Assembly: GCF_026410385.1 (NCBI RefSeq)
Contig: NZ_JAPMLT010000002.1
Location: 310,001 to 374,000, forward strand
Origin: Tumebacillus lacus
GTDB lineage: Bacteria; Bacillota; Bacilli; Tumebacillales; Tumebacillaceae
Reading direction: 5' to 3'
DNA length: 64,000 bases
The stretch's first letter is position 1. Each line of letters starts with the position of its first letter. This document shows, piece by piece, positions 1-64,000 of the stretch. A program made the translations under genes and the position numbers. The notes beneath the pieces were generated by a model. The model was not told the origin of the DNA. It worked only from the letters and a program-made list of their open reading frames with translations, and did no database searches.

Positions 1-793
1 AGGCTGGGAAGGAGTTCACCGCTTTGCTGACGATGTCGATCCCTTCGGCATACCATCCCAGTTGCAGGGCGCAATCTCCCATGTAGAACAGCAAAGGAGC
101 GAGGTATTCTTTGTCATGGCTTAATGCAAACGATTCGCTGAAGGTCCGAAACGCCTGCTCGTACTCTCCATTCGCTCTGTATTGCAACGCAAGAGAAAAC
201 AGGTTATAACCGGTTCGGTTCTCTTCCACCGCTTTTTTCAACAAAGTGAAATTGCGTGTGTGCTTGTCCTTCTCCAGGTAGATATCCTCTTCGTAGCCGA
301 CATGATGAATCACGAGATCGGTCTGATGACCTTGATATACATTTTGATCGTCACCCAAAAACAGTTGTTCGTGAATACGCCCTCTGTAGTGGATACCGGC
401 TCCGTTTTTAAAGAGTCGAGGGGCATAATGGGAACGCTCAGCCCCTCCCGACAGATTGCGGATGCGCAGCAGATAGACGATGTCCTGTTCGGTCATGACG
501 ACCCTCGTCAAGTCTGCATCCCGATCAAGCGTTTCGTCAGCATCGAGCACGAGAATGTAGTCGGAGGTCGCCTGTTGCAGCGAAAAGTTGCGGGCAGCAG
601 CAAAATCATCGATCCAATCGAAGTGTAACACTTTCGCTCCCATCCGTTCGGCGATCTTGACCGAAGCATCGGTAGAACCTGTGTCGACGACGATCATCTC
701 ATCAACCGCTTCACGGACGCTGTTCAGGCAATTTTCCAGTTGCTTTTCTTCGTTTTTGATGATCATACAGAGCGAGATCGTATGCTTTCTCAT
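1..793 (-). CDS. Family 2 glycosyltransferase with TPR tail (3' end outside window)
   Basis: This is a partial gene. It starts at the ATG at 793 (MRKHTISLCMIIKNEE...) and runs off the left edge. The N-terminus has the GT-A family 2 pattern: the SLCMIIKNEE opening, VDTGSTD, and LDADE as the metal-binding DxD-like motif. The region after about residue 190 looks like TPR helices (YNLFSLALQYRANGEYEQAF). Such proteins transfer sugars to surface polymers or flagellin, or act as SPBc2-type glycosyltransferases. Its position directly downstream of hag makes flagellin glycosylation an attractive guess, but that is inference only. The domain class is confident; the substrate is unknown. Confidence 0.85.
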   Translation of the reverse strand, partial: MRKHTISLCMIIKNEEKQLENCLNSVREAVDEMIVVDTGSTDASVKIAERMGAKVLHFDWIDDFAAARNFSLQQATSDYILVLDADETLDRDADLTRVVMTEQDIVYLLRIRNLSGGAERSHYAPRLFKNGAGIHYRGRIHEQLFLGDDQNVYQGHQTDLVIHHVGYEEDIYLEKDKHTRNFTLLKKAVEENRTGYNLFSLALQYRANGEYEQAFRTFSESFALSHDKEYLAPLLFYMGDCALQLGWYAEGIDIVSKAVNSFPA

Positions 794-817
794 GACTGGC
801 CCCTTTGCTGTATAAAA

Positions 818-850
818 GATAAAACCCTACATTAGATGTAGGGTTTCGGT
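818..850 (-). terminator. Rho-independent terminator downstream of hag
   Basis: An 11-bp stem (AAACCCTACAT paired with ATGTAGGGTTT) is followed by T-rich sequence on the minus strand. It lies between the hag stop and the glycosyltransferase start, so it probably ends the flagellar transcript. Confidence 0.8.
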
Positions 851-879
851 TTTCAACGCACTATGCAGCTAAGCTGCTA

Positions 880-1716
880 TTAGCCACGCAGGAGTTGCAG
901 AACGCCTTGCGGTTGTTGGTTCGCTTGAGCCAGCATTGCTTGAGCAGCTTGGTTGAGGATGTTGTTCTTGGTGAAGGACATCATCTCTTTCGCCATGTCT
1001 ACGTCGCGGATGCGGGACTCCGCAGCTTGCAGGTTCTCGGTGGTGGTGCCGAGGTTGTTGATGGTGTGCTCGAGACGGTTTTGAACAGCACCCAGATTGG
1101 AACGCGTGTTGGAAACGGTGTCGATCGCGCCTTGGATGATCGTCAGGTTCGCAGATGCGTCAGCGTTCAGAGACGTGGGCGCGGAGGTGCCCAGATCGGT
1201 CAGGGTGTTCAGCAAAAGAGTGGTCGAACGAGAATCAATCAGAGTCAGGGTGATGGTTTCACCTTGGTTAGCACCGACTTGGAAAGTCAGCGACGGAATG
1301 GAACCGTCCAGCAGGTTCTTGGTGTTGAATTTGGTGTCAACTGCGATGTCTTCGATCTGAGCGGTCAACTCGTTGATCTCAGCTTCAATTTTCGAGGAGT
1401 CATTGATGGTGAGGGTTTCGTTCGCTGCTTGGGTGGTCAGTTCAGCCATGCGTTGCAGCATAGCGTGAGTTTCGTTGAGCGCGCCTTCAGCAGTTTGGAT
1501 CAGGGAGATGCCGTCTTGCGCGTTGCGGTTTGCTTGCTCCATGCCGCGGATCTGGTTGCGCATTTTTTCGGAGATCGCCAGGCCAGCTGCATCGTCCGCT
1601 GCACGGTTGATGCGGAAGCCGGAAGACAGTTTCTCCATGTTTTTGCCAGCAGCTTGAGTGTTGCTGGTCAGTTGACGGTGGGTGTTCATTGCGGAAATGT
1701 TGTGGTTGATACGCAT
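880..1716 (-). CDS. hag: Flagellin
   Basis: Filament subunit, 278 residues, exported by the flagellar type III apparatus. The start is MRINHNISAMNTHRQL, preceded by GGAGG 9 nt upstream; a longer in-frame extension upstream lacks the flagellin N-terminus. The conserved N-terminal D0/D1 helices (LSSGFRINRAADDAAGLAIS, then MRNQIRGM) and the C-terminal helix (ESRIRDVDMAKEM ... NQAAQAMLAQANQQPQGVLQLLRG) are intact. The central variable domain is short, as in Bacillus Hag. It is the last gene of the flgM-csrA block, with its own sigma-D promoter and a CsrA-type leader. The ORF antisense to it is a shadow. Confidence 0.97.
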   Translation of the reverse strand: MRINHNISAMNTHRQLTSNTQAAGKNMEKLSSGFRINRAADDAAGLAISEKMRNQIRGMEQANRNAQDGISLIQTAEGALNETHAMLQRMAELTTQAANETLTINDSSKIEAEINELTAQIEDIAVDTKFNTKNLLDGSIPSLTFQVGANQGETITLTLIDSRSTTLLLNTLTDLGTSAPTSLNADASANLTIIQGAIDTVSNTRSNLGAVQNRLEHTINNLGTTTENLQAAESRIRDVDMAKEMMSFTKNNILNQAAQAMLAQANQQPQGVLQLLRG

Positions 1717-1761
1717 TGTGTGTTTCCTCCTTGGAAGTGACGCTCCGCATCCGTGCGGAGC
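1714..1761 (-). promoter_or_regulatory. CsrA binding region in the hag leader
   Basis: The hag 5' UTR carries a perfect 8-bp stem (GCTCCGCA/TGCGGAGC, 1742-1761) whose four-base loop is CGGA. This is the classic CsrA presentation of GGA in a hairpin loop. A second GGA lies in the Shine-Dalgarno sequence (AAGGAGGAAAC). B. subtilis hag has the same two-site arrangement, where CsrA blocks ribosome access until FliW removes it. The adjacent fliW-csrA pair supports this reading. Confidence 0.8.
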
Positions 1762-1796
1762 CGCTTGGTTTTTGTGAGGCGTTGGCCTCATTCCTA

Positions 1797-1823
1797 GTAT
1801 CGGAGCGAACTCTGTTTTTTTTA
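1797..1823 (-). promoter_or_regulatory. Sigma-D (sigma-28) promoter of hag
   Basis: On the minus strand TAAA (1820-1823) is separated by 15 nt from TCCGATAC (1797-1804). The consensus is TAAA-N15-GCCGATAT, so spacing and core both agree. It lies about 80 nt upstream of the hag start and would be released when FlgM is exported. Confidence 0.82.
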
Positions 1824-1917
1824 GTGGTAGTTTGGGCCTGTTTTTCGCGAATAATAGAAAAGAGAGCTGATTATCTCAGCCCTCCAGTGTCTCACGGTCA
1901 TTTTTCTCGTTATTTCG

Positions 1918-2151
1918 TCATTCTTCACTTTTCTTTTGGAAGAGTTGTCGCAACACGTCGAGAGCAGGGGCTTGCAACGCGCTGCGGTTTTCCGCTCGAA
2001 TCTCTTCGTAGATCTCTTGCCGGTAGACGCGGACCGTGCGCGGGGCGCGGATGCCGATCTTGACTGTGTCGCCTTCTTTGCCGAGCACGACGACCTCAAT
2101 GTCGTCGCCGATCATCACCGTCTCACCGATCTTGCGTTTGAGCACGAGCAT
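1918..2151 (-). CDS. csrA: Carbon storage regulator CsrA
   Basis: RNA-binding translational repressor, 77 residues. It begins [20 protein letters not shown] and contains the conserved [21 protein letters not shown] segment, where R and V residues contact GGA RNA. The C-terminal extension is typical of Bacillota CsrA, the part to which FliW binds allosterically. The start codon overlaps the fliW stop (TGATG), so the two are translationally coupled. The presumed target is the hag leader just downstream. Confidence 0.96.
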
Positions 2152-2582
2152 CAGCGGCCCTCCTTAAACAGCGGCTCGCGGGTCGGGTAGCCGCTGTTGT
2201 GGAGGACGACTTGACGGCCGAGGCGCTTCTGCACATTGAGGACGACCGGAGCGAGCAGGTTCATAGTAGCGTCTTGGAGCGTGTCTTTGGCGGAGACGGT
2301 GACCCAGACAGCGAGGTGTTCGCTTTGCGGTTCCCCAAGCGACGCCACATCGCCCTCGGCCAGATCAAACTCATAGTCGCTGCGGAACGTGAACGGGTCG
2401 CCGACGAGCATGCAGATCCCCGGCTCGTCGACCGCTTGCAAGTAACGAAACGGCAGCGAGTCGTCCAGGCAGATCAAGGCAAACCGCGTATACTCCTCCA
2501 AGCCGTATAGCCCGCTCTCAAATGTGTACACCTGGTCCTCCGGCACCTCCACGACGCCGAGGTGAATCGATTCGATCAACAA
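2151..2582 (-). CDS. fliW: Flagellar assembly factor FliW
   Basis: FliW binds either flagellin or CsrA and so couples hag translation to filament assembly. The TTG at 2582 is preferred ([21 protein letters not shown]); it has GGAGG 7 nt upstream and gives 143 residues, the family length. The longer in-frame reading to 2789 adds an unrelated N-terminus. Recognisable family segments are [30 protein letters not shown] and LLAPVVLN. It overlaps csrA by ATGA-type coupling. Confidence 0.93.
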
Positions 2583-2641
2583 TGTGTTTCCTCCGTTCTC
2601 TGCAAAGAGGGAGCGTGCTGGTGTGCGCGCTCCCTGATTGA

Positions 2642-3226
2642 TTAAAAAGTGATATTCAGATGTTGCCCTTTTACTTCGAAGTTCAGCCAGTTCTTTTGCG
2701 ACAAATACATGTCGACCCCACCCGGCGTGTACTGGTACTCGAACGGTTGAGGAGTGAACTCCACTTCGGCGTTGGGATGAACGTTCCACTCGATGGTAGT
2801 CTCATGCGGAATATAGTCGATGCGCACAGGGTCGTAGCTGAACGGCCCGGTGTCATCGATCGGCATCGGTCCGGCGTTCCATTTTTGGTGTGCGATTTGG
2901 CCAATCGACATCTTTTTTTCGATCATCGCGAGTTGGTCGCCTTCCGCGGCGATCTCGCCGATGACCTGCAAGGCGATCTGCTTGCCCTGTTGCGCCATGT
3001 CGGTGACGAGGCGGATGTTGGTCTTGATGCCCAGCGCGGCGCGCGCTTCTTCGCCGTCGATGATCAACTGACCCGGGCCTTGGTCGATTGTGTGTGATGC
3101 CGCAGGTTGTCGCAGCGACACTTCGGGCAAGGGCGCACGCATCTCGACAGACGCCTTGCGGATGTCAAAGCCGTGCCGGGCGAACTGTTGGCTGATGTTC
3201 AGCCGGAGCGTGGTTCCCGGTATCAT
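2642..3226 (-). CDS. YviE-like DUF6470 protein
   Basis: 194 residues, no signal peptide, function unknown. It occupies the position of yviE between flgL and fliW in Bacillus and matches that family in length and character: N-terminal LRLNISQQFARHGFDIRKA, central GEIAAEGDQLAMIEKK, and C-terminal beta-rich PFEYQYTPGGVDMYL. It starts just after flgL with a 3-nt gap, so it is transcribed with the hook-filament junction genes. A role in motility is implied by conserved neighbourhood only. Confidence 0.8.
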   Translation of the reverse strand: MIPGTTLRLNISQQFARHGFDIRKASVEMRAPLPEVSLRQPAASHTIDQGPGQLIIDGEEARAALGIKTNIRLVTDMAQQGKQIALQVIGEIAAEGDQLAMIEKKMSIGQIAHQKWNAGPMPIDDTGPFSYDPVRIDYIPHETTIEWNVHPNAEVEFTPQPFEYQYTPGGVDMYLSQKNWLNFEVKGQHLNITF

Positions 3227-3229
3227 GGC

Positions 3230-4135
3230 CTAGCGCAGGAAGTCGACCAGAGTGGGCACGAGGACGCGCGCACCGGTCTCCAGCGAAGATCGTTGCACCG
3301 ACTCCGCCATTTTCAGCTTGGTGATCGTCTCCGGGATGTCGGCGTCGATCGTCTTGGACAGCAGATTTTGCAGGTTCAGGTCAAGGTCGGCGAGGCGGTT
3401 GTCCAGCACATCCAGACGGTTGGCGCGCGCGCCAACGTCAGTCCACATTTCCATCAGATTCTTCATGCGCGAGTCCAGCTTGGTGATCGATGCGGAGATC
3501 CCCGCATCGTTATTGGCGACCAAATCGTCTTTGAGCGTCTTTAAGATCGCAAAGACGTTGTCGGAGGTCGTTTCGTTGCCAGGAGTGACCGGTGCGCCGA
3601 ACAGCTGGTTGCCCGTCACGTTGACCTGCATGGCCACACCTTCGCTTACTTGGTAGATGATCGCTCCGTCGTCGGTGGTGTCGTACATCGGCGACCCGCT
3701 GTAGGGCAGCAGATCGGTCGTCTGCCCGTTGAAGACATATCGCCCATTATGCTGCGTGTTGCCGATCGTATTCATCTGCTGATAAAGCTGCTCGATCTCG
3801 CCGGAGATCGCTTGACGCGATTCGGCAGAGTTGGCACCGTTGGCTGCTTGCAACGCCAGTTCGCGCACTCGCTTGAGCAGATCGTTGGTCTGCGAGATCG
3901 TCGTATCGACAAAGTCGAGGTGACTCTTCGCATCGTTGACGTTATCGCGATACTGCTGATTGCGCACGATCTGCGCATCATAGCGCATCGCATACCCGAC
4001 GCCGACCGGATCGTCGGACGGCTTGTTCAATCGCTGGCCGGTCGCGAGCATGTCCTGGTATTTACTCAGCCGCACATTGTTCGCGGACAGGTTCGACAGA
4101 AAATTGCTGTTCATCATGCTTTGGGTGACGCGCAT
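3230..4135 (-). CDS. flgL: Flagellar hook-associated protein 3 (FlgL)
   Basis: Hook-filament junction protein, 301 residues. The flagellin-like N-terminus MRVTQSMMNSNFLSNLSANN and C-terminal helix (ITKLKMAESVQRSSLETGARVLVPTLVDFLR) are intact, with PSDDPVGVGYAMRYDAQI typical of FlgL. It is exported after FlgK with help from FlgN. It follows flgK by 26 nt in the same operon. Confidence 0.95.
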   Translation of the reverse strand: MRVTQSMMNSNFLSNLSANNVRLSKYQDMLATGQRLNKPSDDPVGVGYAMRYDAQIVRNQQYRDNVNDAKSHLDFVDTTISQTNDLLKRVRELALQAANGANSAESRQAISGEIEQLYQQMNTIGNTQHNGRYVFNGQTTDLLPYSGSPMYDTTDDGAIIYQVSEGVAMQVNVTGNQLFGAPVTPGNETTSDNVFAILKTLKDDLVANNDAGISASITKLDSRMKNLMEMWTDVGARANRLDVLDNRLADLDLNLQNLLSKTIDADIPETITKLKMAESVQRSSLETGARVLVPTLVDFLR

Positions 4136-4161
4136 CTCACATTACTCCTTCCGCGTGGTTA

Positions 4162-5766
4162 TCAGTGTGCCGCCATGCGGTTGATGATCGTGTCGAGCAG
4201 GGTATCGACCGTAGAGACGACACGCGCCGCCGCCGCATAGGACTGTTGGAATTTGATCATGTTGGACATCTCTTCATCGAGCGACACGCCGCTCACCGAT
4301 TGGCGACGGTTGTCGACCTGCTTGATCAGCGCATCTTGGTTGGTCACCTGCATCTCGGCCGTGTTGCCTTGCGCGCCGAGCTGACCGACCATCGCACGCA
4401 GGTAACCTGCGACAGTTCCTTTGGTGAGGATCGCGTTGTTGGGCGGCAGACCGTCCTTGAAGTTGATCACCGAGCCGTTCGCTTCCGAGATCATGAAAGC
4501 GATGTCGCCGCTGCCTTTTTTCACTTGCAGGTCGCCGTTTGCGTCGGTGTAGGTGGAGAACGACGCGGACATGTTGCGGGTGTCTGCGAGGATCGATTCC
4601 GCGACGCGGACGTTGCTCAGATTAAACGTTGCGCTGCCGTCTGCCGTCTCAAACAGCGCGCCCGCCTTGCTGGTCGGCTCCTGCATCGTGTAGCCGAAGC
4701 GGTGGATGGCGTTCAGACCTTCAAACGTGATCACCGAGCCCTTCGGCAGAGGATTGGTCGGGATGGCAGCACCCTTGAGATATTGCGTGCCGCCGATCTT
4801 CACATCGAAAGGCAGGGTGGTCTCGCTGGCCGAGAACGTGTAGTCGTTGGTCAGGGCTACGTCCATCTTGCCGTTGACAAGGCCGTTTACCAGCGAGTCA
4901 AACTGGTCTTGGTACACTTTGACGTATTCGACGCGCGATGCCATCAGTCCGCCGATCTCGCCGTTGCGGATCGGAGGCGTGGTCGAGTTGGTCGCTGCGT
5001 CATACGCGACCGGCACCGGCGGTTGCTGACCGTTTACGACCACTTGGTCGCCGATCATCACCCGATAGGTGCCGTCCATCGATTCGGATGTCGTGACGTT
5101 GGCCAGTTTGGACAGTTTGTCGACGAGCAGGTCGCGGGAGTCGCGCAAGTCGTTGGCGTTGTCACCGAGCACCTCCAGCGTGTGAATCTGCTTGTTCAAG
5201 GCGCTGATCTGTGTGGTCATCGAGTTCACTTGATCCACTTTCGTCCCGATGCTCTCGGCGATGTCGCGGTCCAATTCTTTGATTTTGGCATCCAGCATGT
5301 TGAACGACGTGACGAGGTCGAGCGTCGCTTGCTTGACGACAGCACGCGCTTCCAGCGTGTCCGGGTTGGCGCCGAGCTTTTGCCAGGAGAGATAGAATTT
5401 ATTCAGAACGGTCGAGAGGCCGCTGTCACTCGGCTCGTTGACGATCGCTTGGATCTTGTCCAGCGTGTCGAGGCGCATCTGCCACTCGCCCGCCGCTTTG
5501 TTTTCGTTGCGGAACTGCACGTCCAAAAATTGCTCGCGGACGCGCTCGATATTTTTTGCCAAGACGCCGGTGCCGATCTGTCCGGCTTCCGTTTGTTTGG
5601 CCATGCCCGGATATTCCATCGACGGCGTGGTCGCAAAGTTGACGCGTTGGCGCGAGTAGCCTTCCGTGTTCGCGTTGGCCACGTTGTGACCAAGCGTGTT
5701 CAGGCCGACCGTCTGTGCCAAGAGCGCGCGCTTGCCCGTCTCAAGACCGTGAAAAGTCGATCGCAT
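4162..5766 (-). CDS. flgK: Flagellar hook-associated protein 1 (FlgK)
   Basis: First hook-filament junction protein, 534 residues. The start MRSTFHGLETGKRALLAQTV has AGGAGGT 8 nt upstream; an upstream in-frame extension lacks a better ribosome site. The rod/hook signature LNTLGHNVANANTEGYSRQRV is near the N-terminus. The C-terminal helix (SGVSLDEEMSNMIKFQQSYAAAARVVSTVDTLLDTIINRM) is complete. It lies between flgN, its chaperone, and flgL. Confidence 0.96.
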   Translation of the reverse strand: MRSTFHGLETGKRALLAQTVGLNTLGHNVANANTEGYSRQRVNFATTPSMEYPGMAKQTEAGQIGTGVLAKNIERVREQFLDVQFRNENKAAGEWQMRLDTLDKIQAIVNEPSDSGLSTVLNKFYLSWQKLGANPDTLEARAVVKQATLDLVTSFNMLDAKIKELDRDIAESIGTKVDQVNSMTTQISALNKQIHTLEVLGDNANDLRDSRDLLVDKLSKLANVTTSESMDGTYRVMIGDQVVVNGQQPPVPVAYDAATNSTTPPIRNGEIGGLMASRVEYVKVYQDQFDSLVNGLVNGKMDVALTNDYTFSASETTLPFDVKIGGTQYLKGAAIPTNPLPKGSVITFEGLNAIHRFGYTMQEPTSKAGALFETADGSATFNLSNVRVAESILADTRNMSASFSTYTDANGDLQVKKGSGDIAFMISEANGSVINFKDGLPPNNAILTKGTVAGYLRAMVGQLGAQGNTAEMQVTNQDALIKQVDNRRQSVSGVSLDEEMSNMIKFQQSYAAAARVVSTVDTLLDTIINRMAAH

Positions 5767-5779
5767 GCTCCAGTACCTC

Positions 5780-6286
5780 CTATGCTTTCGAATCGAAGAA
5801 CGATGTGCGTCCGCCCCGCTCATACGGTGAGTTGGACTCGCCGCTCTGGCCGTACGTCGGCACTTGCGGCGACTCGGTGAACTGGGACACGGTCGTCTCG
5901 ATAAACGTCAAAGATTGTTCGATCAGTTGTTTGTTCAGATCGTTGAGCTGCTTCAGCCGGTCGAGCGTGCTCCGCAGATCCTCGATCACGAGGGAGACCT
6001 GCGCCGCCTCCGCCTCGTCAGCCGCATAGCGCAACAGCGTGTCAGGCTTGACCGCTTCGGCCGGAACGCCCGCTCGCAACGCCAGCAATCGGGCAGCCGC
6101 CAGCCGCTCCGCTTCCAAGCGTTCGATCCGGTGGACAAATGCGACCTCTTCACGCCCGATGTGACCCAGCGCTTCCATGTCGCCTTTGATCAAGATGTCT
6201 TTTTTCCGCTCCGCCACCGCGAGCAGATCTTTATGTTCACGCAACAGGCTGTCGACGACCGACATCATCGGTTTTAACACGCTCAC
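5780..6286 (-). CDS. flgN: Flagellar export chaperone FlgN
   Basis: 168-residue, almost wholly helical protein (MSVLKPMMSVVDSLLREHKDLLAVAERKK ...) of the FlgN family, the cytoplasmic chaperone for FlgK and FlgL. The pattern of long amphipathic helices with AALRAGVPAEAV-like turns and position between flgM and flgK identify it more strongly than any single motif. Confidence 0.88.
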   Translation of the reverse strand: MSVLKPMMSVVDSLLREHKDLLAVAERKKDILIKGDMEALGHIGREEVAFVHRIERLEAERLAAARLLALRAGVPAEAVKPDTLLRYAADEAEAAQVSLVIEDLRSTLDRLKQLNDLNKQLIEQSLTFIETTVSQFTESPQVPTYGQSGESNSPYERGGRTSFFDSKA

Positions 6287-6303
6287 AGGTCTTGCTCCTT
6301 CCG

Positions 6304-6576
6304 TTATTCGCCGTACGCTTCGAGCAGTTTGCGGGCGACCGCGTCAGAGGGCACACTGTAGGTGCCGTTTTGGATCGCCTGTTTGACCGAGTCGATCCGC
6401 TCGGCGCGCTGAACGTCAGTCTCCTGAGAGACGCGCGCCATCTGCATCGCCTCAGGCGAGATCGTCACGCCGTCGCGCTGTGCTTGCGGGGCGCGGCCGA
6501 GTCCTTCCCGCTGCAGGCGTCCGTTTTGTTGGTAGGTCGCGATCTGCGCCAAACGGTTGGTATCTTGTATCTTCAT
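6304..6576 (-). CDS. flgM: Anti-sigma-28 factor FlgM
   Basis: 90 residues. The C-terminal half RIDSVKQAIQNGTYSVPSDAVARKLLEAYGE is the conserved sigma-D-binding segment. The N-terminus is short and probably disordered (MKIQDTNRLAQIATYQQNG). FlgM holds sigma-D until the hook-basal body is complete and is then exported. The Shine-Dalgarno sequence AGAGGTGAT lies only a few bases after the T-run of the terminator at 6592-6629. Confidence 0.94.
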   Translation of the reverse strand: MKIQDTNRLAQIATYQQNGRLQREGLGRAPQAQRDGVTISPEAMQMARVSQETDVQRAERIDSVKQAIQNGTYSVPSDAVARKLLEAYGE

Positions 6577-6591
6577 TCTCTATCACCTCTA

Positions 6592-6629
6592 TAAAAAAAA
6601 CCGACACATTTCTTAACACATGTATCGGT
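6592..6629 (-). terminator. Intrinsic terminator between yvyF and flgM
   Basis: On the minus strand ACCGATACAT pairs with ATGTGTCGGT around a short loop and is followed by eight Ts. It would end or attenuate transcripts coming from yvyF about 15 nt before the flgM start. Confidence 0.75.
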
Positions 6630-6722
6630 CCGATCACCTATTTAGATGAAGGCCGTTTTCGGCCGTTTTCGCAAATGAAATCACTCTGTCACGCATTTTC
6701 TCACGCTGACGGGCAGCATTCC

Positions 6723-7124
6723 CTATCTGTCGCGCTCGCGCTTGTAATAATAGTCGCCGCCTTGCTTCTTGCGCGCCGTGTCCATCAGCTCGTCCTTGGT
6801 CTGGGAGAAGCCTCTGTTGAGACGGTCTTTGCACGGTTTGCAAAAACGTCCGTCGGTGATGGCGGTGCCGCAGCTGTCGCACGGATAGTTCAGGTTGGGG
6901 TTGTCGATGGTCGCCAGCCGACCTTCCCGGATGAATTTGATGATCGTGCTGATCTCCACTTCGGTCGCCTCGCTGACTTCGACGATCATCGCACGGCGGT
7001 TTTCTTTTAAATAGTCGCGCACGAGAAAGAACTGTTCGTCCTCTTCTTTGACGCAGACCGGGCAGTTGTCATTATGCAAGCGGTTAAAAAGGCGTCCGCA
7101 GGTTTTGCAGTTGGCCAGTGCCAT
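6723..7124 (-). CDS. yvyF: Flagellar operon protein YvyF (TIGR03826-like)
   Basis: 133 residues starting MALANCKTCGRLFN, chosen because GGGAGG sits 7 nt upstream; the ATG two codons earlier is too close. Two zinc-ribbon-like cysteine pairs flank a central helix-turn-helix-like part: CKTCG/CPVC and CDSCG/CKPC. The centre is EVSEATEVEISTIIKFIREGRL. The family is found with comF and flgM in Bacillus and may be regulatory; its molecular role is not established. Confidence 0.88.
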   Translation of the reverse strand: MALANCKTCGRLFNRLHNDNCPVCVKEEDEQFFLVRDYLKENRRAMIVEVSEATEVEISTIIKFIREGRLATIDNPNLNYPCDSCGTAITDGRFCKPCKDRLNRGFSQTKDELMDTARKKQGGDYYYKRERDR

Positions 7125-7153
7125 TCCCATACCTCCCGTTTCCCATTACAGCC

Positions 7154-7166
7154 CCATTATAGCAAA
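7154..7166 (-). promoter_or_regulatory. Extended -10 promoter of the yvyF-flgM block
   Basis: TGCTATAAT on the minus strand (-10 hexamer at 7156-7161), a perfect extended -10 element about 32 nt upstream of the yvyF start. No good -35 is visible. Confidence 0.6.
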
Positions 7167-7198
7167 AAGGTTGGGAGACTTACAGAGCCTTTATGCTG

Positions 7199-8485
7199 TT
7201 AGCGAAGGGAGAGCACCAACGCCGCGTTGTGCCCGCCAAACCCCAGCGACTGGCTCATCACATGATGCAGGGCGGCCCGACGGGCGGTGTTTGGCACGAC
7301 GTCGAGATTGCAGTCCGGGTCGGGCGTGCGGTAGTTGATCGTCGGCGGCAGGAATTGATCCTGCAAGGCGAGCAGGCACGCGATCGCCTCGACCGCACCG
7401 GCGGCGCCGAGCAGGTGCCCGGTCATCGACTTGGTGGACGAGACGGGCACCCGGTCGGCGTGCGGGCCGAGCGCGGCGCGGATCGCCCACGTCTCCCAGC
7501 GGTCGTTGAGCGGGGTTGAAGTGCCGTGCGCGTTGATGTAGTCGAGGTCGGCGGGGGAGAGCCCGGCCTCGGACAGCGCGCTGCGGATCGCGACGCGCAT
7601 GCCTTCGCCGCTCGGCACGGTGATGTGCGAGGCGTCCGCTGTCTGCGCATAGCCCGCGATCTCCGCCAGCACGGCCGCCCCCCGCCTCTTCGCGCTCGCC
7701 AGCGACTCCAGCACGACGACGCCCGCGCCTTCGCCCATCACGTAGCCGTCGCGGTCTCTGTCAAACGGGCGGCATGCGGCGGCCGGGTCGTCCCAGCGCT
7801 CGCTCATCGCCTTCGACGAGCAGACGCCCGCAAACGAGGTCGGGGTAAACGGCGCCTCCGCCCCGCCCGCCACGACGAGGTCGCAGCGACCGCTGCGGAT
7901 CCACGCCGCCGCTTCGCCGATGGCGACGGTGCCTGACGCGCAGGCGGCCGAGATCGTGCCGACCGGCCCCGCCGCGCCGAGCAGCCGGGCGATGCCGCTG
8001 CCGAGCGGGCAGTGACCGAACGCCGGGAACAGCGCGGCCAGCAATTCCGGCGACAGTGTGCGCCCGGCCTGCCTCGCGTCGCAGAGCATCTCCAATTCGC
8101 GCACAGCGCCGCGTGACGTGCCGAGCAGGACACCGATGCGTTCAGGCGGGCAAGGAGGCTCACCATACACGAAGCCTGTGTGCGCAACTGCCTCTTCTGC
8201 GAGAGGCTCCTCTGTCAATAGCCCCGCGCTCTTCCACGCTTCTTTGGCGGCAAGCGCCGCATAGTGCAAATAGCGCGGCGCATGGTCCGCCAACCCCGCG
8301 ACGGCAGGCAGGTCGCCCGGCACTTCGCCGCCGCCTTTGACCGGGTAGTCTGCCGTGTCGAACGCCCGCAACAGCCGGATGCCGCTCTCCCCGTTTTGCA
8401 ACGCCTTGGCAAACGGCGCGATGCCGACACCAAACGGCGTCACCGCGCCCATGCCTGTGATCACGACGCGCTCTTTGTCCATCAT
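7199..8485 (-). CDS. Beta-ketoacyl-ACP synthase, FabF/KS family
   Basis: Condensing enzyme of about 428 residues. The catalytic triad is visible: Cys in SAACASGTVAIGEA, His in NAHGTSTPLNDRWE, and His in KSMTGHLLGAAGAVEA. The C-terminal LGFGGHNAALVL is also present. The start is uncertain: MMDKERVVITGMG at 8485 is used, and two GTG codons 9 nt upstream have a better-spaced GGAG. It is the last of a DH-KR-KS trio without an ACP or acyltransferase gene nearby. The sequence diverges from typical housekeeping FabF, and a separate fabZ at 63 kb suggests this set is a secondary pathway. The acyl product is unknown. Confidence 0.9.
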   Translation of the reverse strand: MMDKERVVITGMGAVTPFGVGIAPFAKALQNGESGIRLLRAFDTADYPVKGGGEVPGDLPAVAGLADHAPRYLHYAALAAKEAWKSAGLLTEEPLAEEAVAHTGFVYGEPPCPPERIGVLLGTSRGAVRELEMLCDARQAGRTLSPELLAALFPAFGHCPLGSGIARLLGAAGPVGTISAACASGTVAIGEAAAWIRSGRCDLVVAGGAEAPFTPTSFAGVCSSKAMSERWDDPAAACRPFDRDRDGYVMGEGAGVVVLESLASAKRRGAAVLAEIAGYAQTADASHITVPSGEGMRVAIRSALSEAGLSPADLDYINAHGTSTPLNDRWETWAIRAALGPHADRVPVSSTKSMTGHLLGAAGAVEAIACLLALQDQFLPPTINYRTPDPDCNLDVVPNTARRAALHHVMSQSLGFGGHNAALVLSLR

Positions 8486-8507
8486 TTCCACCACGTCCCT
8501 TTCTCCT

Positions 8508-9248
8508 CTACCACCCGTTCTGGCGCGTGTCACCGGAAAACACCTGCCCGCTCACCGTCCCCGCCTCCGCCGCCGTCAGCCACGCGATCAACGCAGCCGC
8601 TTCCGCCGGCGTCTGCATCCGCCCAAGCGGGATCGCCTGCAGGAGCCGGTGCCGCGCCTCTGCTGTGAGCCCGTCTGTCATCGCCGACTCGGTGACGGAC
8701 GGCGCATACGCGTTGACCGTGATGCCGTGCTCGATCTCCTCCAGCGCCGCCGCTTTCGTCAGCCCGATCAACGCCGCCTTGCTCGCCGCATACGCCGTCT
8801 GCCCGGTCCGCCCGTGCAGCGCGGCATACGACGTGATGTGCACGATGCGGCCGTAACCTTGCGCACGCATCGTCGGCAACACCGCCTGCAACAGATGAAA
8901 CGCGCCGGTCACGTTGACGTCGAGCACCTGCCCAAAATCGTCGGGGGTCAATTTGCTCATCATCCGGTCGCCCGTGATCCCCGCCGAATGGACGAGGATG
9001 TCTAGCCGGCCGCTCGTTGCCAGCACCGTCCCGACAGCCTGGCGGATCGAGATCTTGTCCGCCGCATCCAAACAGAGGGGCGTGCCCTGCAATCGTTCGG
9101 CGAGTGCCCGCGCCTTGCTCTCCTGCGAAAAATAGCCGATGTACACGTCCGTTCCGCGCTTCGCCAGCCGCTCGGCCACCGCTCCGCCGATCGCCCCGGA
9201 GCCGCCGGTGATCAACGCCACCCGGCGCGGGTGCTCACTGCCGCGCAT
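8508..9248 (-). CDS. 3-oxoacyl-ACP reductase-like SDR (FabG family)
   Basis: Classical short-chain dehydrogenase, 246 residues. The cofactor loop is TGGSGAIGGAVAERL, the structural HSAG (the NNAG variant) follows, and the catalytic Ser (HITSYAALHG) and YAASK are intact. An NADPH-dependent reduction of 3-ketoacyl groups is expected from the neighbouring KS. Its start overlaps the dehydratase stop by 14 nt, and it is followed by the KS, so the three are one transcription unit. Confidence 0.9.
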   Translation of the reverse strand: MRGSEHPRRVALITGGSGAIGGAVAERLAKRGTDVYIGYFSQESKARALAERLQGTPLCLDAADKISIRQAVGTVLATSGRLDILVHSAGITGDRMMSKLTPDDFGQVLDVNVTGAFHLLQAVLPTMRAQGYGRIVHITSYAALHGRTGQTAYAASKAALIGLTKAAALEEIEHGITVNAYAPSVTESAMTDGLTAEARHRLLQAIPLGRMQTPAEAAALIAWLTAAEAGTVSGQVFSGDTRQNGW

Positions 9249-9630
9249 ACCAGATCACCCCCGTCGCCAGTTTCGTCTCGCCTTGCCAGACCGTCCCGAC
9301 CCGCTTGCCGATCCCGCGCCGCTCCTGCAAAATCTGCACGTCCGCCCGCAACGGCAGGTCGGGCAGCGGCTGCGCAATCAGTTCCAACGAGTCGATGCCG
9401 GTCATCAGCGTCTTCTCCCCCGTCCGTCCCGCCAGCACGGCCAAAGCTCCCGTCTGCGCCATAAATTCGGCGATGTACCACAAAGGCACACGGTCGGTCG
9501 GATAGCCGAGCTCCGCCAGATCGGCAGCCGGCACGTTTGAACACGCCGCCGCTTCCACGCCCGGCTCGACGCGCAACACCTCGCCGACAAATAAAAACGG
9601 ACGGCGATGCGACAATATGGTTTCGATCAT
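9235..9630 (-). CDS. Hotdog-fold 3-hydroxyacyl-ACP dehydratase-like protein
   Basis: 131 residues from MIETILSHRRPFLFVGEVLR (GGAG 6 nt upstream; a GTG 18 nt earlier is possible). The pattern PFLFVGEVLRVEPG, then PLWYIAEFMAQTGALAVLAG resembles FabZ and the ApeP-like dehydratases of aryl-polyene clusters. The canonical FabZ H-FPG-PV-PGV motif is not obvious (AELGYPTDRVPLWYIAE occupies its place). Dehydratase activity therefore needs caution. First gene of the trio. Confidence 0.75.
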   Translation of the reverse strand: MIETILSHRRPFLFVGEVLRVEPGVEAAACSNVPAADLAELGYPTDRVPLWYIAEFMAQTGALAVLAGRTGEKTLMTGIDSLELIAQPLPDLPLRADVQILQERRGIGKRVGTVWQGETKLATGVIWYARQ

Positions 9631-9668
9631 TGTCAACTCCACACCCACCTCTCGTTAACAATAGTCTA

Positions 9669-9704
9669 ACGAAAAAGAGCCCCTGTCGCCAAGGGCTCTT
9701 TTTC
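9669..9704. terminator. Terminator between comFC and the KS trio
   Basis: Near-perfect inverted repeat AAAAAGAGCCC...GGGCTCTTTTT with T-runs on both strands. It ends the degV-comFC transcript and separates it from the trio, which must then have its own promoter within about 50 bp. Confidence 0.85.
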
Positions 9705-9714
9705 CCGCCTCTTT

Positions 9715-10443
9715 TTATCTCGCCACCGTCAACACATACACCGACCGCGCCCCCGCTTCGTGGAGGCGCATCGCGCAGGTGTTCGCCGTCGTGCCGGTGG
9801 TGTACACATCGTCGATCAGGCAGACGGTGCGACCGGTGACCGCGCCTGCCGAGTCGCTCAACAAAATGGCATCGTCGAGGCTCTGTCTGCGTTCCTGTCT
9901 GCTGCGCCCGGTCTGCGTGCGGCGCGGGCCGCTCCACCTCAGAGCCTCGCAGACGGGCAGTCGCACCCGTACGCCGAGGACGGCCGCCAGTTCGGCCGCT
10001 TGGTTAAATCCGCGCTCCCGACAGGTCTCCTCCGCCATCGGCACCGGGACGAGCAGATCGATGTCCCGGTCGGCCAGCTGCGCGGCATAAGCGAATTCCA
10101 GATACTCAGCCAACAAAGGCACCAGTTCCGCCACCCGCTCCTTTTTCATCTGCAACAACAGCCGCCGCAGCACACCTTGATACGGCCCGTACGAGACGGC
10201 GCGTTGAAAAAAGGGCTCCCGTCTCTGCACACAGTCGGTGCAAAGGCCGGAAGCCCGCATTTCACGCCCGCACAGTCGGCAGAGCGGCGGTTGATTGCCT
10301 GCGATCCTGCGTCGACAAGGCGTGCAGACGAGAGGCTCGCCCTCGAACAGTTCCTCCTGACAAGACAGGCAGAGAGATCGCACGGGTCGAACGGGAAAGA
10401 GCAGGTGGAGCAAGGCCTGTGCCCAACTCACATCCCTTTTCAC
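9715..10443 (-). CDS. comFC: ComFC-like phosphoribosyltransferase-family competence protein
   Basis: 242 residues. The N-terminal zinc-binding part has cysteine pairs (CLSCQEE, CTPCRRR, CRLCGRE, CTDC). The C-terminal half is a type I PRTase fold with PRPP loop VCLIDDVYTTGTTANTC. In B. subtilis comFC follows the ComFA helicase and precedes yvyF; here comFA is absent and degV lies directly upstream, its stop overlapping the comFC start by 4 nt. Required for DNA uptake in Bacillus; the exact biochemistry is unsettled. Confidence 0.92.
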   Translation of the reverse strand: MKRDVSWAQALLHLLFPVRPVRSLCLSCQEELFEGEPLVCTPCRRRIAGNQPPLCRLCGREMRASGLCTDCVQRREPFFQRAVSYGPYQGVLRRLLLQMKKERVAELVPLLAEYLEFAYAAQLADRDIDLLVPVPMAEETCRERGFNQAAELAAVLGVRVRLPVCEALRWSGPRRTQTGRSRQERRQSLDDAILLSDSAGAVTGRTVCLIDDVYTTGTTANTCAMRLHEAGARSVYVLTVAR

Positions 10444-11279
10444 TGATAGAAGATCACGGCGAGCAAGCCCGGCCCGACGTGAGTGCCGATGACCGGCCCG
10501 AGCTCCGACAGGTCGGTGGACGCCGACGGGAACTCCGCTTTGACTTGCTCCAAAAAGGCTTTGCCGTCATCCGGGTTGTGCGCATAGACGACGGAGATAT
10601 GTAACGGTTTGGACGGATCGGTCTTTTCCCGGGTCAGTTCCAGCACGCGGGCCAACGCTTTTTTGCGGGTGCGTACTTTTTCGAACAGCTCCAGCTTGCC
10701 CTCGTTGACGGTGAGGATCGGCTTGACCTGCAGCAGGGAGCCGAGCGCCGCCGACACGCCGCCGATGCGGCCGCCGCGGTGCAGATGCTCCAGCGAGTCG
10801 ACGACAAAGTAGGCGGTGATCTGCTCGCGCATCGCCATCAACTCCGCGACGATCTCTTCTTTTTCCTTGCCGTCGGCGATCATCTGGCAGGCGCGCATGA
10901 CCATGTGCGCTTGACCGGCCGAGGTGATTTTCGAATCGATGATCGTGATGTCACCCTCGACCATCCGGGCTGCCGTCTCCGCCGAATGGGCGGTGCCGGA
11001 AAGCCCTGCGGAGAGGAAGATGCCGATGACCGCGTCGTGCGTCTCCAGCAATCTTTCAAACGAGACCACCAACTCGCCGACGACCGGCTGCGACGTGGTC
11101 GGCAGGTTTTTCTCCACGGCGAGGCGCGGGTAAAACTGGCTGTTGACGATGTCAACGCCTTCTTTGTGGCTCTCTTGGCCAAAGTTCACCATCAGAGGAA
11201 TCACGGTGATGTCATATTCATGAACGGTATCATCGGGCAAATACGCGGTGCTGTCGGTGACAATCGCAATTTTAGCCAT
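10440..11279 (-). CDS. degV: DegV family fatty-acid-binding protein
   Basis: 279 residues. It shows the DegV signature MAKIAIVTDSTAYLPDD at the N-terminus, TSQPVVGEL, the SAGLSGTAHSA lipid-contact loop and the C-terminal GPVIGTHVGPGLLAVIFY. The family binds acyl chains, and in Staphylococcus such proteins (FakB) present fatty acid to FakA kinase. It neighbours comFC, as degV does in B. subtilis. Start with AGGAGG 7 nt upstream. Confidence 0.95.
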   Translation of the reverse strand: MAKIAIVTDSTAYLPDDTVHEYDITVIPLMVNFGQESHKEGVDIVNSQFYPRLAVEKNLPTTSQPVVGELVVSFERLLETHDAVIGIFLSAGLSGTAHSAETAARMVEGDITIIDSKITSAGQAHMVMRACQMIADGKEKEEIVAELMAMREQITAYFVVDSLEHLHRGGRIGGVSAALGSLLQVKPILTVNEGKLELFEKVRTRKKALARVLELTREKTDPSKPLHISVVYAHNPDDGKAFLEQVKAEFPSASTDLSELGPVIGTHVGPGLLAVIFYQ

Positions 11280-11317
11280 AGTCGCCTCCTAGTGAAATTA
11301 TTTCTCTTATTTACTCC

Positions 11318-11347
11318 AGTATAACCCAAGTCAGTCAATTCTCCCAA
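11318..11347 (-). promoter_or_regulatory. Putative sigma-A promoter of degV-comFC
   Basis: TTGGGA (11342-11347), 18-nt spacer, TATACT (11318-11323) on the minus strand, about 40 nt upstream of degV. Confidence 0.6.
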
Positions 11348-11349
11348 TA

Positions 11350-11380
11350 GAAAAAAGCACCTGCGCTTAACAGGTGCTCT
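11350..11380 (-). terminator. Terminator of the pst-phoPR operon
   Basis: AGCACCTG pairs with CAGGTGCT around a 7-nt loop, followed by six Ts on the minus strand, a few bases after the phoR stop. Confidence 0.85.
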
Positions 11381-11384
11381 CAAG

Positions 11385-13187
11385 TCACTCTCCTGCTTCC
11401 TCCGCCTCCGCTGCCTGCTTGGGCAAAAAGACGCGAAACGTGCTGCCCGCGCCGACCTGACTCTCGACGGTGACGTGCCCGTGGTGGCCTTCGACGATGT
11501 GCTTGACGATGGAGAGGCCAAGACCCGTCCCCCCGGAGCGACGGGCGCGGGCTTTGTCGACGCGGTAGAATCGCTCAAACAGGCGCGGCAGATCTTCCGC
11601 CGGAATGCCGATGCCGGTGTCGCTCACCGTCAGCACCGCTTCCTCCGCCGTCTCCGTGAGCGTCACGACCACCTCGCCGTGCGGTGTGTAGGCGATCGCG
11701 TTGCCGACGAGGTTGACCAGCACTTGCGCGATGCGGTCGCTGTCGATGCAGGCCCGGACCGGTCCCGGCGGCAGTTCGGCGCGCAGGGAGAGTCCGACCT
11801 GCTCCGCTTGGTGGATGTAGCGGCTGACGGTGCGCTCGACCAACTTGCTCAAATCGGCGAAGGAGTGGTGGAACACCGTATGTCCCGACTCGATCTTGGA
11901 AAGTTCCAGCAGGTCGGTGACAAGGTGAGTCAGCCGCTCGGACTCGTCGTGGATGATCTGAAGAAACTGGCGAGTCGTCTGCCTGTCTTCCAACGCGCCG
12001 TCGAGCAGCGTCTCGGAAAATCCTTTCACCGCCGTGATCGGCGTGCGCAGTTCATGCGAGACGTTGGCGACAAACTCGCTGCGCATCCGCTCCAGCCGCC
12101 GCCACTCCGACACGTCGTGCAGCAGCACGACCGCACCGGCGATGGTGCCGTTGCCCGAAGAGATCGGCGTGATGTTGACCTCGACGGTGCGCTCCAGCGG
12201 GATGTGCAGCGTGATCTCCTTCTTCTGTGGAGTGCCGACGAGGAGCGCCTCATCGATCAGCGACGACAGGCCAAAGTTGTGCCCGGCCTCCCAGTGCCAT
12301 TTCTGCAACAGACGCTCCGGGGGGAATCCGATCAACTCCCGCACCGCCGGGTTGACCAGCGTGATCCGGCCGGAGCGGTCGACGACGATGACACCGGAGA
12401 CGAGGTGGGTCAAAATGCCCTCCAGACGTCCCTTCTGCTGCGTCAGATCGTCGATCTGCTCGTTGATCCGCGCACCCATCGCGTTGATCGCGTCGGCCAT
12501 CACGCCCAGTTCATCCCGTCCGCGCTGCTGGATGCGCTCGTCGTACGCGCCGTCGGCGATCTTGCGCGTGCTGCGCGTGATCGCTTCGATCGGCGAGGAG
12601 ATGCTGTGCGCAAAGCGCAGGCCGAACAGCGACGAGACGACCGCGACCACCAGTAGGGACAGCCCGATCCGTCCCCACAGCGCCTGCAGCGTATCGTGCG
12701 TGCCTTGCAAAGGCACGGCGAGCCGCACCACTCCGGCCTGCCAGCCGTCCTTGTCAAACACCGGCCGGGCGAGGTGCAGCACGTTGTACGAGGAGTACGG
12801 CATCATCCGGACGTGCGTGCCGACGCTCCCGTCCAGCGCCGCCTGCACCTCCGGGTATCGCGCTTGATTTTTCTTGGACTCTTCATCGGCCAGCGTGTCG
12901 AGCAGGACGTTGCCCTGATAATCGAGCAACGTCACCCGCCCGCCGGTGGCAAACGCGGTGCGACGCAGCGTGTCGGACACTTCGTCGCGCTCGCCGGGCA
13001 CCGCCCAGTCGATGTGCGGCGAGATCCACTCGGCGAGCAGCGATGTCTCCTCGCGCACGTGCGACTCCAGCGTGTCCATGTACAACTTCTCGATAAATTG
13101 GAGCATGTACACGCCGAAAATGGACAGAGAGAGCACGATCAGCACCAGATAGGTAAGCACGATGCGCCCTCGAATACCGCGTATCAT
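11385..13187 (-). CDS. phoR: Phosphate sensor histidine kinase PhoR
   Basis: 600-residue membrane kinase. Order: TM about 10-30, extracytoplasmic PhoR-type domain, TM about 170-190, HAMP (SISSPIEAITRSTRKIADGAY), PAS (LVSGVIVVDRSGRITLVNPAVREL), HisKA with phospho-acceptor in FVANVSHELRTPITAV. HATPase follows with N box (LVNLVGNAIAYT), G1 (VSDTGIGIP) and G2 (GGTGLGLSIVKHIVE). It sits just downstream of phoP and phosphorylates it in response to phosphate limitation. No defects seen. Confidence 0.93.
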   Translation of the reverse strand: MIRGIRGRIVLTYLVLIVLSLSIFGVYMLQFIEKLYMDTLESHVREETSLLAEWISPHIDWAVPGERDEVSDTLRRTAFATGGRVTLLDYQGNVLLDTLADEESKKNQARYPEVQAALDGSVGTHVRMMPYSSYNVLHLARPVFDKDGWQAGVVRLAVPLQGTHDTLQALWGRIGLSLLVVAVVSSLFGLRFAHSISSPIEAITRSTRKIADGAYDERIQQRGRDELGVMADAINAMGARINEQIDDLTQQKGRLEGILTHLVSGVIVVDRSGRITLVNPAVRELIGFPPERLLQKWHWEAGHNFGLSSLIDEALLVGTPQKKEITLHIPLERTVEVNITPISSGNGTIAGAVVLLHDVSEWRRLERMRSEFVANVSHELRTPITAVKGFSETLLDGALEDRQTTRQFLQIIHDESERLTHLVTDLLELSKIESGHTVFHHSFADLSKLVERTVSRYIHQAEQVGLSLRAELPPGPVRACIDSDRIAQVLVNLVGNAIAYTPHGEVVVTLTETAEEAVLTVSDTGIGIPAEDLPRLFERFYRVDKARARRSGGTGLGLSIVKHIVEGHHGHVTVESQVGAGSTFRVFLPKQAAEAEEAGE

Positions 13188-13202
13188 AATCAGTCCCGCC
13201 CC

Positions 13203-13898
13203 TTAGTCGCCCCGCACCAGCTTGTAGCCGACACCGCGCACCGTCTTGATGTACTCCGGCTGCTTCGGATCGCGCTCCAGTTTGTCGCGCAAATGCGAGA
13301 TGTGGACGTCGACGATCCGCGTGTCGCCCGCAAACTCGTAGCCCCAGACTTTGTCGAGCAGATGGTCGCGGCTCATCACGAGCCCCGTGTTTTTGGCGAG
13401 ATAGTGCAGCAGTTCAAACTCGCGCGGCGTCAGATCGACCCGCTCTTTGCGAATCGTCACCTCGTAGCGGTTCACATCGAGCATGATCTCCCCGCAATGG
13501 TAAACGCCCTCTTCCGGCCCGCCCTCGTCGTTGGCGCGTCGAAGCACCGCCTTGACCCGGGCGACCAGCTCACGCGGCGAGAACGGCTTGGTCACATAGT
13601 CGTCCGCCCCCATCTCCAGGCCGAGGATGCGGTCGACCTCGTCGTCCTTGGCTGTCAGCATGATGATCGGTGTGGTGACGCCTTCTCTGCGCAGTCGCTG
13701 GCAAAGCTCCATGCCGCCGATGCCCGGCAGCATCAGATCGAGCACGATCAGATCGGGACGCGGCACGTCTTGCAACATCTCATACGCCTTCGTGCCCGTA
13801 TCGACCGTCACCACGTCAAACCCGGCCTGCTGCAAATTGTACTCCACCAACTTCGAGATCGATTCTTCATCATCTACGACAAACACTCGCTGTGCCAT
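13203..13898 (-). CDS. phoP: Response regulator PhoP (OmpR family)
   Basis: 231 residues. The receiver has acidic pocket DDEE near residue 10, phospho-acceptor in DLIVLDLMLPG, and conserved T (MLTAKDD) and K (YVTKPFSPREL). The winged-helix output follows with LTPREFELLHYLAKN and the recognition region RIVDVHISHLRDKLE. The likely target is the Pho box upstream of pstS. It follows recD2 by 16 nt, so it may be read from the pst promoter and amplify its own expression. Confidence 0.94.
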   Translation of the reverse strand: MAQRVFVVDDEESISKLVEYNLQQAGFDVVTVDTGTKAYEMLQDVPRPDLIVLDLMLPGIGGMELCQRLRREGVTTPIIMLTAKDDEVDRILGLEMGADDYVTKPFSPRELVARVKAVLRRANDEGGPEEGVYHCGEIMLDVNRYEVTIRKERVDLTPREFELLHYLAKNTGLVMSRDHLLDKVWGYEFAGDTRIVDVHISHLRDKLERDPKQPEYIKTVRGVGYKLVRGD

Positions 13899-13914
13899 TG
13901 AGACACCTCCGTCA

Positions 13915-16122
13915 TCAGTTCTCTCCCAGATGCGCTTCTCTTTCAGCCGTGCGGATGCGTTCCGCCAACCGTGTGTAGCGGCGTTTGGCGGTGCGGTTTT
14001 GCACCGCGATGCGCAGCGCGTCCCGGGCTCCCACCAGCACGACCAGCCGCTTGGCCCGCGTCACGCCGGTATAGAGCAGATTGCGCTGGAGCATCACCCG
14101 ATGCTCCTTGACCAGCGGCAACACCACGCAGGGATACTCGCTGCCCTGGCTCTTGTGCACCGACACCGCGTAGGCGAGGCTCAGCTCCTCCAGCTCCCCG
14201 AGCGCGTAGGTGACGTGCCTTGGCTCAGCCTGATCGTGATAGAGCACGACCACCTCGCCCTCCTCCGGGTCGATGGTTGCGATCCGGCCGACATCGCCGT
14301 TGAACACTTCTTTTTGATACTGGTTTTTCACCTGCATCACCTTGTCGCCCACGCGCAACACCCGCATGCCGTGCTTGAGCTCCGCCTTGTCTTTGGCGGG
14401 CGGATTGAGCGCCTCTTGCAGATGTCCGTTCAACGCTTCCACACCGACCAGCCCGCGCCGCATCGGCACGAGCACTTGCAGATCCTCGACCGGGTCCGCT
14501 TGCAAATAGGCGGGCAACCGGCGGGCCGTCAAATCGAGCAACAGCCGCACCAACTCTGCCGGCCGCTCTTCTTCGATAAAAAAGAAATCGCCGTCCTTGC
14601 GCGACTCCGGCAACCGGCCCTCGTTGATCCGGTGGGCGTTTTTGACGATCAGGCTCTCCTCCGCTTGCCGGAAGATCGTCTGCAACCGCACCACCGACAC
14701 GCGACCGGAGTCGATCACATCTTGCAACACACTCCCGGCCCCGACGCTCGGGAGCTGATCGATATCGCCGCAGAGCACCAGCTTGGCCCCGTCCGGCAAA
14801 GCTCGCAACAGTTGGAAAAATAACAACAGGTCGATCATCGACGCTTCGTCGACGATAAACACTTCCCCTTCGAGCCGGTTGTCCTCGTTGCGGCCAAAGC
14901 GCAGCCCTTCGCCTTCCTGCGGTCCGTATTCCAGCAGGCGGTGCAGCGTCTTGGCCTCCACCCCCGTGCTCTCCGTCATCCGTTTCGCCGCCCGTCCCGT
15001 CGGCGCGGCCAGCACCGGCGTCACCCGTTCGCGCTTCAGCGCGGCGAGTACCGCCCGCACGGTCGTCGTCTTTCCGGTGCCAGGGCCTCCGGTGATCACC
15101 ACCAGCCGCTCCTGCAACACCGCCGCCACCGCCCGCCGTTGCAGCGGAGCCAGCGTCAGCCCGTGCTCCTGCTCGATCTCGGCAAAATACGCTTCGTCCG
15201 GTCCGCTCCCGGCAGGCAAAGACGACGGCCCGTCGCCAAGCGACTGCCGCAGGATCTGTGCACACTTCACTTCCGCAAAATAAAAACCGGCCAGAAACGC
15301 CGCCCGCTGCCCGTCCGTCTCCTCGAGGATCACGCCGCCTGTGCGCTCTTCGGCCAGTTCGCCGAGGATGCCGGGCAGCCGCATCGCCACATCGGAGCCG
15401 AGCAACGCCTCCGCCTTTTGCAACAACTCGCGCTCCGGCAGATAGACATGTCCGTCATCGGCCGCCTCACGCAGCACATGCTTGATCCCGACTTTCAGCC
15501 GGGCGGGCGAATCGGCGGGCACGCCGAGCATCCGGGCGAGCTTGTCTGCCGTTTTAAAGCCGATCCCGCGCACCTCGTCGGCGACGCGGTAGGGATTGCC
15601 CTCCAGCACCTCGATGGTCTGCGCTCCGTAGCGTTGATACAGGCGGTTCGCCACCGACGGCGTCACGCCCCGCGTCTGCAGATAGACCATCACCGACTGC
15701 ACGCCGCGGTGCTCGGCAAACGTCCGCGCAATCGTCTCCGCCTTGACCTTGCCGATCCCTTCGATCTCTGTCAGCCGCTCCGGCTCCCGCTCCATGACTT
15801 CCAGCGTCTGAATGCCGAAGTGGGCGACCAGCTTTTTGGCCGTCGCCGGGCCGATCCCTTTGACCGACCCGGACGACAGAAATTGCAACATGCCCTCCGA
15901 CGTCACCGGAAGCACTTTTTCATACGAATCGACGAGCAGTTGCAAGCCGAACTTTTCGTGCCGGTGCCATTTTCCGCTCACCTTCACCCTGTCACCTGTG
16001 GAAAGCCCTGGCATCGTGCCGACGACCGGAACAGGCTCACGGCCTTTTTCGACCTGCAGCGTGGCGATCGTATAGCCGTTCTCTTCATTTTGAAAGGTGA
16101 TCTTTTTGATCTTTCCTTCCAT
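13915..16122 (-). CDS. recD2: RecD2-type 5'-3' DNA helicase
   Basis: Superfamily 1B helicase of about 735 residues. The N-terminal OB-like region (MEGKIKKITFQNEENGYTIA) and HhH repeats (GIGPATAKKLV, IEGIGKVKAETI, GIGFKTADKLA) precede the motor. Motif I is VITGGPGTGKTTTV, motif II VDEASM, motif III LCGDIDQLPSVGAG, and motif VI region VHKSQGSEYPCVVLPL ... LLYTGVTRAK. It is the stand-alone RecD2 without RecBC and acts in repair and fork maintenance. It is embedded between phoU and phoPR. ATG at 16122 is chosen; a GTG at 16149 is possible. Confidence 0.94.
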   Translation of the reverse strand: MEGKIKKITFQNEENGYTIATLQVEKGREPVPVVGTMPGLSTGDRVKVSGKWHRHEKFGLQLLVDSYEKVLPVTSEGMLQFLSSGSVKGIGPATAKKLVAHFGIQTLEVMEREPERLTEIEGIGKVKAETIARTFAEHRGVQSVMVYLQTRGVTPSVANRLYQRYGAQTIEVLEGNPYRVADEVRGIGFKTADKLARMLGVPADSPARLKVGIKHVLREAADDGHVYLPERELLQKAEALLGSDVAMRLPGILGELAEERTGGVILEETDGQRAAFLAGFYFAEVKCAQILRQSLGDGPSSLPAGSGPDEAYFAEIEQEHGLTLAPLQRRAVAAVLQERLVVITGGPGTGKTTTVRAVLAALKRERVTPVLAAPTGRAAKRMTESTGVEAKTLHRLLEYGPQEGEGLRFGRNEDNRLEGEVFIVDEASMIDLLLFFQLLRALPDGAKLVLCGDIDQLPSVGAGSVLQDVIDSGRVSVVRLQTIFRQAEESLIVKNAHRINEGRLPESRKDGDFFFIEEERPAELVRLLLDLTARRLPAYLQADPVEDLQVLVPMRRGLVGVEALNGHLQEALNPPAKDKAELKHGMRVLRVGDKVMQVKNQYQKEVFNGDVGRIATIDPEEGEVVVLYHDQAEPRHVTYALGELEELSLAYAVSVHKSQGSEYPCVVLPLVKEHRVMLQRNLLYTGVTRAKRLVVLVGARDALRIAVQNRTAKRRYTRLAERIRTAEREAHLGEN

Positions 16123-16162
16123 CGACTCGGTTCCTGAAAGCTCCTTCACAAGACGCCCGACC

Positions 16163-16822
16163 TTACACGTTCAGATCTTTGCGGTCGCCGCTGACCATAT
16201 AGATGACCCACTCGCCAATGTTCGTGGCGTGGTCGGCGATGCGCTCCAGATGCTGGCAGACGATCAAGAGCATGATCCCCTGCTTGACATGGGCGCTGTT
16301 CTCCTCCATCATTCCTTGCAATTCGTTGAAGATGTGTTTGTACAGACCGTCGACGACATCGTCTTTTTTCGCCAGTTGTTCCGCAACTGTCACGTCGTGG
16401 CTGACGTAGGCGTTCAGCGCGTCGCGCAGCATCTCTTTGGCGAGATCGGCCATGCGCGGCGTGTCGACCAACGGCTTGAGCAGTTTGTCGCCGGACAGAC
16501 GCAGCGTCGTTTTGGCGATGTCCACCGCGTGGTCGCCGATGCGCTCCAGATCGGTGACGATCTTCATCGCCGTGCCGATCACGCGCAGGTCGGATGCCAT
16601 CGGCTGTTGCAGGGCCAAAAGGCGCAGGCAGGCCGACTCGACATCGACCATCAGATCGTTGATCTTGCGGTCGCCGTCGATGACGTTTTGCGCCATCTGG
16701 ACATCAAGGTTGGCGAGCGACTTCACGCCGAGATAGATCGCCTCCTCGACCAGCACCCCCATCTTCAAGATCTCGCGTTGCAGTTCTTCCAAGGATTGAT
16801 GAAAACCTTTTCTGGAGTCCAT
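16163..16822 (-). CDS. phoU: Phosphate-specific transport regulator PhoU
   Basis: About 219 residues, two repeated three-helix bundles. Metal-binding motifs are visible (TDLERIGDHAVDIAK and CQHLERIADHATNIGEWVIYM). PhoU bridges the Pst transporter and PhoR, damping signalling when phosphate is plentiful. Start MDSRKGFHQSLEEL; a GTG two codons upstream is closer to the AAGGGG Shine-Dalgarno sequence. Confidence 0.94.
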   Translation of the reverse strand: MDSRKGFHQSLEELQREILKMGVLVEEAIYLGVKSLANLDVQMAQNVIDGDRKINDLMVDVESACLRLLALQQPMASDLRVIGTAMKIVTDLERIGDHAVDIAKTTLRLSGDKLLKPLVDTPRMADLAKEMLRDALNAYVSHDVTVAEQLAKKDDVVDGLYKHIFNELQGMMEENSAHVKQGIMLLIVCQHLERIADHATNIGEWVIYMVSGDRKDLNV

Positions 16823-16868
16823 AGTCACCGAGGCCCCTTCCATAGAAATGTAAGATCAGGCTGGCCGA

Positions 16869-17642
16869 TCAACCGAAACGGCCTGTGATGTAATCCTCCG
16901 TCCGCTGGTCTGTCGGGTTGGTAAACAGTTTATCGGTCACCCCGTGCTCGACCATCACGCCGTTGAGGAAAAAGGCGGTCGTGTCGGAGATGCGGGCAGC
17001 CTGTTGCATGTTGTGCGTCACGATGATGATCGTATACTTCGATTTTAACTCTTGTGTCAACTCTTCCACTTTCAGGGTGGAGATCGGGTCGAGCGCTGAG
17101 GTCGGTTCGTCCATCAACAGCACTTGCGGATCGACGGCGAGCAGGCGGGCGATGCACAGACGCTGCTGTTGACCGCCCGACAGTCCCATCGCCGATTTGC
17201 CGAGGCGATCTTTGACTTCATCCCACAGAGCCGCCTGTTGCAGCGAGCGTTCGACGATCTCATCGAGGTCGCGCTTTTTGCGAATGCCGTGGATGCGCGG
17301 CCCGTAGGCGATGTTGTCGTAGATCGACATCGGGAACGGGTTGGGCCGCTGAAACACCATTCCGACATTTTTTCGCAAGTTGACCACGTCGGTGTCCGGG
17401 GCGTAGATGTTCTCGCCGTCGACCAGCACCTCGCCGTTGATCGTCACGTTCGGGATCAGGTCGTTCATGCGGTTGAGCGTGCGCAGCAGGGTCGATTTGC
17501 CGCAGCCGGACGGGCCGATGAAAGCGGTGATCGATCCTTCCGGCATTTCGAGATTGATATCAAAGAGCGCTTGGTTGTCGCCGTAGAACAGGCTCAGTCC
17601 TTGCGCGCGGATCTTGTCTTTGGTGGCAATAGCGGAAGTCAT
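16869..17642 (-). CDS. pstB: Phosphate ABC transporter ATPase PstB
   Basis: About 257 residues from [16 protein letters not shown]. Walker [14 protein letters not shown]-loop [15 protein letters not shown] (PstB-specific), signature [13 protein letters not shown], Walker [14 protein letters not shown] and the H-loop [12 protein letters not shown] are all present. It couples ATP hydrolysis to phosphate import through PstC/PstA. Confidence 0.97.
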
Positions 17643-17682
17643 CTCAGGAGTTCCCCCTTGATCTGTATTCAAAAATGGAAGT

Positions 17683-18537
17683 TTATTTACCTGCTGCTTT
17701 GCGTTGCAGGTAGCGACTCGGCAAGCCGATCAAAAGGTTCAGCAGCAGGACGACGATGACGAGCAGGGCAGCCGTGCCTTCCGCGATCTCCATCGCGTCC
17801 GGGACGAGACCTTCGGAGCGCACGTACCAGAGACGGACGGCCAACGTTTCACCCGAAGCAAACACGTTGAAGTCAGGAGCGAAGCGCGATACGGTCACAC
17901 CGGCGGTGAAGATCAGGATCGCCGATTCGCCCAGTGCACGTCCTGCGACCAGCGTGATGCCGGTGACGAGACCTGGCAGCGCGGTCGGGATCAGCACTTT
18001 GCGGATCGTCTGCCATTTGGTCGCACCGAGCGCGGCAGACGCTTCCCGATAGGAGTCCGGCACGGCGCGCAACGTCTCTTCCGTGACGCGCACGAGCACC
18101 GGCAGATTGAGCAGGGCGAGGGTCAGTGCCCCGCCGAGGATCGTGAAGCCAAGGCCGAACGTGGTGACGAAGACCAGCATCCCGAACAGACCGAAGACGA
18201 TCGACGGGACGGAGGACAGCATTTCCGTGGAGAGGCGAACCAGATCGGTGAACCAGTTCTTTTTGGCGTATTCGGACAGCCAGATGCCGGCGCCGATGCC
18301 AAACGGGATGGAGAACAGGAGCGACAGGAACAGGATGTAGAACGAGTTGAACAACTGCGGGCCGACCCCGCCGCCGGCGATGATCTCTTGCGGTTTGCCG
18401 GTGATAAAGTCCCAGGACAGATGCGGCAGACCGGCCGCAAGGATGTGCCACAGGAACCAGATCAGAATGCCGAGAATCGTAAAGCCGAACATCCAAAAGA
18501 CGAGGTTGGCGATGTTGTTTGTGAGTTTCGAGTTCAT
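17683..18537 (-). CDS. pstA: Phosphate ABC transporter permease PstA
   Basis: 284 residues with about six membrane segments. The EAA loop is [25 protein letters not shown], contacting PstB. The pattern [22 protein letters not shown] near the N-terminus is typical of PstA. It abuts pstC: the pstC stop immediately precedes the pstA start. Confidence 0.96.
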
Positions 18538-19449
18538 CTACACAGCCCTCCGGCGCGCAACCACGCGAATGATCAGGATCAAAGACAGCGAGACGAGCAA
18601 CAGGACGAGCGACATCATAAACAGGGCGTTGTTGGTCGTCGAGCCAAACGGCGACGCCATCTCTTTGACGATCTGCGTCGTCAGGACGGACGTCGGTTCG
18701 GTCAGACCCTTCGGCAGGATCGGCGCGTTGCCGATGACCATCTGCACCGCCATCGCTTCCCCGATGGCGCGGCCCATGCCGAGGATCACCCCGGTGAGAA
18801 TGCCGGGGGAAGCAGCCGGGAGCAGCACTTTGCGGATCGTCTGCCAGCGGGTCGCCCCCAGCGCGTACGACGCTTCTTCCAGCGCGACAGGCAGCGTGCG
18901 CAGGGCATCTTCGCTGACGGAGAGGATCGTCGGCAGGATCATGATCGCGAGGATTAACGCAGCCGGCAACAGACCGAAACCGGCCGTTCCAAAGATCCCG
19001 CCGAAGAACGGCACAAACACGGTCAAGCCGACCAGACCGTAGACGACAGACGGAATGCCGACAAACAGGTCGGTCGCCGGACGCATGATCTCGCGCATCC
19101 AGTTCGGCGCGATCTTCGCCATGAACACCGCTCCGCCCACAGCCAACGGGACGGCGATCACCAGTGCGAGGCCGGTGACCAGGAACGAACCGAGGATAAA
19201 CGCCAACGCCCCGTACTTGCCTTCACCGGGCGTCCAGTCGGTGGTGAAGAAAAACTCGGCGATGCCGGCTTCCGGATCGCCAAACATCTTGATCCCTTGA
19301 TTGCCGACGAACAGGATGATCGAGAAAATAATCAACGCCACAAAGGCAGCGCTCCCCACGAAGAGCCAGTGCATCAGGCGGTCGTTGCGTTTCACCGCAC
19401 GGGTATAGCTCGGCGGTGAGCTGTTTTGTTCTGCTGCTTTGATTGCCAC
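18538..19449 (-). CDS. pstC: Phosphate ABC transporter permease PstC
   Basis: About 303 residues from a GTG at 19449 (GGAGGGAG 8 nt upstream). N-terminal membrane segment LFVGSAAFVALIIFSIILFV, the PstC extracytoplasmic part, and the EAA loop [25 protein letters not shown] are present. It pairs with PstA to form the phosphate channel. It is separated from pstS by a strong hairpin that may lower its dose relative to PstS. Confidence 0.96.
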   Translation of the reverse strand: MAIKAAEQNSSPPSYTRAVKRNDRLMHWLFVGSAAFVALIIFSIILFVGNQGIKMFGDPEAGIAEFFFTTDWTPGEGKYGALAFILGSFLVTGLALVIAVPLAVGGAVFMAKIAPNWMREIMRPATDLFVGIPSVVYGLVGLTVFVPFFGGIFGTAGFGLLPAALILAIMILPTILSVSEDALRTLPVALEEASYALGATRWQTIRKVLLPAASPGILTGVILGMGRAIGEAMAVQMVIGNAPILPKGLTEPTSVLTTQIVKEMASPFGSTTNNALFMMSLVLLLVSLSLILIIRVVARRRAV

Positions 19450-19532
19450 AGGTCCTACTCCCTCCACGTATCAGAAATGAGGAATTTTTTATAATTTCTA
19501 GACAAATTTTACAATTACCTCCGTAACGTGCG

Positions 19533-19567
19533 GTAAGGGACGGCGTATTGGTGCGCCGTCCCTTCCG
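19533..19567 (-). other. Intercistronic pstS-pstC hairpin
   Basis: An 11-bp perfect stem (AAGGGACGGCG / CGCCGTCCCTT) with an 8-nt loop lies between pstS and pstC. No T-run follows, so it is more likely an mRNA-processing or 3'-protecting element than a terminator. This is the usual place for differential expression of the binding protein. Confidence 0.7.
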
Positions 19568-19591
19568 ATCCGAGTCAGAGGGTGAATCTTA

Positions 19592-20476
19592 TTATTTTTT
19601 CATTTTGGAAACCGGGATGAACTTGAGGGCTTCCACGTTTTTCGATTGGAACTCGTCGGACATCATGTAGTCGAGGAATGCTTTGGTCGCGCCGGTCGGC
19701 TCGCCCTTGGTGTACATGTGTTCGAATGCGTAGAGTTTGTACGTCCCGTTGTAGATGTTTTCCGGCTTGTATTCCACGCCTTCAAACTTCAAGGTTTTGA
19801 CTTTTGCGTCCGCATACGGAGCGTCCATATAGCCGATCGAACCTGCGGTTTGTTCCACTGCGGTGCGCAGTGCGCCGGTCGAGTCTTGCGCGATCGCGTC
19901 TTTCGCGAAGTCTTTGCCTTCCGGAAGCACGAGCTTTTTGATCAGTTTGCGGGAGCCGGACGACTCGGCGCGGCCGACGATGGTGATCTTTTGATCAGCG
20001 CCGCCGACGTCTTTCCAGTTGGTGATCTCGCCGGTGAAGATCTTGCCCGCTTGCTCTTTGGTCAGGTTGTCGACGGTGACGTCTTTGTTGGTGACCAGTA
20101 CGAACGGAGCGACTGCGACTTGATGATCGACGAGACCTTTATCCTTATATTCATCTCCTGCCTCAACGTCGGAGTTGCCGATGTTGACGGAGCCTTCAGC
20201 CACTTGTTTCAGACCGGTGCCGGAGCCGCCGCCTGCGACGTCTACGGTGACGTTCTTGTGTTTTTCTTGGAATTCGGCAGCCGCTTGTTTGACCAGCGGC
20301 AGCAATGCGGTCGAACCGGATGCGGTGACTTTGCCGGACAGTTCGCTGCCCGACGGCGCGGTGGTGCCGCCTTGATTTTGTTCTTCCGTTTTATCTGCGC
20401 CGCAACCTGCCATCAAACCTGCGGTCATCGCTGCGATCAACCCCAGAGTCGCTGCCTTCTTCGCATTACCAAACAC
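19592..20476 (-). CDS. pstS: Phosphate-binding lipoprotein PstS
   Basis: About 294 residues. The GTG at 20476 is preferred, with GGGGG 7 nt upstream; an upstream in-frame extension would bury the signal peptide. Lipobox LMAGCG follows a short hydrophobic segment, so the mature protein is membrane-anchored. Phosphate-contact patterns are present: GSTALLPLVKQAAAEF, DVAGGGSGTGLKQVAEG, and RAESSGSRKL. First gene of the Pho operon. Confidence 0.95.
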   Translation of the reverse strand: MFGNAKKAATLGLIAAMTAGLMAGCGADKTEEQNQGGTTAPSGSELSGKVTASGSTALLPLVKQAAAEFQEKHKNVTVDVAGGGSGTGLKQVAEGSVNIGNSDVEAGDEYKDKGLVDHQVAVAPFVLVTNKDVTVDNLTKEQAGKIFTGEITNWKDVGGADQKITIVGRAESSGSRKLIKKLVLPEGKDFAKDAIAQDSTGALRTAVEQTAGSIGYMDAPYADAKVKTLKFEGVEYKPENIYNGTYKLYAFEHMYTKGEPTGATKAFLDYMMSDEFQSKNVEALKFIPVSKMKK

Positions 20477-20543
20477 TGAAAGTCCCCCTTTGAGTGGTTC
20501 CTGTATCGTTGCGTTGTGAGTGATTGTGTTGCTTACAGTTCTC

Positions 20544-20597
20544 ATACTAGCAGTGCTACGTAAATCTAGTTCCGGACTCACGTAAAGGTATTGTAAA
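20544..20597 (-). promoter_or_regulatory. Pho-box-like repeats and promoter of pstS
   Basis: On the minus strand TTTACA (20592-20597), TTTACG (20581-20586) and TTTACG (20559-20564) lie 11 and 22 nt apart, all on one helical face. Bacillus PhoP binds TT(A/T/C)ACA-like hexamers with an 11-bp period. A -10-like TAGTAT with extended element (20544-20549) follows about 9 nt downstream. Confidence 0.72.
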
Positions 20598-20611
20598 TTC
20601 GCATCTGTTGA

Positions 20612-22285
20612 TCAGACATGAAACTTGCCAATCGTCTCACGCATCTCCTGTGCCATCCGCGCCAAACTCTGGACCATGCCGAACACATCTTCCATCGATT
20701 CCAACTGGATGACGGAGGAATGGGCACATAATGTAGAATGCTCTGCAGAGACACCTGAAATGCGCGCCATCTCATCAATCGACTCAGCGACCAACCCGGC
20801 CCCGGCGGAGATCTGCTCGGACGCGCCGGAGATCTCTTGCACCTGAGCAGCCACACCTGCCGCCGAAGCGGCGATCCGCTCAAACGCCGCTCCTGCCGCC
20901 TCCACCAACTCCAGCCCGTCCTGCACCTCGACGGTGCCTTCCTGCATCGACAGCACGACGCCGTGCGTGTGCGCCTGCATCTCGCGGATCAACGCGGAGA
21001 TCTCCCCTGCCGACGACGCGCTCTGCTCCGCCAGTTGGCGCACCTCGTCGGCGACCACCGCAAAACCGCGCCCCTGCTCGCCGGCCCTCGCCGCCTCAAT
21101 CGCCGCATTCAACGCCAACAGATGTGTCTGTGCCGCGATCTCGGTGATCACATCGATGATCTGCCCGACCCGCTGCGACCGCTGTTCGAGCCCCGCGACA
21201 GATGCGGCCATCCGCTCGGTCGACTGCGAGATCGACGCCATCTGCTCCACGGCGCGAGTCACCGCCGCGTTGCCTTGAGCCGCCACCTCTGTCGTCGCCT
21301 CCGAAGCCCGCTCGACGTCCTGCGACGTTTGGACCACCCGCGCGAGGGCGGCCGTCACCTGCTCCATCGCCGCTGCGCTCTCTCCCGCTGCCGCCGCTTG
21401 CGTTTTGGCGCCGACCGCCACTTCCTGGATCGTCGCCGCCACAGAGCGGATGCCGTCCGCCGTCCCCTCGCTGCTCGCCGCCAGCTCCTCCGAAGCGGCC
21501 GCCAATTGCTCGGCCGCTCCATGCATCTGCCCGATCATGCCGCGCAGATGATCGGCCATCCCATTCACCGCCACGCCGAGCTCCCTGATCTCGCGCAATC
21601 GATACGCGGCCGGGTCGATCCGCTCTGACAGATCACCGCCCGCCACCTTTTGCATCAAAGCCCGCACCTCTCCGAGCGGCTGCGCGATGCCCCGCCGCAC
21701 AAACAGCCGGACAAAGACGGCCGTGAGCAGCAACGCTCCCGCTCCGACCGACACGGCGATGTTGCGCAGATGCAACAGCGGTGTCATCGTGTCGGCGAAC
21801 GGCACAGCCGCCACGTAGAGCAGACTGCGCTCTGGGATAAACTGATACGCCACCATCATCTCTTCTCCGTCCAGCGTCTCCTGCCGCACCCCCTGCCGGT
21901 CAGCCCGCATGCGCGCCGCCATCTCAGCCGGCAGCGTCCACGCCGACCCGCCCAGATCCACGGCGGTGCCCTGCTCCTCGATCAACGCCATGCGAACATG
22001 CCAGCCCAGCCCGGCAAACTGCTTGCGCTCCCCGCCGGTCAGCAAGTGCAGCTCGCGTTGAAACTCCTCATTGTTCGTCGTCTGCAACAAAATACCAACC
22101 TGCTTGGCCACCGTGCCGACATGACCCTTCATTTGAAACTCCGCCGTCTGACCCAGATCCTCTTTCACAATCCAGTACATCGTCGCCCCCAGCACACACA
22201 CGACAAAGAGCAAGAGCAGCGACACAAACCCGATCAAACGCGTTTGCATCGACAGACCCTTGCTCTTTCCGGTACCCTTTTCCAT
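20612..22285 (-). CDS. Methyl-accepting chemotaxis protein
   Basis: 557 residues: TM about 17-37, a periplasmic-type sensor domain of about 150 residues, TM about 185-205, HAMP ([27 protein letters not shown]). A long signalling coiled coil follows, with the hairpin tip [39 protein letters not shown]. No CheB/CheR pentapeptide tether is seen (ends GKFHV). The ligand is unknown. It is preceded by a roughly 560-nt leader with a c-di-GMP-I riboswitch, several hairpins and a tiny ORF. Confidence 0.95.
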
Positions 22286-22396
22286 AGATGCCCCTCCCCA
22301 CCAATGTTGTCATCGCCAGTATGACGTAACATTGTGAACGTCAGATGGAGGTTTCGTAAAGTTCCGCACATCAAAAGAGTCATTATTCAGAATCTT

Positions 22397-22432
22397 CTAC
22401 ATATAGTAAGAACAACTTCTTCTTCTTTTCAT
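22397..22432 (-). CDS. Possible 11-residue leader peptide (MKRRRSCSYYM)
   Basis: A tiny ORF with a near-perfect Shine-Dalgarno sequence (AAAGGAGGTC, 22438-22447) 5 nt before ATG. It encodes three consecutive AGA arginine codons and two tyrosines, then stops 110 nt before the chemoreceptor. Such a strong ribosome site on so short an ORF suggests a leader or uORF, but it could be chance. Confidence 0.4.
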   Translation of the reverse strand: MKRRRSCSYYM

Positions 22433-22456
22433 GATCTGACCTCCTTTACGACGATT

Positions 22457-22494
22457 GGCCCCCTCCCGTATCCGGGACGGGGCCACTTTTTTTG
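22457..22494. terminator. GC-rich hairpin with T-run on the plus strand
   Basis: GGCCCC-CTCCCGTATCCGGGAC-GGGGCC followed by seven Ts on the plus strand. As a terminator it would act on plus-strand (antisense) transcription toward the riboswitch. On the minus strand it is a hairpin just upstream of the leader ORF ribosome site. Confidence 0.6.
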
Positions 22495-22516
22495 CTCCTG
22501 CACCAAGATCCGGACA

Positions 22517-22594
22517 CACAAAAACCCCCACAACGTACAACGAGCGCTTCTGGAGGTTGGGGGACCGTCCAGAGCGCTCGTTGTGTGGGGGGTA
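22517..22594 (-). terminator. Very long hairpin terminator in the chemoreceptor leader
   Basis: An outer CCCCCAC/GTGGGGG stem and an inner ACAACGAGCGC/GCGCTCGTTGT plus TCTGGA/TCCAGA stem, interrupted by small bulges, give about 24 bp. On the minus strand the stem is followed by TTTTTG. It is the second terminator-like structure after the riboswitch. Confidence 0.65.
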
Positions 22595-22647
22595 GGGGGA
22601 TTACAAAAAGGGTAAAAATGAGAGAATGCTACCCGATGAGTCAAAAG

Positions 22648-22692
22648 CTGAACTAAAATATCCGCATTCGCGGGTTGCCGAATGCGGATACA
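22648..22692 (-). terminator. Terminator, probable riboswitch expression platform
   Basis: TATCCGCATTCG pairs perfectly with CGAATGCGGATA (12 bp), followed by TTTTAGTT on the minus strand, about 45 nt downstream of the GEMM-I aptamer. An ACGGT/ACCGT stem between them (about 22698-22728) could be part of the switching structure. Confidence 0.72.
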
Positions 22693-22732
22693 GGTCAGTA
22701 CCGTCGGGGAACGGTATCTGAGAACCGTATCA

Positions 22733-22830
22733 ATCAGCAACCTGGCAGTCGTAGCTGGTTTAGGGAGAACCAGCCTTAGACCCATGGCTTTGCGTCGCCG
22801 CCTTTCGACGGGTTTGCCTTTATTGATTGA
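22733..22830 (-). ncRNA. Cyclic di-GMP-I (GEMM-I) riboswitch, copy 1
   Basis: Reading the minus strand, the aptamer shows AAAGGCAAACC, a GUCGAAAGGCGGC hairpin with a GAAA-type loop, GACGCAAAGCC, GGGUCUAAGG, a variable stem (CUGGUUCUCCCUAAACCAG) and CUACGACUGCCAGGUUGC. These are the conserved elements of the GEMM-I class in order. It precedes a terminator and the chemoreceptor gene, so c-di-GMP is predicted to control that gene. Confidence 0.92.
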
Positions 22831-22846
22831 CTCATCTTATGGCTTT

Positions 22847-22875
22847 ATTATATAACGCAGTCTTCTCTCTGCCTA
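22847..22875 (-). promoter_or_regulatory. Promoter of the riboswitch-chemoreceptor transcript
   Basis: TAGGCA (22870-22875), 17-nt spacer and a perfect TATAAT (22847-22852) on the minus strand, ending just before the aptamer. Confidence 0.75.
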
Positions 22876-22907
22876 TAGGTCTTTTGTCCTAAAATGAAAG
22901 TGATCGA

Positions 22908-23345
22908 CTAGGCCGGTTCGTCGCTCCAAAACGCCGCCAGAGTCGGCACCACTTCCTCGACCCGCATCTTGCTCCGCAGATCGAACACGCACTGCACGCC
23001 TCTCCCTTTGCGGCGCAAGATCCCCGCGATCTGTCCCTCGGCATCGCCGTCCGCTGCCAGCAGCCGGACGGTGTACCGCTTGGACGAGATCGCCTCCACG
23101 ATCCGGGCCGTCTCATCCTGCGAGCCGCAATCGACCACAAACACTTCCAGATCACGACCGACAAACGGTTCTGCTGTCGTCAGGGTGCGCAGAAGGCCTT
23201 CGATGTAAGAGGCCCCTTCCCGCACGATCAGGATCGCCGTCACCGGCACCCCCCGACGGCTTTGGATCATCCAGTGACGCAACAGCTTCCACACGACTAT
23301 GAACAGTCCGTACAGGGCAAATCCCCAAATCAAAAGGGCGAGCAC
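22908..23345 (-). CDS. Membrane-anchored, glycosyltransferase-2-like small protein
   Basis: About 145 residues from a GTG at 23345 with AAGGAGGT 7 nt upstream. One N-terminal membrane segment (VLALLIWGFALYGLFIVVWKLL) is followed by a short GT-A-like core (VPVTAILIVREGASYIEGLLRTL ... LEVFVVDCGSQDETARIVEAI). The order resembles the start of a family 2 glycosyltransferase, but the acceptor/catalytic half is missing and no DxD is seen. It is probably not an active transferase. It lies directly downstream of degU. Function unknown. Confidence 0.75.
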   Translation of the reverse strand: MLALLIWGFALYGLFIVVWKLLRHWMIQSRRGVPVTAILIVREGASYIEGLLRTLTTAEPFVGRDLEVFVVDCGSQDETARIVEAISSKRYTVRLLAADGDAEGQIAGILRRKGRGVQCVFDLRSKMRVEEVVPTLAAFWSDEPA

Positions 23346-23414
23346 TCTTGACACCTCCTTCGACAGTGTCAATATATGCCGCCCTTCTTTGTCCGTGTGC
23401 GTCTTGCTTTTGCC

Positions 23415-24107
23415 TTACAGGATGACCCAACTGCGCTTGGCAGCCGTGATCACCGCTTGCGTGCGGTCGTCGACGCTCAGCTTGCCAAGGATGGAGGAGA
23501 CGTGATTTTTGACCGTCTTCTCCGAGATGTACAGCACCTCGCCGATCGTGCGGTTGCTTTTGCCTTCCGCCATCAGCTTGAGGATCTCCATCTCGCGCTG
23601 GGTGAGGATCGACTGCCACTCGTAGTTGAGCGACGGTTCGTGACTCGACTCAAAGTCGCCGTCGTACACTTGCTCCGACAGACGCTTGAACTCGTCGAGC
23701 AATTTGGTCGTCACTTGCGGGTGGATAAACGAACTGCCCTCCGCGACCTGACGCACCGCGTCGACCAACACGTTCGATTCCACGTCTTTTAACAGGTAGC
23801 CGTTCGCACCGGCCCGAATCGTCTCAAAGATGTAGGCTTCATCATCGTGGATCGAAAGGATGAGCACCTTGATCTCCGGAGCCGTCTCCTTGATCAGACG
23901 CGTCGCGTCGACCCCTGTCATCTTCGGCATGTTGATGTCCATCAATACGACGTCCGGCTGGATATCGAGCGCCATCTGCGAGGCGTTTTCACCGTCGCTC
24001 GCCTCGCCGACGATCTCGATGTCGTCCTCCAGCTCAAAGATCCGCCGCAGGCCCTGTCGAAACAGAGTGTGGTCATCGGCCAAAAGCAGACCGATTTTAC
24101 GTTGCAT
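23415..24107 (-). CDS. degU: Response regulator DegU (NarL/LuxR family)
   Basis: 230 residues. The receiver phospho-acceptor Asp is in DVVLMDINMPKMTGVD with later T/S and K (LLKDVES). The C-terminal LuxR-type HTH is LTQREMEILKLMAEGKSNRTIGEVLYISEKTVKNHVSSILGKL. DegU governs exoenzymes, motility and competence in Bacillus. Here that fits neighbours such as the flagellar, com and exported-protein genes. Directly after degS. Confidence 0.95.
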   Translation of the reverse strand: MQRKIGLLLADDHTLFRQGLRRIFELEDDIEIVGEASDGENASQMALDIQPDVVLMDINMPKMTGVDATRLIKETAPEIKVLILSIHDDEAYIFETIRAGANGYLLKDVESNVLVDAVRQVAEGSSFIHPQVTTKLLDEFKRLSEQVYDGDFESSHEPSLNYEWQSILTQREMEILKLMAEGKSNRTIGEVLYISEKTVKNHVSSILGKLSVDDRTQAVITAAKRSWVIL

Positions 24108-24125
24108 CTCTTGACCCTCCCTTAC

Positions 24126-25271
24126 CTACTCTCGGATCGGCAGCGAGATCATGATCCGCGTGCCCATCTTCGGCGCAGATTTGATCTCTACTTTTCCGTC
24201 CAGCAGCTGAATGCGCTCCTGGATGCCGAGCAGTCCGAAATGGCCGTCCTCCCGGCTGACCATCGCATCCTCCACGGCAAACCCGACACCGTCATCATCT
24301 ATGTGCACCAAAATGTGGTCTTCTGCCAGCTCCAGCTTGACAGTCGCCACACGTGCTTTTGCATGCTTTGTCACGTTGTTCAACGCTTCTTGGACTGAGC
24401 GGAAGATTGCGACTTCGAGCCCGCTGTTGAAGCGTTTTTCACGTCCGAACACCTTCAGTTCGGAGATGATCTTGTTTTTCTCTTGGAAATCGGCCAGATA
24501 GCGGCGCAGCGTCGGAACGATCCCCAGATCGTCGAGCGCCATCGGTCGCAGGCCAAAGATGATCTGCCGCACTTCGGCGAGTGAGGCGCGCACCATCTCT
24601 TTTAAATCGCGCAGTTCCGTACGCACTTTGGCAACGTCGCGGTCGAGCATTTTTTCGCAGATCTCCGCGCGCAGCACGACGTTGGCCATCATCTGGGCCG
24701 GGCCGTCGTGGATCTCGCGGGCGACTCGCTTGCGTTCCTCTTCTTGCGCGAGGATGACGCGGATCCCGAGGTACTGGCGCTGTTCGGCGTTTTTCAGCGC
24801 AGTGCCGAGATGTTGCAGGTCGCCGGACAGATACGAAAAGGCCACATCGAGCTGCGTAATCAAAGACTCCGCCCTTGCGATCGTCTGTTCGAGGTTGCGC
24901 AGCCGCCGGTCGAGATCATCCCGTCTCGTCCGCAATTGCTGTTCGCGCTCTCTCGTGACCATCACTTGCGTCTGGAGGTAATGTGCATCGTCATACGCTT
25001 GTTTGATCGCATCTTCCGTGTATTTATCGAAATCGCGACTGACATCGGCCAGCTTTTTGCGCGCCAGGCGGTATCTCGCCTCCAGACGGTCCACTTCGCT
25101 GATCGTCTCATGAACGAGCTTTTGCAGCGCCGTCAGCTCATCGCGCAACGCCTGTCCCTCTTTGCGCGCACTCTCCGCGATCTCGTAGACTTGGTGTTTT
25201 CCGTCTTCGATCGCTTCCAGGGTCGCTTGAATGGCGTTGTCCAACAGCTTGGAATTGTTTTCAGCTGCCAT
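24126..25271 (-). CDS. degS: Sensor histidine kinase DegS
   Basis: About 381 residues, cytoplasmic. A long N-terminal coiled coil (DegS sensor domain) is followed by HisKA_3 with phospho-acceptor in REIHDGPAQMMANVVLRAEI. HATPase follows with NNVTKHAKARVATVKL, VHIDDDGVGFAVED and GHFGLLGIQERIQLLDG. The start is chosen at the second of two tandem ATGs (GGGGG 7 nt upstream). It partners the adjacent DegU. Confidence 0.95.
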   Translation of the reverse strand: MAAENNSKLLDNAIQATLEAIEDGKHQVYEIAESARKEGQALRDELTALQKLVHETISEVDRLEARYRLARKKLADVSRDFDKYTEDAIKQAYDDAHYLQTQVMVTREREQQLRTRRDDLDRRLRNLEQTIARAESLITQLDVAFSYLSGDLQHLGTALKNAEQRQYLGIRVILAQEEERKRVAREIHDGPAQMMANVVLRAEICEKMLDRDVAKVRTELRDLKEMVRASLAEVRQIIFGLRPMALDDLGIVPTLRRYLADFQEKNKIISELKVFGREKRFNSGLEVAIFRSVQEALNNVTKHAKARVATVKLELAEDHILVHIDDDGVGFAVEDAMVSREDGHFGLLGIQERIQLLDGKVEIKSAPKMGTRIMISLPIRE

Positions 25272-25361
25272 CATCGCTCCCCCTGCCATCCCAAAGAATT
25301 GTGCATACCCATACGTATTCCATGTCAGTCTGGTTTTTCCTGCTCATGCAACCCTTCCTTC

Positions 25362-25412
25362 TTTAGGCAAAAAAAAGAGGAGGGCGCGACTGGGTGTGCC
25401 GCGCCCCCCAGT
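25362..25412 (-). terminator. Terminator-like hairpin in the degS leader
   Basis: GGGCGCG pairs with CGCGCCC around an 11-nt loop, followed by TCCTC and eight Ts on the minus strand, about 95 nt upstream of degS. No gene lies upstream on this strand for hundreds of bases, so it would act as an attenuator of degSU rather than as an end-of-gene terminator. The rest of the 25290-25750 gap shows no coding signal. Confidence 0.65.
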
Positions 25413-25665
25413 GCAATGGGGTAAGGGTGTATGCCAATAGGATACGGAGCGTTTTGCGGGTCTGTGGGGGTCAAATCTGACAACTGAAAAAATTCTTTTG
25501 AAAAACTCGACGTGCTTCCCAGATTTGCTCGTATCATTCGACAAAACATTACGCGATTTTCACAAAAACCCTTGTAACGCCTATAAAAAGCAAGCAAGTC
25601 TAAGCATACACCCTGCGCGGCGGCGTTCACTAAACGCCAAAGAACGCCTTCAAATCTCGTATTTT

Positions 25666-25694
25666 TTGATTTTAAATAGCAGTGTTGCTATGAT
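25666..25694 (+). promoter_or_regulatory. Promoter with internal palindrome for the 25751 regulator
   Basis: TTGATT (25666-25671), 17-nt spacer, TATGAT (25689-25694). The inverted repeat ATAGCA-GTGT-TGCTAT (25676-25691) fills the spacer and overlaps the -10, an ideal site for autorepression. Confidence 0.68.
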
Positions 25695-25750
25695 AAAGCC
25701 AACGAATTCAGAATCGGCACTTCCGATTTATAAATAAGGAGGTTTCCTAC

Positions 25751-26995
25751 ATGAGCAACACCAGCTTGGGTCAACAGATTCGCCGCGCACGCAAAGAAAG
25801 CGGCTTGACGCAGAGTGAATTGGCAAAAGGCATCGTCACGTCCAGCATGATCTGCCAGATCGAAAACGGAAAAGCGTTCCCTTCCTACACCGTGCTGCAA
25901 TCGCTTTCCGAGCGACTGGGCCGTCCGATTGAATTCTTTGTCAGCGACACCGACGCGCACAACCGTCAACGCTCCACCTACTCGCTCGCCAAAGCACTGA
26001 TGGCGGCCGCTTCCTATGAGAAAGCGTATGCGCTGCTCAAAGGCATTCAAACGTCCGGCGGCACCGAGACGGACGATCTGCGCCTGACCCTGGCTGAGTG
26101 CTGCCAGCACCTCGGCAAATACGACGAAGCGGCCGCGCAACTCGATGAGATGCTGAGCGCCGCGATCAACATCGGCGAGAAATCCCGCGCCCTTTCCCTG
26201 ACGGTGCGCCTCGGCCATGTGGCCCTTGCGGCCGGTCAGCACCAGTTGGCTTTGTACCATTGGCGCAAGGCGCAAGAGATGATGCCGGAAGCGACGCTCG
26301 ACGCCACAGAGCGCGTGCGTCTGTGGCTGGCGATGGGCAGCACCTATTACAAGCTCGGCTTTGTGTCGGAAGCGATCCCGCTGTTCGAACAGGCGTATGC
26401 GGAGAAAGACGCGGAGCTGTCGTTCGAAGAGATGGGCCGTCTGTTTCTCTCCCTGTCGCTGTCCCATCGGGAAAACGGCGACACGTCGCAGGCGATCGAA
26501 TGCGCGGAGCAAGCGTTTGCAATCTTCAAAAGCGTGCGCAACGCCGACCTCTCCTTGGAGGTCAAACGCTCACTGGCCGCTCTGGCAGCGGAGCAAGGCC
26601 GTCATGAAGAAGCGACGGCGTTGCTGATCGAGTGCCGCAACGCCTACTCCCGCACCTATGATGCGCACGGGCTCGGCCTGACGATGGTCGAGACCGCCCG
26701 CTCCCTGCATCTGCAAGGCCGTTCGGAAGAAGCGATCGCCGAAGTTCAGAGCGCGATCACGATGCTGGCAGCCGACGAGCTGGAACAAGCCAAGGCGCAC
26801 CTCCTGCTCTCGAACATGCGTCGCGAGCGCGGTGAGATCCCGGAGGCGGTGCACCACTGCAACATCGCCCTGCAGGCCTACCGCAAGCACGGCCAGTCGG
26901 AGCACCTGATGGAAGCGCTCGATCTCTCCGTCCAGCTCTATGACCAATGGGAGACGTACCGCGCGAAAAAGTTCGGCCGCTCGATCACGGCGTAA
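25751..26995 (+). CDS. XRE/TPR transcriptional regulator (RRNPP-like)
   Basis: 414 residues. The XRE HTH is at about 6-60 (LGQQIRRARKESGLTQSELA ... SSMICQIENGKAFPSYTVLQSLSERL). Helical TPR repeats then run to the C-terminus (AYALLKGIQ, KYDEAAAQLDEML, AIPLFEQAYAEKD, RSEEAIAEVQSAI). The architecture is that of peptide-sensing RRNPP regulators such as NprR/PlcR. No propeptide ORF follows: the stop is trailed directly by a terminator. The ligand is therefore unknown or encoded elsewhere. It is transcribed divergently from degSU. Confidence 0.88.
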   Translation: MSNTSLGQQIRRARKESGLTQSELAKGIVTSSMICQIENGKAFPSYTVLQSLSERLGRPIEFFVSDTDAHNRQRSTYSLAKALMAAASYEKAYALLKGIQTSGGTETDDLRLTLAECCQHLGKYDEAAAQLDEMLSAAINIGEKSRALSLTVRLGHVALAAGQHQLALYHWRKAQEMMPEATLDATERVRLWLAMGSTYYKLGFVSEAIPLFEQAYAEKDAELSFEEMGRLFLSLSLSHRENGDTSQAIECAEQAFAIFKSVRNADLSLEVKRSLAALAAEQGRHEEATALLIECRNAYSRTYDAHGLGLTMVETARSLHLQGRSEEAIAEVQSAITMLAADELEQAKAHLLLSNMRRERGEIPEAVHHCNIALQAYRKHGQSEHLMEALDLSVQLYDQWETYRAKKFGRSITA

Positions 26996-27016
26996 CCCCT
27001 CCAAACTAAAACCCGA

Positions 27017-27052
27017 AAAACCCAGCCTGTCATCAGGCCGGGTTTTTTTACG
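27017..27052 (+). terminator. Terminator of the 25751 regulator
   Basis: AACCCAGCCTG-TCAT-CAGGCCGGGTT (one mismatch) followed by TTTTTT on the plus strand. Confidence 0.85.
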
Positions 27053-27088
27053 CGTGATGCCATAAATGCCAGAATCACGTCACCGCCG

Positions 27089-27125
27089 CAAAAACAGCCC
27101 CAGGCATCTGCCAGGGGCTGTTCTT
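27089..27125 (-). terminator. Terminator of metK
   Basis: AACAGCCCC-TGGCAGATGCC-TGGGGCTGTT followed by TTTG on the minus strand, 20 nt after the metK stop. Confidence 0.85.
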
Positions 27126-27144
27126 TCTTGCGTATGTGTCAAGC

Positions 27145-28338
27145 TTACAGGCCAGCGCCTTGGCGCAGCGTGTCCGCTTTGTCGGTGCGCTCCCACGGGA
27201 GGTCGACGTCGGTACGGCCGAAGTGGCCGTATGCTGCGGTCTGACGGTAGATCGGACGACGCAGGTCGAGTTCCTTGATGATGCCAGCCGGACGCAGGTC
27301 GAAGTTCTTTTCAACCAGTTCGACGATCTTCTCGTCCTCGACTTTGCCGGTGCCGAAGGTGTCGACCATGATCGATACCGGGCGAGCAACGCCGATTGCG
27401 TACGCCAGTTGGACTTCCGCTTTGTCAGCCAGACCCGCTGCGACGATGTTTTTCGCCACGTAGCGAGCTGCGTATGCTGCGGAGCGGTCAACCTTCGTCG
27501 GATCCTTGCCGGAGAACGCGCCGCCGCCGTGGCGAGCGTAGCCGCCGTAGGTGTCGACGATGATCTTGCGGCCGGTCAGACCTGCGTCACCTTGCGGGCC
27601 GCCGATGACGAAACGGCCGGTCGGGTTGATGAAGTACTTGGTTTCGTCGTTGATCAGGTTGGCCGGGATGACCGGACCGATCACGTGCTCGTGCAGGTCT
27701 TTTTTGATCTGCTCCAAGGTGACTTCTTCCGCGTGCTGGGTGGAGATGACGATGGTGTCGATGCGAACCGGCTTGTCTCCTTCGTACTCGACGGAGACTT
27801 GGGTCTTGCCGTCCGGACGCAGGTACGCCAGCGTACCGTCTTTGCGGACTTCGGTCAGGCGGCGCGCCAGTTTGTGCGCCAGGGAGATCGGGAGCGGCAT
27901 CAGCTCTTCGGTCTCGTTGCATGCAAAGCCGAACATCAGGCCTTGGTCGCCCGCGCCGATCGCTTCGATCTCCGCGTCGCTCATTTGGCCTTCGCGCGCT
28001 TCCAGCGCTTGGTCAACGCCCATCGCGATGTCAGCAGACTGCTCGTCGATGGAGGTCAGAACTGCGCAAGTCTCGGAGTCAAAGCCGTACTTGGCGCGGG
28101 TGTAGCCGATCTCGCGGATCGTCTCACGAACGATCTTCGGGATGTCCACGTAGGTGGTGGTGGTGATCTCGCCCGCTACGAGCACGAGGCCCGTGGTGAC
28201 CGAGGTTTCGCACGCTACGCGCGCATTCGGGTCTTTTGCAAAGATTGCGTCCAGTACCGAGTCAGAGATCTGGTCGCAGATTTTATCCGGATGTCCTTCG
28301 GTGACTGACTCCGAAGTAAACAAATAACGTTTCGCCAT
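27145..28338 (-). CDS. metK: S-adenosylmethionine synthetase
   Basis: 397 residues, full length. It makes SAM from methionine and ATP. Motifs visible: [37 protein letters not shown], and the P-loop-like [22 protein letters not shown]. It is monocistronic with its own promoter and terminator. No S-box (SAM-I) riboswitch pattern is visible in the upstream 240 nt, which is notable for a Bacillota metK. Confidence 0.98.
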
Positions 28339-28415
28339 GATGGGAAGCCCCCTCTTAATGTATTAATGAGGTTCCTAGTTTAAGTCTAGGAGACTGTTAT
28401 ACACAAATCAAGGAT

Positions 28416-28445
28416 ATGTTACTTCATTCCACTAGCATGTGTCAA
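28416..28445 (-). promoter_or_regulatory. Sigma-A promoter of metK
   Basis: Perfect TTGACA (28440-28445), 18-nt spacer, TAACAT (28416-28421) on the minus strand. The short leader contains a CCTAG-TTTAAGT-CTAGG hairpin (28373-28389). Confidence 0.72.
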
Positions 28446-28514
28446 TGAGTTCTGCTTGATACTCGCAATCTTATGTAAGATATCGCTCCCAATCGGGCAT
28501 TCTATGCACCGGAA

Positions 28515-28551
28515 TGGCAAAAGCCCCGGTGGCACCCGGAGCTTTTGCACG
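28515..28551 (-). terminator. Terminator downstream of the SASP gene
   Basis: GCAAAAGC-CCGG...CCGG-GCTTTTGC stem with one mismatch; T residues lie in the 3' arm on the minus strand. Confidence 0.65.
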
Positions 28552-28581
28552 GTTTAGACAGCAAACGATGAAGTTGTGCGG

Positions 28582-28824
28582 TTACTTGGACCCGCCGGGC
28601 GTTTGACCGGCCAGCGTCGCTTGCGAGAAGGCGACCAACTTGCGGACCATATGCCCGCCGACCGCACCCGCGTCACGGGTGGTGATGTGACCCCAGTAGT
28701 CCTCGCTGCCCTGATAGACGGGAAGACCCATCTCCGTTGCGATCTCGTACTTCATGTCGTCGAGCGCCTTGTGTGCCTCCGGGATCAGTTGACCTTTGTT
28801 CCGTCTGCCAGCTCCCAATGCCAT
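28582..28824 (-). CDS. Alpha/beta-type small acid-soluble spore protein
   Basis: 80 residues from MALGAGRRNKGQLIPEAHKA, with GGAGGTG 9 nt upstream; an upstream in-frame extension is spurious. ALDDMKYEIATEMGLPV carries the germination-protease cleavage region (E-I-A), and GAVGGHMVRKLVAFSQ is the DNA-binding C-terminal motif, somewhat diverged from GGEITKRLV. The linker QGSEDYWGHITTRDA is a little longer than usual. It coats spore DNA and is a clear sign of endospore formation. Confidence 0.9.
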   Translation of the reverse strand: MALGAGRRNKGQLIPEAHKALDDMKYEIATEMGLPVYQGSEDYWGHITTRDAGAVGGHMVRKLVAFSQATLAGQTPGGSK

Positions 28825-28916
28825 GATGTCACACCTCCAGTTCGTTTCGGACGTTTGCTCCTGTCCGGTACGTCTAGTGTGCGCATCGCGCAGTCTGCTA
28901 CCCCGCGTAATCTTTG

Positions 28917-29879
28917 TCACTTTTTCATAGTCTGTACCAGCTCTTGCAGTTTCTCCTCGTCGACTTTCCAATACGAGACGTCATACAAGTTTAAAAACGT
29001 GCCGGGCACCGTCTGCGTCGTGAAGACGGCCGCCTCCCCTTGCAGCGCGGTGGCGAGCGTGCCCATCTCCGAGATCGACATATCGGTGCGCAGCGAGCCG
29101 CTCATCGCCCGCATGCCTTTCATCCAGTCGACCACGTCTGTCGTTCGCAGCGTCGTCAGCAGGGCCTCCAGGAGCTTCTGCTGGCGTTCGATGCGGGCGA
29201 TGTCCCCTTGCGCCTCCTGACGGTCGCGCACGACCGCCAGCGCTTCCTCGCCGCTGAGCGTCTGCGGGCCGGGAGAGAGCGAGACGGTGCCTTCCGGGCT
29301 GGCGATCGGCTTGTCGAGAGCAAACTCGATGCCGCCGATCGCGTTGACCGCCTTGATGAAGGCCGGAAAGTCGAGCATCACATAGCGGTCGACCGGCAGC
29401 CCGGTCAGATCGCCGACCGTCTTTTTCAAGCGGTCCATGCCGCCGGTGGCGTAGGCGGCGTTGATCTTGGTCATCCCGGTCGGCAGTTCGACCCGCGTGT
29501 CGCGAGGGATCGAAAGCAACGTCGCCCGCCGCTCCGCCTGATCGACCCGGGCCAGGATCAGCACATCGGTGTTCATCACTTGCCGACGGGTCGGTTCGGC
29601 AGCGCCCGGGTCGCGGTCGAGACCGGCGATGAGGATGTAGACCGGCGCTTCTTTCGCCAACGGGGTTTGCGCGGCTGCGGCCGGTTCGACCATCTTGCGT
29701 TCCAGATACCACCCGTACGCGGCCAGCCCCGTCAGCGAGAGCACCGCCGAAAAGACGATCATCACCAGCAGGAGACGGCCCCAGCGCACTTTGCGGCGGG
29801 GCTTTTTTAGTTTCGGAGCTTTGACGGGGGCGACCATCGCCGGTCGCCCTCCTCGCCCTTGGTTTCCGTTGTAGGCCAT
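28917..29879 (-). CDS. LCP (LytR-CpsA-Psr) family wall-polymer transferase
   Basis: 320 residues: cytoplasmic basic N-terminus, one TM at about 38-58, then the LCP catalytic domain. Motifs include NTDVLILARVDQAERRATLLSIPRDTRVELP, the GMTKINAAYATGG loop, and ALAVVRDRQEAQGDIARIERQQ, containing the arginines that bind the polyprenyl pyrophosphate. It attaches lipid-linked polymers to peptidoglycan outside the membrane. A second LCP protein is encoded 1.4 kb upstream. Confidence 0.93.
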   Translation of the reverse strand: MAYNGNQGRGGRPAMVAPVKAPKLKKPRRKVRWGRLLLVMIVFSAVLSLTGLAAYGWYLERKMVEPAAAAQTPLAKEAPVYILIAGLDRDPGAAEPTRRQVMNTDVLILARVDQAERRATLLSIPRDTRVELPTGMTKINAAYATGGMDRLKKTVGDLTGLPVDRYVMLDFPAFIKAVNAIGGIEFALDKPIASPEGTVSLSPGPQTLSGEEALAVVRDRQEAQGDIARIERQQKLLEALLTTLRTTDVVDWMKGMRAMSGSLRTDMSISEMGTLATALQGEAAVFTTQTVPGTFLNLYDVSYWKVDEEKLQELVQTMKK

Positions 29880-29880
29880 G

Positions 29881-30414
29881 TTACTGGATCGAGTAGTTGC
29901 CGCGCACCATGATAAAGGTCGTGCCGTCCGAGGTCGCTTTCAGACCGCGGCCGTCATTGCGCGGAACGAGGATCATATGGTTTTGCTCCGCCTCGTCGCC
30001 GTGCGCGAGGTTTTCGCCGCTCGAGATATCGGTCAGCCCGCCTTTTGCACCCGCTCCGATCACCGCAGCCGCGCTGCCGGCGCGCACGATAAACTCGGTG
30101 CCTTCGCCGCCGTTGATCACCTGACCCTCTTCCAACTCGACGACCTTGAACGTGTCGATGCCGAGCACCGGCGTCGTGCTGCCGCCGGTCGAAGGCGGCG
30201 GAGTGGTCGGCGTGGGCGTCGGGGTCGGCGTCGTAGGAGCCGGGGCCGTGCCCCCCAGAGCCGCGATCTTCTGATCGACGTAGCTCTTCGTCACGACCGG
30301 GTCGTCTGCCGAGCCCGGCACCGGGACGGTGTCCGCCTTGCCGACCTGACCGATCGCCACCCCGATCGCAAGCGTCAACATCATCGTGCCAAAAAAGGCG
30401 ATGCGTTTCTTCAT
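29881..30414 (-). CDS. Exported protein with Pro/Thr linker, function unknown
   Basis: 177 residues. Signal peptide at about 1-27 (MKKRIAFFGTMMLTLAIGVAIG), then GSADDPVVTKSYVDQKIAALGG, a TPTPTPT linker, and a compact beta-rich C-terminal domain (FKVVELEEGQVINGGEGTEFIVRAG ... NHMILVPRNDGRGL). I have seen this two-part arrangement in Bacillota wall-polymer loci but know no function. It ends one base before the LCP gene start. Confidence 0.75.
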   Translation of the reverse strand: MKKRIAFFGTMMLTLAIGVAIGQVGKADTVPVPGSADDPVVTKSYVDQKIAALGGTAPAPTTPTPTPTPTTPPPSTGGSTTPVLGIDTFKVVELEEGQVINGGEGTEFIVRAGSAAAVIGAGAKGGLTDISSGENLAHGDEAEQNHMILVPRNDGRGLKATSDGTTFIMVRGNYSIQ

Positions 30415-30510
30415 GTGGTGAGTTCCTCCTGCCTGAACATTTCAGTCTTTTCAGGCGACTCACTTCGACAATCAGACATGATTTTCCTGCGATAAAGCGC
30501 GTTTTCTGTC

Positions 30511-31236
30511 TCAGACCTTTTTCCTATTTTTATCGGTCAGCACCGTCAGGACGAACTGAGGCAGCACCAACTGGCGCTTCCAGCGGCTCGGCTGCGAGAG
30601 CAGGCGGTACGCCCACTCCAGACGCAGATCTTGCCACAGCTTCGGCGCGCGCTTGACCTCGCCCGCCCAGATGTCGATGCATCCGCCGATGCCGATCATC
30701 ACCTGTGCGCCCGTCTCTTCCTTGTGCTTTTTGATAAACAACTCCTGCCGCGGCATGCCAAGGCCGACCAACAGGAGAGCGGGACCAAAGTCCTTGACCT
30801 GAGCGACGACGTCCGCTTCCTCATGCGCTTTGAAATAGCCGTCACGGCCGCCGATGCGCAGACCCGGATAGCGGGCTTGCAGATGTTCCACCGCCTTGCG
30901 GTTGGTCTCCGGCTTGGTGCCGAGCAGAAACACGCCAAGGCCCCGCTCCGCCGCCGCTTCAATCAGCGCGGTCGACAGTTCGATGCCCGTGACGCGGTCC
31001 TCCAGTTTTTCCCCGTAATACTGCGACGCCCAGACAGCACCGATGCCGTCCGGGGTCACAAGGTCGGCCTCCAAGAGCAACTCCATAATGCGCGGGTCTT
31101 TCTGCGCCATCATGATGATCTCCGGATTGGCCGTGATGATATGCAAAGGAGAGTCGCCGCGCAGAGCGTCTGTCAGCCGGCGCAGCGTCTCCTCAAATGT
31201 CAGCGTCGAAAAAGGCACTCCCAAGATCTTGACCAT
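30511..31236 (-). CDS. tagA: WecG/TagA/CpsF family glycosyltransferase
   Basis: About 241 residues from MVKILGVPFSTLTFEETLRRL; an 87-residue in-frame extension is out of character. GT26 pattern: ITANPEIIMMAQKDP, LVTPDGIGAVWASQYYGEKL, FLLGTKPETNRKAVEHLQARYPGL, LLVGLGMPRQELFIKKHK, and GGCIDIWAGEVKRAPKLWQDLRLEWAYRLL. TagA adds ManNAc to GlcNAc-PP-lipid, the committed step of wall teichoic or related polymer linkage units. It lies between two LCP-family ligases and near csaB. Confidence 0.92.
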   Translation of the reverse strand: MVKILGVPFSTLTFEETLRRLTDALRGDSPLHIITANPEIIMMAQKDPRIMELLLEADLVTPDGIGAVWASQYYGEKLEDRVTGIELSTALIEAAAERGLGVFLLGTKPETNRKAVEHLQARYPGLRIGGRDGYFKAHEEADVVAQVKDFGPALLLVGLGMPRQELFIKKHKEETGAQVMIGIGGCIDIWAGEVKRAPKLWQDLRLEWAYRLLSQPSRWKRQLVLPQFVLTVLTDKNRKKV

Positions 31237-31253
31237 CGTGTGCGGACTCTCCT

Positions 31254-32327
31254 CTATGCGTTGCTTTTCAACCGGCGCAACTCCTGCGCCATGCGGGCGC
31301 GCTCTCCCTCGTTGACAAAAAAGTACCAGAGGCGGTCCTGCCGCGAGATGCGGTTCTCGCCGGACAGTTCCAGCGTCTTCACCCGGTCCGCCGCCGTGTT
31401 GCGGTAGGCCATCGCCAATCGCACCCAGTCGCGCGGCGGCAGGTCGGTCTTCACATGGCCGCCGAGAATGTCGGCCAACCGGAAGATACGCGACCAACTC
31501 TCCGGTTCCCCGCCCTTTTGAATGATAGCACGAATCACTTGCTTCTGTCTTCGCATCCGCCCGGTGTCCGCCTCCGGATCGGCGCGAAATCGGGCATAGT
31601 CGAGCGCCTGTTTGCCGGTCGCCAGCGACTGCCCTTTGTGCAGGTGGATCGACGTTCCGTCTGACGGGTCGTCGTAGTGCATCTCCTTCTCCACCGTCAA
31701 AGGCAGTCCGCCCAGATCGTCGACGATGCGGCGGAATCCTTGAAAATCCACCGTGACCGTATGATCGATTGGCACCGACAACAACTGCTCCACCGACTTT
31801 TTGATCAGCGGAGCCCCTCCGTAGGTCATCGCATGGTTGATCTTGGTGTATCCGTGTCCGGGCACCAAGGCATACGTGTCGCGCGGGATCGAGAGCAGGT
31901 GGATGTCACCGCCCGATCTCGGCACGACGGCGAGCAAGATCGTGTCCGAGCGGGCTCGCTCCCCCTCCCGCGAATCGACCCCGAGCAACAAAAACGTCTC
32001 CGCCCCTTTTTCTTTGGACGCGCTCAGGAGAGAGAACTTGGACTTGGGCGGCTCCTCGGCCTTTGCCGGCTCCCGTGCTTGGATCGGCTCGACCAGCACC
32101 TCCGGCTCCTCTCCCGCCGCTCGCGGACGAGGGCGAACAACGGGCCTTGGAGCAGTCTGATCTGTCTTCTGCTCCGCCGCCTGCCCGAGCGCGGGCGGCT
32201 TGGCCTCGTATATTTGATCGGCCGCTCGGTAAAACTGGTAGAGTCCTGCCAGAGCTACGAGCAGAGCCAGACTAAGGAGGGCCGCGGCGGCCTGAAACAC
32301 ACGCTTCCACGGTCTTTTCCGGGTCAT
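31254..32327 (-). CDS. LCP family wall-polymer transferase, second copy
   Basis: 357 residues: TM at about 12-32, then a Pro/Arg/Glu-rich spacer (about 45-90), then the LCP domain with ETFLLLGVDSREGERARSDTILLAVVP, LLSIPRDTYALVPGHGYTKINHAMTYGG, LDYARFRADPEADTGRMRRQKQVI. Paralogue of the 28917 gene with a longer spacer. It starts 17 nt upstream of tagA's start region, the same operon. Divergent from csaB. Confidence 0.93.
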   Translation of the reverse strand: MTRKRPWKRVFQAAAALLSLALLVALAGLYQFYRAADQIYEAKPPALGQAAEQKTDQTAPRPVVRPRPRAAGEEPEVLVEPIQAREPAKAEEPPKSKFSLLSASKEKGAETFLLLGVDSREGERARSDTILLAVVPRSGGDIHLLSIPRDTYALVPGHGYTKINHAMTYGGAPLIKKSVEQLLSVPIDHTVTVDFQGFRRIVDDLGGLPLTVEKEMHYDDPSDGTSIHLHKGQSLATGKQALDYARFRADPEADTGRMRRQKQVIRAIIQKGGEPESWSRIFRLADILGGHVKTDLPPRDWVRLAMAYRNTAADRVKTLELSGENRISRQDRLWYFFVNEGERARMAQELRRLKSNA

Positions 32328-32411
32328 CTAGTAGTCGCCCCTTTGCTAAGGTCTCCTCCACTAGTATGGATCGCTCAGAGGTCGATCATCCAACAGCTTT
32401 CGAGGTTTTGC

Positions 32412-32440
32412 TTTCCATCTGTAGGTCTACCTGATATACT
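32412..32440 (+). promoter_or_regulatory. Promoter of csaB
   Basis: TTTCCA (32412-32417), 17-nt spacer, TATACT with upstream TGA (32435-32440), about 40 nt before csaB. Confidence 0.55.
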
Positions 32441-32479
32441 AGTCCTGAATTTTTACAATCAGGGAAGTGACAGACAGCT

Positions 32480-33613
32480 ATGCCGCGCATACTGATCTCA
32501 GGATATTACGGATTTGATAATCTCGGAGACGACACCGTCCTCTACGGCATCATGTCCTCGATTCGCAAACGCGAACCGGACGCCGAATTGGTCGTGCTCT
32601 CCAACCAGCCGGACCGGACAGAGGCTCTGTTCGGCATCCAAGCGGTGAACCGTTGGAACTTCGGCGTGATCTTCCGGGAGTTGATGCGCTGCGACATGCT
32701 CGTGATGGGCGGCGGCTCTCTGCTGCAGGACGTCACCGGCGGCCGCAGCATCCTCTACTACCTTGGGATCGCCCGATTGGCCCAAGTGTTGAAAAAGCCA
32801 ATCGTCTTTTATGGACAAGGCATCGGCCCGATCAACAAGCCGCTCAGCGAGAACTTGATCCGCAAAGTCGGCAACCACGTCTCGCTGATCACCGTCCGCG
32901 ATGACAAGTCGCGCGAGGACCTGATCTCCTTTGGCGTGAAACAGCCGGACATCATCGTCACCGCCGACCCGGCCTTCGCCATCGACCCGGAGCTGTTCTC
33001 CAAGGACGCAGGCGGTAAACTGCTGCTGGAGTTTGGCGTCAAGAGCCGCTTCATGGGCGGCGAGCAAAAGGTCGCCGGCATCGCCATCCGCAACTGGGCG
33101 ACGAACCACCCGTTCCACAAAGTATTGGCCCAAAACGCCGACGACCTGGTACGCGACGGCTGGCGGGTCGTGTTCATCCCGATGCAGTATCCGGGCGACG
33201 TCGGCGCTTCGCAGAAGGTGCTCTCCCACATGAAGGAGCGCGCCGTGCTGCTCAACCGCCAGTTCTCGTTCCGCGACATCGCCAACATCATCGCCAACAC
33301 CGATCTGATCGTCGGCATGCGCTTGCATTCGCTGATCCTCGCCGCGCACTCAGACGTGCCGTTCGTGTCCCTGTCCTACGACCCCAAAATCGACCGCTTC
33401 GTGCATCGAGTGGGCTATGAAGGGCAGATCGACGCGGTCAACACCGTCACCTACGAAGGGCTGCGCGAACGCATCACCGACTGCATCGACCATCTCGACC
33501 AATACCGCACCATGATGCATCCGCACGTCGAAGAACTGCGTCAAGAGGCGGAAAAGAGCGGCGAACTCGCCATCCGCATCCTGAACGCCAATCGCCAGTC
33601 TGGGACTTTGTGA
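32480..33613 (+). CDS. csaB: Polysaccharide pyruvyl transferase CsaB
   Basis: 377 residues, GT-B-like pyruvyltransferase. Motifs: ISGYYGFDNLGDDTVLYGI at the N-terminus, MGGGSLLQDVTGGRSILYYL, YGQGIGPINKPLSE, and the C-terminal VGMRLHSLILAAHSDVPFVSLSYDPKIDRF. CsaB adds pyruvate ketals to secondary wall polymer, creating the ligand of SLH domains. Three SLH proteins in this window (42206, 54164, 60160) are its expected beneficiaries. Confidence 0.95.
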   Translation: MPRILISGYYGFDNLGDDTVLYGIMSSIRKREPDAELVVLSNQPDRTEALFGIQAVNRWNFGVIFRELMRCDMLVMGGGSLLQDVTGGRSILYYLGIARLAQVLKKPIVFYGQGIGPINKPLSENLIRKVGNHVSLITVRDDKSREDLISFGVKQPDIIVTADPAFAIDPELFSKDAGGKLLLEFGVKSRFMGGEQKVAGIAIRNWATNHPFHKVLAQNADDLVRDGWRVVFIPMQYPGDVGASQKVLSHMKERAVLLNRQFSFRDIANIIANTDLIVGMRLHSLILAAHSDVPFVSLSYDPKIDRFVHRVGYEGQIDAVNTVTYEGLRERITDCIDHLDQYRTMMHPHVEELRQEAEKSGELAIRILNANRQSGTL

Positions 33614-33664
33614 TCATTTCACAGGTCTCGGACTGGTTTTTTTGTATTAAATTCAGATTTGTAC

Positions 33665-33693
33665 TTGTTAACACGTCTGAAAAAGACTAAAAT
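33665..33693 (+). promoter_or_regulatory. Promoter of the Spo0E-like gene
   Basis: TTGTTA (33665-33670), 17-nt spacer, TAAAAT (33688-33693). Confidence 0.6.
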
Positions 33694-33730
33694 GGAGAAG
33701 AATACTTCATGTGGAAAGGGGCGAGATCCT

Positions 33731-33892
33731 ATGGAAGCCTACTTGGAAGAAATCGAAATATTTCGCCAGCGTCTGTCTGAGGTCGTGTGCGAACACCAAG
33801 GCAATTTTCTCCATCCGATCGTCCTTCAGGTCAGTCAGCAGCTAGACCGCTCTATTGTGAAGTACCAGGACGCACTGTCTCACCAATCGTAA
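33731..33892 (+). CDS. Spo0E-like sporulation regulator
   Basis: 53 residues from MEAYLEEIEIFRQRLSEVV, with AAAGGGG upstream. It contains the family motif S-Q-x-L-D-x-x-I-x-x-Y (VSQQLDRSIVKYQ) of Spo0E aspartyl-phosphate phosphatases, which dephosphorylate Spo0A~P and delay sporulation. Small two-helix hairpin protein. Monocistronic between a promoter and a terminator. Confidence 0.88.
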   Translation: MEAYLEEIEIFRQRLSEVVCEHQGNFLHPIVLQVSQQLDRSIVKYQDALSHQS

Positions 33893-33910
33893 ACACCCCG
33901 TTTGTCTTAT

Positions 33911-33948
33911 ATAAAAAAACCTCCGACCACAGGGCCGGAGGTTTTTCT
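33911..33948. terminator. Bidirectional terminator
   Basis: AAAAAACCTCCG...CGGAGGTTTTT with T-runs on both strands. It serves the convergent Spo0E-like gene and the 33960 gene. Confidence 0.88.
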
Positions 33949-33959
33949 GTTGGTTGATG

Positions 33960-35234
33960 TTACTTCAGGGTCGCCATCGAAGAGGTCGCGTCCCAACCTA
34001 CGTTCAGGCCGAACAGCTCGCCCAGCGCACGCAGCGGCACGACAGTGCGGTTGCCGATGATCTGAGCCGGCACGTCGAGGGTGATCGGTTGACCGTCAAC
34101 GGTCGCGGTGGTGTTGCCGAGGGTCAGCGTGACCACTTTGCCTGCTGCGTCGGTCAGGGTGATCTGACCGGTCGCTGCATCGAACTGCACGTCCACTTTC
34201 AGGGACTCTGCAATCGCGCGAACCGGCACGACGGTGCGGTTGTTGACGATGGTCGGCTTCACGTCAAACGCCGGCTTGGTGCCTTTGACGTAGACTTTGA
34301 TGCTCTTGTCGCCTTTTTTCGCGAGCTTCTTGCTCAGTTCTGCGTAGACTTTGTCGTTGGTGTAATCTGCAACGAGTGCTTTTTCCAGCGTCGCCACAGC
34401 ACCGTCGGTGTTGTTCAGACGGTCTTGGGTCTCAGCGAGAACGATCAGATCTTCCGGGGTTGCTTCGCCCACTTCGTCTTTCGCGCCGAGAGCTTCGAGG
34501 ATCGCGTTGAGCGCTTCTACGTCAGAAGCGGAGCCTTGAGTCTTCGCCCAGTACATCAGACGGTCCAGTTGAGCTTGCAGATCTTCCATTTCATCTTGCA
34601 GCTCTTCCAGGTGCTTGAGCATGTTCATGATCTTGTTGGACCAGCCTTTGTGCTTGCCCTTGTCGATCCAGCAGTCGCTTTTGGACGGCTTGCCCTTTTT
34701 CACATCGCCTTTGCCGTGGCCCTTGCTGTCCTTGCTGTCCTTGCCTTTGCCATGACCATGACCTTTGGAAGCCTTCAGCGTGGAAGTGCCCGGCTCGGTG
34801 GTGGTGCCGTCGCCCGGTTCGGTGGTGCCGTCGCCCGGTTCGGTGGTGCCGTCACCCGGTTCGGTGGTGCCGTCGCCCGGCTCGGTGGTGCCGTCACCCG
34901 GTTCGGTGGTGCCGTCGCCCGGCTCGGTGGTCCCGTCACCCGGTTCGGTGGTGTCGTCTTCGCCTTCATCCTCACCGTCTTCTTCGTCCTCGTCTTCGTC
35001 GTCACCGTCTTCCTTCGGCGGGCAGATCAGCTCTTCTGCCGGCGGGGTGGTGCCGTCGCCCGGCTCGACAGTGCCGTCGCCCGGTTCCGTGGTGCCGTCG
35101 CCCGGCTCGGTGGTGGTGTCGCCCGGTTGGGTGGTGGTGTCCGGAGTGGTCGTGCCTTCTGCCATCGCAGCTGTCGGTGCGGTGACCAGTGCCACTGCCA
35201 TCAGCAGCGACAGAAATTTACGCTTACCCGTCAT
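33960..35234 (-). CDS. Exported TTEPGDG-repeat protein with copper-amine-oxidase-N domain
   Basis: 424 residues from MTGKRKFLSLLMAVALVTAP (GAGGAGG 7-8 nt upstream; signal peptide ends near AMA). Order: a short repeat block, a run of about 20 acidic residues, seven TTEPGDG repeats, a Lys/Gly/His-rich basic stretch, a coiled coil (MLKHLEELQDEMEDLQAQLDRL), and a C-terminal copper-amine-oxidase-N pair (VNNRTVVPVRAIAESLKV, IGNRTVVPLRALGELFGL). The last is a surface/wall-associated fold without amine oxidase activity. An adhesin or matrix role is inferred from the c-di-GMP-I riboswitch in its leader. Confidence 0.85.
   Translation of the reverse strand: MTGKRKFLSLLMAVALVTAPTAAMAEGTTTPDTTTQPGDTTTEPGDGTTEPGDGTVEPGDGTTPPAEELICPPKEDGDDEDEDEEDGEDEGEDDTTEPGDGTTEPGDGTTEPGDGTTEPGDGTTEPGDGTTEPGDGTTEPGDGTTTEPGTSTLKASKGHGHGKGKDSKDSKGHGKGDVKKGKPSKSDCWIDKGKHKGWSNKIMNMLKHLEELQDEMEDLQAQLDRLMYWAKTQGSASDVEALNAILEALGAKDEVGEATPEDLIVLAETQDRLNNTDGAVATLEKALVADYTNDKVYAELSKKLAKKGDKSIKVYVKGTKPAFDVKPTIVNNRTVVPVRAIAESLKVDVQFDAATGQITLTDAAGKVVTLTLGNTTATVDGQPITLDVPAQIIGNRTVVPLRALGELFGLNVGWDATSSMATLK
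34787..34953. repeat. 21-bp coding tandem repeat (TTEPGDG)
   Basis: About seven and a half copies of a 21-bp unit differing mainly at third positions (cg/ca, ggc/ggt), encoding TTEPGDG. A shorter block of the same repeat lies at about 35040-35130. Copy number is likely variable between strains by slippage. Confidence 0.9.
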
Positions 35235-35262
35235 GATTGGTTCCTCCTCGTAGTTAGAAAAA

Positions 35263-35306
35263 TAAGTGCATAAAAAAGAGACTTTCTCCCACGGAATAAG
35301 CCTCTG
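35263..35306 (-). terminator. Terminator-like platform after the second GEMM-I aptamer
   Basis: AGAGGCTT...AAAGTCTCT followed by TTTTTT on the minus strand, between the aptamer and the ribosome site of the 33960 gene. The stem is short and contains a mismatch. Confidence 0.5.
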
Positions 35307-35334
35307 CCGATAACTGTGTCGAAAATTGCGACTT

Positions 35335-35437
35335 CGGCGACCCGGCTGTCCTGGCAGCCTGTCCAACTGAACAGCACTGCGGTAGACCCGTGGCTTTGCG
35401 TCCCTGCCTTTCGGTCAGGTTTGCCTTTATCGGGAGA
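35335..35437 (-). ncRNA. Cyclic di-GMP-I (GEMM-I) riboswitch, copy 2
   Basis: The minus strand reads AUAAAGGCAAACCUGACCGAAAGGCAGGGACGCAAAGCC (given here in parts: AAAGGCAAACC, CCGAAAGG, GGACGCAAAGCC), then ACGGGUCUACCG, a variable stem (CUGUUCAGUUGGACAG) and GCUGCCAGGACAGCCGGG. Same ordered elements as copy 1 at 22.8 kb. It precedes the exported repeat protein by about 100 nt. Confidence 0.9.
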
Positions 35438-35508
35438 ATTTTCTTTTATAAGCCGAATTTACTAAAATATGTGTCTTTGTACAAGGGTCTCAAGTCCCGA
35501 AATACTGT

Positions 35509-35541
35509 CAAAAAACCCCACTTCCTGTAGAAGCGGGGTCA
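35509..35541 (-). terminator. Terminator of the MA-like peptidase gene
   Basis: ACCCCGCTTC-TACAG-GAAGTGGGGT followed by TTTTT on the minus strand, a few bases after the stop codon at 35547. Confidence 0.85.
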
Positions 35542-35546
35542 TATGT

Positions 35547-37142
35547 TCACAAAATTGTTTGTATGCGCACCAGTTCCACACCGAATAATCGGTGCGTATC
35601 CGGGTACAAGGTCTTGCCGTCCGTGGTGAACAGCCACGCGTTCTGATAGGAGGACGATCCGAACACATCGGCGATTGCCAGCCCGCCGCCGTCCGCCAGC
35701 TGACCGGCTTCGGTCATCGGCGCGTTCGGTTCGAGGAACAGATAGATCGTCTCCGGGTCCGGCTGAGTCTCGGTCAACTGACCCGTCAACTGCACACCTT
35801 CCACCCGGCCGTCTCGATAGACGCGCACCGTGTGGTCGCCCGCCGGCAACGTAAAGGTCTGCCACGTCGAGCTGCCCGCCGGCAGCACCGAAAAACGTCC
35901 TTGAAAGGCGCCCGACACGCGCAACGTGATCTCCGTCCCCCGCGACACCCGGGCCAACTCCGCCTCCAGCCCTTGGCGAAACTGCCCCTTAAAATCGAGC
36001 GACGTCATCCCGAACGCACCCTGAAACGGCGTCGCAGCCCCTGCGCCAAATTGACGCAGATACCGGCGCAAAGCATCCTCACCGGAGCGTTCGACCAGTT
36101 CCCGAACCGCCAGATAATCCTGCGACTCGACGTTGTACGTCGCGGTGCCCAGCGCCCGCAGTTTCGAGGCCGAAGAGTCGATCAGATCGAGATAGGTGCG
36201 ATTTTGGAGCGCCTTCAGCACGTCCTGACGCATGACGCCTTCGATGCTCTCGCGCAGAAGGGCAGGCTGACCTGCGTAGCGCACATCCAGACCGGCGTCC
36301 CACGCCACACCCTCATGGATCCAGCTCGGGATCTCATCGCCGCCGTTTTGGTTGAGCAGCACGTGCGTCAACTCGTGCGCGACCGTCATCACCTGATCTT
36401 CCACCGAGAGATGACGGTGCAACGGCAAGACGATCTTCGAGCCGACTGCCAGCCCGTCCGCATGTTGAGCCGTATCGGCCGCATCCGGGTCTTCCGCGTA
36501 GTTTTTCAAGGCCGCCTGATACCCGGCGTCATTTCCCGCCAAAAACAGCCACACCGGCTCTTGAAACGTCAACCCAAGGCTTGTCTCCAACCGGGAGATC
36601 ACCGACTTTTGCTGCAATAGTTGCCACACCGCGACCGATGACCCGTCCTTGACCGCGCTGTCCGCACCGACGATGCGCATCTTGGAAGCCTGTCCGCTCT
36701 GAATGTCGACGCGCCCCTGTCCGCCGCCCCACGTCACGCGGTCGCCAAACGCTTCGGCGATAAATCGCACCGGCACCATCGTCCGATTTTCGATCAATTT
36801 TGCCGGGACGTCGAGCATCACCGGTTGGCCGTTTTTGGTGACGCGACGCTCGCCGATCGGCATCCGCAGCGTCACGCCGTCCTTTTTCGCCACCGCCGTG
36901 CGCGTCGCCGCCTCCCATGTCACCTCGGCTCCAAGCCCTTCGAGGATCATCCGCACCGGCGCCAAGGTGCGATCCTGCACGAGCTGCGGCTGCACGTCAA
37001 AAAAGAGACGCTGCCCGTCCACGTAGATGTCCGGACGTTGCGGCGTCCCTGCCCATGCGCTCTCGCTCTGTGCCGACACGATCATCGACGCGACCAACGC
37101 GACGGTCAACGCGCGACCGACGATCCGCTTGAAACCTCTCAT
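35547..37142 (-). CDS. Exported copper-amine-oxidase-N / MA-like metallopeptidase
   Basis: 531 residues. Signal peptide (MRGFKRIVGRALTVALVASM ... SAWA), then two copper-amine-oxidase-N motifs (VQDRTLAPVRMILEGLGAEVTWE, IENRTMVPVRFIAEAFGDRVTWG). Next is a gluzincin-like domain with HELTH (VAHELTHVLLNQNG) and the downstream Glu in IHEGVAW, giving H-E-x-x-H plus E, so catalysis is plausible. A C-terminal beta domain resembles a PEGA/Ig fold (GRFSVLPAGSSTWQTF). Start ATG at 37142; a GTG five codons earlier is less likely. Substrate unknown. Confidence 0.87.
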   Translation of the reverse strand: MRGFKRIVGRALTVALVASMIVSAQSESAWAGTPQRPDIYVDGQRLFFDVQPQLVQDRTLAPVRMILEGLGAEVTWEAATRTAVAKKDGVTLRMPIGERRVTKNGQPVMLDVPAKLIENRTMVPVRFIAEAFGDRVTWGGGQGRVDIQSGQASKMRIVGADSAVKDGSSVAVWQLLQQKSVISRLETSLGLTFQEPVWLFLAGNDAGYQAALKNYAEDPDAADTAQHADGLAVGSKIVLPLHRHLSVEDQVMTVAHELTHVLLNQNGGDEIPSWIHEGVAWDAGLDVRYAGQPALLRESIEGVMRQDVLKALQNRTYLDLIDSSASKLRALGTATYNVESQDYLAVRELVERSGEDALRRYLRQFGAGAATPFQGAFGMTSLDFKGQFRQGLEAELARVSRGTEITLRVSGAFQGRFSVLPAGSSTWQTFTLPAGDHTVRVYRDGRVEGVQLTGQLTETQPDPETIYLFLEPNAPMTEAGQLADGGGLAIADVFGSSSYQNAWLFTTDGKTLYPDTHRLFGVELVRIQTIL

Positions 37143-37376
37143 TCCGTCCCACCTCACCTCTTGTTTCTCTCATCCTACCTTTTTGAAGGAAAGACTCGCA
37201 AGAGGTGAAAACAACCAACTCAGGTATATATTTCCATGTATGTGTAAAAAAGACCGCCAGTCGAAAGGTCGTCCGGCGTTCTCAATCTACTCATATTGAA
37301 CTAGTGCAGTAAGAAATATGCGAAAACATCTGCGAAAGAGTATTGTGGTTTCTTTCTCTCTTTATATTCTGTCGAT

Positions 37377-37496
37377 CTACGGAAGCGGGTCCACAACGGA
37401 CTCTTGCACAATCGGAGCCGCAGCCTGAACGGAAACGGTGGTTACCGCCGCAAACAGTGCTACTACAGCCAACAGAGACATAACTACTTTTTTCAC
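37377..37496 (-). CDS. Phr/NprX-like exported signalling propeptide
   Basis: 39 residues starting at a GTG (AGGGGG upstream), too short for routine ORF calling. It has a basic start KKVVM, a hydrophobic export segment of about 18 residues ending VQA, then the tail AAPIVQESVVDPLP. The start codon overlaps the stop of the preceding XRE/TPR regulator (GTGA), the arrangement of RRNPP receptor/pheromone pairs. The mature pheromone is expected in the C-terminal 5-10 residues (for example within ESVVDPLP), which is inference. Confidence 0.82.
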   Translation of the reverse strand: MKKVVMSLLAVVALFAAVTTVSVQAAAPIVQESVVDPLP

Positions 37497-38785
37497 AGAT
37501 AAAGCCCCCTCGCCCTTAGTCCTTCCTGCATCGTGGAAGTCATTTTTTGCATATATTCACTCGCTTTATCTAATTCATGTCGCGATTGATATATGCTAAC
37601 AATCTGAGCATAACACTTAGAGGCCTCCGAAAGCAAGCCGAATTTTTCAAAGATGGACACGGAGCTTAATATATATTCCAGAGCTCTGTCAGAGTTTTCA
37701 AGTTCTTGATACATCTGGGCCATCGTGCGGTAGACATGCGCCCGTTCGTGGTGTTCGGCCGGCAGCAGTTCCAGTGCGCGGAAGCACCATTTCTCCGCCT
37801 CCTGGAAGTTTTTCATCCGCAGGTGGACGACACCCAGTTCACCAAACGCGTTGGCAACAAGTTCCGGTTTGCCGACTTCTTTAAATTCGTCTGCGCATTC
37901 TTGCAGTTGCGAGATCGCTTCGTCAAAGTTGCCCATCTCGTATTGGAAAATGCCGTAGTTCATTTTGGCCGTCACTTCGTGGACTTTGTTGTTGACGCTG
38001 CGGAACATCGTGATCGCCGTGCGGGTCGTTTCCGCCGCTTCTTTGTAATCGCCGAGGCGATAGTGCGTGTTGGCCAGGCCCATGTATGCTTGGCCGATCA
38101 GGAGCAGATTCGGCGTGCCTTGGGAGGCCTTGATCGCCTTTTTGTAGTGCTCCAGCGCTTCCGCCACTTCGCCGAGGTTGGTCAGCGCGACCGCGTAGTA
38201 CTGGTACAGGACGCCTTGCAGTTCCGGCGAGATCCCGTGCTCGCTCTTGTTGAGCTCCTTCATCGCCTGGGACAGGTAGTGCTTTGCCATCACGTAGTCG
38301 TGTTGCTCGATCTTGGCGCGGCCGAGCCAGCGCAGCAGGGTGACCGCCTGCGTGCGGTCGCGGTCGAGCGCGACTTTGTCCAGCATCGATTCGAGCAACT
38401 TCGTCGCGCTGTCAAATTCTTTCGCGTGGATGTACGTCTCGGCGAGATCGAGTTGGATCTCTTCGACGTTGCCCGCTTCTTCCGCGACCAGGCCTTCATA
38501 GACTTGGATCGCTTTTTTGTATTCTTTTGCGTTCTTGAGCGACTTGGCCAATTTTTGGCGGGTGTCTTGCTCAAGCGTCGCCTGCATATCCATCAAAAAT
38601 TCGTCAATCGGCACCTCAAGTTTGCGGGAGATGCCTTCCAGCAATTTAAAAGACGGGTTTGCTTTATCCGATTCGATCTGGCTGATCATCGAGGGCGTGA
38701 CCAAACCTTCGGCAAGCTCGGTTTGGGTGATGCCTTTTTTGATGCGCCACTCGCGGATCTTTTGCCCGAGCGATTTAGTACTCAT
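37493..38785 (-). CDS. XRE/TPR regulator, RRNPP-type peptide receptor
   Basis: 430 residues from MSTKSLGQKIREWRIKKG (GGGAGG upstream; six upstream residues omitted). HTH at about 5-60 (GITQTELAEGLVTPSMISQIESDKANPSFKLLEGI). Many TPR helices follow, e.g. AYIHAKEFDSATKLLESML, ALEHYKKAIKAS, NTHYRLGDYKEAAETTRTAI, KNFQEAEKWCFRALELL. It resembles NprR/PlcR-class regulators in architecture. Coupled to the propeptide gene through a 4-nt overlap. A direct repeat in its promoter may be its own operator. Confidence 0.9.
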   Translation of the reverse strand: MSTKSLGQKIREWRIKKGITQTELAEGLVTPSMISQIESDKANPSFKLLEGISRKLEVPIDEFLMDMQATLEQDTRQKLAKSLKNAKEYKKAIQVYEGLVAEEAGNVEEIQLDLAETYIHAKEFDSATKLLESMLDKVALDRDRTQAVTLLRWLGRAKIEQHDYVMAKHYLSQAMKELNKSEHGISPELQGVLYQYYAVALTNLGEVAEALEHYKKAIKASQGTPNLLLIGQAYMGLANTHYRLGDYKEAAETTRTAITMFRSVNNKVHEVTAKMNYGIFQYEMGNFDEAISQLQECADEFKEVGKPELVANAFGELGVVHLRMKNFQEAEKWCFRALELLPAEHHERAHVYRTMAQMYQELENSDRALEYILSSVSIFEKFGLLSEASKCYAQIVSIYQSRHELDKASEYMQKMTSTMQEGLRARGLYL

Positions 38786-38817
38786 GAGTCCTGCCTCCCA
38801 CACTATAGCATTCTTAA

Positions 38818-38847
38818 CGATAATCTTATCCCAAGCTTACGATAATT
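38818..38847 (-). promoter_or_regulatory. 22-bp-spaced direct repeat upstream of the 37493 regulator
   Basis: ATTATCGT occurs twice on the minus strand (38840-38847 and 38818-38825), exactly two helical turns apart. It lies just upstream of an extended -10 TGCTATAGT. It would suit a dimeric XRE protein acting near the -35. Confidence 0.5.
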
Positions 38848-38897
38848 GAAAGCATATAATACACATTCTCTCCACATTTTCGAAAGGCAAACAAACT

Positions 38898-40550
38898 TTA
38901 CGAAGCACCCCGATTTTCTAAAAATGTTGCCCTCTTGGAGAGGAGGTACGAGATGCCATACCCGACAAAAATCGGCAGAACAAGGAAAAATCCGCCGCTC
39001 GCCATCTCCATGCCGTCTTTGCCGAACAACAGCGGCAGGCTCATCTGAATCACGTCGAAGATCACGTGCGCAAACACCACCGTCACAAATCCGAACCGCA
39101 GATAGCAAAACCCGATGATCACACCAAAGATCGTCAACTCGATAAAACGCGTGTAGATCGGATAGATGGGATACAGGCTGTGCCCGAGTGCCCAGACCAT
39201 CGCCGGCAGCAGCACCGCGACGAACGAGCTTTTCACATACCGTTTGAGGAACGTCACACCGAACAGGCGGTAAAACGCCTCTTCCTGAATGCCCGCCAAC
39301 CAGCCGAGCAGCGGGAACAACAGCGGAAACAGCATGTTGACCGGCGACATCGTGAAGTCGTTTTCATACCAGACGCCAAAGTACGTCTGTGCAAGCCAGT
39401 AAAACACCGACTGAAACCCGAGCCACGCCAAAGCCAGCCCGTAGCCGTACCACACCGCCTGCCTGACGGACGCCGACCATTCCGGGTCCCGACGGGGAAT
39501 CCACAGCCGCGGATCGACCTCGCGCACCAGCATCCCGCCCGAGAGGATCGTCGGATAGGTCGCCGCCGCCACGATCACGGAGAGGACCGCCACGCCGACA
39601 ATCGCAAACGCGCCGACGAGCAACAGCTCCAGTCCGCCGCCGCCCCCTTCAAGGACCGACTGCTCAAAGACCGGCAGTTGATTGAGATTGGCGAAGAAAA
39701 ACAGGATGAGCACCGTCAAGGTCAGCCAAAATGTCGACCACCACGGCCGCTCCCCTTTTAGAAGAAACGCATAGACAAAGGCACACGCAAAGATCACAAA
39801 CGAAAGCCCCAGCGAGATCATCGTCAGGATCGTGCCGATCTTTTGCTGCTCGGCATGCCAGGTGAAAAAGTCGCTCGGCACCGAGTAGCTGTACCGCAGG
39901 GCGGTCACGCGGTCGTTGGCCACGTCGATCACGTAGCGCAGTTTCAACTCGCCGACGTGCCAGGCTTTTTGTTCGTAGACAAAGCGCCGGGTATGTTCAT
40001 CCAGAACGGATCTCTGATCGCGAAACAGTTCGGCAGACGCGCCCGGCACTTCGAGTTCCATACGCCGCTCCAGCGCGGACGGGTCGATCCCCATTTGCAT
40101 CAAGCCGCGCGTTGCGATCTCCTGTGCAGACGCTTCTTCCGTCTGCACCGTCCGCACCATGCCGTGCGAAGCAAAAGCGACCACATCCCCCGTCTGTGCA
40201 TCCAGCCGAACCGACACGCTGGCATAGCTGATGTCCCGGCTGGAAAAGGTCACCGACCAATAGACCAGCGGTGCAGTCCTTGGCATCACTTGATAAAAAG
40301 CGTCTCGCAGATCATGGCGGCCGAGATAGCCGTCCGTGTCCGCATCGCCGTCCAGCGTCGCCGTCACTTTCATCCCGTCGCGCGTGAACCCTTGCGCGGC
40401 ATACAGGGCCTCCGCCTTGGCGACCGCTTCTTCGCGGGAGATCCTGTCGTTCCCGCCCGTCAGTTCGTCACCCATGGAAAAGAAGATAAAGAGGATCAAA
40501 CCGAGCAAGCCGAGCACCGCGATCCAACGGTCCGTTCGCCGTTTACCCAT
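38898..40550 (-). CDS. CPBP (Abi/CAAX) family membrane protease
   Basis: About 550 residues from MGKRRTDRWIAVLGLLGLI (AGGAGG 9 nt upstream). An N-terminal membrane segment and a long extracytoplasmic domain precede a C-terminal multi-TM CPBP core. That core has motif 1 EEAFYRLFGVTF, motif 2 WALGHSLYP and motif 3 VVFAHVIFDV, the glutamates and histidines forming the proposed active site. Substrate unknown; relatives process signalling peptides or act in self-immunity. Transcribed upstream of nothing obvious; the HTH/TPR regulator is next. Confidence 0.9.
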   Translation of the reverse strand: MGKRRTDRWIAVLGLLGLILFIFFSMGDELTGGNDRISREEAVAKAEALYAAQGFTRDGMKVTATLDGDADTDGYLGRHDLRDAFYQVMPRTAPLVYWSVTFSSRDISYASVSVRLDAQTGDVVAFASHGMVRTVQTEEASAQEIATRGLMQMGIDPSALERRMELEVPGASAELFRDQRSVLDEHTRRFVYEQKAWHVGELKLRYVIDVANDRVTALRYSYSVPSDFFTWHAEQQKIGTILTMISLGLSFVIFACAFVYAFLLKGERPWWSTFWLTLTVLILFFFANLNQLPVFEQSVLEGGGGGLELLLVGAFAIVGVAVLSVIVAAATYPTILSGGMLVREVDPRLWIPRRDPEWSASVRQAVWYGYGLALAWLGFQSVFYWLAQTYFGVWYENDFTMSPVNMLFPLLFPLLGWLAGIQEEAFYRLFGVTFLKRYVKSSFVAVLLPAMVWALGHSLYPIYPIYTRFIELTIFGVIIGFCYLRFGFVTVVFAHVIFDVIQMSLPLLFGKDGMEMASGGFFLVLPIFVGYGISYLLSKRATFLENRGAS

Positions 40551-40651
40551 GTGCAAGCACCTCCTGAAATGCGGAGCGGCTCAGCCTCATTTCCATTTTA
40601 CACCAAGGGACTTGACCCCATTCACACATTCCATGCATCGAACGTCACCGC

Positions 40652-42121
40652 TCAGTTCGACTCCACGCTCACATGCTTGTCTGTCACGAGCACCGGCAGT
40701 CCGGTGATCGCCTGCACCGCGTCGGCCGACAGATAGGTCGAACCGTCGACCGAGAGGACCGGCTGCTCGGCCGTGACCGGACGGCCGTCAACGCTGAGGC
40801 TGCCCGAACCGGCGTGCAGGCGCACAGAACGGCCGTCGAGCTCAAAGGCGACCTCGCCCGTCCCCGACAGCCAGTTCACTTGCGCACCCAGCGACTCCAT
40901 CGTGTAGCGCAGCGGCAGATACAAGCGACCGTTCTCTCTCACCAGCGCCGGAGCGTCCGTCAACTCGTACCCGTTGACCATCGCCGCTCCCGTTTGACGG
41001 TCGAAGAGCAGCAGTTGGCGACGATCCGGGAGCAGGAGTTGCTCCGCCGCGTTGAGGACCGCTTCCGGCCGCGAGAGGCGCACGTCCGGGGTCAGGCCGA
41101 CCTGGTCGTTGTTGGTGCCGTCCCGGAACTCCCAGCGGTCGACCGAGACTTTCAGATAGCCGCCGTTTGGCAGCTCGGACGGCGACTGCATCGTGCCTTT
41201 GCCGTACGTCTGCTCGCCGACCAGTTTCGCCCGCCCGGCCTTTTGAAACGCCCCGGCGAGGATCTCCGACGCGCTGGCACTGCTGCCGTCGACGAGCACC
41301 GTCAGCGGCAGGTTGCTGGCATCCGCGTCCGCTTCGAGCGCCATCTTCTCACCGTTCTCATCATGCGCGTAGAGGAGGATGCCTTCGCTGAGAAACAGAT
41401 CGGCGATCGCCAGCGCCGAGACCACATAGCCGCCGCCGTTGCCGCGCACGTCGACGATCAAGCCCTTCACGCCCGCTTGCTCCAGTTTGGTCAGCTCTTT
41501 TTTCACTTCGTACGACGTGCCCTCGCCAAACGAGTAGATGCCGATATAGCCGATGCCGTTCTCCATTCTGTGCGAGACGACGGTCGGGAGGTGGATCTCC
41601 TTGCGAGTCAGCGTGCGGGTCAACCGCTCGCCGCCGCGCACAACCTGCACGGTGACCTGCGAGTCGGCCGGACCGCGCATCCGGGTCACCGCCGTGTCGC
41701 GGTTGTCCCCCGTCACGATCAGGTCGTCGACCTGTACGATGCGGTCGCCCTTCTGCAGGCCTGCCTCCGCCGCCGGAGAGCCCGCATGAGCGTTGCTCAC
41801 CAGCAGCGAGCCGTCTTCTGCGTGCTGCAACGACACGCCGATGCCCGCGTAGGACTGGTTGATCCCGCCGACAAAGTCTGTATACTCCTTGGGCGTCATA
41901 TAATTCGTATGCGGGTCGCCCAGCGTCTCCAGCATGCCGCGGATCGCGCCCGCCAAGATTTTATCTTCATCCGGTTGGGAATAGTGACTGTCCACAATCT
42001 GCGTAAAGACCTCGACCAGCGTCTTGACATTTTGTTCTTCGGCCGCCATCGCGCTCGTGACCGGGGCGGTCGCGAGCATCGCCAGCAAGGCGACTCTGGT
42101 ACCCCAGTTTTTCCATGACAT
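40652..42121 (-). CDS. S41 C-terminal processing protease (CtpA/CtpB-like)
   Basis: About 489 residues from MSWKNWGTRVALLAMLATAP. Signal peptide, then a PDZ domain (GIGVSLQHAEDGSLLVSNAHAGSPAAEAGLQKGDRIVQVDD). The S41 core has the Ser nucleophile in LVDGSSASASEILAG and the general-base Lys in GEQTYGKGTMQ, and a C-terminal copper-amine-oxidase-N module (LYLPLRYTMESLGAQVNW). It cleaves exported proteins; CtpB in Bacillus acts in sporulation signalling. Its ribosome site lies inside a hairpin (42126-42169). Confidence 0.93.
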   Translation of the reverse strand: MSWKNWGTRVALLAMLATAPVTSAMAAEEQNVKTLVEVFTQIVDSHYSQPDEDKILAGAIRGMLETLGDPHTNYMTPKEYTDFVGGINQSYAGIGVSLQHAEDGSLLVSNAHAGSPAAEAGLQKGDRIVQVDDLIVTGDNRDTAVTRMRGPADSQVTVQVVRGGERLTRTLTRKEIHLPTVVSHRMENGIGYIGIYSFGEGTSYEVKKELTKLEQAGVKGLIVDVRGNGGGYVVSALAIADLFLSEGILLYAHDENGEKMALEADADASNLPLTVLVDGSSASASEILAGAFQKAGRAKLVGEQTYGKGTMQSPSELPNGGYLKVSVDRWEFRDGTNNDQVGLTPDVRLSRPEAVLNAAEQLLLPDRRQLLLFDRQTGAAMVNGYELTDAPALVRENGRLYLPLRYTMESLGAQVNWLSGTGEVAFELDGRSVRLHAGSGSLSVDGRPVTAEQPVLSVDGSTYLSADAVQAITGLPVLVTDKHVSVESN

Positions 42122-42124
42122 AAA

Positions 42125-42170
42125 GAAAAACCCCCTTTTCACTTCATTTCGGAGTGTAAAGGGGGTTTTC
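42125..42170 (-). terminator. Terminator whose 3' arm is the Shine-Dalgarno of the S41 protease
   Basis: AAAACCCCCTTT pairs with AAAGGGGGTTTT (12 bp) plus CACT/AGTG, with a short loop, then TTTTTCTTT on the minus strand. The AAAAGGGGG of the 3' arm is also the only ribosome site before the ATG at 42121. The same hairpin can therefore end the upstream SLH gene transcript and hide the protease start. Confidence 0.82.
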
Positions 42171-42205
42171 CTGCCATTGGCAATTTAGTTTACAAAGAGA
42201 TTCAA

Positions 42206-45200
42206 CTACAGCTTCTTGATTTTACGCAGGATGCGTTCGCTCATTACAGCCGCTTCCGCACGGGTGAGGAAAGCGTGCGGGTCGAAGCGCAAGGTGACAT
42301 TCTTTTGTCCCGGCAGCAGTTCGTTGGTGCGGCCGAGGATGATGCCCGCCTTGGTGACGGCGACGACAGAAGCGCGTGCGTAGTAGTCGACCGTGCCGGC
42401 GTCGGTAAACGACTTTTGCAGAGCGGCCAGGTCTTTCTTCTCATCTTCCGTCTTGACGAGGTTCATCGCGCGGGCGATCATGACCGCGCCCTGCTCACGG
42501 GAGAGCGGAGCGGCAGGGCCAAAGATGCGCGGCCCAAGGCCTCGGATGATCCCGCGTTTGACGGCCGTCTCGATGTAGCGGTAGTCACCGTTCAAGCTCG
42601 GGTGGACGATGACCGGCGGCACGTCGTTAAAGGTGAGGTTTTTCGGATCGTAGGAGAGCGGGATGTCGAGCATCTTGACCAGCATCGTCGCGAACTCACC
42701 GCGGGTGATGTTGTCATAGACGCCAAACTCATTGTTGTTCTTCTCTTCCATGATCCCTTTCGAGAACATCAGCTCCAGCTGGTTGCGTGCCCACGGGTGG
42801 CCGATGATGTCTGCGAAGGAGTACGCGTCTTCAAAGACGGCATAGTAGCCAAATCCGTCGAACGGAGCGGTGACTTCTTTGCGGCCGGTGTCGACGACGC
42901 CGCCGAGGTTGACCCAGGTGTTGTCGACAAAGCGCCAAATCGACAGCTTTTTCGCGATGACGTCGCGGATGTACGGATCGTACTTCAGCGTGATCTGACC
43001 GCGCTGGGACGGCTCCATCCATTTGTCTTTGGAAGAGCGCAGGTAGAACTGGAAGCCCGGCTGGTACGGATGTTGGCCGTCGACCGTCTTCCACTGCGTG
43101 AGGGAGGAGGAGTCGAAGTAGCCTGCATCGATCCAAAACAGGTTGGATGCAAACGCAAAGTGCGCGCGCGGTTGGAGCAGGTTGGTGGCGATGTCTTCAG
43201 ACAGAACGTCTTTGATCTCGCCGTCTTTCGGCAGGCCGCCTTCGATCTCGCCGACGCGGTTGTATTTCTTGAGCGTGCGGCCGTCGGTGCGGTCTGCGAT
43301 GCCAAACAGGATATTTTGGCGGTCAAACAGATCGACCGTCGTCTGATCTTGACCCGGACGGGTGTTGGCCTTGCGCAGCAAGGTGCCTTTCGGGAAGGTC
43401 AGCGCGAGTTGGGAATCAAACACTTTCAGCGTGCCGCTCTTCGGCATCGTCGTCTTGTACTGCGCCCCGATGGTCGAGGACGCCGCGTAGTTGACTTCGA
43501 TCTCGCCGTTCAGCTTTTGCGTGCCGCGCACGACAGTAAACTTGATCTTGTTCAGGCCCGCCTTGAGGTTTTTCAACTGGAGGCGGAAGATGTCGTGCTC
43601 ATCCTTGACGGCCGATTCCTTGCCGACCAGCACTTGGTCAGCGCCTTCTGCGAGGATCGAGACATCGAGGAAGTTTTGGTTGATCACCCGCTCGTTCGGC
43701 AGTTTCGGCGAGAGGATGATGTACGGCGACAGTTCACGAGTGATCTGCAGCGTCTGGGAAGCGGTCGCGCTCTCCAGCGTCGCTTGGATCACGATGTTGC
43801 GCAGCCCCGTGTTCGGGAGCTGGTGGTTCGGGATGCGGAAGTGGTACGTGCGGGAAGCCGCATCGTAGGAGTCCACACGCAGCGTCGCGTTGTTCGGGAT
43901 CAGGTTGCCCGAGCCGTCGTCTTCAGCCAGCGCGACTTGGTTGCCGTCGACGTTGACGATGACCTTTTTCGCGTTTTGGACGGTGAAGATGACGTCGGCC
44001 ACCTTTTCATTGGTGACATAGTCCAGCGTGCCTACGTTTTTAAACTTGATGTTCGGATCGTCCATCTGCGGGACGAGCGGATCGTACGGCACCGGCTTGA
44101 TCGAGGTGATCAGCGGCACTTGGTCGGAGAACTTGTACACCGTCAGCGAGGTGGCGATCGGAATGCCGTTGGCGACCCCTTCGAAGGAGATCGCGTTCGG
44201 GCCGTCGACCAGTTCCATCTCAGCCGGCGGGTCGAAGATAAAGTTGCCGTTGGCATCGATTGCGCCGTAGAGGTGATCGATCAGTCGCACGGTGTAGCCG
44301 TTGATTTTCACGTTGATCGAGTTCAGATCGGCGCTGCCCGGCGCGAGGTTAAAGTTGACGAGGCGGCCCGCGATGTGCGAGAACATCTTCGGGTTTTGCG
44401 TCGCCGGGTTGACGAGCGGCTCGTTGTCGATGAAGACCTTGCCGTCGTGGAGGTTGTTCATTTGGATGAACGGAGCCGGGATGTAGTTGATCTTCACCGA
44501 CTTGCGTTCCGTGTTGCCGCCGGAGACCACCTCGACCGTCAGGGTCTGTTCACCCGCCGTCATGTTGGTGATCTTGTACGCGACGTTTTTGTCGGACGTC
44601 AGGTACTCCGTGGCTTGGAAATTCGGGTCTTCCACGCCGTTGATCGTCGAGAACAGACGCACGGTGGAGAGGTCGGCGGTGGCCGCGAAGTTGTTCAATT
44701 TCGCTTCCAGCCAGACCGGCGTCTCGAACAGCATCGAGTTGCCGGCGAAGACCGTGCTCGACCCGTAGGTGACGACGTTGGTCGCGGAGACGTTTACGTT
44801 GTAGAGCTGGTTGAGCTCGGTGAAGTAGGCGGTGTTGCTGTTGCGGTACGAGAAGTAGATCGGGAATTGCGCCGTCTGCGTCCCGTAGCTGCCGATGACC
44901 TCGATGCGGTATTTCCCGTTGGTCGGCAGGTTGAGCGTTTCGTTCGAGACAAAGTCGAACGTCATGTGCGTCCCGTCGTTCACGCCCGGTTGGACGGTCG
45001 CGGTGAACGGCGTTTGCGCGTTGGCCTCGTCGATCAGGCGCAGCGAGATCGTCGGGGTGTAGCCGCTCGGGAGCGAGTTGTCATAGAAATAGACCAGTTT
45101 CCCTTGGATCTGACCGGTCAACGCCGTGCCGCCGTTGTTCGGACCGACAGTCGGGTTGCCTTCCAGCGGGGTGTTCTGCGGGTTGCCCGCGCCGTTGTAG

Positions 45201-45904
45201 ACTTTGACGTCATACGCGGTCGGGTAGCCGTTGTAGTAGACGAGCGAGCGGTTGAGCGAGTACTTCATCGTGCGGTTCGACGCCACGATCGCCAGCGCGT
45301 TGAGGCCCGGCTGCAGCGGCAGGTCGGAGATGATGAAGTTGTCAGCGCCCGCGGAGTACGCGTTGATGCCGTTGACGGAGACGTTCTCCGCGTTCGGAGC
45401 TTTCAGCATCAGCACCGCGTTGGGCGAATCGACGACCAGCGGCACCCCTGCTTCCAGCGCGCGGCCGTCGACGAGCTTGACGTCGTAGATGACCGGAACG
45501 TTGGAGAAATTGACATAGGCCACGCCCGGAACGGTGTTGCCGCTCGAGTTGGTGCCTGTGACGGTGATGCGGTTGAGACCTTGGAACAGCGGTACGTTGA
45601 AGAACTTGAACGTCGAGCCGTTTTCAATGGTCGGACGAACACCGGTGCCCTCGTTCGAATTGACGACGGCGCCGTTCACCAACTGCTCGACTCGATAGCC
45701 GATGGAGTTGGAGGAGACCCCGTTAAACGTCCCCACCAGGTCGACCAGGTTGCGGTTGACCTGCGTCGGGTACGCAGGGTCGATGGAAAAGTTCGTGAAA
45801 CGGAAATATTCGTTTGCAGCCTGCGTCACGCCGATGGGCAACAAGGTGATGACCATGGCGAGAATGACGATGAGATGGAGCAACTTATGTCGCAAGAACG
45901 CCAC
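42206..45904 (-). CDS. Large secreted SLH-anchored surface protein
   Basis: 1232 residues from a GTG at 45904. Signal peptide (LLHLIVILAMVITLLPIGVTQAA), then about 1000 residues of beta-rich, Ig-like or repeated extracellular domains without catalytic motifs (e.g. RITVTGTNSSGNTVPGVAYV, ITITGEVNGKLNV-type strands). Three SLH domains are at the C-terminus (FADIIGHPWARNQLELMFSKGIM, YRYIETAVKRGIIRGLG, YYARASVVAVTKAGIILGR). It is held on pyruvylated wall polymer (see csaB). Role unknown; cell-surface organiser or adhesin is plausible. Confidence 0.9.
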   Translation of the reverse strand: MAFLRHKLLHLIVILAMVITLLPIGVTQAANEYFRFTNFSIDPAYPTQVNRNLVDLVGTFNGVSSNSIGYRVEQLVNGAVVNSNEGTGVRPTIENGSTFKFFNVPLFQGLNRITVTGTNSSGNTVPGVAYVNFSNVPVIYDVKLVDGRALEAGVPLVVDSPNAVLMLKAPNAENVSVNGINAYSAGADNFIISDLPLQPGLNALAIVASNRTMKYSLNRSLVYYNGYPTAYDVKVYNGAGNPQNTPLEGNPTVGPNNGGTALTGQIQGKLVYFYDNSLPSGYTPTISLRLIDEANAQTPFTATVQPGVNDGTHMTFDFVSNETLNLPTNGKYRIEVIGSYGTQTAQFPIYFSYRNSNTAYFTELNQLYNVNVSATNVVTYGSSTVFAGNSMLFETPVWLEAKLNNFAATADLSTVRLFSTINGVEDPNFQATEYLTSDKNVAYKITNMTAGEQTLTVEVVSGGNTERKSVKINYIPAPFIQMNNLHDGKVFIDNEPLVNPATQNPKMFSHIAGRLVNFNLAPGSADLNSINVKINGYTVRLIDHLYGAIDANGNFIFDPPAEMELVDGPNAISFEGVANGIPIATSLTVYKFSDQVPLITSIKPVPYDPLVPQMDDPNIKFKNVGTLDYVTNEKVADVIFTVQNAKKVIVNVDGNQVALAEDDGSGNLIPNNATLRVDSYDAASRTYHFRIPNHQLPNTGLRNIVIQATLESATASQTLQITRELSPYIILSPKLPNERVINQNFLDVSILAEGADQVLVGKESAVKDEHDIFRLQLKNLKAGLNKIKFTVVRGTQKLNGEIEVNYAASSTIGAQYKTTMPKSGTLKVFDSQLALTFPKGTLLRKANTRPGQDQTTVDLFDRQNILFGIADRTDGRTLKKYNRVGEIEGGLPKDGEIKDVLSEDIATNLLQPRAHFAFASNLFWIDAGYFDSSSLTQWKTVDGQHPYQPGFQFYLRSSKDKWMEPSQRGQITLKYDPYIRDVIAKKLSIWRFVDNTWVNLGGVVDTGRKEVTAPFDGFGYYAVFEDAYSFADIIGHPWARNQLELMFSKGIMEEKNNNEFGVYDNITRGEFATMLVKMLDIPLSYDPKNLTFNDVPPVIVHPSLNGDYRYIETAVKRGIIRGLGPRIFGPAAPLSREQGAVMIARAMNLVKTEDEKKDLAALQKSFTDAGTVDYYARASVVAVTKAGIILGRTNELLPGQKNVTLRFDPHAFLTRAEAAVMSERILRKIKKL

Positions 45905-46027
45905 CCTTTGGTTCTCCCCTTTCAGGATATTTCAAGTTGGTACAAGATTCGACAGGTTCGAGGAGGAGTCCTGCCTTTTTGGGGGTGACTTTGTTGGTAT
46001 TTTCTTGGTTTTAAAGGAATTGGGAGA

Positions 46028-46077
46028 AAAGACCTACGGGACATACCCTGTAAGCAGGGCATGTCCCGTAGCATCGT
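46028..46077 (-). terminator. Terminator of the Imm26 operon
   Basis: CTACGGGACATACCCTG / CAGGGCATGTCCCGTAG, a 17-bp stem with one mismatch and a 4-nt loop, followed by GTCTTTTCT on the minus strand. Confidence 0.8.
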
Positions 46078-46084
46078 AAAAGCG

Positions 46085-46498
46085 CTAGATAAGAACAAAG
46101 ATTTCCTTGACTTCAGACTCAAGCATTTCGAACCAATCCGACTTATTCTCCAAGGAAATATTAAAACTAGTTTCCAAGTCCCATACCTTCTGACGAATGT
46201 CTTTTATTTTAAGGATGTCGACGATCTGTTGACTCTCAAGATCCGCATCAAAAACTCGAATCATCCCTTCTACATCTCCAAGAAGATATGGAACCTCGCA
46301 CACGTCAAGATAATCTCCTGACCTATGCGTGGTCATCTTCAACCCGTTTCTGTAAATGGTCATCTCGAAGATTTGATCATAATGATACGCGATCGATATC
46401 ACTTCTGAACGCAGGTGTTTTGACAACCGTTCAGCCACTTCATGAACCGTTAGCCATTCAAACGTACTGTGCATGACCGTTGTCCACCCTGGCGTCAC
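46085..46498 (-). pseudogene. 3' part of a split immunity-like gene
   Basis: 137 codons in the frame beginning GTGACGCCAGGGTGG at 46498. Contains GWTTVMHSTFEWLTVHEVAERLSKHLRSEVISIAYHYDQIFEMTIYRNG. This reads like the middle and end of a small globular protein whose start is the 47-codon ORF just upstream in another frame. The two frames overlap at ATGTGA. Either a frameshift broke one gene or two coupled ORFs are real. I recall similar joined proteins ("GWxGVxxE...LSxxLxxxxxxxxxHDxDVxxYxLYxxG"), of unknown function, from memory only. Confidence 0.6.
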
Positions 46499-46638
46499 AT
46501 GCCTACATAGATCGGGTCATGATTGAAGAAAATCCCTTCCCTGCCTCGACCTGTTGCTCTCAAAAGTTCTGATAACGCATCGCACACTTCTGTGGATTGA
46601 TTGCCTTTTACGATTACATTTGCATATCTCGTGCTCAT
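46495..46638 (-). pseudogene. 5' part of the split immunity-like gene
   Basis: 47 codons, MSTRYANVIVKGNQSTEVCDALSELL ... IYVGM, with a strong GGGAGG ribosome site 8-9 nt upstream. It ends at a TGA that overlaps the start of the 46085 frame. A -1 shift at the overlap would join it to GWTTVMHS without losing residues. Confidence 0.6.
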
Positions 46639-46660
46639 AAATACACCTCCCCCTGCTCAA

Positions 46661-47020
46661 CTAAGACTCGATTGCCGTCCAAAACACAATCATGATACCT
46701 GCCCAGATCGGCAGAGCAATGTAAGGGCGCAACAAATAGCAAATCGATACACCTGCCTGCACTGCCAGTAAGATAACAAGCGCGATACCGGCTTCCATCA
46801 TTGGCGTCAGCGCATACTCAGCCACTTTCAGTGACAGGATGGTAAAGCCCAGCACGCATGCCGCGAGTTAAAACTTGCGACTCAGCGTGATTTCCTTGTT
46901 CCTCGCCCATACCACCACAGACCATGCATAAAACCCCGATCCAAACCACAGAAAGTTGGGGAAGTAGAGGCAGATCAATGTGAGGATCGGGAGTATGATG
47001 AATCCCCAACGACGCATCAT
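46661..47020 (-). pseudogene. Small membrane protein interrupted by an in-frame TAA
   Basis: Reading from the ATG at 47020 (overlapping the Imm26-gene stop), MMRRWGFIILPILTLICLYF ... ITLSRKF runs 50 codons to TAA at 46868-46870. The same frame then continues without further stop, LAACVLGFTILSLKVAEYAL ... IMIVFWTAIES, to 46661, giving three to four membrane segments. The uninterrupted reading looks like one about 119-codon protein. One base change would restore it, so this is a recent nonsense mutation or two separate tiny genes. Confidence 0.7.
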
Positions 47021-47988
47021 CAGGCTTCCCCCTCCATCTCCAAGAGTCGCCTGTGCACGACTTTCCCGATCACCCAATACTCCTGCGTCGTGAAAGGAGC
47101 TGTCATTCTCGGTTCAAAATCAAGGGGATTGCCTTCCACATCCACCAAATCACCTGTGCGGTGGACTCGAAATCCTGTATCTTTCGAGAACTCCTGCTCC
47201 TGCACCGGATAGTTCCCAATCGTCTTGAAATATCCGTTCAACCAAGGACTGGCCGTCACAACATGAGGCGCGATCAGGAGATTGTCAGGCGACAGAGCTT
47301 GACGGTCCGGCATCTCCTGTGTGTGAGAATGCAGATTGTAGAGATAGACCAAATTCTTTCCTTTGATGGTCGAACTCTTGCTTTCAAGCTTTGTACGCAT
47401 CACTCGTCCGTAATAGTAGACCCCTTCATGCGGCTGAAAGACAAACACATCCCCTTCCCGCGGTCGCTTTGAACTGAGTTCAATTCGAACGAGTTCTGTC
47501 GGAATTCTGAATCCACCGAGTCCGGCCTCTTGCATATACTTCTCGATTCCCGTTTCAACGTGATACAACGTGTAGATGCCATAGGGAACGCGGATCTTCG
47601 GAACATGACTCAGGGGATTTCCCTTCGCATCTTTGTATCGTTTTTCCACCTTTAATGCGTTAAAAAAACCATAGTCCAGCGAGTCATCCTTCTGGGTCAC
47701 ACCCAGGTTTCCGACCGTATAAAAATAGCCGCTGCTCCAAGGATACCCGGTCACAATAAACGGGGGAATCAAGAGGTTGTCCGGATCTAATTCATCTGGT
47801 AGTTCCATCTGTTCAGAACATGTCCGATAGAGAAACACCAGCATGCACCTGCTACCGATGTCTATCTCCAGTGCTACCTCCTGAATCACTTTGCCGTAAA
47901 AATACAAACCTTCTCTCGGCTGCACGACAAAGACATCTCCAGGCTCCGGCTTCTTTCTCGACATCTTGATTTTGAGGATTTGAGTCAT
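47020..47988 (-). CDS. Tandem Imm26-family immunity protein
   Basis: 322 residues made of two copies of the Immunity-26 fold. First copy: PEPGDVFVVQPREGLYFYGKVIQ ... DNLLIPPFIVTGYPWSSGYFYTVGN. Second copy: PREGDVFVFQPHEGVYYYGRVMR ... DNLLIAPHVVTASPWLNGYFKTIGN. Imm26 proteins protect against polymorphic contact-dependent toxins. No toxin gene is in this window. The start overlaps the upstream ankyrin gene (ATGA), so they are coupled. Confidence 0.85.
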   Translation of the reverse strand: MTQILKIKMSRKKPEPGDVFVVQPREGLYFYGKVIQEVALEIDIGSRCMLVFLYRTCSEQMELPDELDPDNLLIPPFIVTGYPWSSGYFYTVGNLGVTQKDDSLDYGFFNALKVEKRYKDAKGNPLSHVPKIRVPYGIYTLYHVETGIEKYMQEAGLGGFRIPTELVRIELSSKRPREGDVFVFQPHEGVYYYGRVMRTKLESKSSTIKGKNLVYLYNLHSHTQEMPDRQALSPDNLLIAPHVVTASPWLNGYFKTIGNYPVQEQEFSKDTGFRVHRTGDLVDVEGNPLDFEPRMTAPFTTQEYWVIGKVVHRRLLEMEGEA

Positions 47989-49157
47989 TGTGCGTCACCA
48001 TGTACAAAGTCCGAGATCTTCGCATCTTCTGGGTTCATCCCATACCTGACATCCGTTCCGATCAGCCATTGGGAATAATCTGTAACCAGCACATCCCAGA
48101 TCCGATCATGAGGCAGATCCCCCCAGTGATCTTGTACATACTGGACTACAAACTGCTTTTTGCCCGACATGGACAGCTTCATAAACTCGTCGCGAAGCTC
48201 ATCGCTCAGAAACGTCAGTTGCAGCATCGCACCGATATCAGGATCTGTTCCGTCGCTGAGGATGGTCGGCATCACATAGTAGTGCAGGATCTCGATGATT
48301 TCCTCTTCGGTCTGCGCATCTGCCACAGACGGCGTCCTGGTCTCCGTATCGCCCCGTTGTTTAAGAGCGGTCACGATGGAACCATGATCATGCGCGGCCG
48401 CGAGCCAGAGAGCCGTCCTGCCGTTGTTGTCTTTGACATGGATGTCAGCCTCGGCATCCAGCAAGATGTCGACAGCCTCTTCGTTGCCCGATACGATTGC
48501 AGTCATGAGAGGAGTCACCCCACCTCTTGTTTGCAGATCAGGATCGACACCCTTTTTAAGCAAGGTACGCATCATCTCGTTCACGACTGGTTTTTCGGCC
48601 CCGTACTCGACGGCAAAGTGAAGGAGGTTGAAGCCGGTTTCGTTTTTCCAGCCCAGTTCGACGGAGCCTTGATGCAGCAAAGACTCAAACGTCTCCAAAT
48701 CCCCGACTCTCATGCTGGATAACAAGCGTTGTTCTGCGCTGACGATCCACACCACGCGCGTCTCGCCGTCCCATTCCACCTCTGCCCCGAGGGCTTCACT
48801 GACAAACCGGAGCGGCACGAGAGTGCGGCCATTTACAAGTTGCGGTTTTTCAGCCAGAGTCAGAGAGATGCCGTTCACAATCGCAGTCTGCACTCCGATC
48901 TGTAATTCCACAGTCGTGTTGCGCTTCGTGGCAATGACCTTTTGATTGATCCCATCCCACTTTACTTCAGCCCCGAGGCTTTCAAAGATCCCGCGCATCG
49001 GGACCAGAGTGGTGCCTTCGACGAGGAGCGGCGGTTGGTCATAGGTTTGGACTTCGTAATCCAACAGAACCCCAATTGGAACTTGTGCAGAGACAGGCAC
49101 AGGACTGGTAATCGTCAGCAACGTGACGAACAAAAGCGAGAAAGCGCGTTTCAACAT
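47985..49157 (-). CDS. Exported copper-amine-oxidase-N / ankyrin protein, copy 2
   Basis: 390 residues from MLKRAFSLLFVTLLTITSPV (GGGGGG upstream). Signal peptide, then two copper-amine-oxidase-N units (VEGTTLVPMRGIFESLGAEVKW, VNGRTLVPLRFVSEALGAEVEW), then ankyrin repeats (GFNLLHFAVEYGAEKP, GVTPLMTAIVSGNEEAVDILLDAEADIHVKDNNGRTALWLAAAHDH), then an unfamiliar alpha-helical tail (EEEIIEILHYYVMPTI). Paralogue of the 49282 gene. Ankyrins outside the membrane are unusual in Bacillota. Function unknown. Confidence 0.87.
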   Translation of the reverse strand: MLKRAFSLLFVTLLTITSPVPVSAQVPIGVLLDYEVQTYDQPPLLVEGTTLVPMRGIFESLGAEVKWDGINQKVIATKRNTTVELQIGVQTAIVNGISLTLAEKPQLVNGRTLVPLRFVSEALGAEVEWDGETRVVWIVSAEQRLLSSMRVGDLETFESLLHQGSVELGWKNETGFNLLHFAVEYGAEKPVVNEMMRTLLKKGVDPDLQTRGGVTPLMTAIVSGNEEAVDILLDAEADIHVKDNNGRTALWLAAAHDHGSIVTALKQRGDTETRTPSVADAQTEEEIIEILHYYVMPTILSDGTDPDIGAMLQLTFLSDELRDEFMKLSMSGKKQFVVQYVQDHWGDLPHDRIWDVLVTDYSQWLIGTDVRYGMNPEDAKISDFVHGDAQ

Positions 49158-49212
49158 GACTCCCCCCAGCAATTAATAACCACATATTACCACGTTGTAG
49201 ATTCTAAAAACA

Positions 49213-49250
49213 CAAAAAAGTCTTCCGAGCATGAAACGGAAGACTTCAAA
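49213..49250 (-). terminator. Terminator between the two ankyrin genes
   Basis: AAGTCTTCCG-TTTCATGCT-CGGAAGACTT then TTTTTTG on the minus strand. It isolates copy 1 (with its upstream regulator) from copy 2. Confidence 0.85.
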
Positions 49251-49281
49251 GAGGTTCTCACAAATTGATCCCTAATCATTA

Positions 49282-50472
49282 CTAAAAATCAAACCCACCA
49301 TCCTTCGGATACACGATCTTCGCATCCTCGATCTTAGTCTCACCGGTAACATCAATCCCGATCAGCGGCTGGCCCAGATAAGACAGGATCGTATAGCAGT
49401 GGTCCATCCCGAGCACAAAGCCCCAGTGGTCTTGCGCATACTCGACGAGCAGTTTCTTTTTCCCTGTCTCGGACAGTTGTTGGTAAGCGTCGTAGTACTC
49501 CTTCGTCCCCAGATTCAGGAACATGAGTGCTTCCATACGCGACAAACCGTAGTCGTTTTCATACTGGCCGTCGATGACTGTGCGGCTCAGATGGAAGTGC
49601 AGGACATCGATCACCTCGTCCTCCGTCTGTGCGTCTGCCAACTGCGGGGGTTGCGTCTCGGTGTCGCCCGCTTCTCGGAGCAGGTCGACGATGCCCAGTT
49701 CCTCTTCGGCAGCCGCTTGCCAGAGAGCCGTCGCTCCCTTTTTGTTTTTCAGGTGGACGTCCGCCTTTGCTTCCAGCAGGATTTCCACTCCGTTTTGATT
49801 GCCCATATAGGCGGCCGTCATCAGCACGGTGTTCCCGATCTCATTTTGATAATCCGGATCAGCCCCCGCATGCAACAGCTTGGTCATCATCTCGTTGGCA
49901 AGCGAATCACGCGAGCCGACGATCGCCGCCATGCTGAGAGGGTTATCCCGGCCGTTTCCATCCGGGTCTACATGGCCGAGGTTCAGCAAATACACGAACG
50001 TGTCCCAATCCCCTGCCCGCACACTGTTGTACAACCGCTCCTCCGCGCTGAAGATCTCCACCGTGCGCGACTCGCCATGCCACTTGACCTCCGCCCCCAG
50101 CGACTCGCTGACAAATCGCAGCGGCACGAGGGTACGGCCGTTTACGATCTGCGGCTTTTGCGTCAGGGTCAGAGTCGTGCCGTTCACTTTCGCCGTCTGC
50201 ACGCCGACCTGCAATTCAACAGTCGCGCTGCTCTTTGTGGCGATAATCTTTTGATTCGCATCGTCCCATGTCACGTCTGCACCGAGGTTTTCAAAGAGGC
50301 CGCGCATCGGGACGAGCGTGGTACCTTCGACCAGCAGCGGCGGTTGGTCGTAGGCTTGCGTTTTATAATCAAAGAAGACACGAATCGGTTCATCAGCAGA
50401 CACTTCTACAGGATGAGTCCCGACAAACATAGCAGCGACGAAAAGAGGGGCTACGACCTTCAAACGTTTCAA
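49282..50472 (-). CDS. Exported copper-amine-oxidase-N / ankyrin protein, copy 1
   Basis: 396 residues from a TTG at 50472 with AGGAGG 9 nt upstream; an ATG upstream reads through an unrelated N-terminus. Signal peptide LKVVAPLFVAAMFVG, two copper-amine-oxidase-N units, ankyrins (GNTVLMTAAYMGNQNGVEILLEAKADVHLKNKKGATALWQAAAEEE), then a tail like copy 2's. It lies 51 nt downstream of the 50524 regulator, so one transcript may carry both. Confidence 0.88.
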   Translation of the reverse strand: MKRLKVVAPLFVAAMFVGTHPVEVSADEPIRVFFDYKTQAYDQPPLLVEGTTLVPMRGLFENLGADVTWDDANQKIIATKSSATVELQVGVQTAKVNGTTLTLTQKPQIVNGRTLVPLRFVSESLGAEVKWHGESRTVEIFSAEERLYNSVRAGDWDTFVYLLNLGHVDPDGNGRDNPLSMAAIVGSRDSLANEMMTKLLHAGADPDYQNEIGNTVLMTAAYMGNQNGVEILLEAKADVHLKNKKGATALWQAAAEEELGIVDLLREAGDTETQPPQLADAQTEDEVIDVLHFHLSRTVIDGQYENDYGLSRMEALMFLNLGTKEYYDAYQQLSETGKKKLLVEYAQDHWGFVLGMDHCYTILSYLGQPLIGIDVTGETKIEDAKIVYPKDGGFDF

Positions 50473-50523
50473 CTCATAAAACCTCCTAACAGGCTGAATC
50501 ATCTACTACTACCAAGTTCTACA

Positions 50524-51816
50524 TCACAACACGATCCCCCTCCTCAAAAGTTCCTCATGCGTCTGGTTGCGCACCTCATCCATGATCTTGTAAGCCTGAC
50601 CGTACTCTTTCACCTCCACGTACACACAGGACAGTTCGAACATCGTGTCTCCATACTCCCGCAGTTCCTTTTGCTGCAAATACACTTCGGCCGCTGTTTG
50701 GTAGCGGTGGATCGCGGTCTGTCGCTGCTGTCTCAGGTGGAGGTCCACCTTCGCCCGCAGGCGATGCACCCACGCCTGACAGATGTGATGGTCCGGCAAC
50801 ACGTTCTGCGTCTGCAAGCACGCAGCCTCGCACTCCTCCCAACGCCCGAGGTGACTCATCAGTTTCGCGATCTCAACCAGCGTCGTGCCGGCCTCCTCGA
50901 TCTGCCCCATCCAGACGAACTGCTTGTAGGCGTCTTGCAACATCGGCTCGGCTTCCTCTGCTTGACCGGATGCGATGTGAGAGATGGCGGATGTCACCTG
51001 ATTGCGCAGGACGAACAGGCGATCCTCCAGCCCCTTGAAGATCCCGGCCGCACGCTCCGAGTAGTCGACCGACATTTGCAGGTCGTTCTGCTGTTGGTAG
51101 CTCGTGCTCAGCCCGAGGTAGACGTGCCCGATGGCTCGCAGGTTGTCAGTTCCAGCATAGAGCGCGGCCGCTTCGTCCAAGTACCGCTGTGCGTCGTGTG
51201 GCCGCTCCATTTTGAGTTGCACGGTGCCGAGCACATGCAGGATCTCCGCTCGCAGGAACAGGTCTGGGTGGTCCATCCTCTCCAGACTGGCGAGACCCTT
51301 CTCCCACAGAAACGCGGCCAACGGGTACCGTCTGCGCCGCTCCTCGATCTCCCCGAGCAGTTTCAGGGTGCGGGCGACCTTGTGATGATCTTGGCGCAGC
51401 ACGCCCCATTCCTGCACCTCGTGCAGTTGCTTCTCCGCTCGGTCCAGATCGCCGGTGTGGAGCAGGCATTCACCGAGTTCCAGTTGGATGTCGATGGTGG
51501 AGACCTGGGAGCGTTGCTCCTTCAACAGTTCCTCCAGATAGGGGATCGCGGATGGATATTCCTTGGCCCCGACCAGTGCCCGCGCCATTTTAAAGGCGCT
51601 GACGTGTTCGAGGTTCATGTCGGTGTCGATCAGCAATGTCTCAAGCTGTGTGTCCAGCCGTTCCGCGATGGCGATCAGCATCTTGTACGACGGACGGGCA
51701 CGATCCGATTCGATCTGCGAGATCATGGAAGCCGTGCAGATCCCTTTTGCGAGATCGATCTGGGTCATTTTCTTTTTCAAGCGTATTTCGCGTAGACGTT
51801 GACCAAGTGAGAACAT
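50524..51816 (-). CDS. XRE/TPR regulator (RRNPP-like), next to ankyrin genes
   Basis: 430 residues. HTH at about 4-58 (LGQRLREIRLKKKMTQIDLAKGICTASMISQIESDRARPSYKML), then TPR helices (AIPYLEELLKEQ, LDRAEKQLHEVQEWG, DAQRYLDEAAALYAG, HVYLGLSTSYQQQNDLQMSVDYSERAA). Sequence pattern closely follows the regulators at 25751 and 37493. No propeptide follows; instead an exported ankyrin protein gene starts 51 nt later. It may be an orphan receptor or sense a peptide from the 52 kb locus. Confidence 0.88.
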   Translation of the reverse strand: MFSLGQRLREIRLKKKMTQIDLAKGICTASMISQIESDRARPSYKMLIAIAERLDTQLETLLIDTDMNLEHVSAFKMARALVGAKEYPSAIPYLEELLKEQRSQVSTIDIQLELGECLLHTGDLDRAEKQLHEVQEWGVLRQDHHKVARTLKLLGEIEERRRRYPLAAFLWEKGLASLERMDHPDLFLRAEILHVLGTVQLKMERPHDAQRYLDEAAALYAGTDNLRAIGHVYLGLSTSYQQQNDLQMSVDYSERAAGIFKGLEDRLFVLRNQVTSAISHIASGQAEEAEPMLQDAYKQFVWMGQIEEAGTTLVEIAKLMSHLGRWEECEAACLQTQNVLPDHHICQAWVHRLRAKVDLHLRQQRQTAIHRYQTAAEVYLQQKELREYGDTMFELSCVYVEVKEYGQAYKIMDEVRNQTHEELLRRGIVL

Positions 51817-51901
51817 AAATTAACCACCTCTGATCGTTACTTTGTAGTGCAATTCTATCAGGTATTGTTTATAAATGGTTCAATTCCCAGCCCATTGATT
51901 G

Positions 51902-51926
51902 CTACTATTCTCGATGCCAATAGTAG
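51902..51926. promoter_or_regulatory. Palindrome upstream of the 50524 regulator
   Basis: CTACTATT-N9-AATAGTAG, perfect 8-bp arms, between the propeptide terminator and the regulator start. It is a likely operator. No convincing -35/-10 pair is visible nearby. Confidence 0.5.
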
Positions 51927-51945
51927 TCAGATAATTTATTGGCAA

Positions 51946-51979
51946 ATAAAAAACACCCCTATCAAATAGGGATGTTTTA
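51946..51979 (-). terminator. Terminator of the receptor-pheromone operon
   Basis: AAACA-CCCTAT / ATAGGG-TGTTT with one mismatch, then TTTTTTATTTG on the minus strand. The stem begins within the propeptide stop codon region. Confidence 0.82.
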
Positions 51980-52132
51980 AACCCGAATCGAGAAACCGCC
52001 AATTGGAATCGTCTCCGCTACCTGCTTCGCCAGTGACCCACCAATCGGAATCGTCTCCACTACTTGTGTTACCTCTGAGAAAAGCAAGCCGGCACAAACA
52101 ATCACAGCAACAAACAGTAACCCTTTCTTCAT
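51977..52132 (-). CDS. Exported propeptide with duplicated ETIPIGG pheromone candidate
   Basis: 51 residues from ATG at 52132 (AAGGAGC 8 nt upstream). Basic start MKKG, hydrophobic export segment LLFVAVIVCAGLLF, then SEVTQVV-ETIPIGG-SLAKQVA-ETIPIGG-FSIRV. The heptapeptide ETIPIGG occurs twice, 14 residues apart, in a QV(V/A)ETIPIGG context. The ORF starts one base after the stop of the adjacent TPR receptor. This matches a Phr/PapR/NprX-type precursor, but multicopy precursors are rare. A short (5-8 residue) pheromone within the repeat is inferred, not shown. Confidence 0.87.
   Translation of the reverse strand: MKKGLLFVAVIVCAGLLFSEVTQVVETIPIGGSLAKQVAETIPIGGFSIRV
51995..52057. repeat. Duplicated pheromone-coding segment
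   Basis: Two 21-nt copies (51995-52015 and 52037-52057), 42 nt apart, encoding ETIPIGG, differing at only a few third positions. The flanks also match (QVV/QVA), consistent with a short in-frame duplication. Confidence 0.88.
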
Positions 52133-52133
52133 C

Positions 52134-53315
52134 TCACAACGCTCCTTCATCGAGGATGTCCATACTGGATGAGGATAGTTCCTCTCCCCGCTCATAATAA
52201 TAGATGAATTTTGTTGAGTCGCCTTTGCCACGGAAATGGTGCATTAAATATCTGCAAGCTACATATCGAACATTCCTGCTATACTCCTCCTCCTGAAACA
52301 CAAGTTCTGCATGAGTCGGCTCATCGAGCGCCCGCGAAAGCAAGACCAGCAACTTCCCTCTCAGTGGGGAGACCCGTTGATCTGTCAAGGAAGATAACGT
52401 TGACTGTATCCAAACTGCGGCAGCTTGATTCCTATTGAGTTTGATCAGAGTCTTAACCAATTCCTTTCTTGCAATCTGCTGCGAAAACACGTCTTCTTCG
52501 AGGTCGTCAATCGCTTGTTCCAAAAGTTCCTGTGCCTGTTCATAGTTTTGTGTGAGGTACTCATAGTGTGCAGCATTCACTTTTGTCTTACCGATCAGCG
52601 TCCTCTTGTTCGCTTGCATCGCATGGTGTACCGATTGGTAAGCAAATTTCTTTGCACCCTGAATATCTTTCGCGCTCTCTCTAATTTTTGCATGTTGATA
52701 GCAAATCGCTGACCGACGTGTTGGGTCCTCCTGAAATACCGATTCTACCTCACGAAGTATTTTGGAGGCATTTAAATAGTTGCCAAGTGCCGTGTATACG
52801 TCCATTAAGGCATTTAGAACAAGCGAGTATAAATCTGTGTCTCCGTATTCTTTTTCAATATACACAGCTTGCTGATAGGCTTCGATCAATGAATCATGTG
52901 CGTGTTCGTAGCTCTTATTTAAAAATTGCGCGAAACCTACTCGGAGTCGAGCATAGCAACGCTCTGTTACTCCCTTGCTTGTCGCAAGCAATTGCAAGGA
53001 GAGAACAAGAGCTTCCTCCGGGTACGATTGTTTGTTCAATAGTTCCTTCAATCTATTTCCGATCTCAGTGCAATCAGTTTGCCTGATTCTTGCCACCGTT
53101 ATTTTTAGATCGGTGGCAATTTTCTCAAGTTCAAAATTGTAGATCTCCCGTTGCCCGTTCAACATCGATCTGAACGTCTCACGATTGGTTCCCAAACGTT
53201 TGGACATCGCTGCGAGAGAATAATATTTGCCCTTCTCCGCCATGATCTCGCGTATGCGTCTGCCGATGGGGATCTGATCGAGGGCCGTGTATGGAGATGC
53301 ACCCAACTGCGTCAC
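52134..53315 (-). CDS. XRE/TPR regulator, receptor for the ETIPIGG propeptide
   Basis: 393 residues from GTG at 53315 (GGAGGTTTCAAAC upstream). N-terminal HTH (IREIMAEKGKYYSLAAMSKRLGTNRETFRSMLNGQREI) differs clearly from the other three regulators here. TPR-like helices follow (SYEHAHDSLIEAYQQAVYIEKE, GNYLNASKILREVESVFQE, QNYEQAQELLEQAIDDL). The gene lies head-to-tail with the propeptide, 1 nt apart. Base composition is lower in GC than neighbours at 50 kb. Receptor role is inferred from position and fold. Confidence 0.85.
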   Translation of the reverse strand: MTQLGASPYTALDQIPIGRRIREIMAEKGKYYSLAAMSKRLGTNRETFRSMLNGQREIYNFELEKIATDLKITVARIRQTDCTEIGNRLKELLNKQSYPEEALVLSLQLLATSKGVTERCYARLRVGFAQFLNKSYEHAHDSLIEAYQQAVYIEKEYGDTDLYSLVLNALMDVYTALGNYLNASKILREVESVFQEDPTRRSAICYQHAKIRESAKDIQGAKKFAYQSVHHAMQANKRTLIGKTKVNAAHYEYLTQNYEQAQELLEQAIDDLEEDVFSQQIARKELVKTLIKLNRNQAAAVWIQSTLSSLTDQRVSPLRGKLLVLLSRALDEPTHAELVFQEEEYSRNVRYVACRYLMHHFRGKGDSTKFIYYYERGEELSSSSMDILDEGAL

Positions 53316-53388
53316 GTTTGAAACCTCCGATCCTGTTCTTCTCCAAATTATACAACTGAATAATCCATGCGTACAGACTATTTAGAAA

Positions 53389-53429
53389 TGAAAAAAGCTA
53401 CCGATATCCATATCGGTAGCTTTTTTCGC
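53389..53429. terminator. Bidirectional terminator
   Basis: AAAAAAGCTACCGATAT-CC-ATATCGGTAGCTTTTTT, a perfect 15-17-bp stem, just after the 53431 gene on the minus strand. Confidence 0.92.
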
Positions 53430-53430
53430 C

Positions 53431-54006
53431 TTACGCTTTGGTCTTCGAACGATACGTCTCCAACTTGGTCTCGAACTGCGCCAGGTTCTGCTCATACGAC
53501 GCGAGGATCTCGTCCTTGGTCGGTTCGCCGTTGGTGGCGTTGATCAGGAAGGTATACGCGTCGAGGCGCATGCTGGAGGCGATTTGGACGCCTTCTTTGA
53601 AGGCGGGGGAGTTGCGCTCTTCGTCGGAGAGGGCGTTGTTTTCGGTGAACTTCTTGTATTCATCCCAGTTGGCTTTCATCTGGTCGTTGAGCGGGGTCAT
53701 TGCGGTTTTGAAGGCTTCCGGGGTGATGGTTCCAGCTTTCAGCTCTTCGGTCTTCGCCTTGATCTGCTCGTAGATCTTCACTGCTTCGTCGGTGAGTTCT
53801 TTTTCTTTGGAGTTGAAGGTGTTCAGGTCGACCGGCTTGGCGTTTGCAAGCGGGTTCGGGACCTCGTTCTCTTGTTTCGGGGTATTAACCCCTACTTCGG
53901 TGGTCAAAGTCTCTTTCTTATCGTCCATCGCATAGTAGCCGATGCCGCCAATCGCCAGCACGGCGACGAGAGCAGCGACCCAGAGGCCGCGTTTGCCGTT
54001 GTTCAT
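53431..54006 (-). CDS. Exported or membrane-anchored helical protein, function unknown
   Basis: 191 residues. N-terminal signal/anchor GLWVAALVAVLAIGGIGYYAM, a charged spacer (DDKKETLTTEVG ... PNPLANAKPVDL), then a long helical domain (EKELTDEAVKIYEQIKAKTEEL ... FETKLETYRSKTKA). No lipobox Cys or catalytic motif. Not recognised. It is flanked by strong terminators, so it is monocistronic. Confidence 0.72.
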   Translation of the reverse strand: MNNGKRGLWVAALVAVLAIGGIGYYAMDDKKETLTTEVGVNTPKQENEVPNPLANAKPVDLNTFNSKEKELTDEAVKIYEQIKAKTEELKAGTITPEAFKTAMTPLNDQMKANWDEYKKFTENNALSDEERNSPAFKEGVQIASSMRLDAYTFLINATNGEPTKDEILASYEQNLAQFETKLETYRSKTKA

Positions 54007-54105
54007 GTTTCATGTCCTCCTCTAATACGACTCGTAGCAAGGATAACATAATACAAGACGTGGTTCAATTTGAGGTTACTGGGGGGATATGAAAATCCTG
54101 TAACA

Positions 54106-54147
54106 AATAAAAAAGAGTCGGGACAAAAGTCCCGACTCTTTTTTATT
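54106..54147. terminator. Terminator of the S-layer gene
   Basis: AAAAAAGAGTCGGGAC-AAAA-GTCCCGACTCTTTTTT, a perfect stem, immediately after the S-layer stop. Confidence 0.92.
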
Positions 54148-54163
54148 TGAGCTCCCGTAGGAA

Positions 54164-57106
54164 CTACGGTTGAACCACTGCGGACAGGGTGTAGGTACCA
54201 GCAGTTGCGTTTACGTAGTAAACGGTCTTGGAGGTAGCGCCGTCCTTGAAGGAAACAACGTTGCCTGCAGCCGGTGCGCCGCCAGAAGTGGTGCGGAAGG
54301 AACCGGTGTCAGCGTCGCCGAGCAGGATGTTGAGGTTGCCTTCAGCTACAACCGGGTTGCCTTGTGCGTCAACCGGCTTCAGCGTCAGTGCAACTTCCTT
54401 GTTCGCTTCAACAGTCAGATCGGTAACTTCTTTGCCATCAGCGCCGAACAGCAGGAAGCCGTCCAGTGCGCCAGCTACAACGCGGATGGAAGCGGTAGCG
54501 GACTTCGCGTTCGGGATCGAGAGATCCGTTACGGTGAAGGAAACAGTACCAGCTTTGTCAGCCACGAGAGTAGCCAGGTAGGTGTTCACGTCGGTTACGC
54601 GGCCGGTGATGGTACCAGCTTCTTCGTCGACGGAAACGCCCGGGGTTGCAGCAGCCCACTCAACAGCGTTGACGTTGGAAACGGTCACTTTTACGCGATC
54701 GTTTTCGCCGGTCGCCGGATCGATTTCCGCGCCGTAAGCGTCATGCTGGGAGATTTGGATGGTGGAGAAGGTGGAACCAGCGGTGATCTTGGTCGAGGAA
54801 CCAACGGAGGTTACCGGATCAACATCGCCTTTCAGAGCCAGTTTCACTTGTGCTACCGGCATGGTGACAACCGTTACGTTTTCAACGTCGGAGTTGTCGA
54901 AGTCAGTTGCGGTAGCTTCTACGTTCCAGGACTCCATGTTGTAGCCTTGGGAAGTGAAGTTGACGGTTGCTTTACCTTCAGCGTCGGTGACTGCGGTCAC
55001 GAGTACGCCTTCAGTAGAGGTCTTAGCGGTCTTGCCGTTGAAGGAAGCCTTCGCAGCGGAACCGGAGTTAACGTTGGTTGCGGTGAAGGTAACTTCGACG
55101 CCTTCCTTCTTAACCGCGTTACCGAACTGGTCGGTGGTTTGAACGGTGAAGGTAGTGGTCGGGTTGGAAGCCGGAACGTAGTCGGTGCCTTCGGACAGAG
55201 ACAGGTCGGTTGCTACGTCAGCGGTCAGAGCGAAGGTGAGTTCGTCTGCAGCTTTCAGAGCGCCGGTTGCTGCGTTATCCTTCACGACCAGCTTGTAGGT
55301 GCCAGCAGCTGCACCGGTAGCGGTGATCGCGATGTTGTTGTCGGTCAGAACTACGCCGTCTTTGGTAACCGCGGTGCCGTTAACTTCGATGTTGGTAGCG
55401 GTTTTGCCGTCTTTGGTTACATAGACGGTTACTGCGCCGCCAGCAGCGTCGTATTGACGGATCGGGGTGCCGTTTTCGTCAACTGCGCCAACTACGAAGT
55501 CAAGAGCCTCGCCTTGAACTACGGTGTTGTTCGTGTTGGTGGAAACAGCGTTCTTAACGGTCAGTTTGTTCAGGTCTTGAGCCACAGCGGACTTGATGGT
55601 CGCGGTGCCGGTGGTCAGGCCTTCAGAGGTAACGGTAACAACGATGTTGCCGGTTTTACCTTTCAGAGCGCGAACGGTAACGGACGGATCAGCAACAGCG
55701 CCGCCTACGAAGGAAAGGGACTTTTCAACGGTGTCTGCGGTGTCGTTGAAGACAGCCGGACCGGAGATGTTCACTTTCAGACCGTGGGTGCCAGCAACCA
55801 TTTCTTTGCCGTCTTGGTCAACAACAGTGATGGTGACAACGGAGGTGTCGAGGCCTTCGTTAGCAGCCAGTACGTCGTGTTCCGAGGTCAGCTTGACAGC
55901 GGTTGCGATTTGGTCAACGGTGGAAACTTCGACCGATACGTTTTCGTAACCTTTAACCGCGATGCTGTTCGCGTTTACGAGGTTCGAAGCAACGATGGTG
56001 TCGGAGAGACCAGCGATGTCAGTGTTGGAAGCGATGGTGAACTTCACAACGCCGTTGGTGATCTTCTTAGCAGCAGCGGTTACGCCAGCTTTCGCGTTGT
56101 TCGCGAAGAAGTTGATGTGGCCTTCTTCAATCGCGAGGTCAACGAAACCGTTGAAGTTCTCAACGAGGTTGCCGTTAGCGTCAACGACTTCGAGAGCAAC
56201 TTCTTGAGTGGATTCGCTGTTAGCAACCAGCTCTTTTACTGCGCCGAACTTAACGGAAGCAGCTGCGCCGTAAACTTGAACTTCTTTGGTTACGGACTTG
56301 CCGTTAGCGGTAGCGGTTACGGTTACTTTGCCAGCAGCGTTGCCGACGAAGGTACCGGTTTGGTCGATGACGCCGTTGCCGGAGACAGACCAGGTTACCG
56401 GGCCGGTGTAGTCTTTCACTTTGAAGGTAACTTTTTCGCCGATGCCGACGTTGGTGTCGCCTTCGATGACGCCCAGTTCACCCTTCTTCACGATGTCGAG
56501 GAACAGGTTTGCAACCTTAGCAACAGCTTCGCGGGTAGCGGTGCCTTGCGGGTTGAACGCGTTGCCGCCAACGCCGTTGATCAGGCCTTTTTCTACTGCG
56601 TATGCAACGGAGTCAGCTGCATAGGAGGAGATGGAAGCCTTGTCGGTGAAGGTCAGGCCAGCTGCTTTGCCAGCAACGTTGGTGCCCAGTGCGCGGACGA
56701 ACAGGGTAGCCATTTGCTCGCGGGTCAGTTGCTCGGACGGGCCGAACTTGCCGTCGCCGAGGCCGTTGATCAGCTTCGCTGCAGCAGCTGCTTCGACGTA
56801 CTTGTAGGACCAGTGGTCGGTGCCAACGTCGGAGAAGGTGCCGGTCGCCGGAGCTGCGTCGGTTTTGAGGCCGAGGGACAGAACCAGGATCTTAGCGAAC
56901 TCTGCGCGGGTAACGTTGCCGGTCGGGTCGAAGGTGCCTTCGCCTTTACCGTTGAGGATACCCATTTCTGCCAGCTTCAGGATCGCGTCCTTTGCAAAGC
57001 TGTTGTTGATGTCGTTGAAGTTTACCGCTGCGGAAGCAGGTGCTGCCATTGCAGCTACAACTGCGGATGCAGTCACAGCAGCGGTCAGTTTGTTGCCTTT
57101 TTTCAC
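54164..57106 (-). CDS. S-layer-like protein with N-terminal SLH domains
   Basis: 980 residues from a GTG at 57106 with AAGGAGG 9 nt upstream. Signal peptide (MKKGNKLTAAVTASAVVAAM ... ASA), then three SLH domains (FNDINNSFAKDAILKLAEMGILNG, FSDVGTDHWSYKYVEAAAAAKLINGLG, FTDKASISSYAADSVAYAVEKGLINGVG). Then about 760 residues of Ig-like/beta-sandwich repeats with invasin-like phrases (VTVTATANGKSVTKEVQV). Codon use is strongly biased to a narrow set, typical of highly expressed genes. Likely the main S-layer protein, bound to the CsaB-modified polymer. Confidence 0.93.
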   Translation of the reverse strand: MKKGNKLTAAVTASAVVAAMAAPASAAVNFNDINNSFAKDAILKLAEMGILNGKGEGTFDPTGNVTRAEFAKILVLSLGLKTDAAPATGTFSDVGTDHWSYKYVEAAAAAKLINGLGDGKFGPSEQLTREQMATLFVRALGTNVAGKAAGLTFTDKASISSYAADSVAYAVEKGLINGVGGNAFNPQGTATREAVAKVANLFLDIVKKGELGVIEGDTNVGIGEKVTFKVKDYTGPVTWSVSGNGVIDQTGTFVGNAAGKVTVTATANGKSVTKEVQVYGAAASVKFGAVKELVANSESTQEVALEVVDANGNLVENFNGFVDLAIEEGHINFFANNAKAGVTAAAKKITNGVVKFTIASNTDIAGLSDTIVASNLVNANSIAVKGYENVSVEVSTVDQIATAVKLTSEHDVLAANEGLDTSVVTITVVDQDGKEMVAGTHGLKVNISGPAVFNDTADTVEKSLSFVGGAVADPSVTVRALKGKTGNIVVTVTSEGLTTGTATIKSAVAQDLNKLTVKNAVSTNTNNTVVQGEALDFVVGAVDENGTPIRQYDAAGGAVTVYVTKDGKTATNIEVNGTAVTKDGVVLTDNNIAITATGAAAGTYKLVVKDNAATGALKAADELTFALTADVATDLSLSEGTDYVPASNPTTTFTVQTTDQFGNAVKKEGVEVTFTATNVNSGSAAKASFNGKTAKTSTEGVLVTAVTDAEGKATVNFTSQGYNMESWNVEATATDFDNSDVENVTVVTMPVAQVKLALKGDVDPVTSVGSSTKITAGSTFSTIQISQHDAYGAEIDPATGENDRVKVTVSNVNAVEWAAATPGVSVDEEAGTITGRVTDVNTYLATLVADKAGTVSFTVTDLSIPNAKSATASIRVVAGALDGFLLFGADGKEVTDLTVEANKEVALTLKPVDAQGNPVVAEGNLNILLGDADTGSFRTTSGGAPAAGNVVSFKDGATSKTVYYVNATAGTYTLSAVVQP

Positions 57107-57363
57107 TTAGGTCTTCCTCCTTCGGTTCTTCGAGATCTGGTAGCAATCAGGCTGCGAGTCTTGCAACAGTGAAAGGCTCGCATGACTCCTCCAAACCTCT
57201 TGTGCAAATTGTATAGACCCTTGAGGGATATATGCTCCTGTCGAATCGGCTCGAAGCGACAGGCTGGCTAGCAGTTCGTGGTTCCGGTGGCGCCAGAACC
57301 ACTCCCCGGCGGGGCTCTCATGACAGTCCCGCGGCGGTTAAGTTTCTCAAGGGCTCGAGCCTA
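57107..57363 (-). ncRNA. Long structured 5' leader of the S-layer mRNA
   Basis: About 257 nt between the inferred transcription start and the GTG. At least three strong hairpins: CCTGTCG-N13-CGACAGG (57238-57264), GTGGTTC-...-GAACCAC (57278-57302) with an inner TGGCGCCA palindrome, and CCCCGGCGGGG (57304-57316); a CTCAAG/CTTGAG stem lies near 57345. It matches no riboswitch class I can recognise. It probably stabilises or regulates an abundant mRNA. Confidence 0.7.
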
Positions 57364-57370
57364 TGCTTGT

Positions 57371-57425
57371 ATATTAGCAAACTTGAAATAGTTTGTCACT
57401 AGCTGGTAGACATTTTTTGTCTACT
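57371..57425 (-). promoter_or_regulatory. S-layer promoter with upstream palindrome
   Basis: GTGACA (57394-57399), 17-nt spacer, TAATAT (57371-57376) on the minus strand. Directly upstream lies a perfect palindrome GTAGACA-AAAAA-TGTCTAC (57407-57425), a candidate operator. The remaining 57426-57596 shows only AT-rich sequence. Confidence 0.72.
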
Positions 57426-57594
57426 AAAAAATGTATTTGTCCCTTTTTTGGCACAAATCATTTTTCGACAAACAATTCCATGTTCCACTAACAGAATTAC
57501 CCAAATTGATCACCGGCGTTAGCACTTTTTATGTACTCGAGTAATAATTTTAGACGAGCGTCCAAAGTTTGGCAATCAATTTTTCTGTAGGGCA

Positions 57595-57634
57595 AGCAAA
57601 AACCCCTACTCAATCTATGAGAGCAGGGGTTCAT
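57595..57634 (-). terminator. Terminator of the GT4-ligase operon
   Basis: AACCCCTGCTCTCATAGATTGAGTAGGGGTT then TTTG on the minus strand. The stem is AACCCCT/AGGGGTT with extra CTC/GAG pairing. Confidence 0.78.
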
Positions 57635-57645
57635 GTATGTCTTTC

Positions 57646-58779
57646 TTATTTGCTTGCGATCATCTTTTTGTAGACATCTGTCGTCTCCCGCACGAGCCGC
57701 GGCAGAGTAAAGCGGCGGTAGACCATCTCTTGACCCGCCTTTGCCATGCGCAGACGCAGCTCCTTGTCCTTGACCAGGAGACAGATCGCCTGAGCCAGCT
57801 CCTCCGGGTCGGCGGGCGGCACGAGCAGGCCGTCCTCGCCGGAGTCGATCACCTCGGGCGAGCCGCCGACCGCCGTCGCGATCGCCGGGACGCCGACGGC
57901 CAGCGCTTCGAGCAGCGCGACGCTCAGCCCTTCGGAGAGCGACGGGAGCACAAACACGTCGAGCTGCGGCAACAGATCCGGCACATCCTGCCGGAAGCCG
58001 AGCATTTTGATGTACCGCTCGACGCCGAGTGCCTTGGCCTCCGCCTGCAGCTCTTCGTAGAGGTCCCCGTCGCCAAACCAAGGAAAGACGACGTTTTGAT
58101 CTTCGGCGACGACCTTTTGGATCGCCTGCAGGAGATAGGTGTGACCCTTGACGGTGTGCAGCCGGGCCACGGTGCCGACGATGGTCACATCGTCGCCCAC
58201 TCCGAGCAACTCGCGCAGCGAGGTCTCCGGCACATGTTCCTGCGGCTGCTCCGGCAGTTCGATCGCGTTGTGCACGACGCTCAGTTTGCTCTCGGGCAGT
58301 CCCTTTTTGAGATGCTCTTCCTTCATCGCCCGCGAGACGAGGATGAAGTGATGGACGAACGGCCACGTCAGCCGTTCGAAGGAAGCAAACAGGAGCCGCT
58401 TCCAATACATCGGGTAGTCGAGAGCCAGTATGCTGTGCACGGTGGTGATCAGCCGGGCCGGATAGCCGGCCTGACGGTTGGCCAGCCGCCCGATCAGGTT
58501 GGCCCGCACGCCGTGCGTGTGGATGACGTGCGGCCGCCAATCGTTGATGAGATCCCGCACCGGGTGCAGGCCGCCCCATTCCTTGCGACCGCTCTTGAGC
58601 ACGGTGATCGGAATGCCGAGCCGCCGCACCCGCGCAGAGAACTCTCCTTCATAGAATACAGCCACCTGCGGGTGGAATTGATGCGTATCCAAGTTGTTGA
58701 CCAGTCCGATCAGGTGCTGTTCGGCACCTCCGAACTCGCCGCCTCCGATCAGATAGAGGACGCGTATCGGCGCTTCCAC
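57646..58779 (-). CDS. Family 4 glycosyltransferase
   Basis: 377 residues from GTG at 58779. GT-B fold: N-terminal YLIGGGEFGGAEQHLIGLVNNL, VIHTHGVRANLIGRL, and C-terminal donor part VGTVARLHTVKGHTYLLQAI, FPWFGDGDLYEELQAEAKAL, LPSLSEGLSVALLEALAVGVPAIATAVGGSPEVI (E-x7-E). Retaining transferase. With the ligase-like gene 19 nt upstream it forms a surface glycan unit. Substrate unknown. Confidence 0.92.
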   Translation of the reverse strand: MEAPIRVLYLIGGGEFGGAEQHLIGLVNNLDTHQFHPQVAVFYEGEFSARVRRLGIPITVLKSGRKEWGGLHPVRDLINDWRPHVIHTHGVRANLIGRLANRQAGYPARLITTVHSILALDYPMYWKRLLFASFERLTWPFVHHFILVSRAMKEEHLKKGLPESKLSVVHNAIELPEQPQEHVPETSLRELLGVGDDVTIVGTVARLHTVKGHTYLLQAIQKVVAEDQNVVFPWFGDGDLYEELQAEAKALGVERYIKMLGFRQDVPDLLPQLDVFVLPSLSEGLSVALLEALAVGVPAIATAVGGSPEVIDSGEDGLLVPPADPEELAQAICLLVKDKELRLRMAKAGQEMVYRRFTLPRLVRETTDVYKKMIASK

Positions 58780-58798
58780 TGTACATCCCGCCTGTCGT

Positions 58799-60157
58799 TT
58801 ATGCGTTTGCCTTCCCGTTGATCAAACGGATGCTCACGTACAAGATCGCGATCAACGGCCAGAAGGTGGTGATGACGACTTCATTTTCAAAAATACCAGC
58901 CGTGACGTTCTCCACAATCATACCAAAAATTGCCGCCGTAATGCCAGCGTTCAACGCGTGCAGGTACGAGGAGTTTGCTTTTGCGGCAAAGACGTTTTTG
59001 ATGCCGGCGAACACCGGGGTGAGCAGCATCGCCACGTAGGCGACAAATCCGAGGATGCCCATCTCCGCCAGCACGCGCATGTACTGGTTGTCGATCCAGG
59101 TCGCGCCCGGCATGTTGAATTTCAGCGCGACGGTGTCGCCGACGGTGCCGATCCCGGCGCCAAAGACGGGCGACTCTTTCCAGATGTTGAACGCCCGTGC
59201 CCAAAACTCGACGCGGCCTTTGTTCGAAGCCTTCTCTAGATATTCGGGCGTGAACGCCAGCAACAGTCGGTCGACGACGTCCGGCGCGGCAAACGGTGCG
59301 GCGACGAGGCCGCCGATGCCGATCAGAGCCAGCCATTTGTTGCGGGTGATCAGGGTGTACAGCGCCATGCCGGCGATAAATCCGATCCATGCGCCCCGCG
59401 AGAAGGTGAGCAGGAGGCACGCCAACATGAGCAGCGACGCGCTGCCGTAGAGCAGGCGGCGGGTCCAGTCTTTCGCCCAGAGGGTCAGGGCGATGGCGAT
59501 CGGCGCGACGAGCACCATGTAGCCGCCGAGGGAGTTCGGGTTGCCGATGGTGGAGAAGACGCGGATCGTAAGGCCGGACTCCGCCTCGGAGTAGGTCCAC
59601 GACTTCGGCGTCTCCATGCCGGACAGTTTCTGGTAGATGCCGTACAGGGCGACGGCGGTCGCGGCGACGATCATGACGTTGATCATGTCTTTGATCGTCA
59701 CTTCGTCATCGAGCAGCGCGTTGAGGACGAAGAAGTACAGGGTGTACTCCAGCAACGCCCGGATGCCGTAGATCGCAGCCGGGAGCGACGCGTGCACGTC
59801 GACCCAGAAATAGTTGCCGTAGCCTTTGGAAATGTCGAGCGACTGCGGGTTGAAGATCCAGTTGGCAAACATCGACAGCACGGCTGTCACGAACGTCGCG
59901 AGGATCAGCCAGTGCAGGCGGGTCGCTTTCCAGTCGATGCGACCCTCGGCGCGGGACTTGAGGAAGAAGGCGATGTAGAGCAGGAACATCAGGCCTTCGT
60001 TCCAGATGCCGCCGAACATGCCAAGACCCGGCACCGCGCCGAGGATGTCCCGGACGATGGAGTTGGTCATGCCAAACAGGGCGAGGATCAACAGCAGATA
60101 GTACGTAAAGTCACGCAGTCGGGGCTGCTGGATAGACGCGAGCGGAGTGGCTCCCAT
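58799..60157 (-). CDS. O-antigen ligase-like membrane protein (WaaL/RfaL/Wzy family)
   Basis: 452 residues with 10-12 membrane segments. Conserved ligase/polymerase loop near AFNIWKESPVFGAGIGTVGDTVALKF, with WIDNQYMRVLAEMGILGFVAYVAML at the C-terminal side. The family joins or polymerises glycans on the outer face of the membrane; in a monoderm the product is likely an S-layer or wall glycan. Upstream neighbour encodes an SLH protein. Confidence 0.88.
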   Translation of the reverse strand: MGATPLASIQQPRLRDFTYYLLLILALFGMTNSIVRDILGAVPGLGMFGGIWNEGLMFLLYIAFFLKSRAEGRIDWKATRLHWLILATFVTAVLSMFANWIFNPQSLDISKGYGNYFWVDVHASLPAAIYGIRALLEYTLYFFVLNALLDDEVTIKDMINVMIVAATAVALYGIYQKLSGMETPKSWTYSEAESGLTIRVFSTIGNPNSLGGYMVLVAPIAIALTLWAKDWTRRLLYGSASLLMLACLLLTFSRGAWIGFIAGMALYTLITRNKWLALIGIGGLVAAPFAAPDVVDRLLLAFTPEYLEKASNKGRVEFWARAFNIWKESPVFGAGIGTVGDTVALKFNMPGATWIDNQYMRVLAEMGILGFVAYVAMLLTPVFAGIKNVFAAKANSSYLHALNAGITAAIFGMIVENVTAGIFENEVVITTFWPLIAILYVSIRLINGKANA

Positions 60158-60159
60158 CG

Positions 60160-60852
60160 TTATTTGCCCCCTTTCTTGCTTTTCTCTTTGGCGTCGTCTT
60201 TGGGACGCAGATCTTGCAGAGCTTGGGCGAAGAGGCTCGCCACTTGTTCACGCTTGGCGATCTCGTCCGGCTTGTACAGCCCGTCGACGTTGCCTTTGGC
60301 GTACTCGCGGTTGACCATCGTCTTGATCGCGTCTTCGTACGGCGTTCCAGCGATGTCCGGCAGGTCGACCGACTTGGTGTTCAGCGGCACGTTCACAGCT
60401 TTCACCACCGCTTGGGCCAGCTCGCCCCGGGTGACCGGCTGATCCGGTTTAAACGTCGGTTGACCGGCGACATCCCGGAACGGGATCAGGTCGCGCTTTT
60501 CCGCTTCGGCCAGCACGCCGGATGACCAGTGCTCCAGCGGTACGTCGGTGTAGCTGATCTGTTGCGGCTTGGGCAGATCGACGGTCTCCAGACCCGGTTC
60601 GTCGACCTTGAGCATCAGCGCAACCAGTTCGGCGCGCGTCATCGGCTCTGCGGGGTAGAAGTTCCAGATCTCCTTGTCCCGCCCTCGCATCAGACCTTCA
60701 TTGTACATGTACTCAATGTCGCCGAGCGCCCAATGATCGCCCGGCACGTCGCGAAAAATCGTCGAGCCGAACGGGAGTTTGTAGAAGAAGAGAATGTCCA
60801 GTAAATAGAGGACCAGTACGATCCCGGTGAACCATTTCGTCTTTGTCCGCAT
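60160..60852 (-). CDS. Membrane-anchored SLH-domain protein
   Basis: 230 residues. N-terminal TM (WFTGIVLVLYLLDILFFYKL) not followed by a cleavage site, then three SLH-like motifs: FRDVPGDHWALGDIEYMYNEGLM, YTDVPLEHWSSGVLAEAEKRDLI, AGTPYEDAIKTMVNREYAKGN. Basic C-terminus (KDDAKEKSKKGGK). Membrane-held SLH proteins may sit at the wall-membrane interface. It ends one codon before the ligase-like gene. Confidence 0.88.
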   Translation of the reverse strand: MRTKTKWFTGIVLVLYLLDILFFYKLPFGSTIFRDVPGDHWALGDIEYMYNEGLMRGRDKEIWNFYPAEPMTRAELVALMLKVDEPGLETVDLPKPQQISYTDVPLEHWSSGVLAEAEKRDLIPFRDVAGQPTFKPDQPVTRGELAQAVVKAVNVPLNTKSVDLPDIAGTPYEDAIKTMVNREYAKGNVDGLYKPDEIAKREQVASLFAQALQDLRPKDDAKEKSKKGGK

Positions 60853-61016
60853 AGTATTCCTCCGTTTTTGATACTGCCTGCAAACACTCTGTTATTGTAA
60901 GACTCCATCCGTGTGTCGTCAATGAATAGGACGTTAACAATCCCCTTTCGGTTGCATGACAGGAAGAAAAGGCAGTACGATAGATGAAAAGAATCAGAGA
61001 TCAGGAGGGCTGCCCG

Positions 61017-61673
61017 TTGCTCAAATCATACAAAACGCTCTTCGCCCCGGCGGAAGAGACGATCCTCATCAAAAAGTCCCGCTTCATCGGCTATGCGACG
61101 CCTGTCGCGTCGGAGGAGGAGGCGCTGGCCTTTATCCAGTCGATTCAAAAAAAGCACTGGGACGCCACGCACAACTGCTACGCCTATGTGTTCGGACAGC
61201 ATGACGAGGTGCAAAAGTCGAACGACGACGGCGAACCGGCCGGCACGGCTGGCAAGCCGATCCTCGAAGTGATCAAAAAGGAAGGCTTAAAAAATGTGGC
61301 GGTCGTCGTCACCCGCTACTTCGGCGGCATCATGCTCGGAGCGGGCGGACTGATCCGCGCCTACTCGCAAGGCACGACGACGGCGCTGCATGCGGCCCGC
61401 ATCGTCACTCGCGAACTGTTTCAGGAGATCGCCGTCGCCATCGACTATTCGTGGCTTGGCAAGGTGGAAAATGAGATCCACGGCGTCGACGACTATTATA
61501 TCGACCGCATCGAGTATCTCGACCGCGTCACGGTGCATGCGCTGGTGCCGGTCGACGAGGCGGAACGCTTCCGGAAGCAATTGATCAACGCGACGAATGG
61601 ACAAGCGGAGATCGCAAACGGCGAGCAGCGCTATTATTTTGTAGAAGACGGCAAGTTGATCAGCACCCGATAA
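61017..61673 (+). CDS. yigZ: YigZ/IMPACT family protein
   Basis: About 218 residues from a TTG at 61017 with AGGAGGG 8 nt upstream; an ATG 33 nt earlier has no ribosome site. Family pattern: KKSRFIGYATPVASEEEAL, WDATHNCYAYVFG, SNDDGEPAGTAGKPILEVI, NVAVVVTRYFGGIMLGAGGLIRAYS. Unknown molecular role; related to eukaryotic IMPACT, binds RNA or ribosomes by analogy. The 3' end overlaps the convergent ComK-like gene by 40 bp. Confidence 0.93.
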   Translation: MLKSYKTLFAPAEETILIKKSRFIGYATPVASEEEALAFIQSIQKKHWDATHNCYAYVFGQHDEVQKSNDDGEPAGTAGKPILEVIKKEGLKNVAVVVTRYFGGIMLGAGGLIRAYSQGTTTALHAARIVTRELFQEIAVAIDYSWLGKVENEIHGVDDYYIDRIEYLDRVTVHALVPVDEAERFRKQLINATNGQAEIANGEQRYYFVEDGKLISTR

Positions 61674-62125
61674 AACGTCTCCACGATCAGGGCGTTTCGC
61701 ATCTGCGCTTTGGCGAAGTCTTCGCTTTGCAGACAGTCGAGACGCCCCGCCCCTTGGAGGTGCAGGGTGCAGCGGGTCTGTTCGCTCCCCGGTCGCACCC
61801 GTTCGACGTAGCGGGCGCAGACGTAGCCGGTCGTGCCGTCCTTGGGCACGCGCGGCTGCCGCATCTTGACCGGGACGAGCACCAGATCGGGTGCCAATGG
61901 CAGGGGCACGTGCAATCTTCTTCCTAGTATATCCCCATATCGCTCCCGAACTGCGGTCAGATCGACACCGAAATAGCGCGCGATCCCTTTCAAGACGACC
62001 GGCACCGGCCTTGGGTCGAGCCCCGTCTCTCCGTTGACCAGCAAGACTTCGGTCATATCCCCTCCCCCATCCACGTACACCGGGCGCAGTGCGCCGATTT
62101 CATGTATTTTACTGATTACATTCAT
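61634..62125 (-). CDS. ComK-like competence transcription factor
   Basis: 163 residues. The pattern VPVVLKGIARYFGVDLTAVRERYGDILGRRLHVPLPLAPDLVLVPVKM ... GYVCARYVERV fits ComK, in which a Cys/FG-S-Y-x-GR segment is followed by an "LP...P" element and W/Y-hydrophobic strand, but identity to B. subtilis ComK is low and I rely on pattern memory. ATG at 62125 (AAGGGGTG 10 nt upstream) keeps the conserved N-terminus; a later ATG at 62056 also has a good ribosome site. It is divergent from a sigma-factor gene. Confidence 0.62.
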   Translation of the reverse strand: MNVISKIHEIGALRPVYVDGGGDMTEVLLVNGETGLDPRPVPVVLKGIARYFGVDLTAVRERYGDILGRRLHVPLPLAPDLVLVPVKMRQPRVPKDGTTGYVCARYVERVRPGSEQTRCTLHLQGAGRLDCLQSEDFAKAQMRNALIVETFYRVLINLPSSTK

Positions 62126-62357
62126 TTATAGTGTACACCCCTTTAGTAATTTATTTTTGATTGGCGGATTGATTGTAGCGGGACGCGGAGACGGCGTCAA
62201 GTCTCTGGCGACTGAAACTGACTCCGGTTCGACTCAGGCTGAGTCGGTGCCGAGTCGAGGCGGCTGCCGCTTCGACGGGAGGGCTGCCCCTTTTTATGCT
62301 GAGAGTGCGTATACGACACAGGTTGGACCGGTCCCCGAACAAAGGGGCTTTTGACAG

Positions 62358-62927
62358 ATGGCGCAGGAACAGCAAGATTGGACGGCAGCGGTGGTTGCGG
62401 CGAGGTCGGACGGAGCACAGATGATCGAGCTGCTGAAATCGTTTGACAATCTGATTCGGTCGGCGTGCCGCCGTTTTTCGGTGTCGCCTGCCGAGCGAAA
62501 GGATCTGGAGCAGGAGGCGTATATCGGATTTTTGAAGGCGGTGAGGGACTTTGACCCGGAGAAGAGCAGCGGGTTTCCCGGATATGCAAAAGCGAAGACA
62601 CGGGAGGCGGTGTGGCAATGGATTCGCGTCCGCAAACGCAACCACTCCCGCGAGTTGGCCGACCGCCCGGCCGGCACGTCGGGCGAGGAGGAGTCGTCGC
62701 TGCTGGAGCAATGGCCGGACGGGCACAGCGGCGAGGCGTTTTCCGAGCTGGAGTGGCGGTCGCTGCTGGCCTCGCTGTCGGAGCGGGAGATGCTGGTCGT
62801 CGAGCGGATCGTCATCGACGGCCTGACGATGGCCGAACTGGCCCGGCAAGAGCGCGTCTCCCCCGACACGGTCAAGACGTGGAAGAAACGAGCCTTCGCC
62901 AAGATCCGGGCAGAACTGGGAAGATAA
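62358..62927 (+). CDS. Sigma-70 family RNA polymerase sigma factor (small, ECF/SigH-like)
   Basis: 189 residues. Region 2 at about 28-95 (LIRSACRRFSVSPAERKDLEQEAYIGFLKAVRDFDPEKSSGFPGYAKAKTREAVWQWIR), Region 4 at about 135-180 (LSEREMLVVERIVIDGLTMAELARQERVSPDTVKTWKKRAFAKI). Region 3 is absent, so it is a short group IV-type factor. AAAGGGG lies 10 nt upstream of ATG. No anti-sigma gene follows. Divergent from the ComK-like gene with a shared 232-bp region. Regulon unknown. Confidence 0.88.
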   Translation: MAQEQQDWTAAVVAARSDGAQMIELLKSFDNLIRSACRRFSVSPAERKDLEQEAYIGFLKAVRDFDPEKSSGFPGYAKAKTREAVWQWIRVRKRNHSRELADRPAGTSGEEESSLLEQWPDGHSGEAFSELEWRSLLASLSEREMLVVERIVIDGLTMAELARQERVSPDTVKTWKKRAFAKIRAELGR

Positions 62928-62993
62928 CGGGCAAAGAAAAAAGACCCGGTGGAAACCGAATCTTTTCAGATCTTGGGCTGCTAACTGTGGGCC

Positions 62994-63031
62994 ATAAAAA
63001 AGACCCGGTCGTTGACCGGGTCTTGGGGCTT
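62994..63031 (-). terminator. Terminator of fabZ
   Basis: AAGACCCGGTC-GTT-GACCGGGTCTT with TTTTTT on the minus strand, just after the fabZ stop. A weaker AAAAGA...TCTTTT structure at 62940-62967 may serve the sigma gene. Confidence 0.87.
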
Positions 63032-63040
63032 GCGTGTGTG

Positions 63041-63472
63041 TCAGTCTTGTTTTTCGCCGAGGGCAAACATGAGCTCGGCTTCGCAGACGGCTTTGCCGTC
63101 GACGTAGGCGGTGCCTTTGCCTTTGCCGATCGGGCCTTTGAGGCGGGTGATCTCCACTTCGAGGCGCAGGGTGTCACCCGGACGCACCTGTCCGCGGAAC
63201 CGGCAGCCGTCGATGCCGGCAAAGAAGGCGAGACGGCCTTTGTTCTCCTCTTTGGAGAGCATCGCCACCGCACCGACCTGTGCCAGCGCTTCGACGATCA
63301 AAACGCCCGGCATGACCGGATACCCTGGGAAATGGCCTTGGAAAAACGGCTCGTTGATCGTGACGTTCTTGATGCCGACGGCGCGCTCGCCGACGACCAC
63401 CTCTTCCATTTTATCGACCAAAAGGAACGGATAGCGGTGCGGGATCGTCGCTTGGATCTCTTCGATGTTCAA
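63041..63472 (-). CDS. fabZ: 3-hydroxyacyl-ACP dehydratase FabZ
   Basis: 143 residues. [16 protein letters not shown] and the active-site [27 protein letters not shown] are canonical (His and downstream Glu). Housekeeping fatty acid elongation enzyme. It lies next to flhP-type rod gene as ywpB does in B. subtilis. This supports the 9.2 kb hotdog protein being a different, accessory enzyme. Confidence 0.97.
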
Positions 63473-63572
63473 GTTTATGACCTCCTCCTAATACTAGGAT
63501 ACCTGTATAGCGGGCAAGGGTCAAACACATACTAGGCGTACCTTCTCGCAAGTCCTTACCGGCTGGAGAAGT

Positions 63573-63622
63573 TTATATAAAAAGCACCTCTGCCCTTAAC
63601 GCAGGAGGTGCTTTTTATCGTT
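63573..63622. terminator. Terminator of the flagellar rod gene
   Basis: ATAAAAAGCACCTC...GAGGTGCTTTTTAT with T-runs on both strands, a few bases after the rod gene stop at 63628. Confidence 0.9.
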
Positions 63623-63627
63623 CCCAT

Positions 63628-64000
63628 TTAGTTGCGCAGGTTGTTCGCCAGACCCATCATCTCGTCGGCCGTCTGCACCATTTTGGCGTTCATGGAGTAG
63701 GCGCGCTGTGCGACGATCATCTCGGTCATCTGCGCAGCCATGTTGACGTTCGATCCTTCGAGGTAGCCTTGGCGAGCCTTGGCAGGCTGGTCACCGGCTG
63801 CGTAGTTGTTCTGGTTGCGAACGGTGCCGGCCGGCACGCCCGCGTTCAGCTCCAGATAGTTGCCGCCCGCCGGTTGCAAGTTTGCATCCGGGTGGTCGAT
63901 CACCGCGATCTGGAGCACGGCGATGTCTTCACGCGTACCTTGACCCGTCTGCACGGCGTTCAAGGTGCCGTTCGGAGCGACGGTCAGCGTCTCGATGTCA
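63628..64000 (-). CDS. flhP: Flagellar hook-basal body (rod) protein, FlhP/FlgG type (partial)
   Basis: C-terminal 123 codons only; the start lies beyond the right edge. GYLEGSNVNMAAQMTEMIVAQRAYSMNAKMVQTADEMMGLANNLRN is the conserved C-terminal helix of FlgF/FlgG/FlhO/FlhP rod proteins. Neighbouring fabZ argues for FlhP specifically (mbl-flhO-flhP-ywpB order in Bacillus). Confidence 0.85.
   Translation of the reverse strand, partial: DIETLTVAPNGTLNAVQTGQGTREDIAVLQIAVIDHPDANLQPAGGNYLELNAGVPAGTVRNQNNYAAGDQPAKARQGYLEGSNVNMAAQMTEMIVAQRAYSMNAKMVQTADEMMGLANNLRN

What the first reader, a model, noticed from the sequence alone, without database searches (positions are those of the whole stretch)
51977..53315. 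Two-copy pheromone precursor (ETIPIGG x2) with a dedicated TPR receptor
A 51-residue exported propeptide contains the identical heptapeptide ETIPIGG twice, 14 residues apart, encoded by near-identical 21-nt repeats. It begins one base after the stop of an XRE/TPR regulator, the organisation of RRNPP systems (PlcR-PapR, NprR-NprX, Rap-Phr). Most known precursors carry one mature peptide, so duplication may raise signal dose. The receptor HTH differs from the three other TPR regulators in the window, suggesting a separate subfamily. That ETIPIGG is the signal is inference.
Basis: partly seen in the sequence, partly recalled or inferred. Interest (0 to 1): 0.9.

Follow-up and report, generated by a model that had tools for sequence, protein, structure and literature searches.

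The report
Tumebacillus peptide-pheromone system, two-copy precursor
A Tumebacillus bacterium carries a small gene for an exported peptide that holds the same 7-residue message twice, next to the gene for its probable intracellular receptor; it is one of dozens of such peptide-receptor pairs in this bacterial family, usually followed by a second regulator gene, and it looks like a new branch of a known kind of quorum sensing.

Summary
On the minus strand a 393-aa HTH/TPR regulator (52134-53315) is followed after one base by a 51-aa ORF (51977-52132) with an export-type N-terminus and ETIPIGG twice; a terminator follows at once. 42 of 58 tails match a strict core motif (shuffled mean 0.5), and ETIPIGG fills it. 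Each of the three other Tumebacillus genomes has an orthologue with core AETxPI. Core similarity tracks receptor similarity, mainly in the TPR part. The best reading is an RRNPP-type autoinducing system. Multi-copy precursors are not new: Phr105 has two identical copies, and up to eight are reported. What I add: the pair is usually part of a three-gene module. In 38 of 57 cassettes a second XRE/TPR regulator (here 50524-51816) starts about 280-660 nt after the receptor, often behind TGTCA...TGACA inverted repeats, and is the likely target. Receptor genes share a promoter signature (TRTRCW-N17-TATAATT). Peptide processing, import, binding and regulation are inferred. AlphaFold could not place the tail.

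The parts
52134..53315 (-). Receptor A: HTH (about residues 17-78) plus eight helical TPR-like hairpins (80-380), 393 aa
   Evidence: 79 homologous ORFs read out of the searched genomes
51977..52132 (-). Propeptide B, 51 aa: basic N-terminus, hydrophobic export segment, two-copy tail
   Evidence: homologous ORFs follow 58 of 79 receptor-like ORFs
52037..52057 (-). Copy 1 of ETIPIGG (GAGACGATTCCGATTGGTGGG)
51995..52015 (-). Copy 2 of ETIPIGG (GAGACGATTCCAATTGGCGGT), followed by the FSIRV tail
52142..52147 (-). Ribosome-binding site of B (AAGGAG), inside the receptor's last codons
   Evidence: SD6
51950..51978 (-). Rho-independent terminator directly after B
   Evidence: terminators at the same place in most related cassettes
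53347..53352 (-). -10 element TATAAT of the receptor promoter
53370..53375 (-). -35 position TGTACG, 17 bp from TATAAT; variant of the family signature TRTRCW-N17-TATAATT
   Evidence: 33 of 45 family-wide matches lie just upstream of receptor genes
53324..53328 (-). Ribosome-binding site of A (GGAGG)
50524..51816 (-). C: second XRE/TPR regulator (HTH_3 + TPR_12, 430 aa), conserved third gene of the module; probable target or partner (inferred)
   Evidence: C homologue downstream in 38 of 57 cassettes
51902..51926 (.). Inverted repeat CTACTATT-N9-AATAGTAG between B and C, possible operator
   Evidence: position-equivalent TGTCA-N-TGACA repeats in 15 of 30 gaps examined
51915..51944 (.). Inverted repeat TGCCAATA-N14-TATTGGCA between B and C, possible operator

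Best explanation
This is an RRNPP-type peptide quorum-sensing cassette of a Tumebacillus-family-specific subfamily. B is made together with A, exported through its N-terminal hydrophobic segment, and cut outside the cell to release one peptide per copy that contains ETIPIGG (possibly longer, e.g. AETIPIGG or ETIPIGGFSI). The peptide re-enters through an oligopeptide permease and binds the TPR groove of A. Peptide binding changes A's DNA binding at its own promoter (TGTACG-N17-TATAAT) and most likely at the promoter of the adjacent regulator gene C, which relays the signal. Shown: gene layout, conservation of the core, covariation with receptors, receptor fold class, family-wide promoter signature, and recurrence of C. 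Inferred: export, cleavage sites, import, binding, direction of regulation, and C as target (for C alone about 0.5).
For: 58 of 79 homologous receptor ORFs are followed (nearly always within -4 to +16 nt of the stop codon) by an ORF with a basic start and hydrophobic segment. 42 of 58 tails match one 8-residue core, against mean 0.46 and maximum 4 in 500 shuffles. The window receptor groups at 100/96 support with one receptor in each other genome of the genus, with cores AETTPIGG/SETIPIRP, AETVPIIP and AETVPIFP. Core similarity follows receptor identity, rho 0.38 against a permutation maximum of 0.26, stronger for the TPR part (0.39) than the HTH (0.26). AF2 model pLDDT 90; NprR (E 2e-5), PlcR-PapR7 (2.7e-5), Rap3T and RapJ are among the matches; RapI Z 22.4 and NprR Z 22.1. 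Import machinery is present: 12 SBP_bac_5 and 6 oligo_HPY genes over cut-off. Promoter signature: 45 family-wide matches against 2 for the reversed pattern, 33 upstream of receptors. C downstream in 38 of 57 cassettes; TGTCA-N8-16-TGACA in 15 of 30 B-C gaps against a shuffle maximum of 1.
Against: Generic TPR proteins (LGN) rank above RRNPP receptors in both fold searches, so the fold alone does not prove peptide sensing. AF2 of the L002 in-frame receptor-propeptide fusion left the tail at pLDDT 22-35, so no docking support. C's divergence does not track A's (rho 0.003) and 19 of 57 cassettes lack a detected C, so C may not be a dedicated target. Covariation tests are not corrected for shared ancestry. 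The window's own B-C inverted repeats differ from the TGTCA/TGACA type.
Confidence: 0.8

Rival explanations
1. B is a membrane microprotein that controls A from the membrane or by translational coupling, without a diffusible signal.
For: B has a strong hydrophobic segment with no clear signal-peptidase or lipobox site; start and stop codons overlap or abut in most cassettes.
Against: Conservation and covariation lie in the proline-rich tail, not the hydrophobic part. The core is duplicated, sometimes 3-5 times, as expected of a processed signal rather than a membrane anchor. Oligopeptide permeases are present.
Confidence: 0.1
2. B is a secreted bioactive peptide (bacteriocin- or RiPP-like) and A is its local regulator.
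For: Small exported precursor next to a regulator; one homologue (L163) has four 13-residue repeats.
Against: No recognisable modification, immunity or dedicated export genes at the locus. The core covaries with the receptor's TPR part. Up to about 15 pairs per genome is typical of signalling families such as Alo (PMC7425212).
Confidence: 0.05
3. A and C both bind the same peptide, or A acts on C by protein contact (as Rap of pLS20 counteracts the Xre-type repressor Rco), rather than C being a transcriptional target.
For: C is also HTH+TPR and sits next to A-B in most cassettes; a receptor-peptide pair controlling an Xre regulator is known in pLS20 (PMC3814332).
Against: Inverted repeats cluster in the B-C gap, pointing to DNA-level control; the C family is much larger than the A family and mostly stands without A; no covariation of A and C.
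Confidence: 0.2
4. The small ORF and repeat are chance features of non-coding DNA downstream of a regulator.
For: Only that the ORF is short.
Against: Recurrence in 58 loci with ribosome sites and a common core; all three differences between the two DNA copies are synonymous.
Confidence: 0.01

Closest known systems
AloR-AloP systems of Paenibacillus (PMC7425212)
   Same: HTH+TPR receptor followed directly by a 32-50 aa exported propeptide; many paralogous pairs per genome; a recurrent downstream target gene (spo0E-like)
   Different: Here the recurrent downstream gene is an XRE/TPR regulator; the core A-[ED]-[TW]-x-P-[PI]-x-[PG] lies inside the tail rather than at the C-terminal end (AloP13: SHGRGG); no receptor match outside the Tumebacillus family at E 1e-12 in 300 genomes of the class. 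Direct sequence comparison with AloR was not made.
Rap-Phr of phage phi105 (PMC11343458)
   Same: Two identical pheromone copies (ERPVGT) in one propeptide, short spacer (4 aa); processed by extracellular proteases
   Different: Rap-type receptor without HTH; here the second copy is followed by a 5-residue tail conserved in orthologues
NprR-NprX
   Same: HTH plus extended TPR domain; among the nearest solved peptide receptors (5dbk; profile E 1.9e-4); internal pheromone with residues after it (NprX: general knowledge)
   Different: No close sequence relationship; the Spo0F-binding function of NprR was not tested
AimR-AimP-aimX and pLS20 Rap-Phr-Rco
   Same: Receptor and pheromone linked to the gene they control (aimX) or to an Xre-type regulator (Rco, PMC3814332)
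   Different: Phage/plasmid systems; C here is a 430-aa HTH+TPR protein
Candidate novel RRNPP subfamilies of RRNPP_detector (PMC10075063)
   Same: Same signature; that survey reports Alicyclobacillaceae systems (10 next to biosynthetic clusters), the NCBI family in which Tumebacillus is placed (from memory)
   Different: The main text does not mention Tumebacillus, this core or the three-gene module; its supplement could not be read, so this subfamily may already be listed there

Membership tests
RRNPP(A) quorum sensing | Cytosolic receptor with TPR domain (and N-terminal HTH in most subfamilies) | tested here: met
   TPR_12 E 3.9e-5, TPR_19 5.4e-5, HTH_26 6e-4, all just under Pfam cut-offs; AF2 model: HTH plus eight helical hairpins, pLDDT 90
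RRNPP(A) quorum sensing | Receptor fold like Rap/NprR/PlcR | tested here: inconclusive
   5dbk NprR E 2e-5 TM 0.56, 3u3w PlcR 2.7e-5; RapI Z 22.4, NprR Z 22.1. LGN TPR ranks above, so the match is to TPR superhelices in general
RRNPP(A) quorum sensing | Adjacent short propeptide gene with basic/hydrophobic export N-terminus | tested here: met
   by hydropathy only, no signal-peptide predictor was available
RRNPP(A) quorum sensing | Signal segment in the propeptide tail, conserved with and matched to the receptor | tested here: met
RRNPP(A) quorum sensing | Re-import by oligopeptide permease | tested here: inconclusive
   Opp-type genes present in the genome; their use by this peptide not testable
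RRNPP(A) quorum sensing | Peptide binds receptor and changes its activity with cell density | not testable with these tools
   AF2 of an in-frame orthologue fusion gave no placed tail
AloR subfamily | Sequence relationship to Paenibacillus AloR | not tested
   No AloR sequence compared; profile search of 300 class genomes gave no hit outside the family at E 1e-12
NprR subfamily | Sequence relationship to NprR | tested here: inconclusive
   Only E 1.9e-4 with the family profile, like other TPR proteins

The most novel reading that the evidence does not exclude
A lineage-specific RRNPP subfamily built as a three-gene relay: receptor A and pheromone B control an adjacent second HTH/TPR regulator C, with C variants exchanged or homogenised between modules inside a genome. 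About a dozen parallel pheromone channels per cell would then feed a shared pool of C regulators.
Probability: 0.35. Interest if true: 0.65.

Novelty: new member of a known kind. Interest (0 to 1): 0.45.

Why it matters
It gives a set of about 58 receptor/pheromone pairs from seven genomes in which the signal core can be read directly, partly because natural repeats mark its borders. That is good material for decoding how TPR receptors choose peptides. It also points to an uncharacterised second regulator as the probable output, and to a bacterial family whose peptide communication I found no paper about. The two-copy precursor itself has known precedents.

Tried and rejected
An in-frame orthologue fusion (L002) was allowed but gave an unplaced tail, pLDDT 22-35. 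(2) Plasmid and phage collections: no tblastn match, so no evidence of mobile carriage. (3) TTGACAT-type half-sites upstream of A: 3 against 1.4 expected, at most weak. (4) Co-inheritance of A and C: rho 0.003, rejected as simple co-divergence. (5) Pfam and NCBIfam give no family-level name for A or B; PHROGs none for B. (7) A search for papers with both Tumebacillus and RRNPP found none.

Full report
OBSERVATION. The receptor ORF (52134-53315, minus) and the 51-aa ORF (51977-52132, minus) are as described. The small ORF starts one base after the receptor's stop, has AAGGAG in front of it, and contains ETIPIGG at residues 26-32 and 40-46. The two 21-nt copies differ at three third-codon positions, all silent. 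A shuffle of the tail never produced a 7-residue repeat in 200,000 trials. A terminator begins at the stop codon and a hairpin with T-runs separates the receptor from the gene upstream (53391-53426), so A and B form one closed unit.

WHERE IT IS. The window lies in a 4.18-Mb draft genome. Its relatives are Tumebacillus: contigs of two same-genus genomes match T. permanentifrigoris DSM 18773 and T. flagellatus GST4 in contig number and length.

FAMILY. The receptor has relatives in all seven genomes held for this family, 6-15 matches each. One weak match lies outside it (G012, E 3e-6) and falls outside the family on the tree. A profile search of 300 genomes of the class found no match at E 1e-12 outside the family, about six candidates scored per genome. 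There was no match in plasmid or phage records. It is therefore a lineage-specific radiation.

79 homologous ORFs (some fragments) were read out with their downstream DNA. 58 are followed by an ORF with a basic start and hydrophobic segment, nearly always within -4 to +16 nt of the receptor's stop and nearly all with a ribosome site. The tails share a core: in 57 aligned cores position 1 is A in 55, position 5 P in 47, position 6 P/I/V in 52, position 8 P in 52. A strict pattern for that core is met by 42 of 58 tails, against 0.46 on average (maximum 4) after shuffling. ETIPIGG occupies exactly this core. In the receptor tree the window receptor forms a 100/96 clade with one receptor from each of the three other genomes of the genus. 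Their tails are AETTPIGGDSVKI-SETIPIRPDSITL, AETVPIIPSSV and AETVPIFPDSI. So the ORF and the segment are both conserved, at 39-42% receptor identity.

HOW LONG IS THE SIGNAL. Natural repeats mark the unit. In several multi-copy precursors its period is 13 residues: L002 (2 copies), L030 (3), L059 (2) and an extra propeptide gene in T. flagellatus L163 (4 copies: SEWSDPEPSGVTVA SWYDPDPSGVIVA TWHDPDPSGVTVA IYHDPDPLGIVAVKG). It is 14 in the window, 15 in L055 and 16 in L054; L049 has about five diverged copies. The invariant part is the 7-8-residue core, but residues after it are also conserved inside clades (xS[IV] here; GI[VI]A in the large clade). I therefore treat ETIPIGG as the minimum, not the proven, mature peptide.

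RECEPTOR. Pfam sees TPR_12/TPR_19 and HTH_26 just under cut-off. The AlphaFold model (21 natural rows) has mean pLDDT 90 and shows an HTH and eight helical hairpins. NprR, PlcR, Rap3T and RapJ are among the significant Foldseek matches, and RapI and NprR score Z about 22, but LGN-type TPR proteins score higher. The fold fits a peptide receptor without proving it. Core similarity correlates with receptor identity (rho 0.38; maximum of 2000 permutations 0.26), more with the TPR part (0.39) than the HTH (0.26). Shared ancestry contributes to this number.

REGULATORY DNA. Upstream of the receptor genes lies a shared promoter: TRTRCW, 17 bp, TATAATT. Family-wide it matches 45 times against 2 for the reversed pattern, and 33 of the 45 lie within 450 nt upstream of a receptor. 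The window has TGTACG-N17-TATAAT. The -35 is not TTGACA, which would suit a promoter whose strength depends on a regulator; that is inference.

A THIRD GENE. All three orthologues have, about 300 nt after the receptor, a homologue of the window's 50524-51816 regulator. Across the set, 38 of 57 cassettes with at least 700 nt of flank do; one search shows gene order A-B-C in the longer flanks. The C family has 17-33 matches per genome of this family, so chance would put one there in well under 1% of cassettes (own estimate). The B-C gap holds the terminator, then TGTCA-N8-16-TGACA in 15 of 30 gaps (shuffles at most 1) and often an AACCACC/GGTGGTTTATT hairpin before C's ribosome site. The window's gap has two other perfect 8-bp inverted repeats. 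By analogy with AloR13-AloP13-spo0E (PMC7425212), AimR-aimX, and the Rap/Phr-Rco circuit of pLS20 (PMC3814332), C is the most likely output. Against a fixed A-C partnership: C identity does not follow A identity (rho 0.003).

MECHANISM. Shown: layout, core, covariation, fold class, promoter signature, recurrence of C, presence of Opp-type importers. Inferred: export, cleavage, import, binding, autoregulation, control of C.

WHAT IS KNOWN. RRNPP systems are defined as adjacent receptor and propeptide genes (PMC10075063). Multi-copy propeptides are known in AimR, NprR, PlcR and Rap (up to six copies in PMC9765709; up to eight cited in PMC11343458); Phr105 has two identical ERPVGT copies. Two propeptide genes beside one receptor are also known. 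Many pairs per genome are known from Paenibacillus (PMC7425212). So the two-copy feature is not new. The subfamily, its core and the three-gene arrangement were not found in the main texts read, but the RRNPP_detector survey did detect systems in Alicyclobacillaceae and its supplement could not be read. I file this as a new member (probable new subfamily) of RRNPP.

Noticed in passing
L163:5027-5275 (-), T. flagellatus genome G003: A second propeptide gene behind the first (L042 locus), with four 13-residue near-repeats (S/T)W(S/Y/H)DP(E/D)PSGV..; two different precursors for one receptor.
   Followed up: partly
L035, L037, L007/L069: Nine receptors form the tree sister of the window's orthologous group, stand in tandem arrays in three genomes of the sister genus, have no recognisable propeptide, and end with a basic RxFPxDKxF-type tail; solo receptors that might respond to others' peptides.
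   Followed up: partly
B-C gaps, e.g. L145, L151, L163, L166, L167, L170: Before C there is often a hairpin AACCACC..GGTGGTTTATT whose 3' arm resembles C's own ribosome site (GAGGTGGTTAAT); could be a leader that controls C's translation or transcription.
   Followed up: no
L137, L144, L145, L160, L163, L164, L167; and L147, L149, L156, L158: C is often followed by one of two small conserved proteins: a ~190-aa protein (weak TPR_12 match) or a ~122-aa protein starting like MTPYERLNWECYSRTKVRIG with no Pfam match.
   Followed up: partly
C genes of T. permanentifrigoris (L136, L145, L164, L167): C proteins in one genome have nearly identical HTH starts although their A receptors belong to distant clades; suggests gene conversion or exchange among C copies.
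   Followed up: partly
window 47985-50502 (-): Two paralogous exported proteins with a copper amine oxidase N-terminal domain plus ankyrin repeats lie directly after C (the first starts about 20 nt behind it); unusual domain combination.
   Followed up: no
L093 (G003:C3:201263, -); L092, L104, L106: The receptor promoter signature also stands before an XRE/TPR regulator outside the A family, and before HD-GYP-like proteins in three genomes; possible further targets or chance.
   Followed up: no
L009 (G000:C4:128-1210): A receptor of the own genome lies at a contig end (43 nt of downstream DNA), so its propeptide cannot be judged.
   Followed up: no
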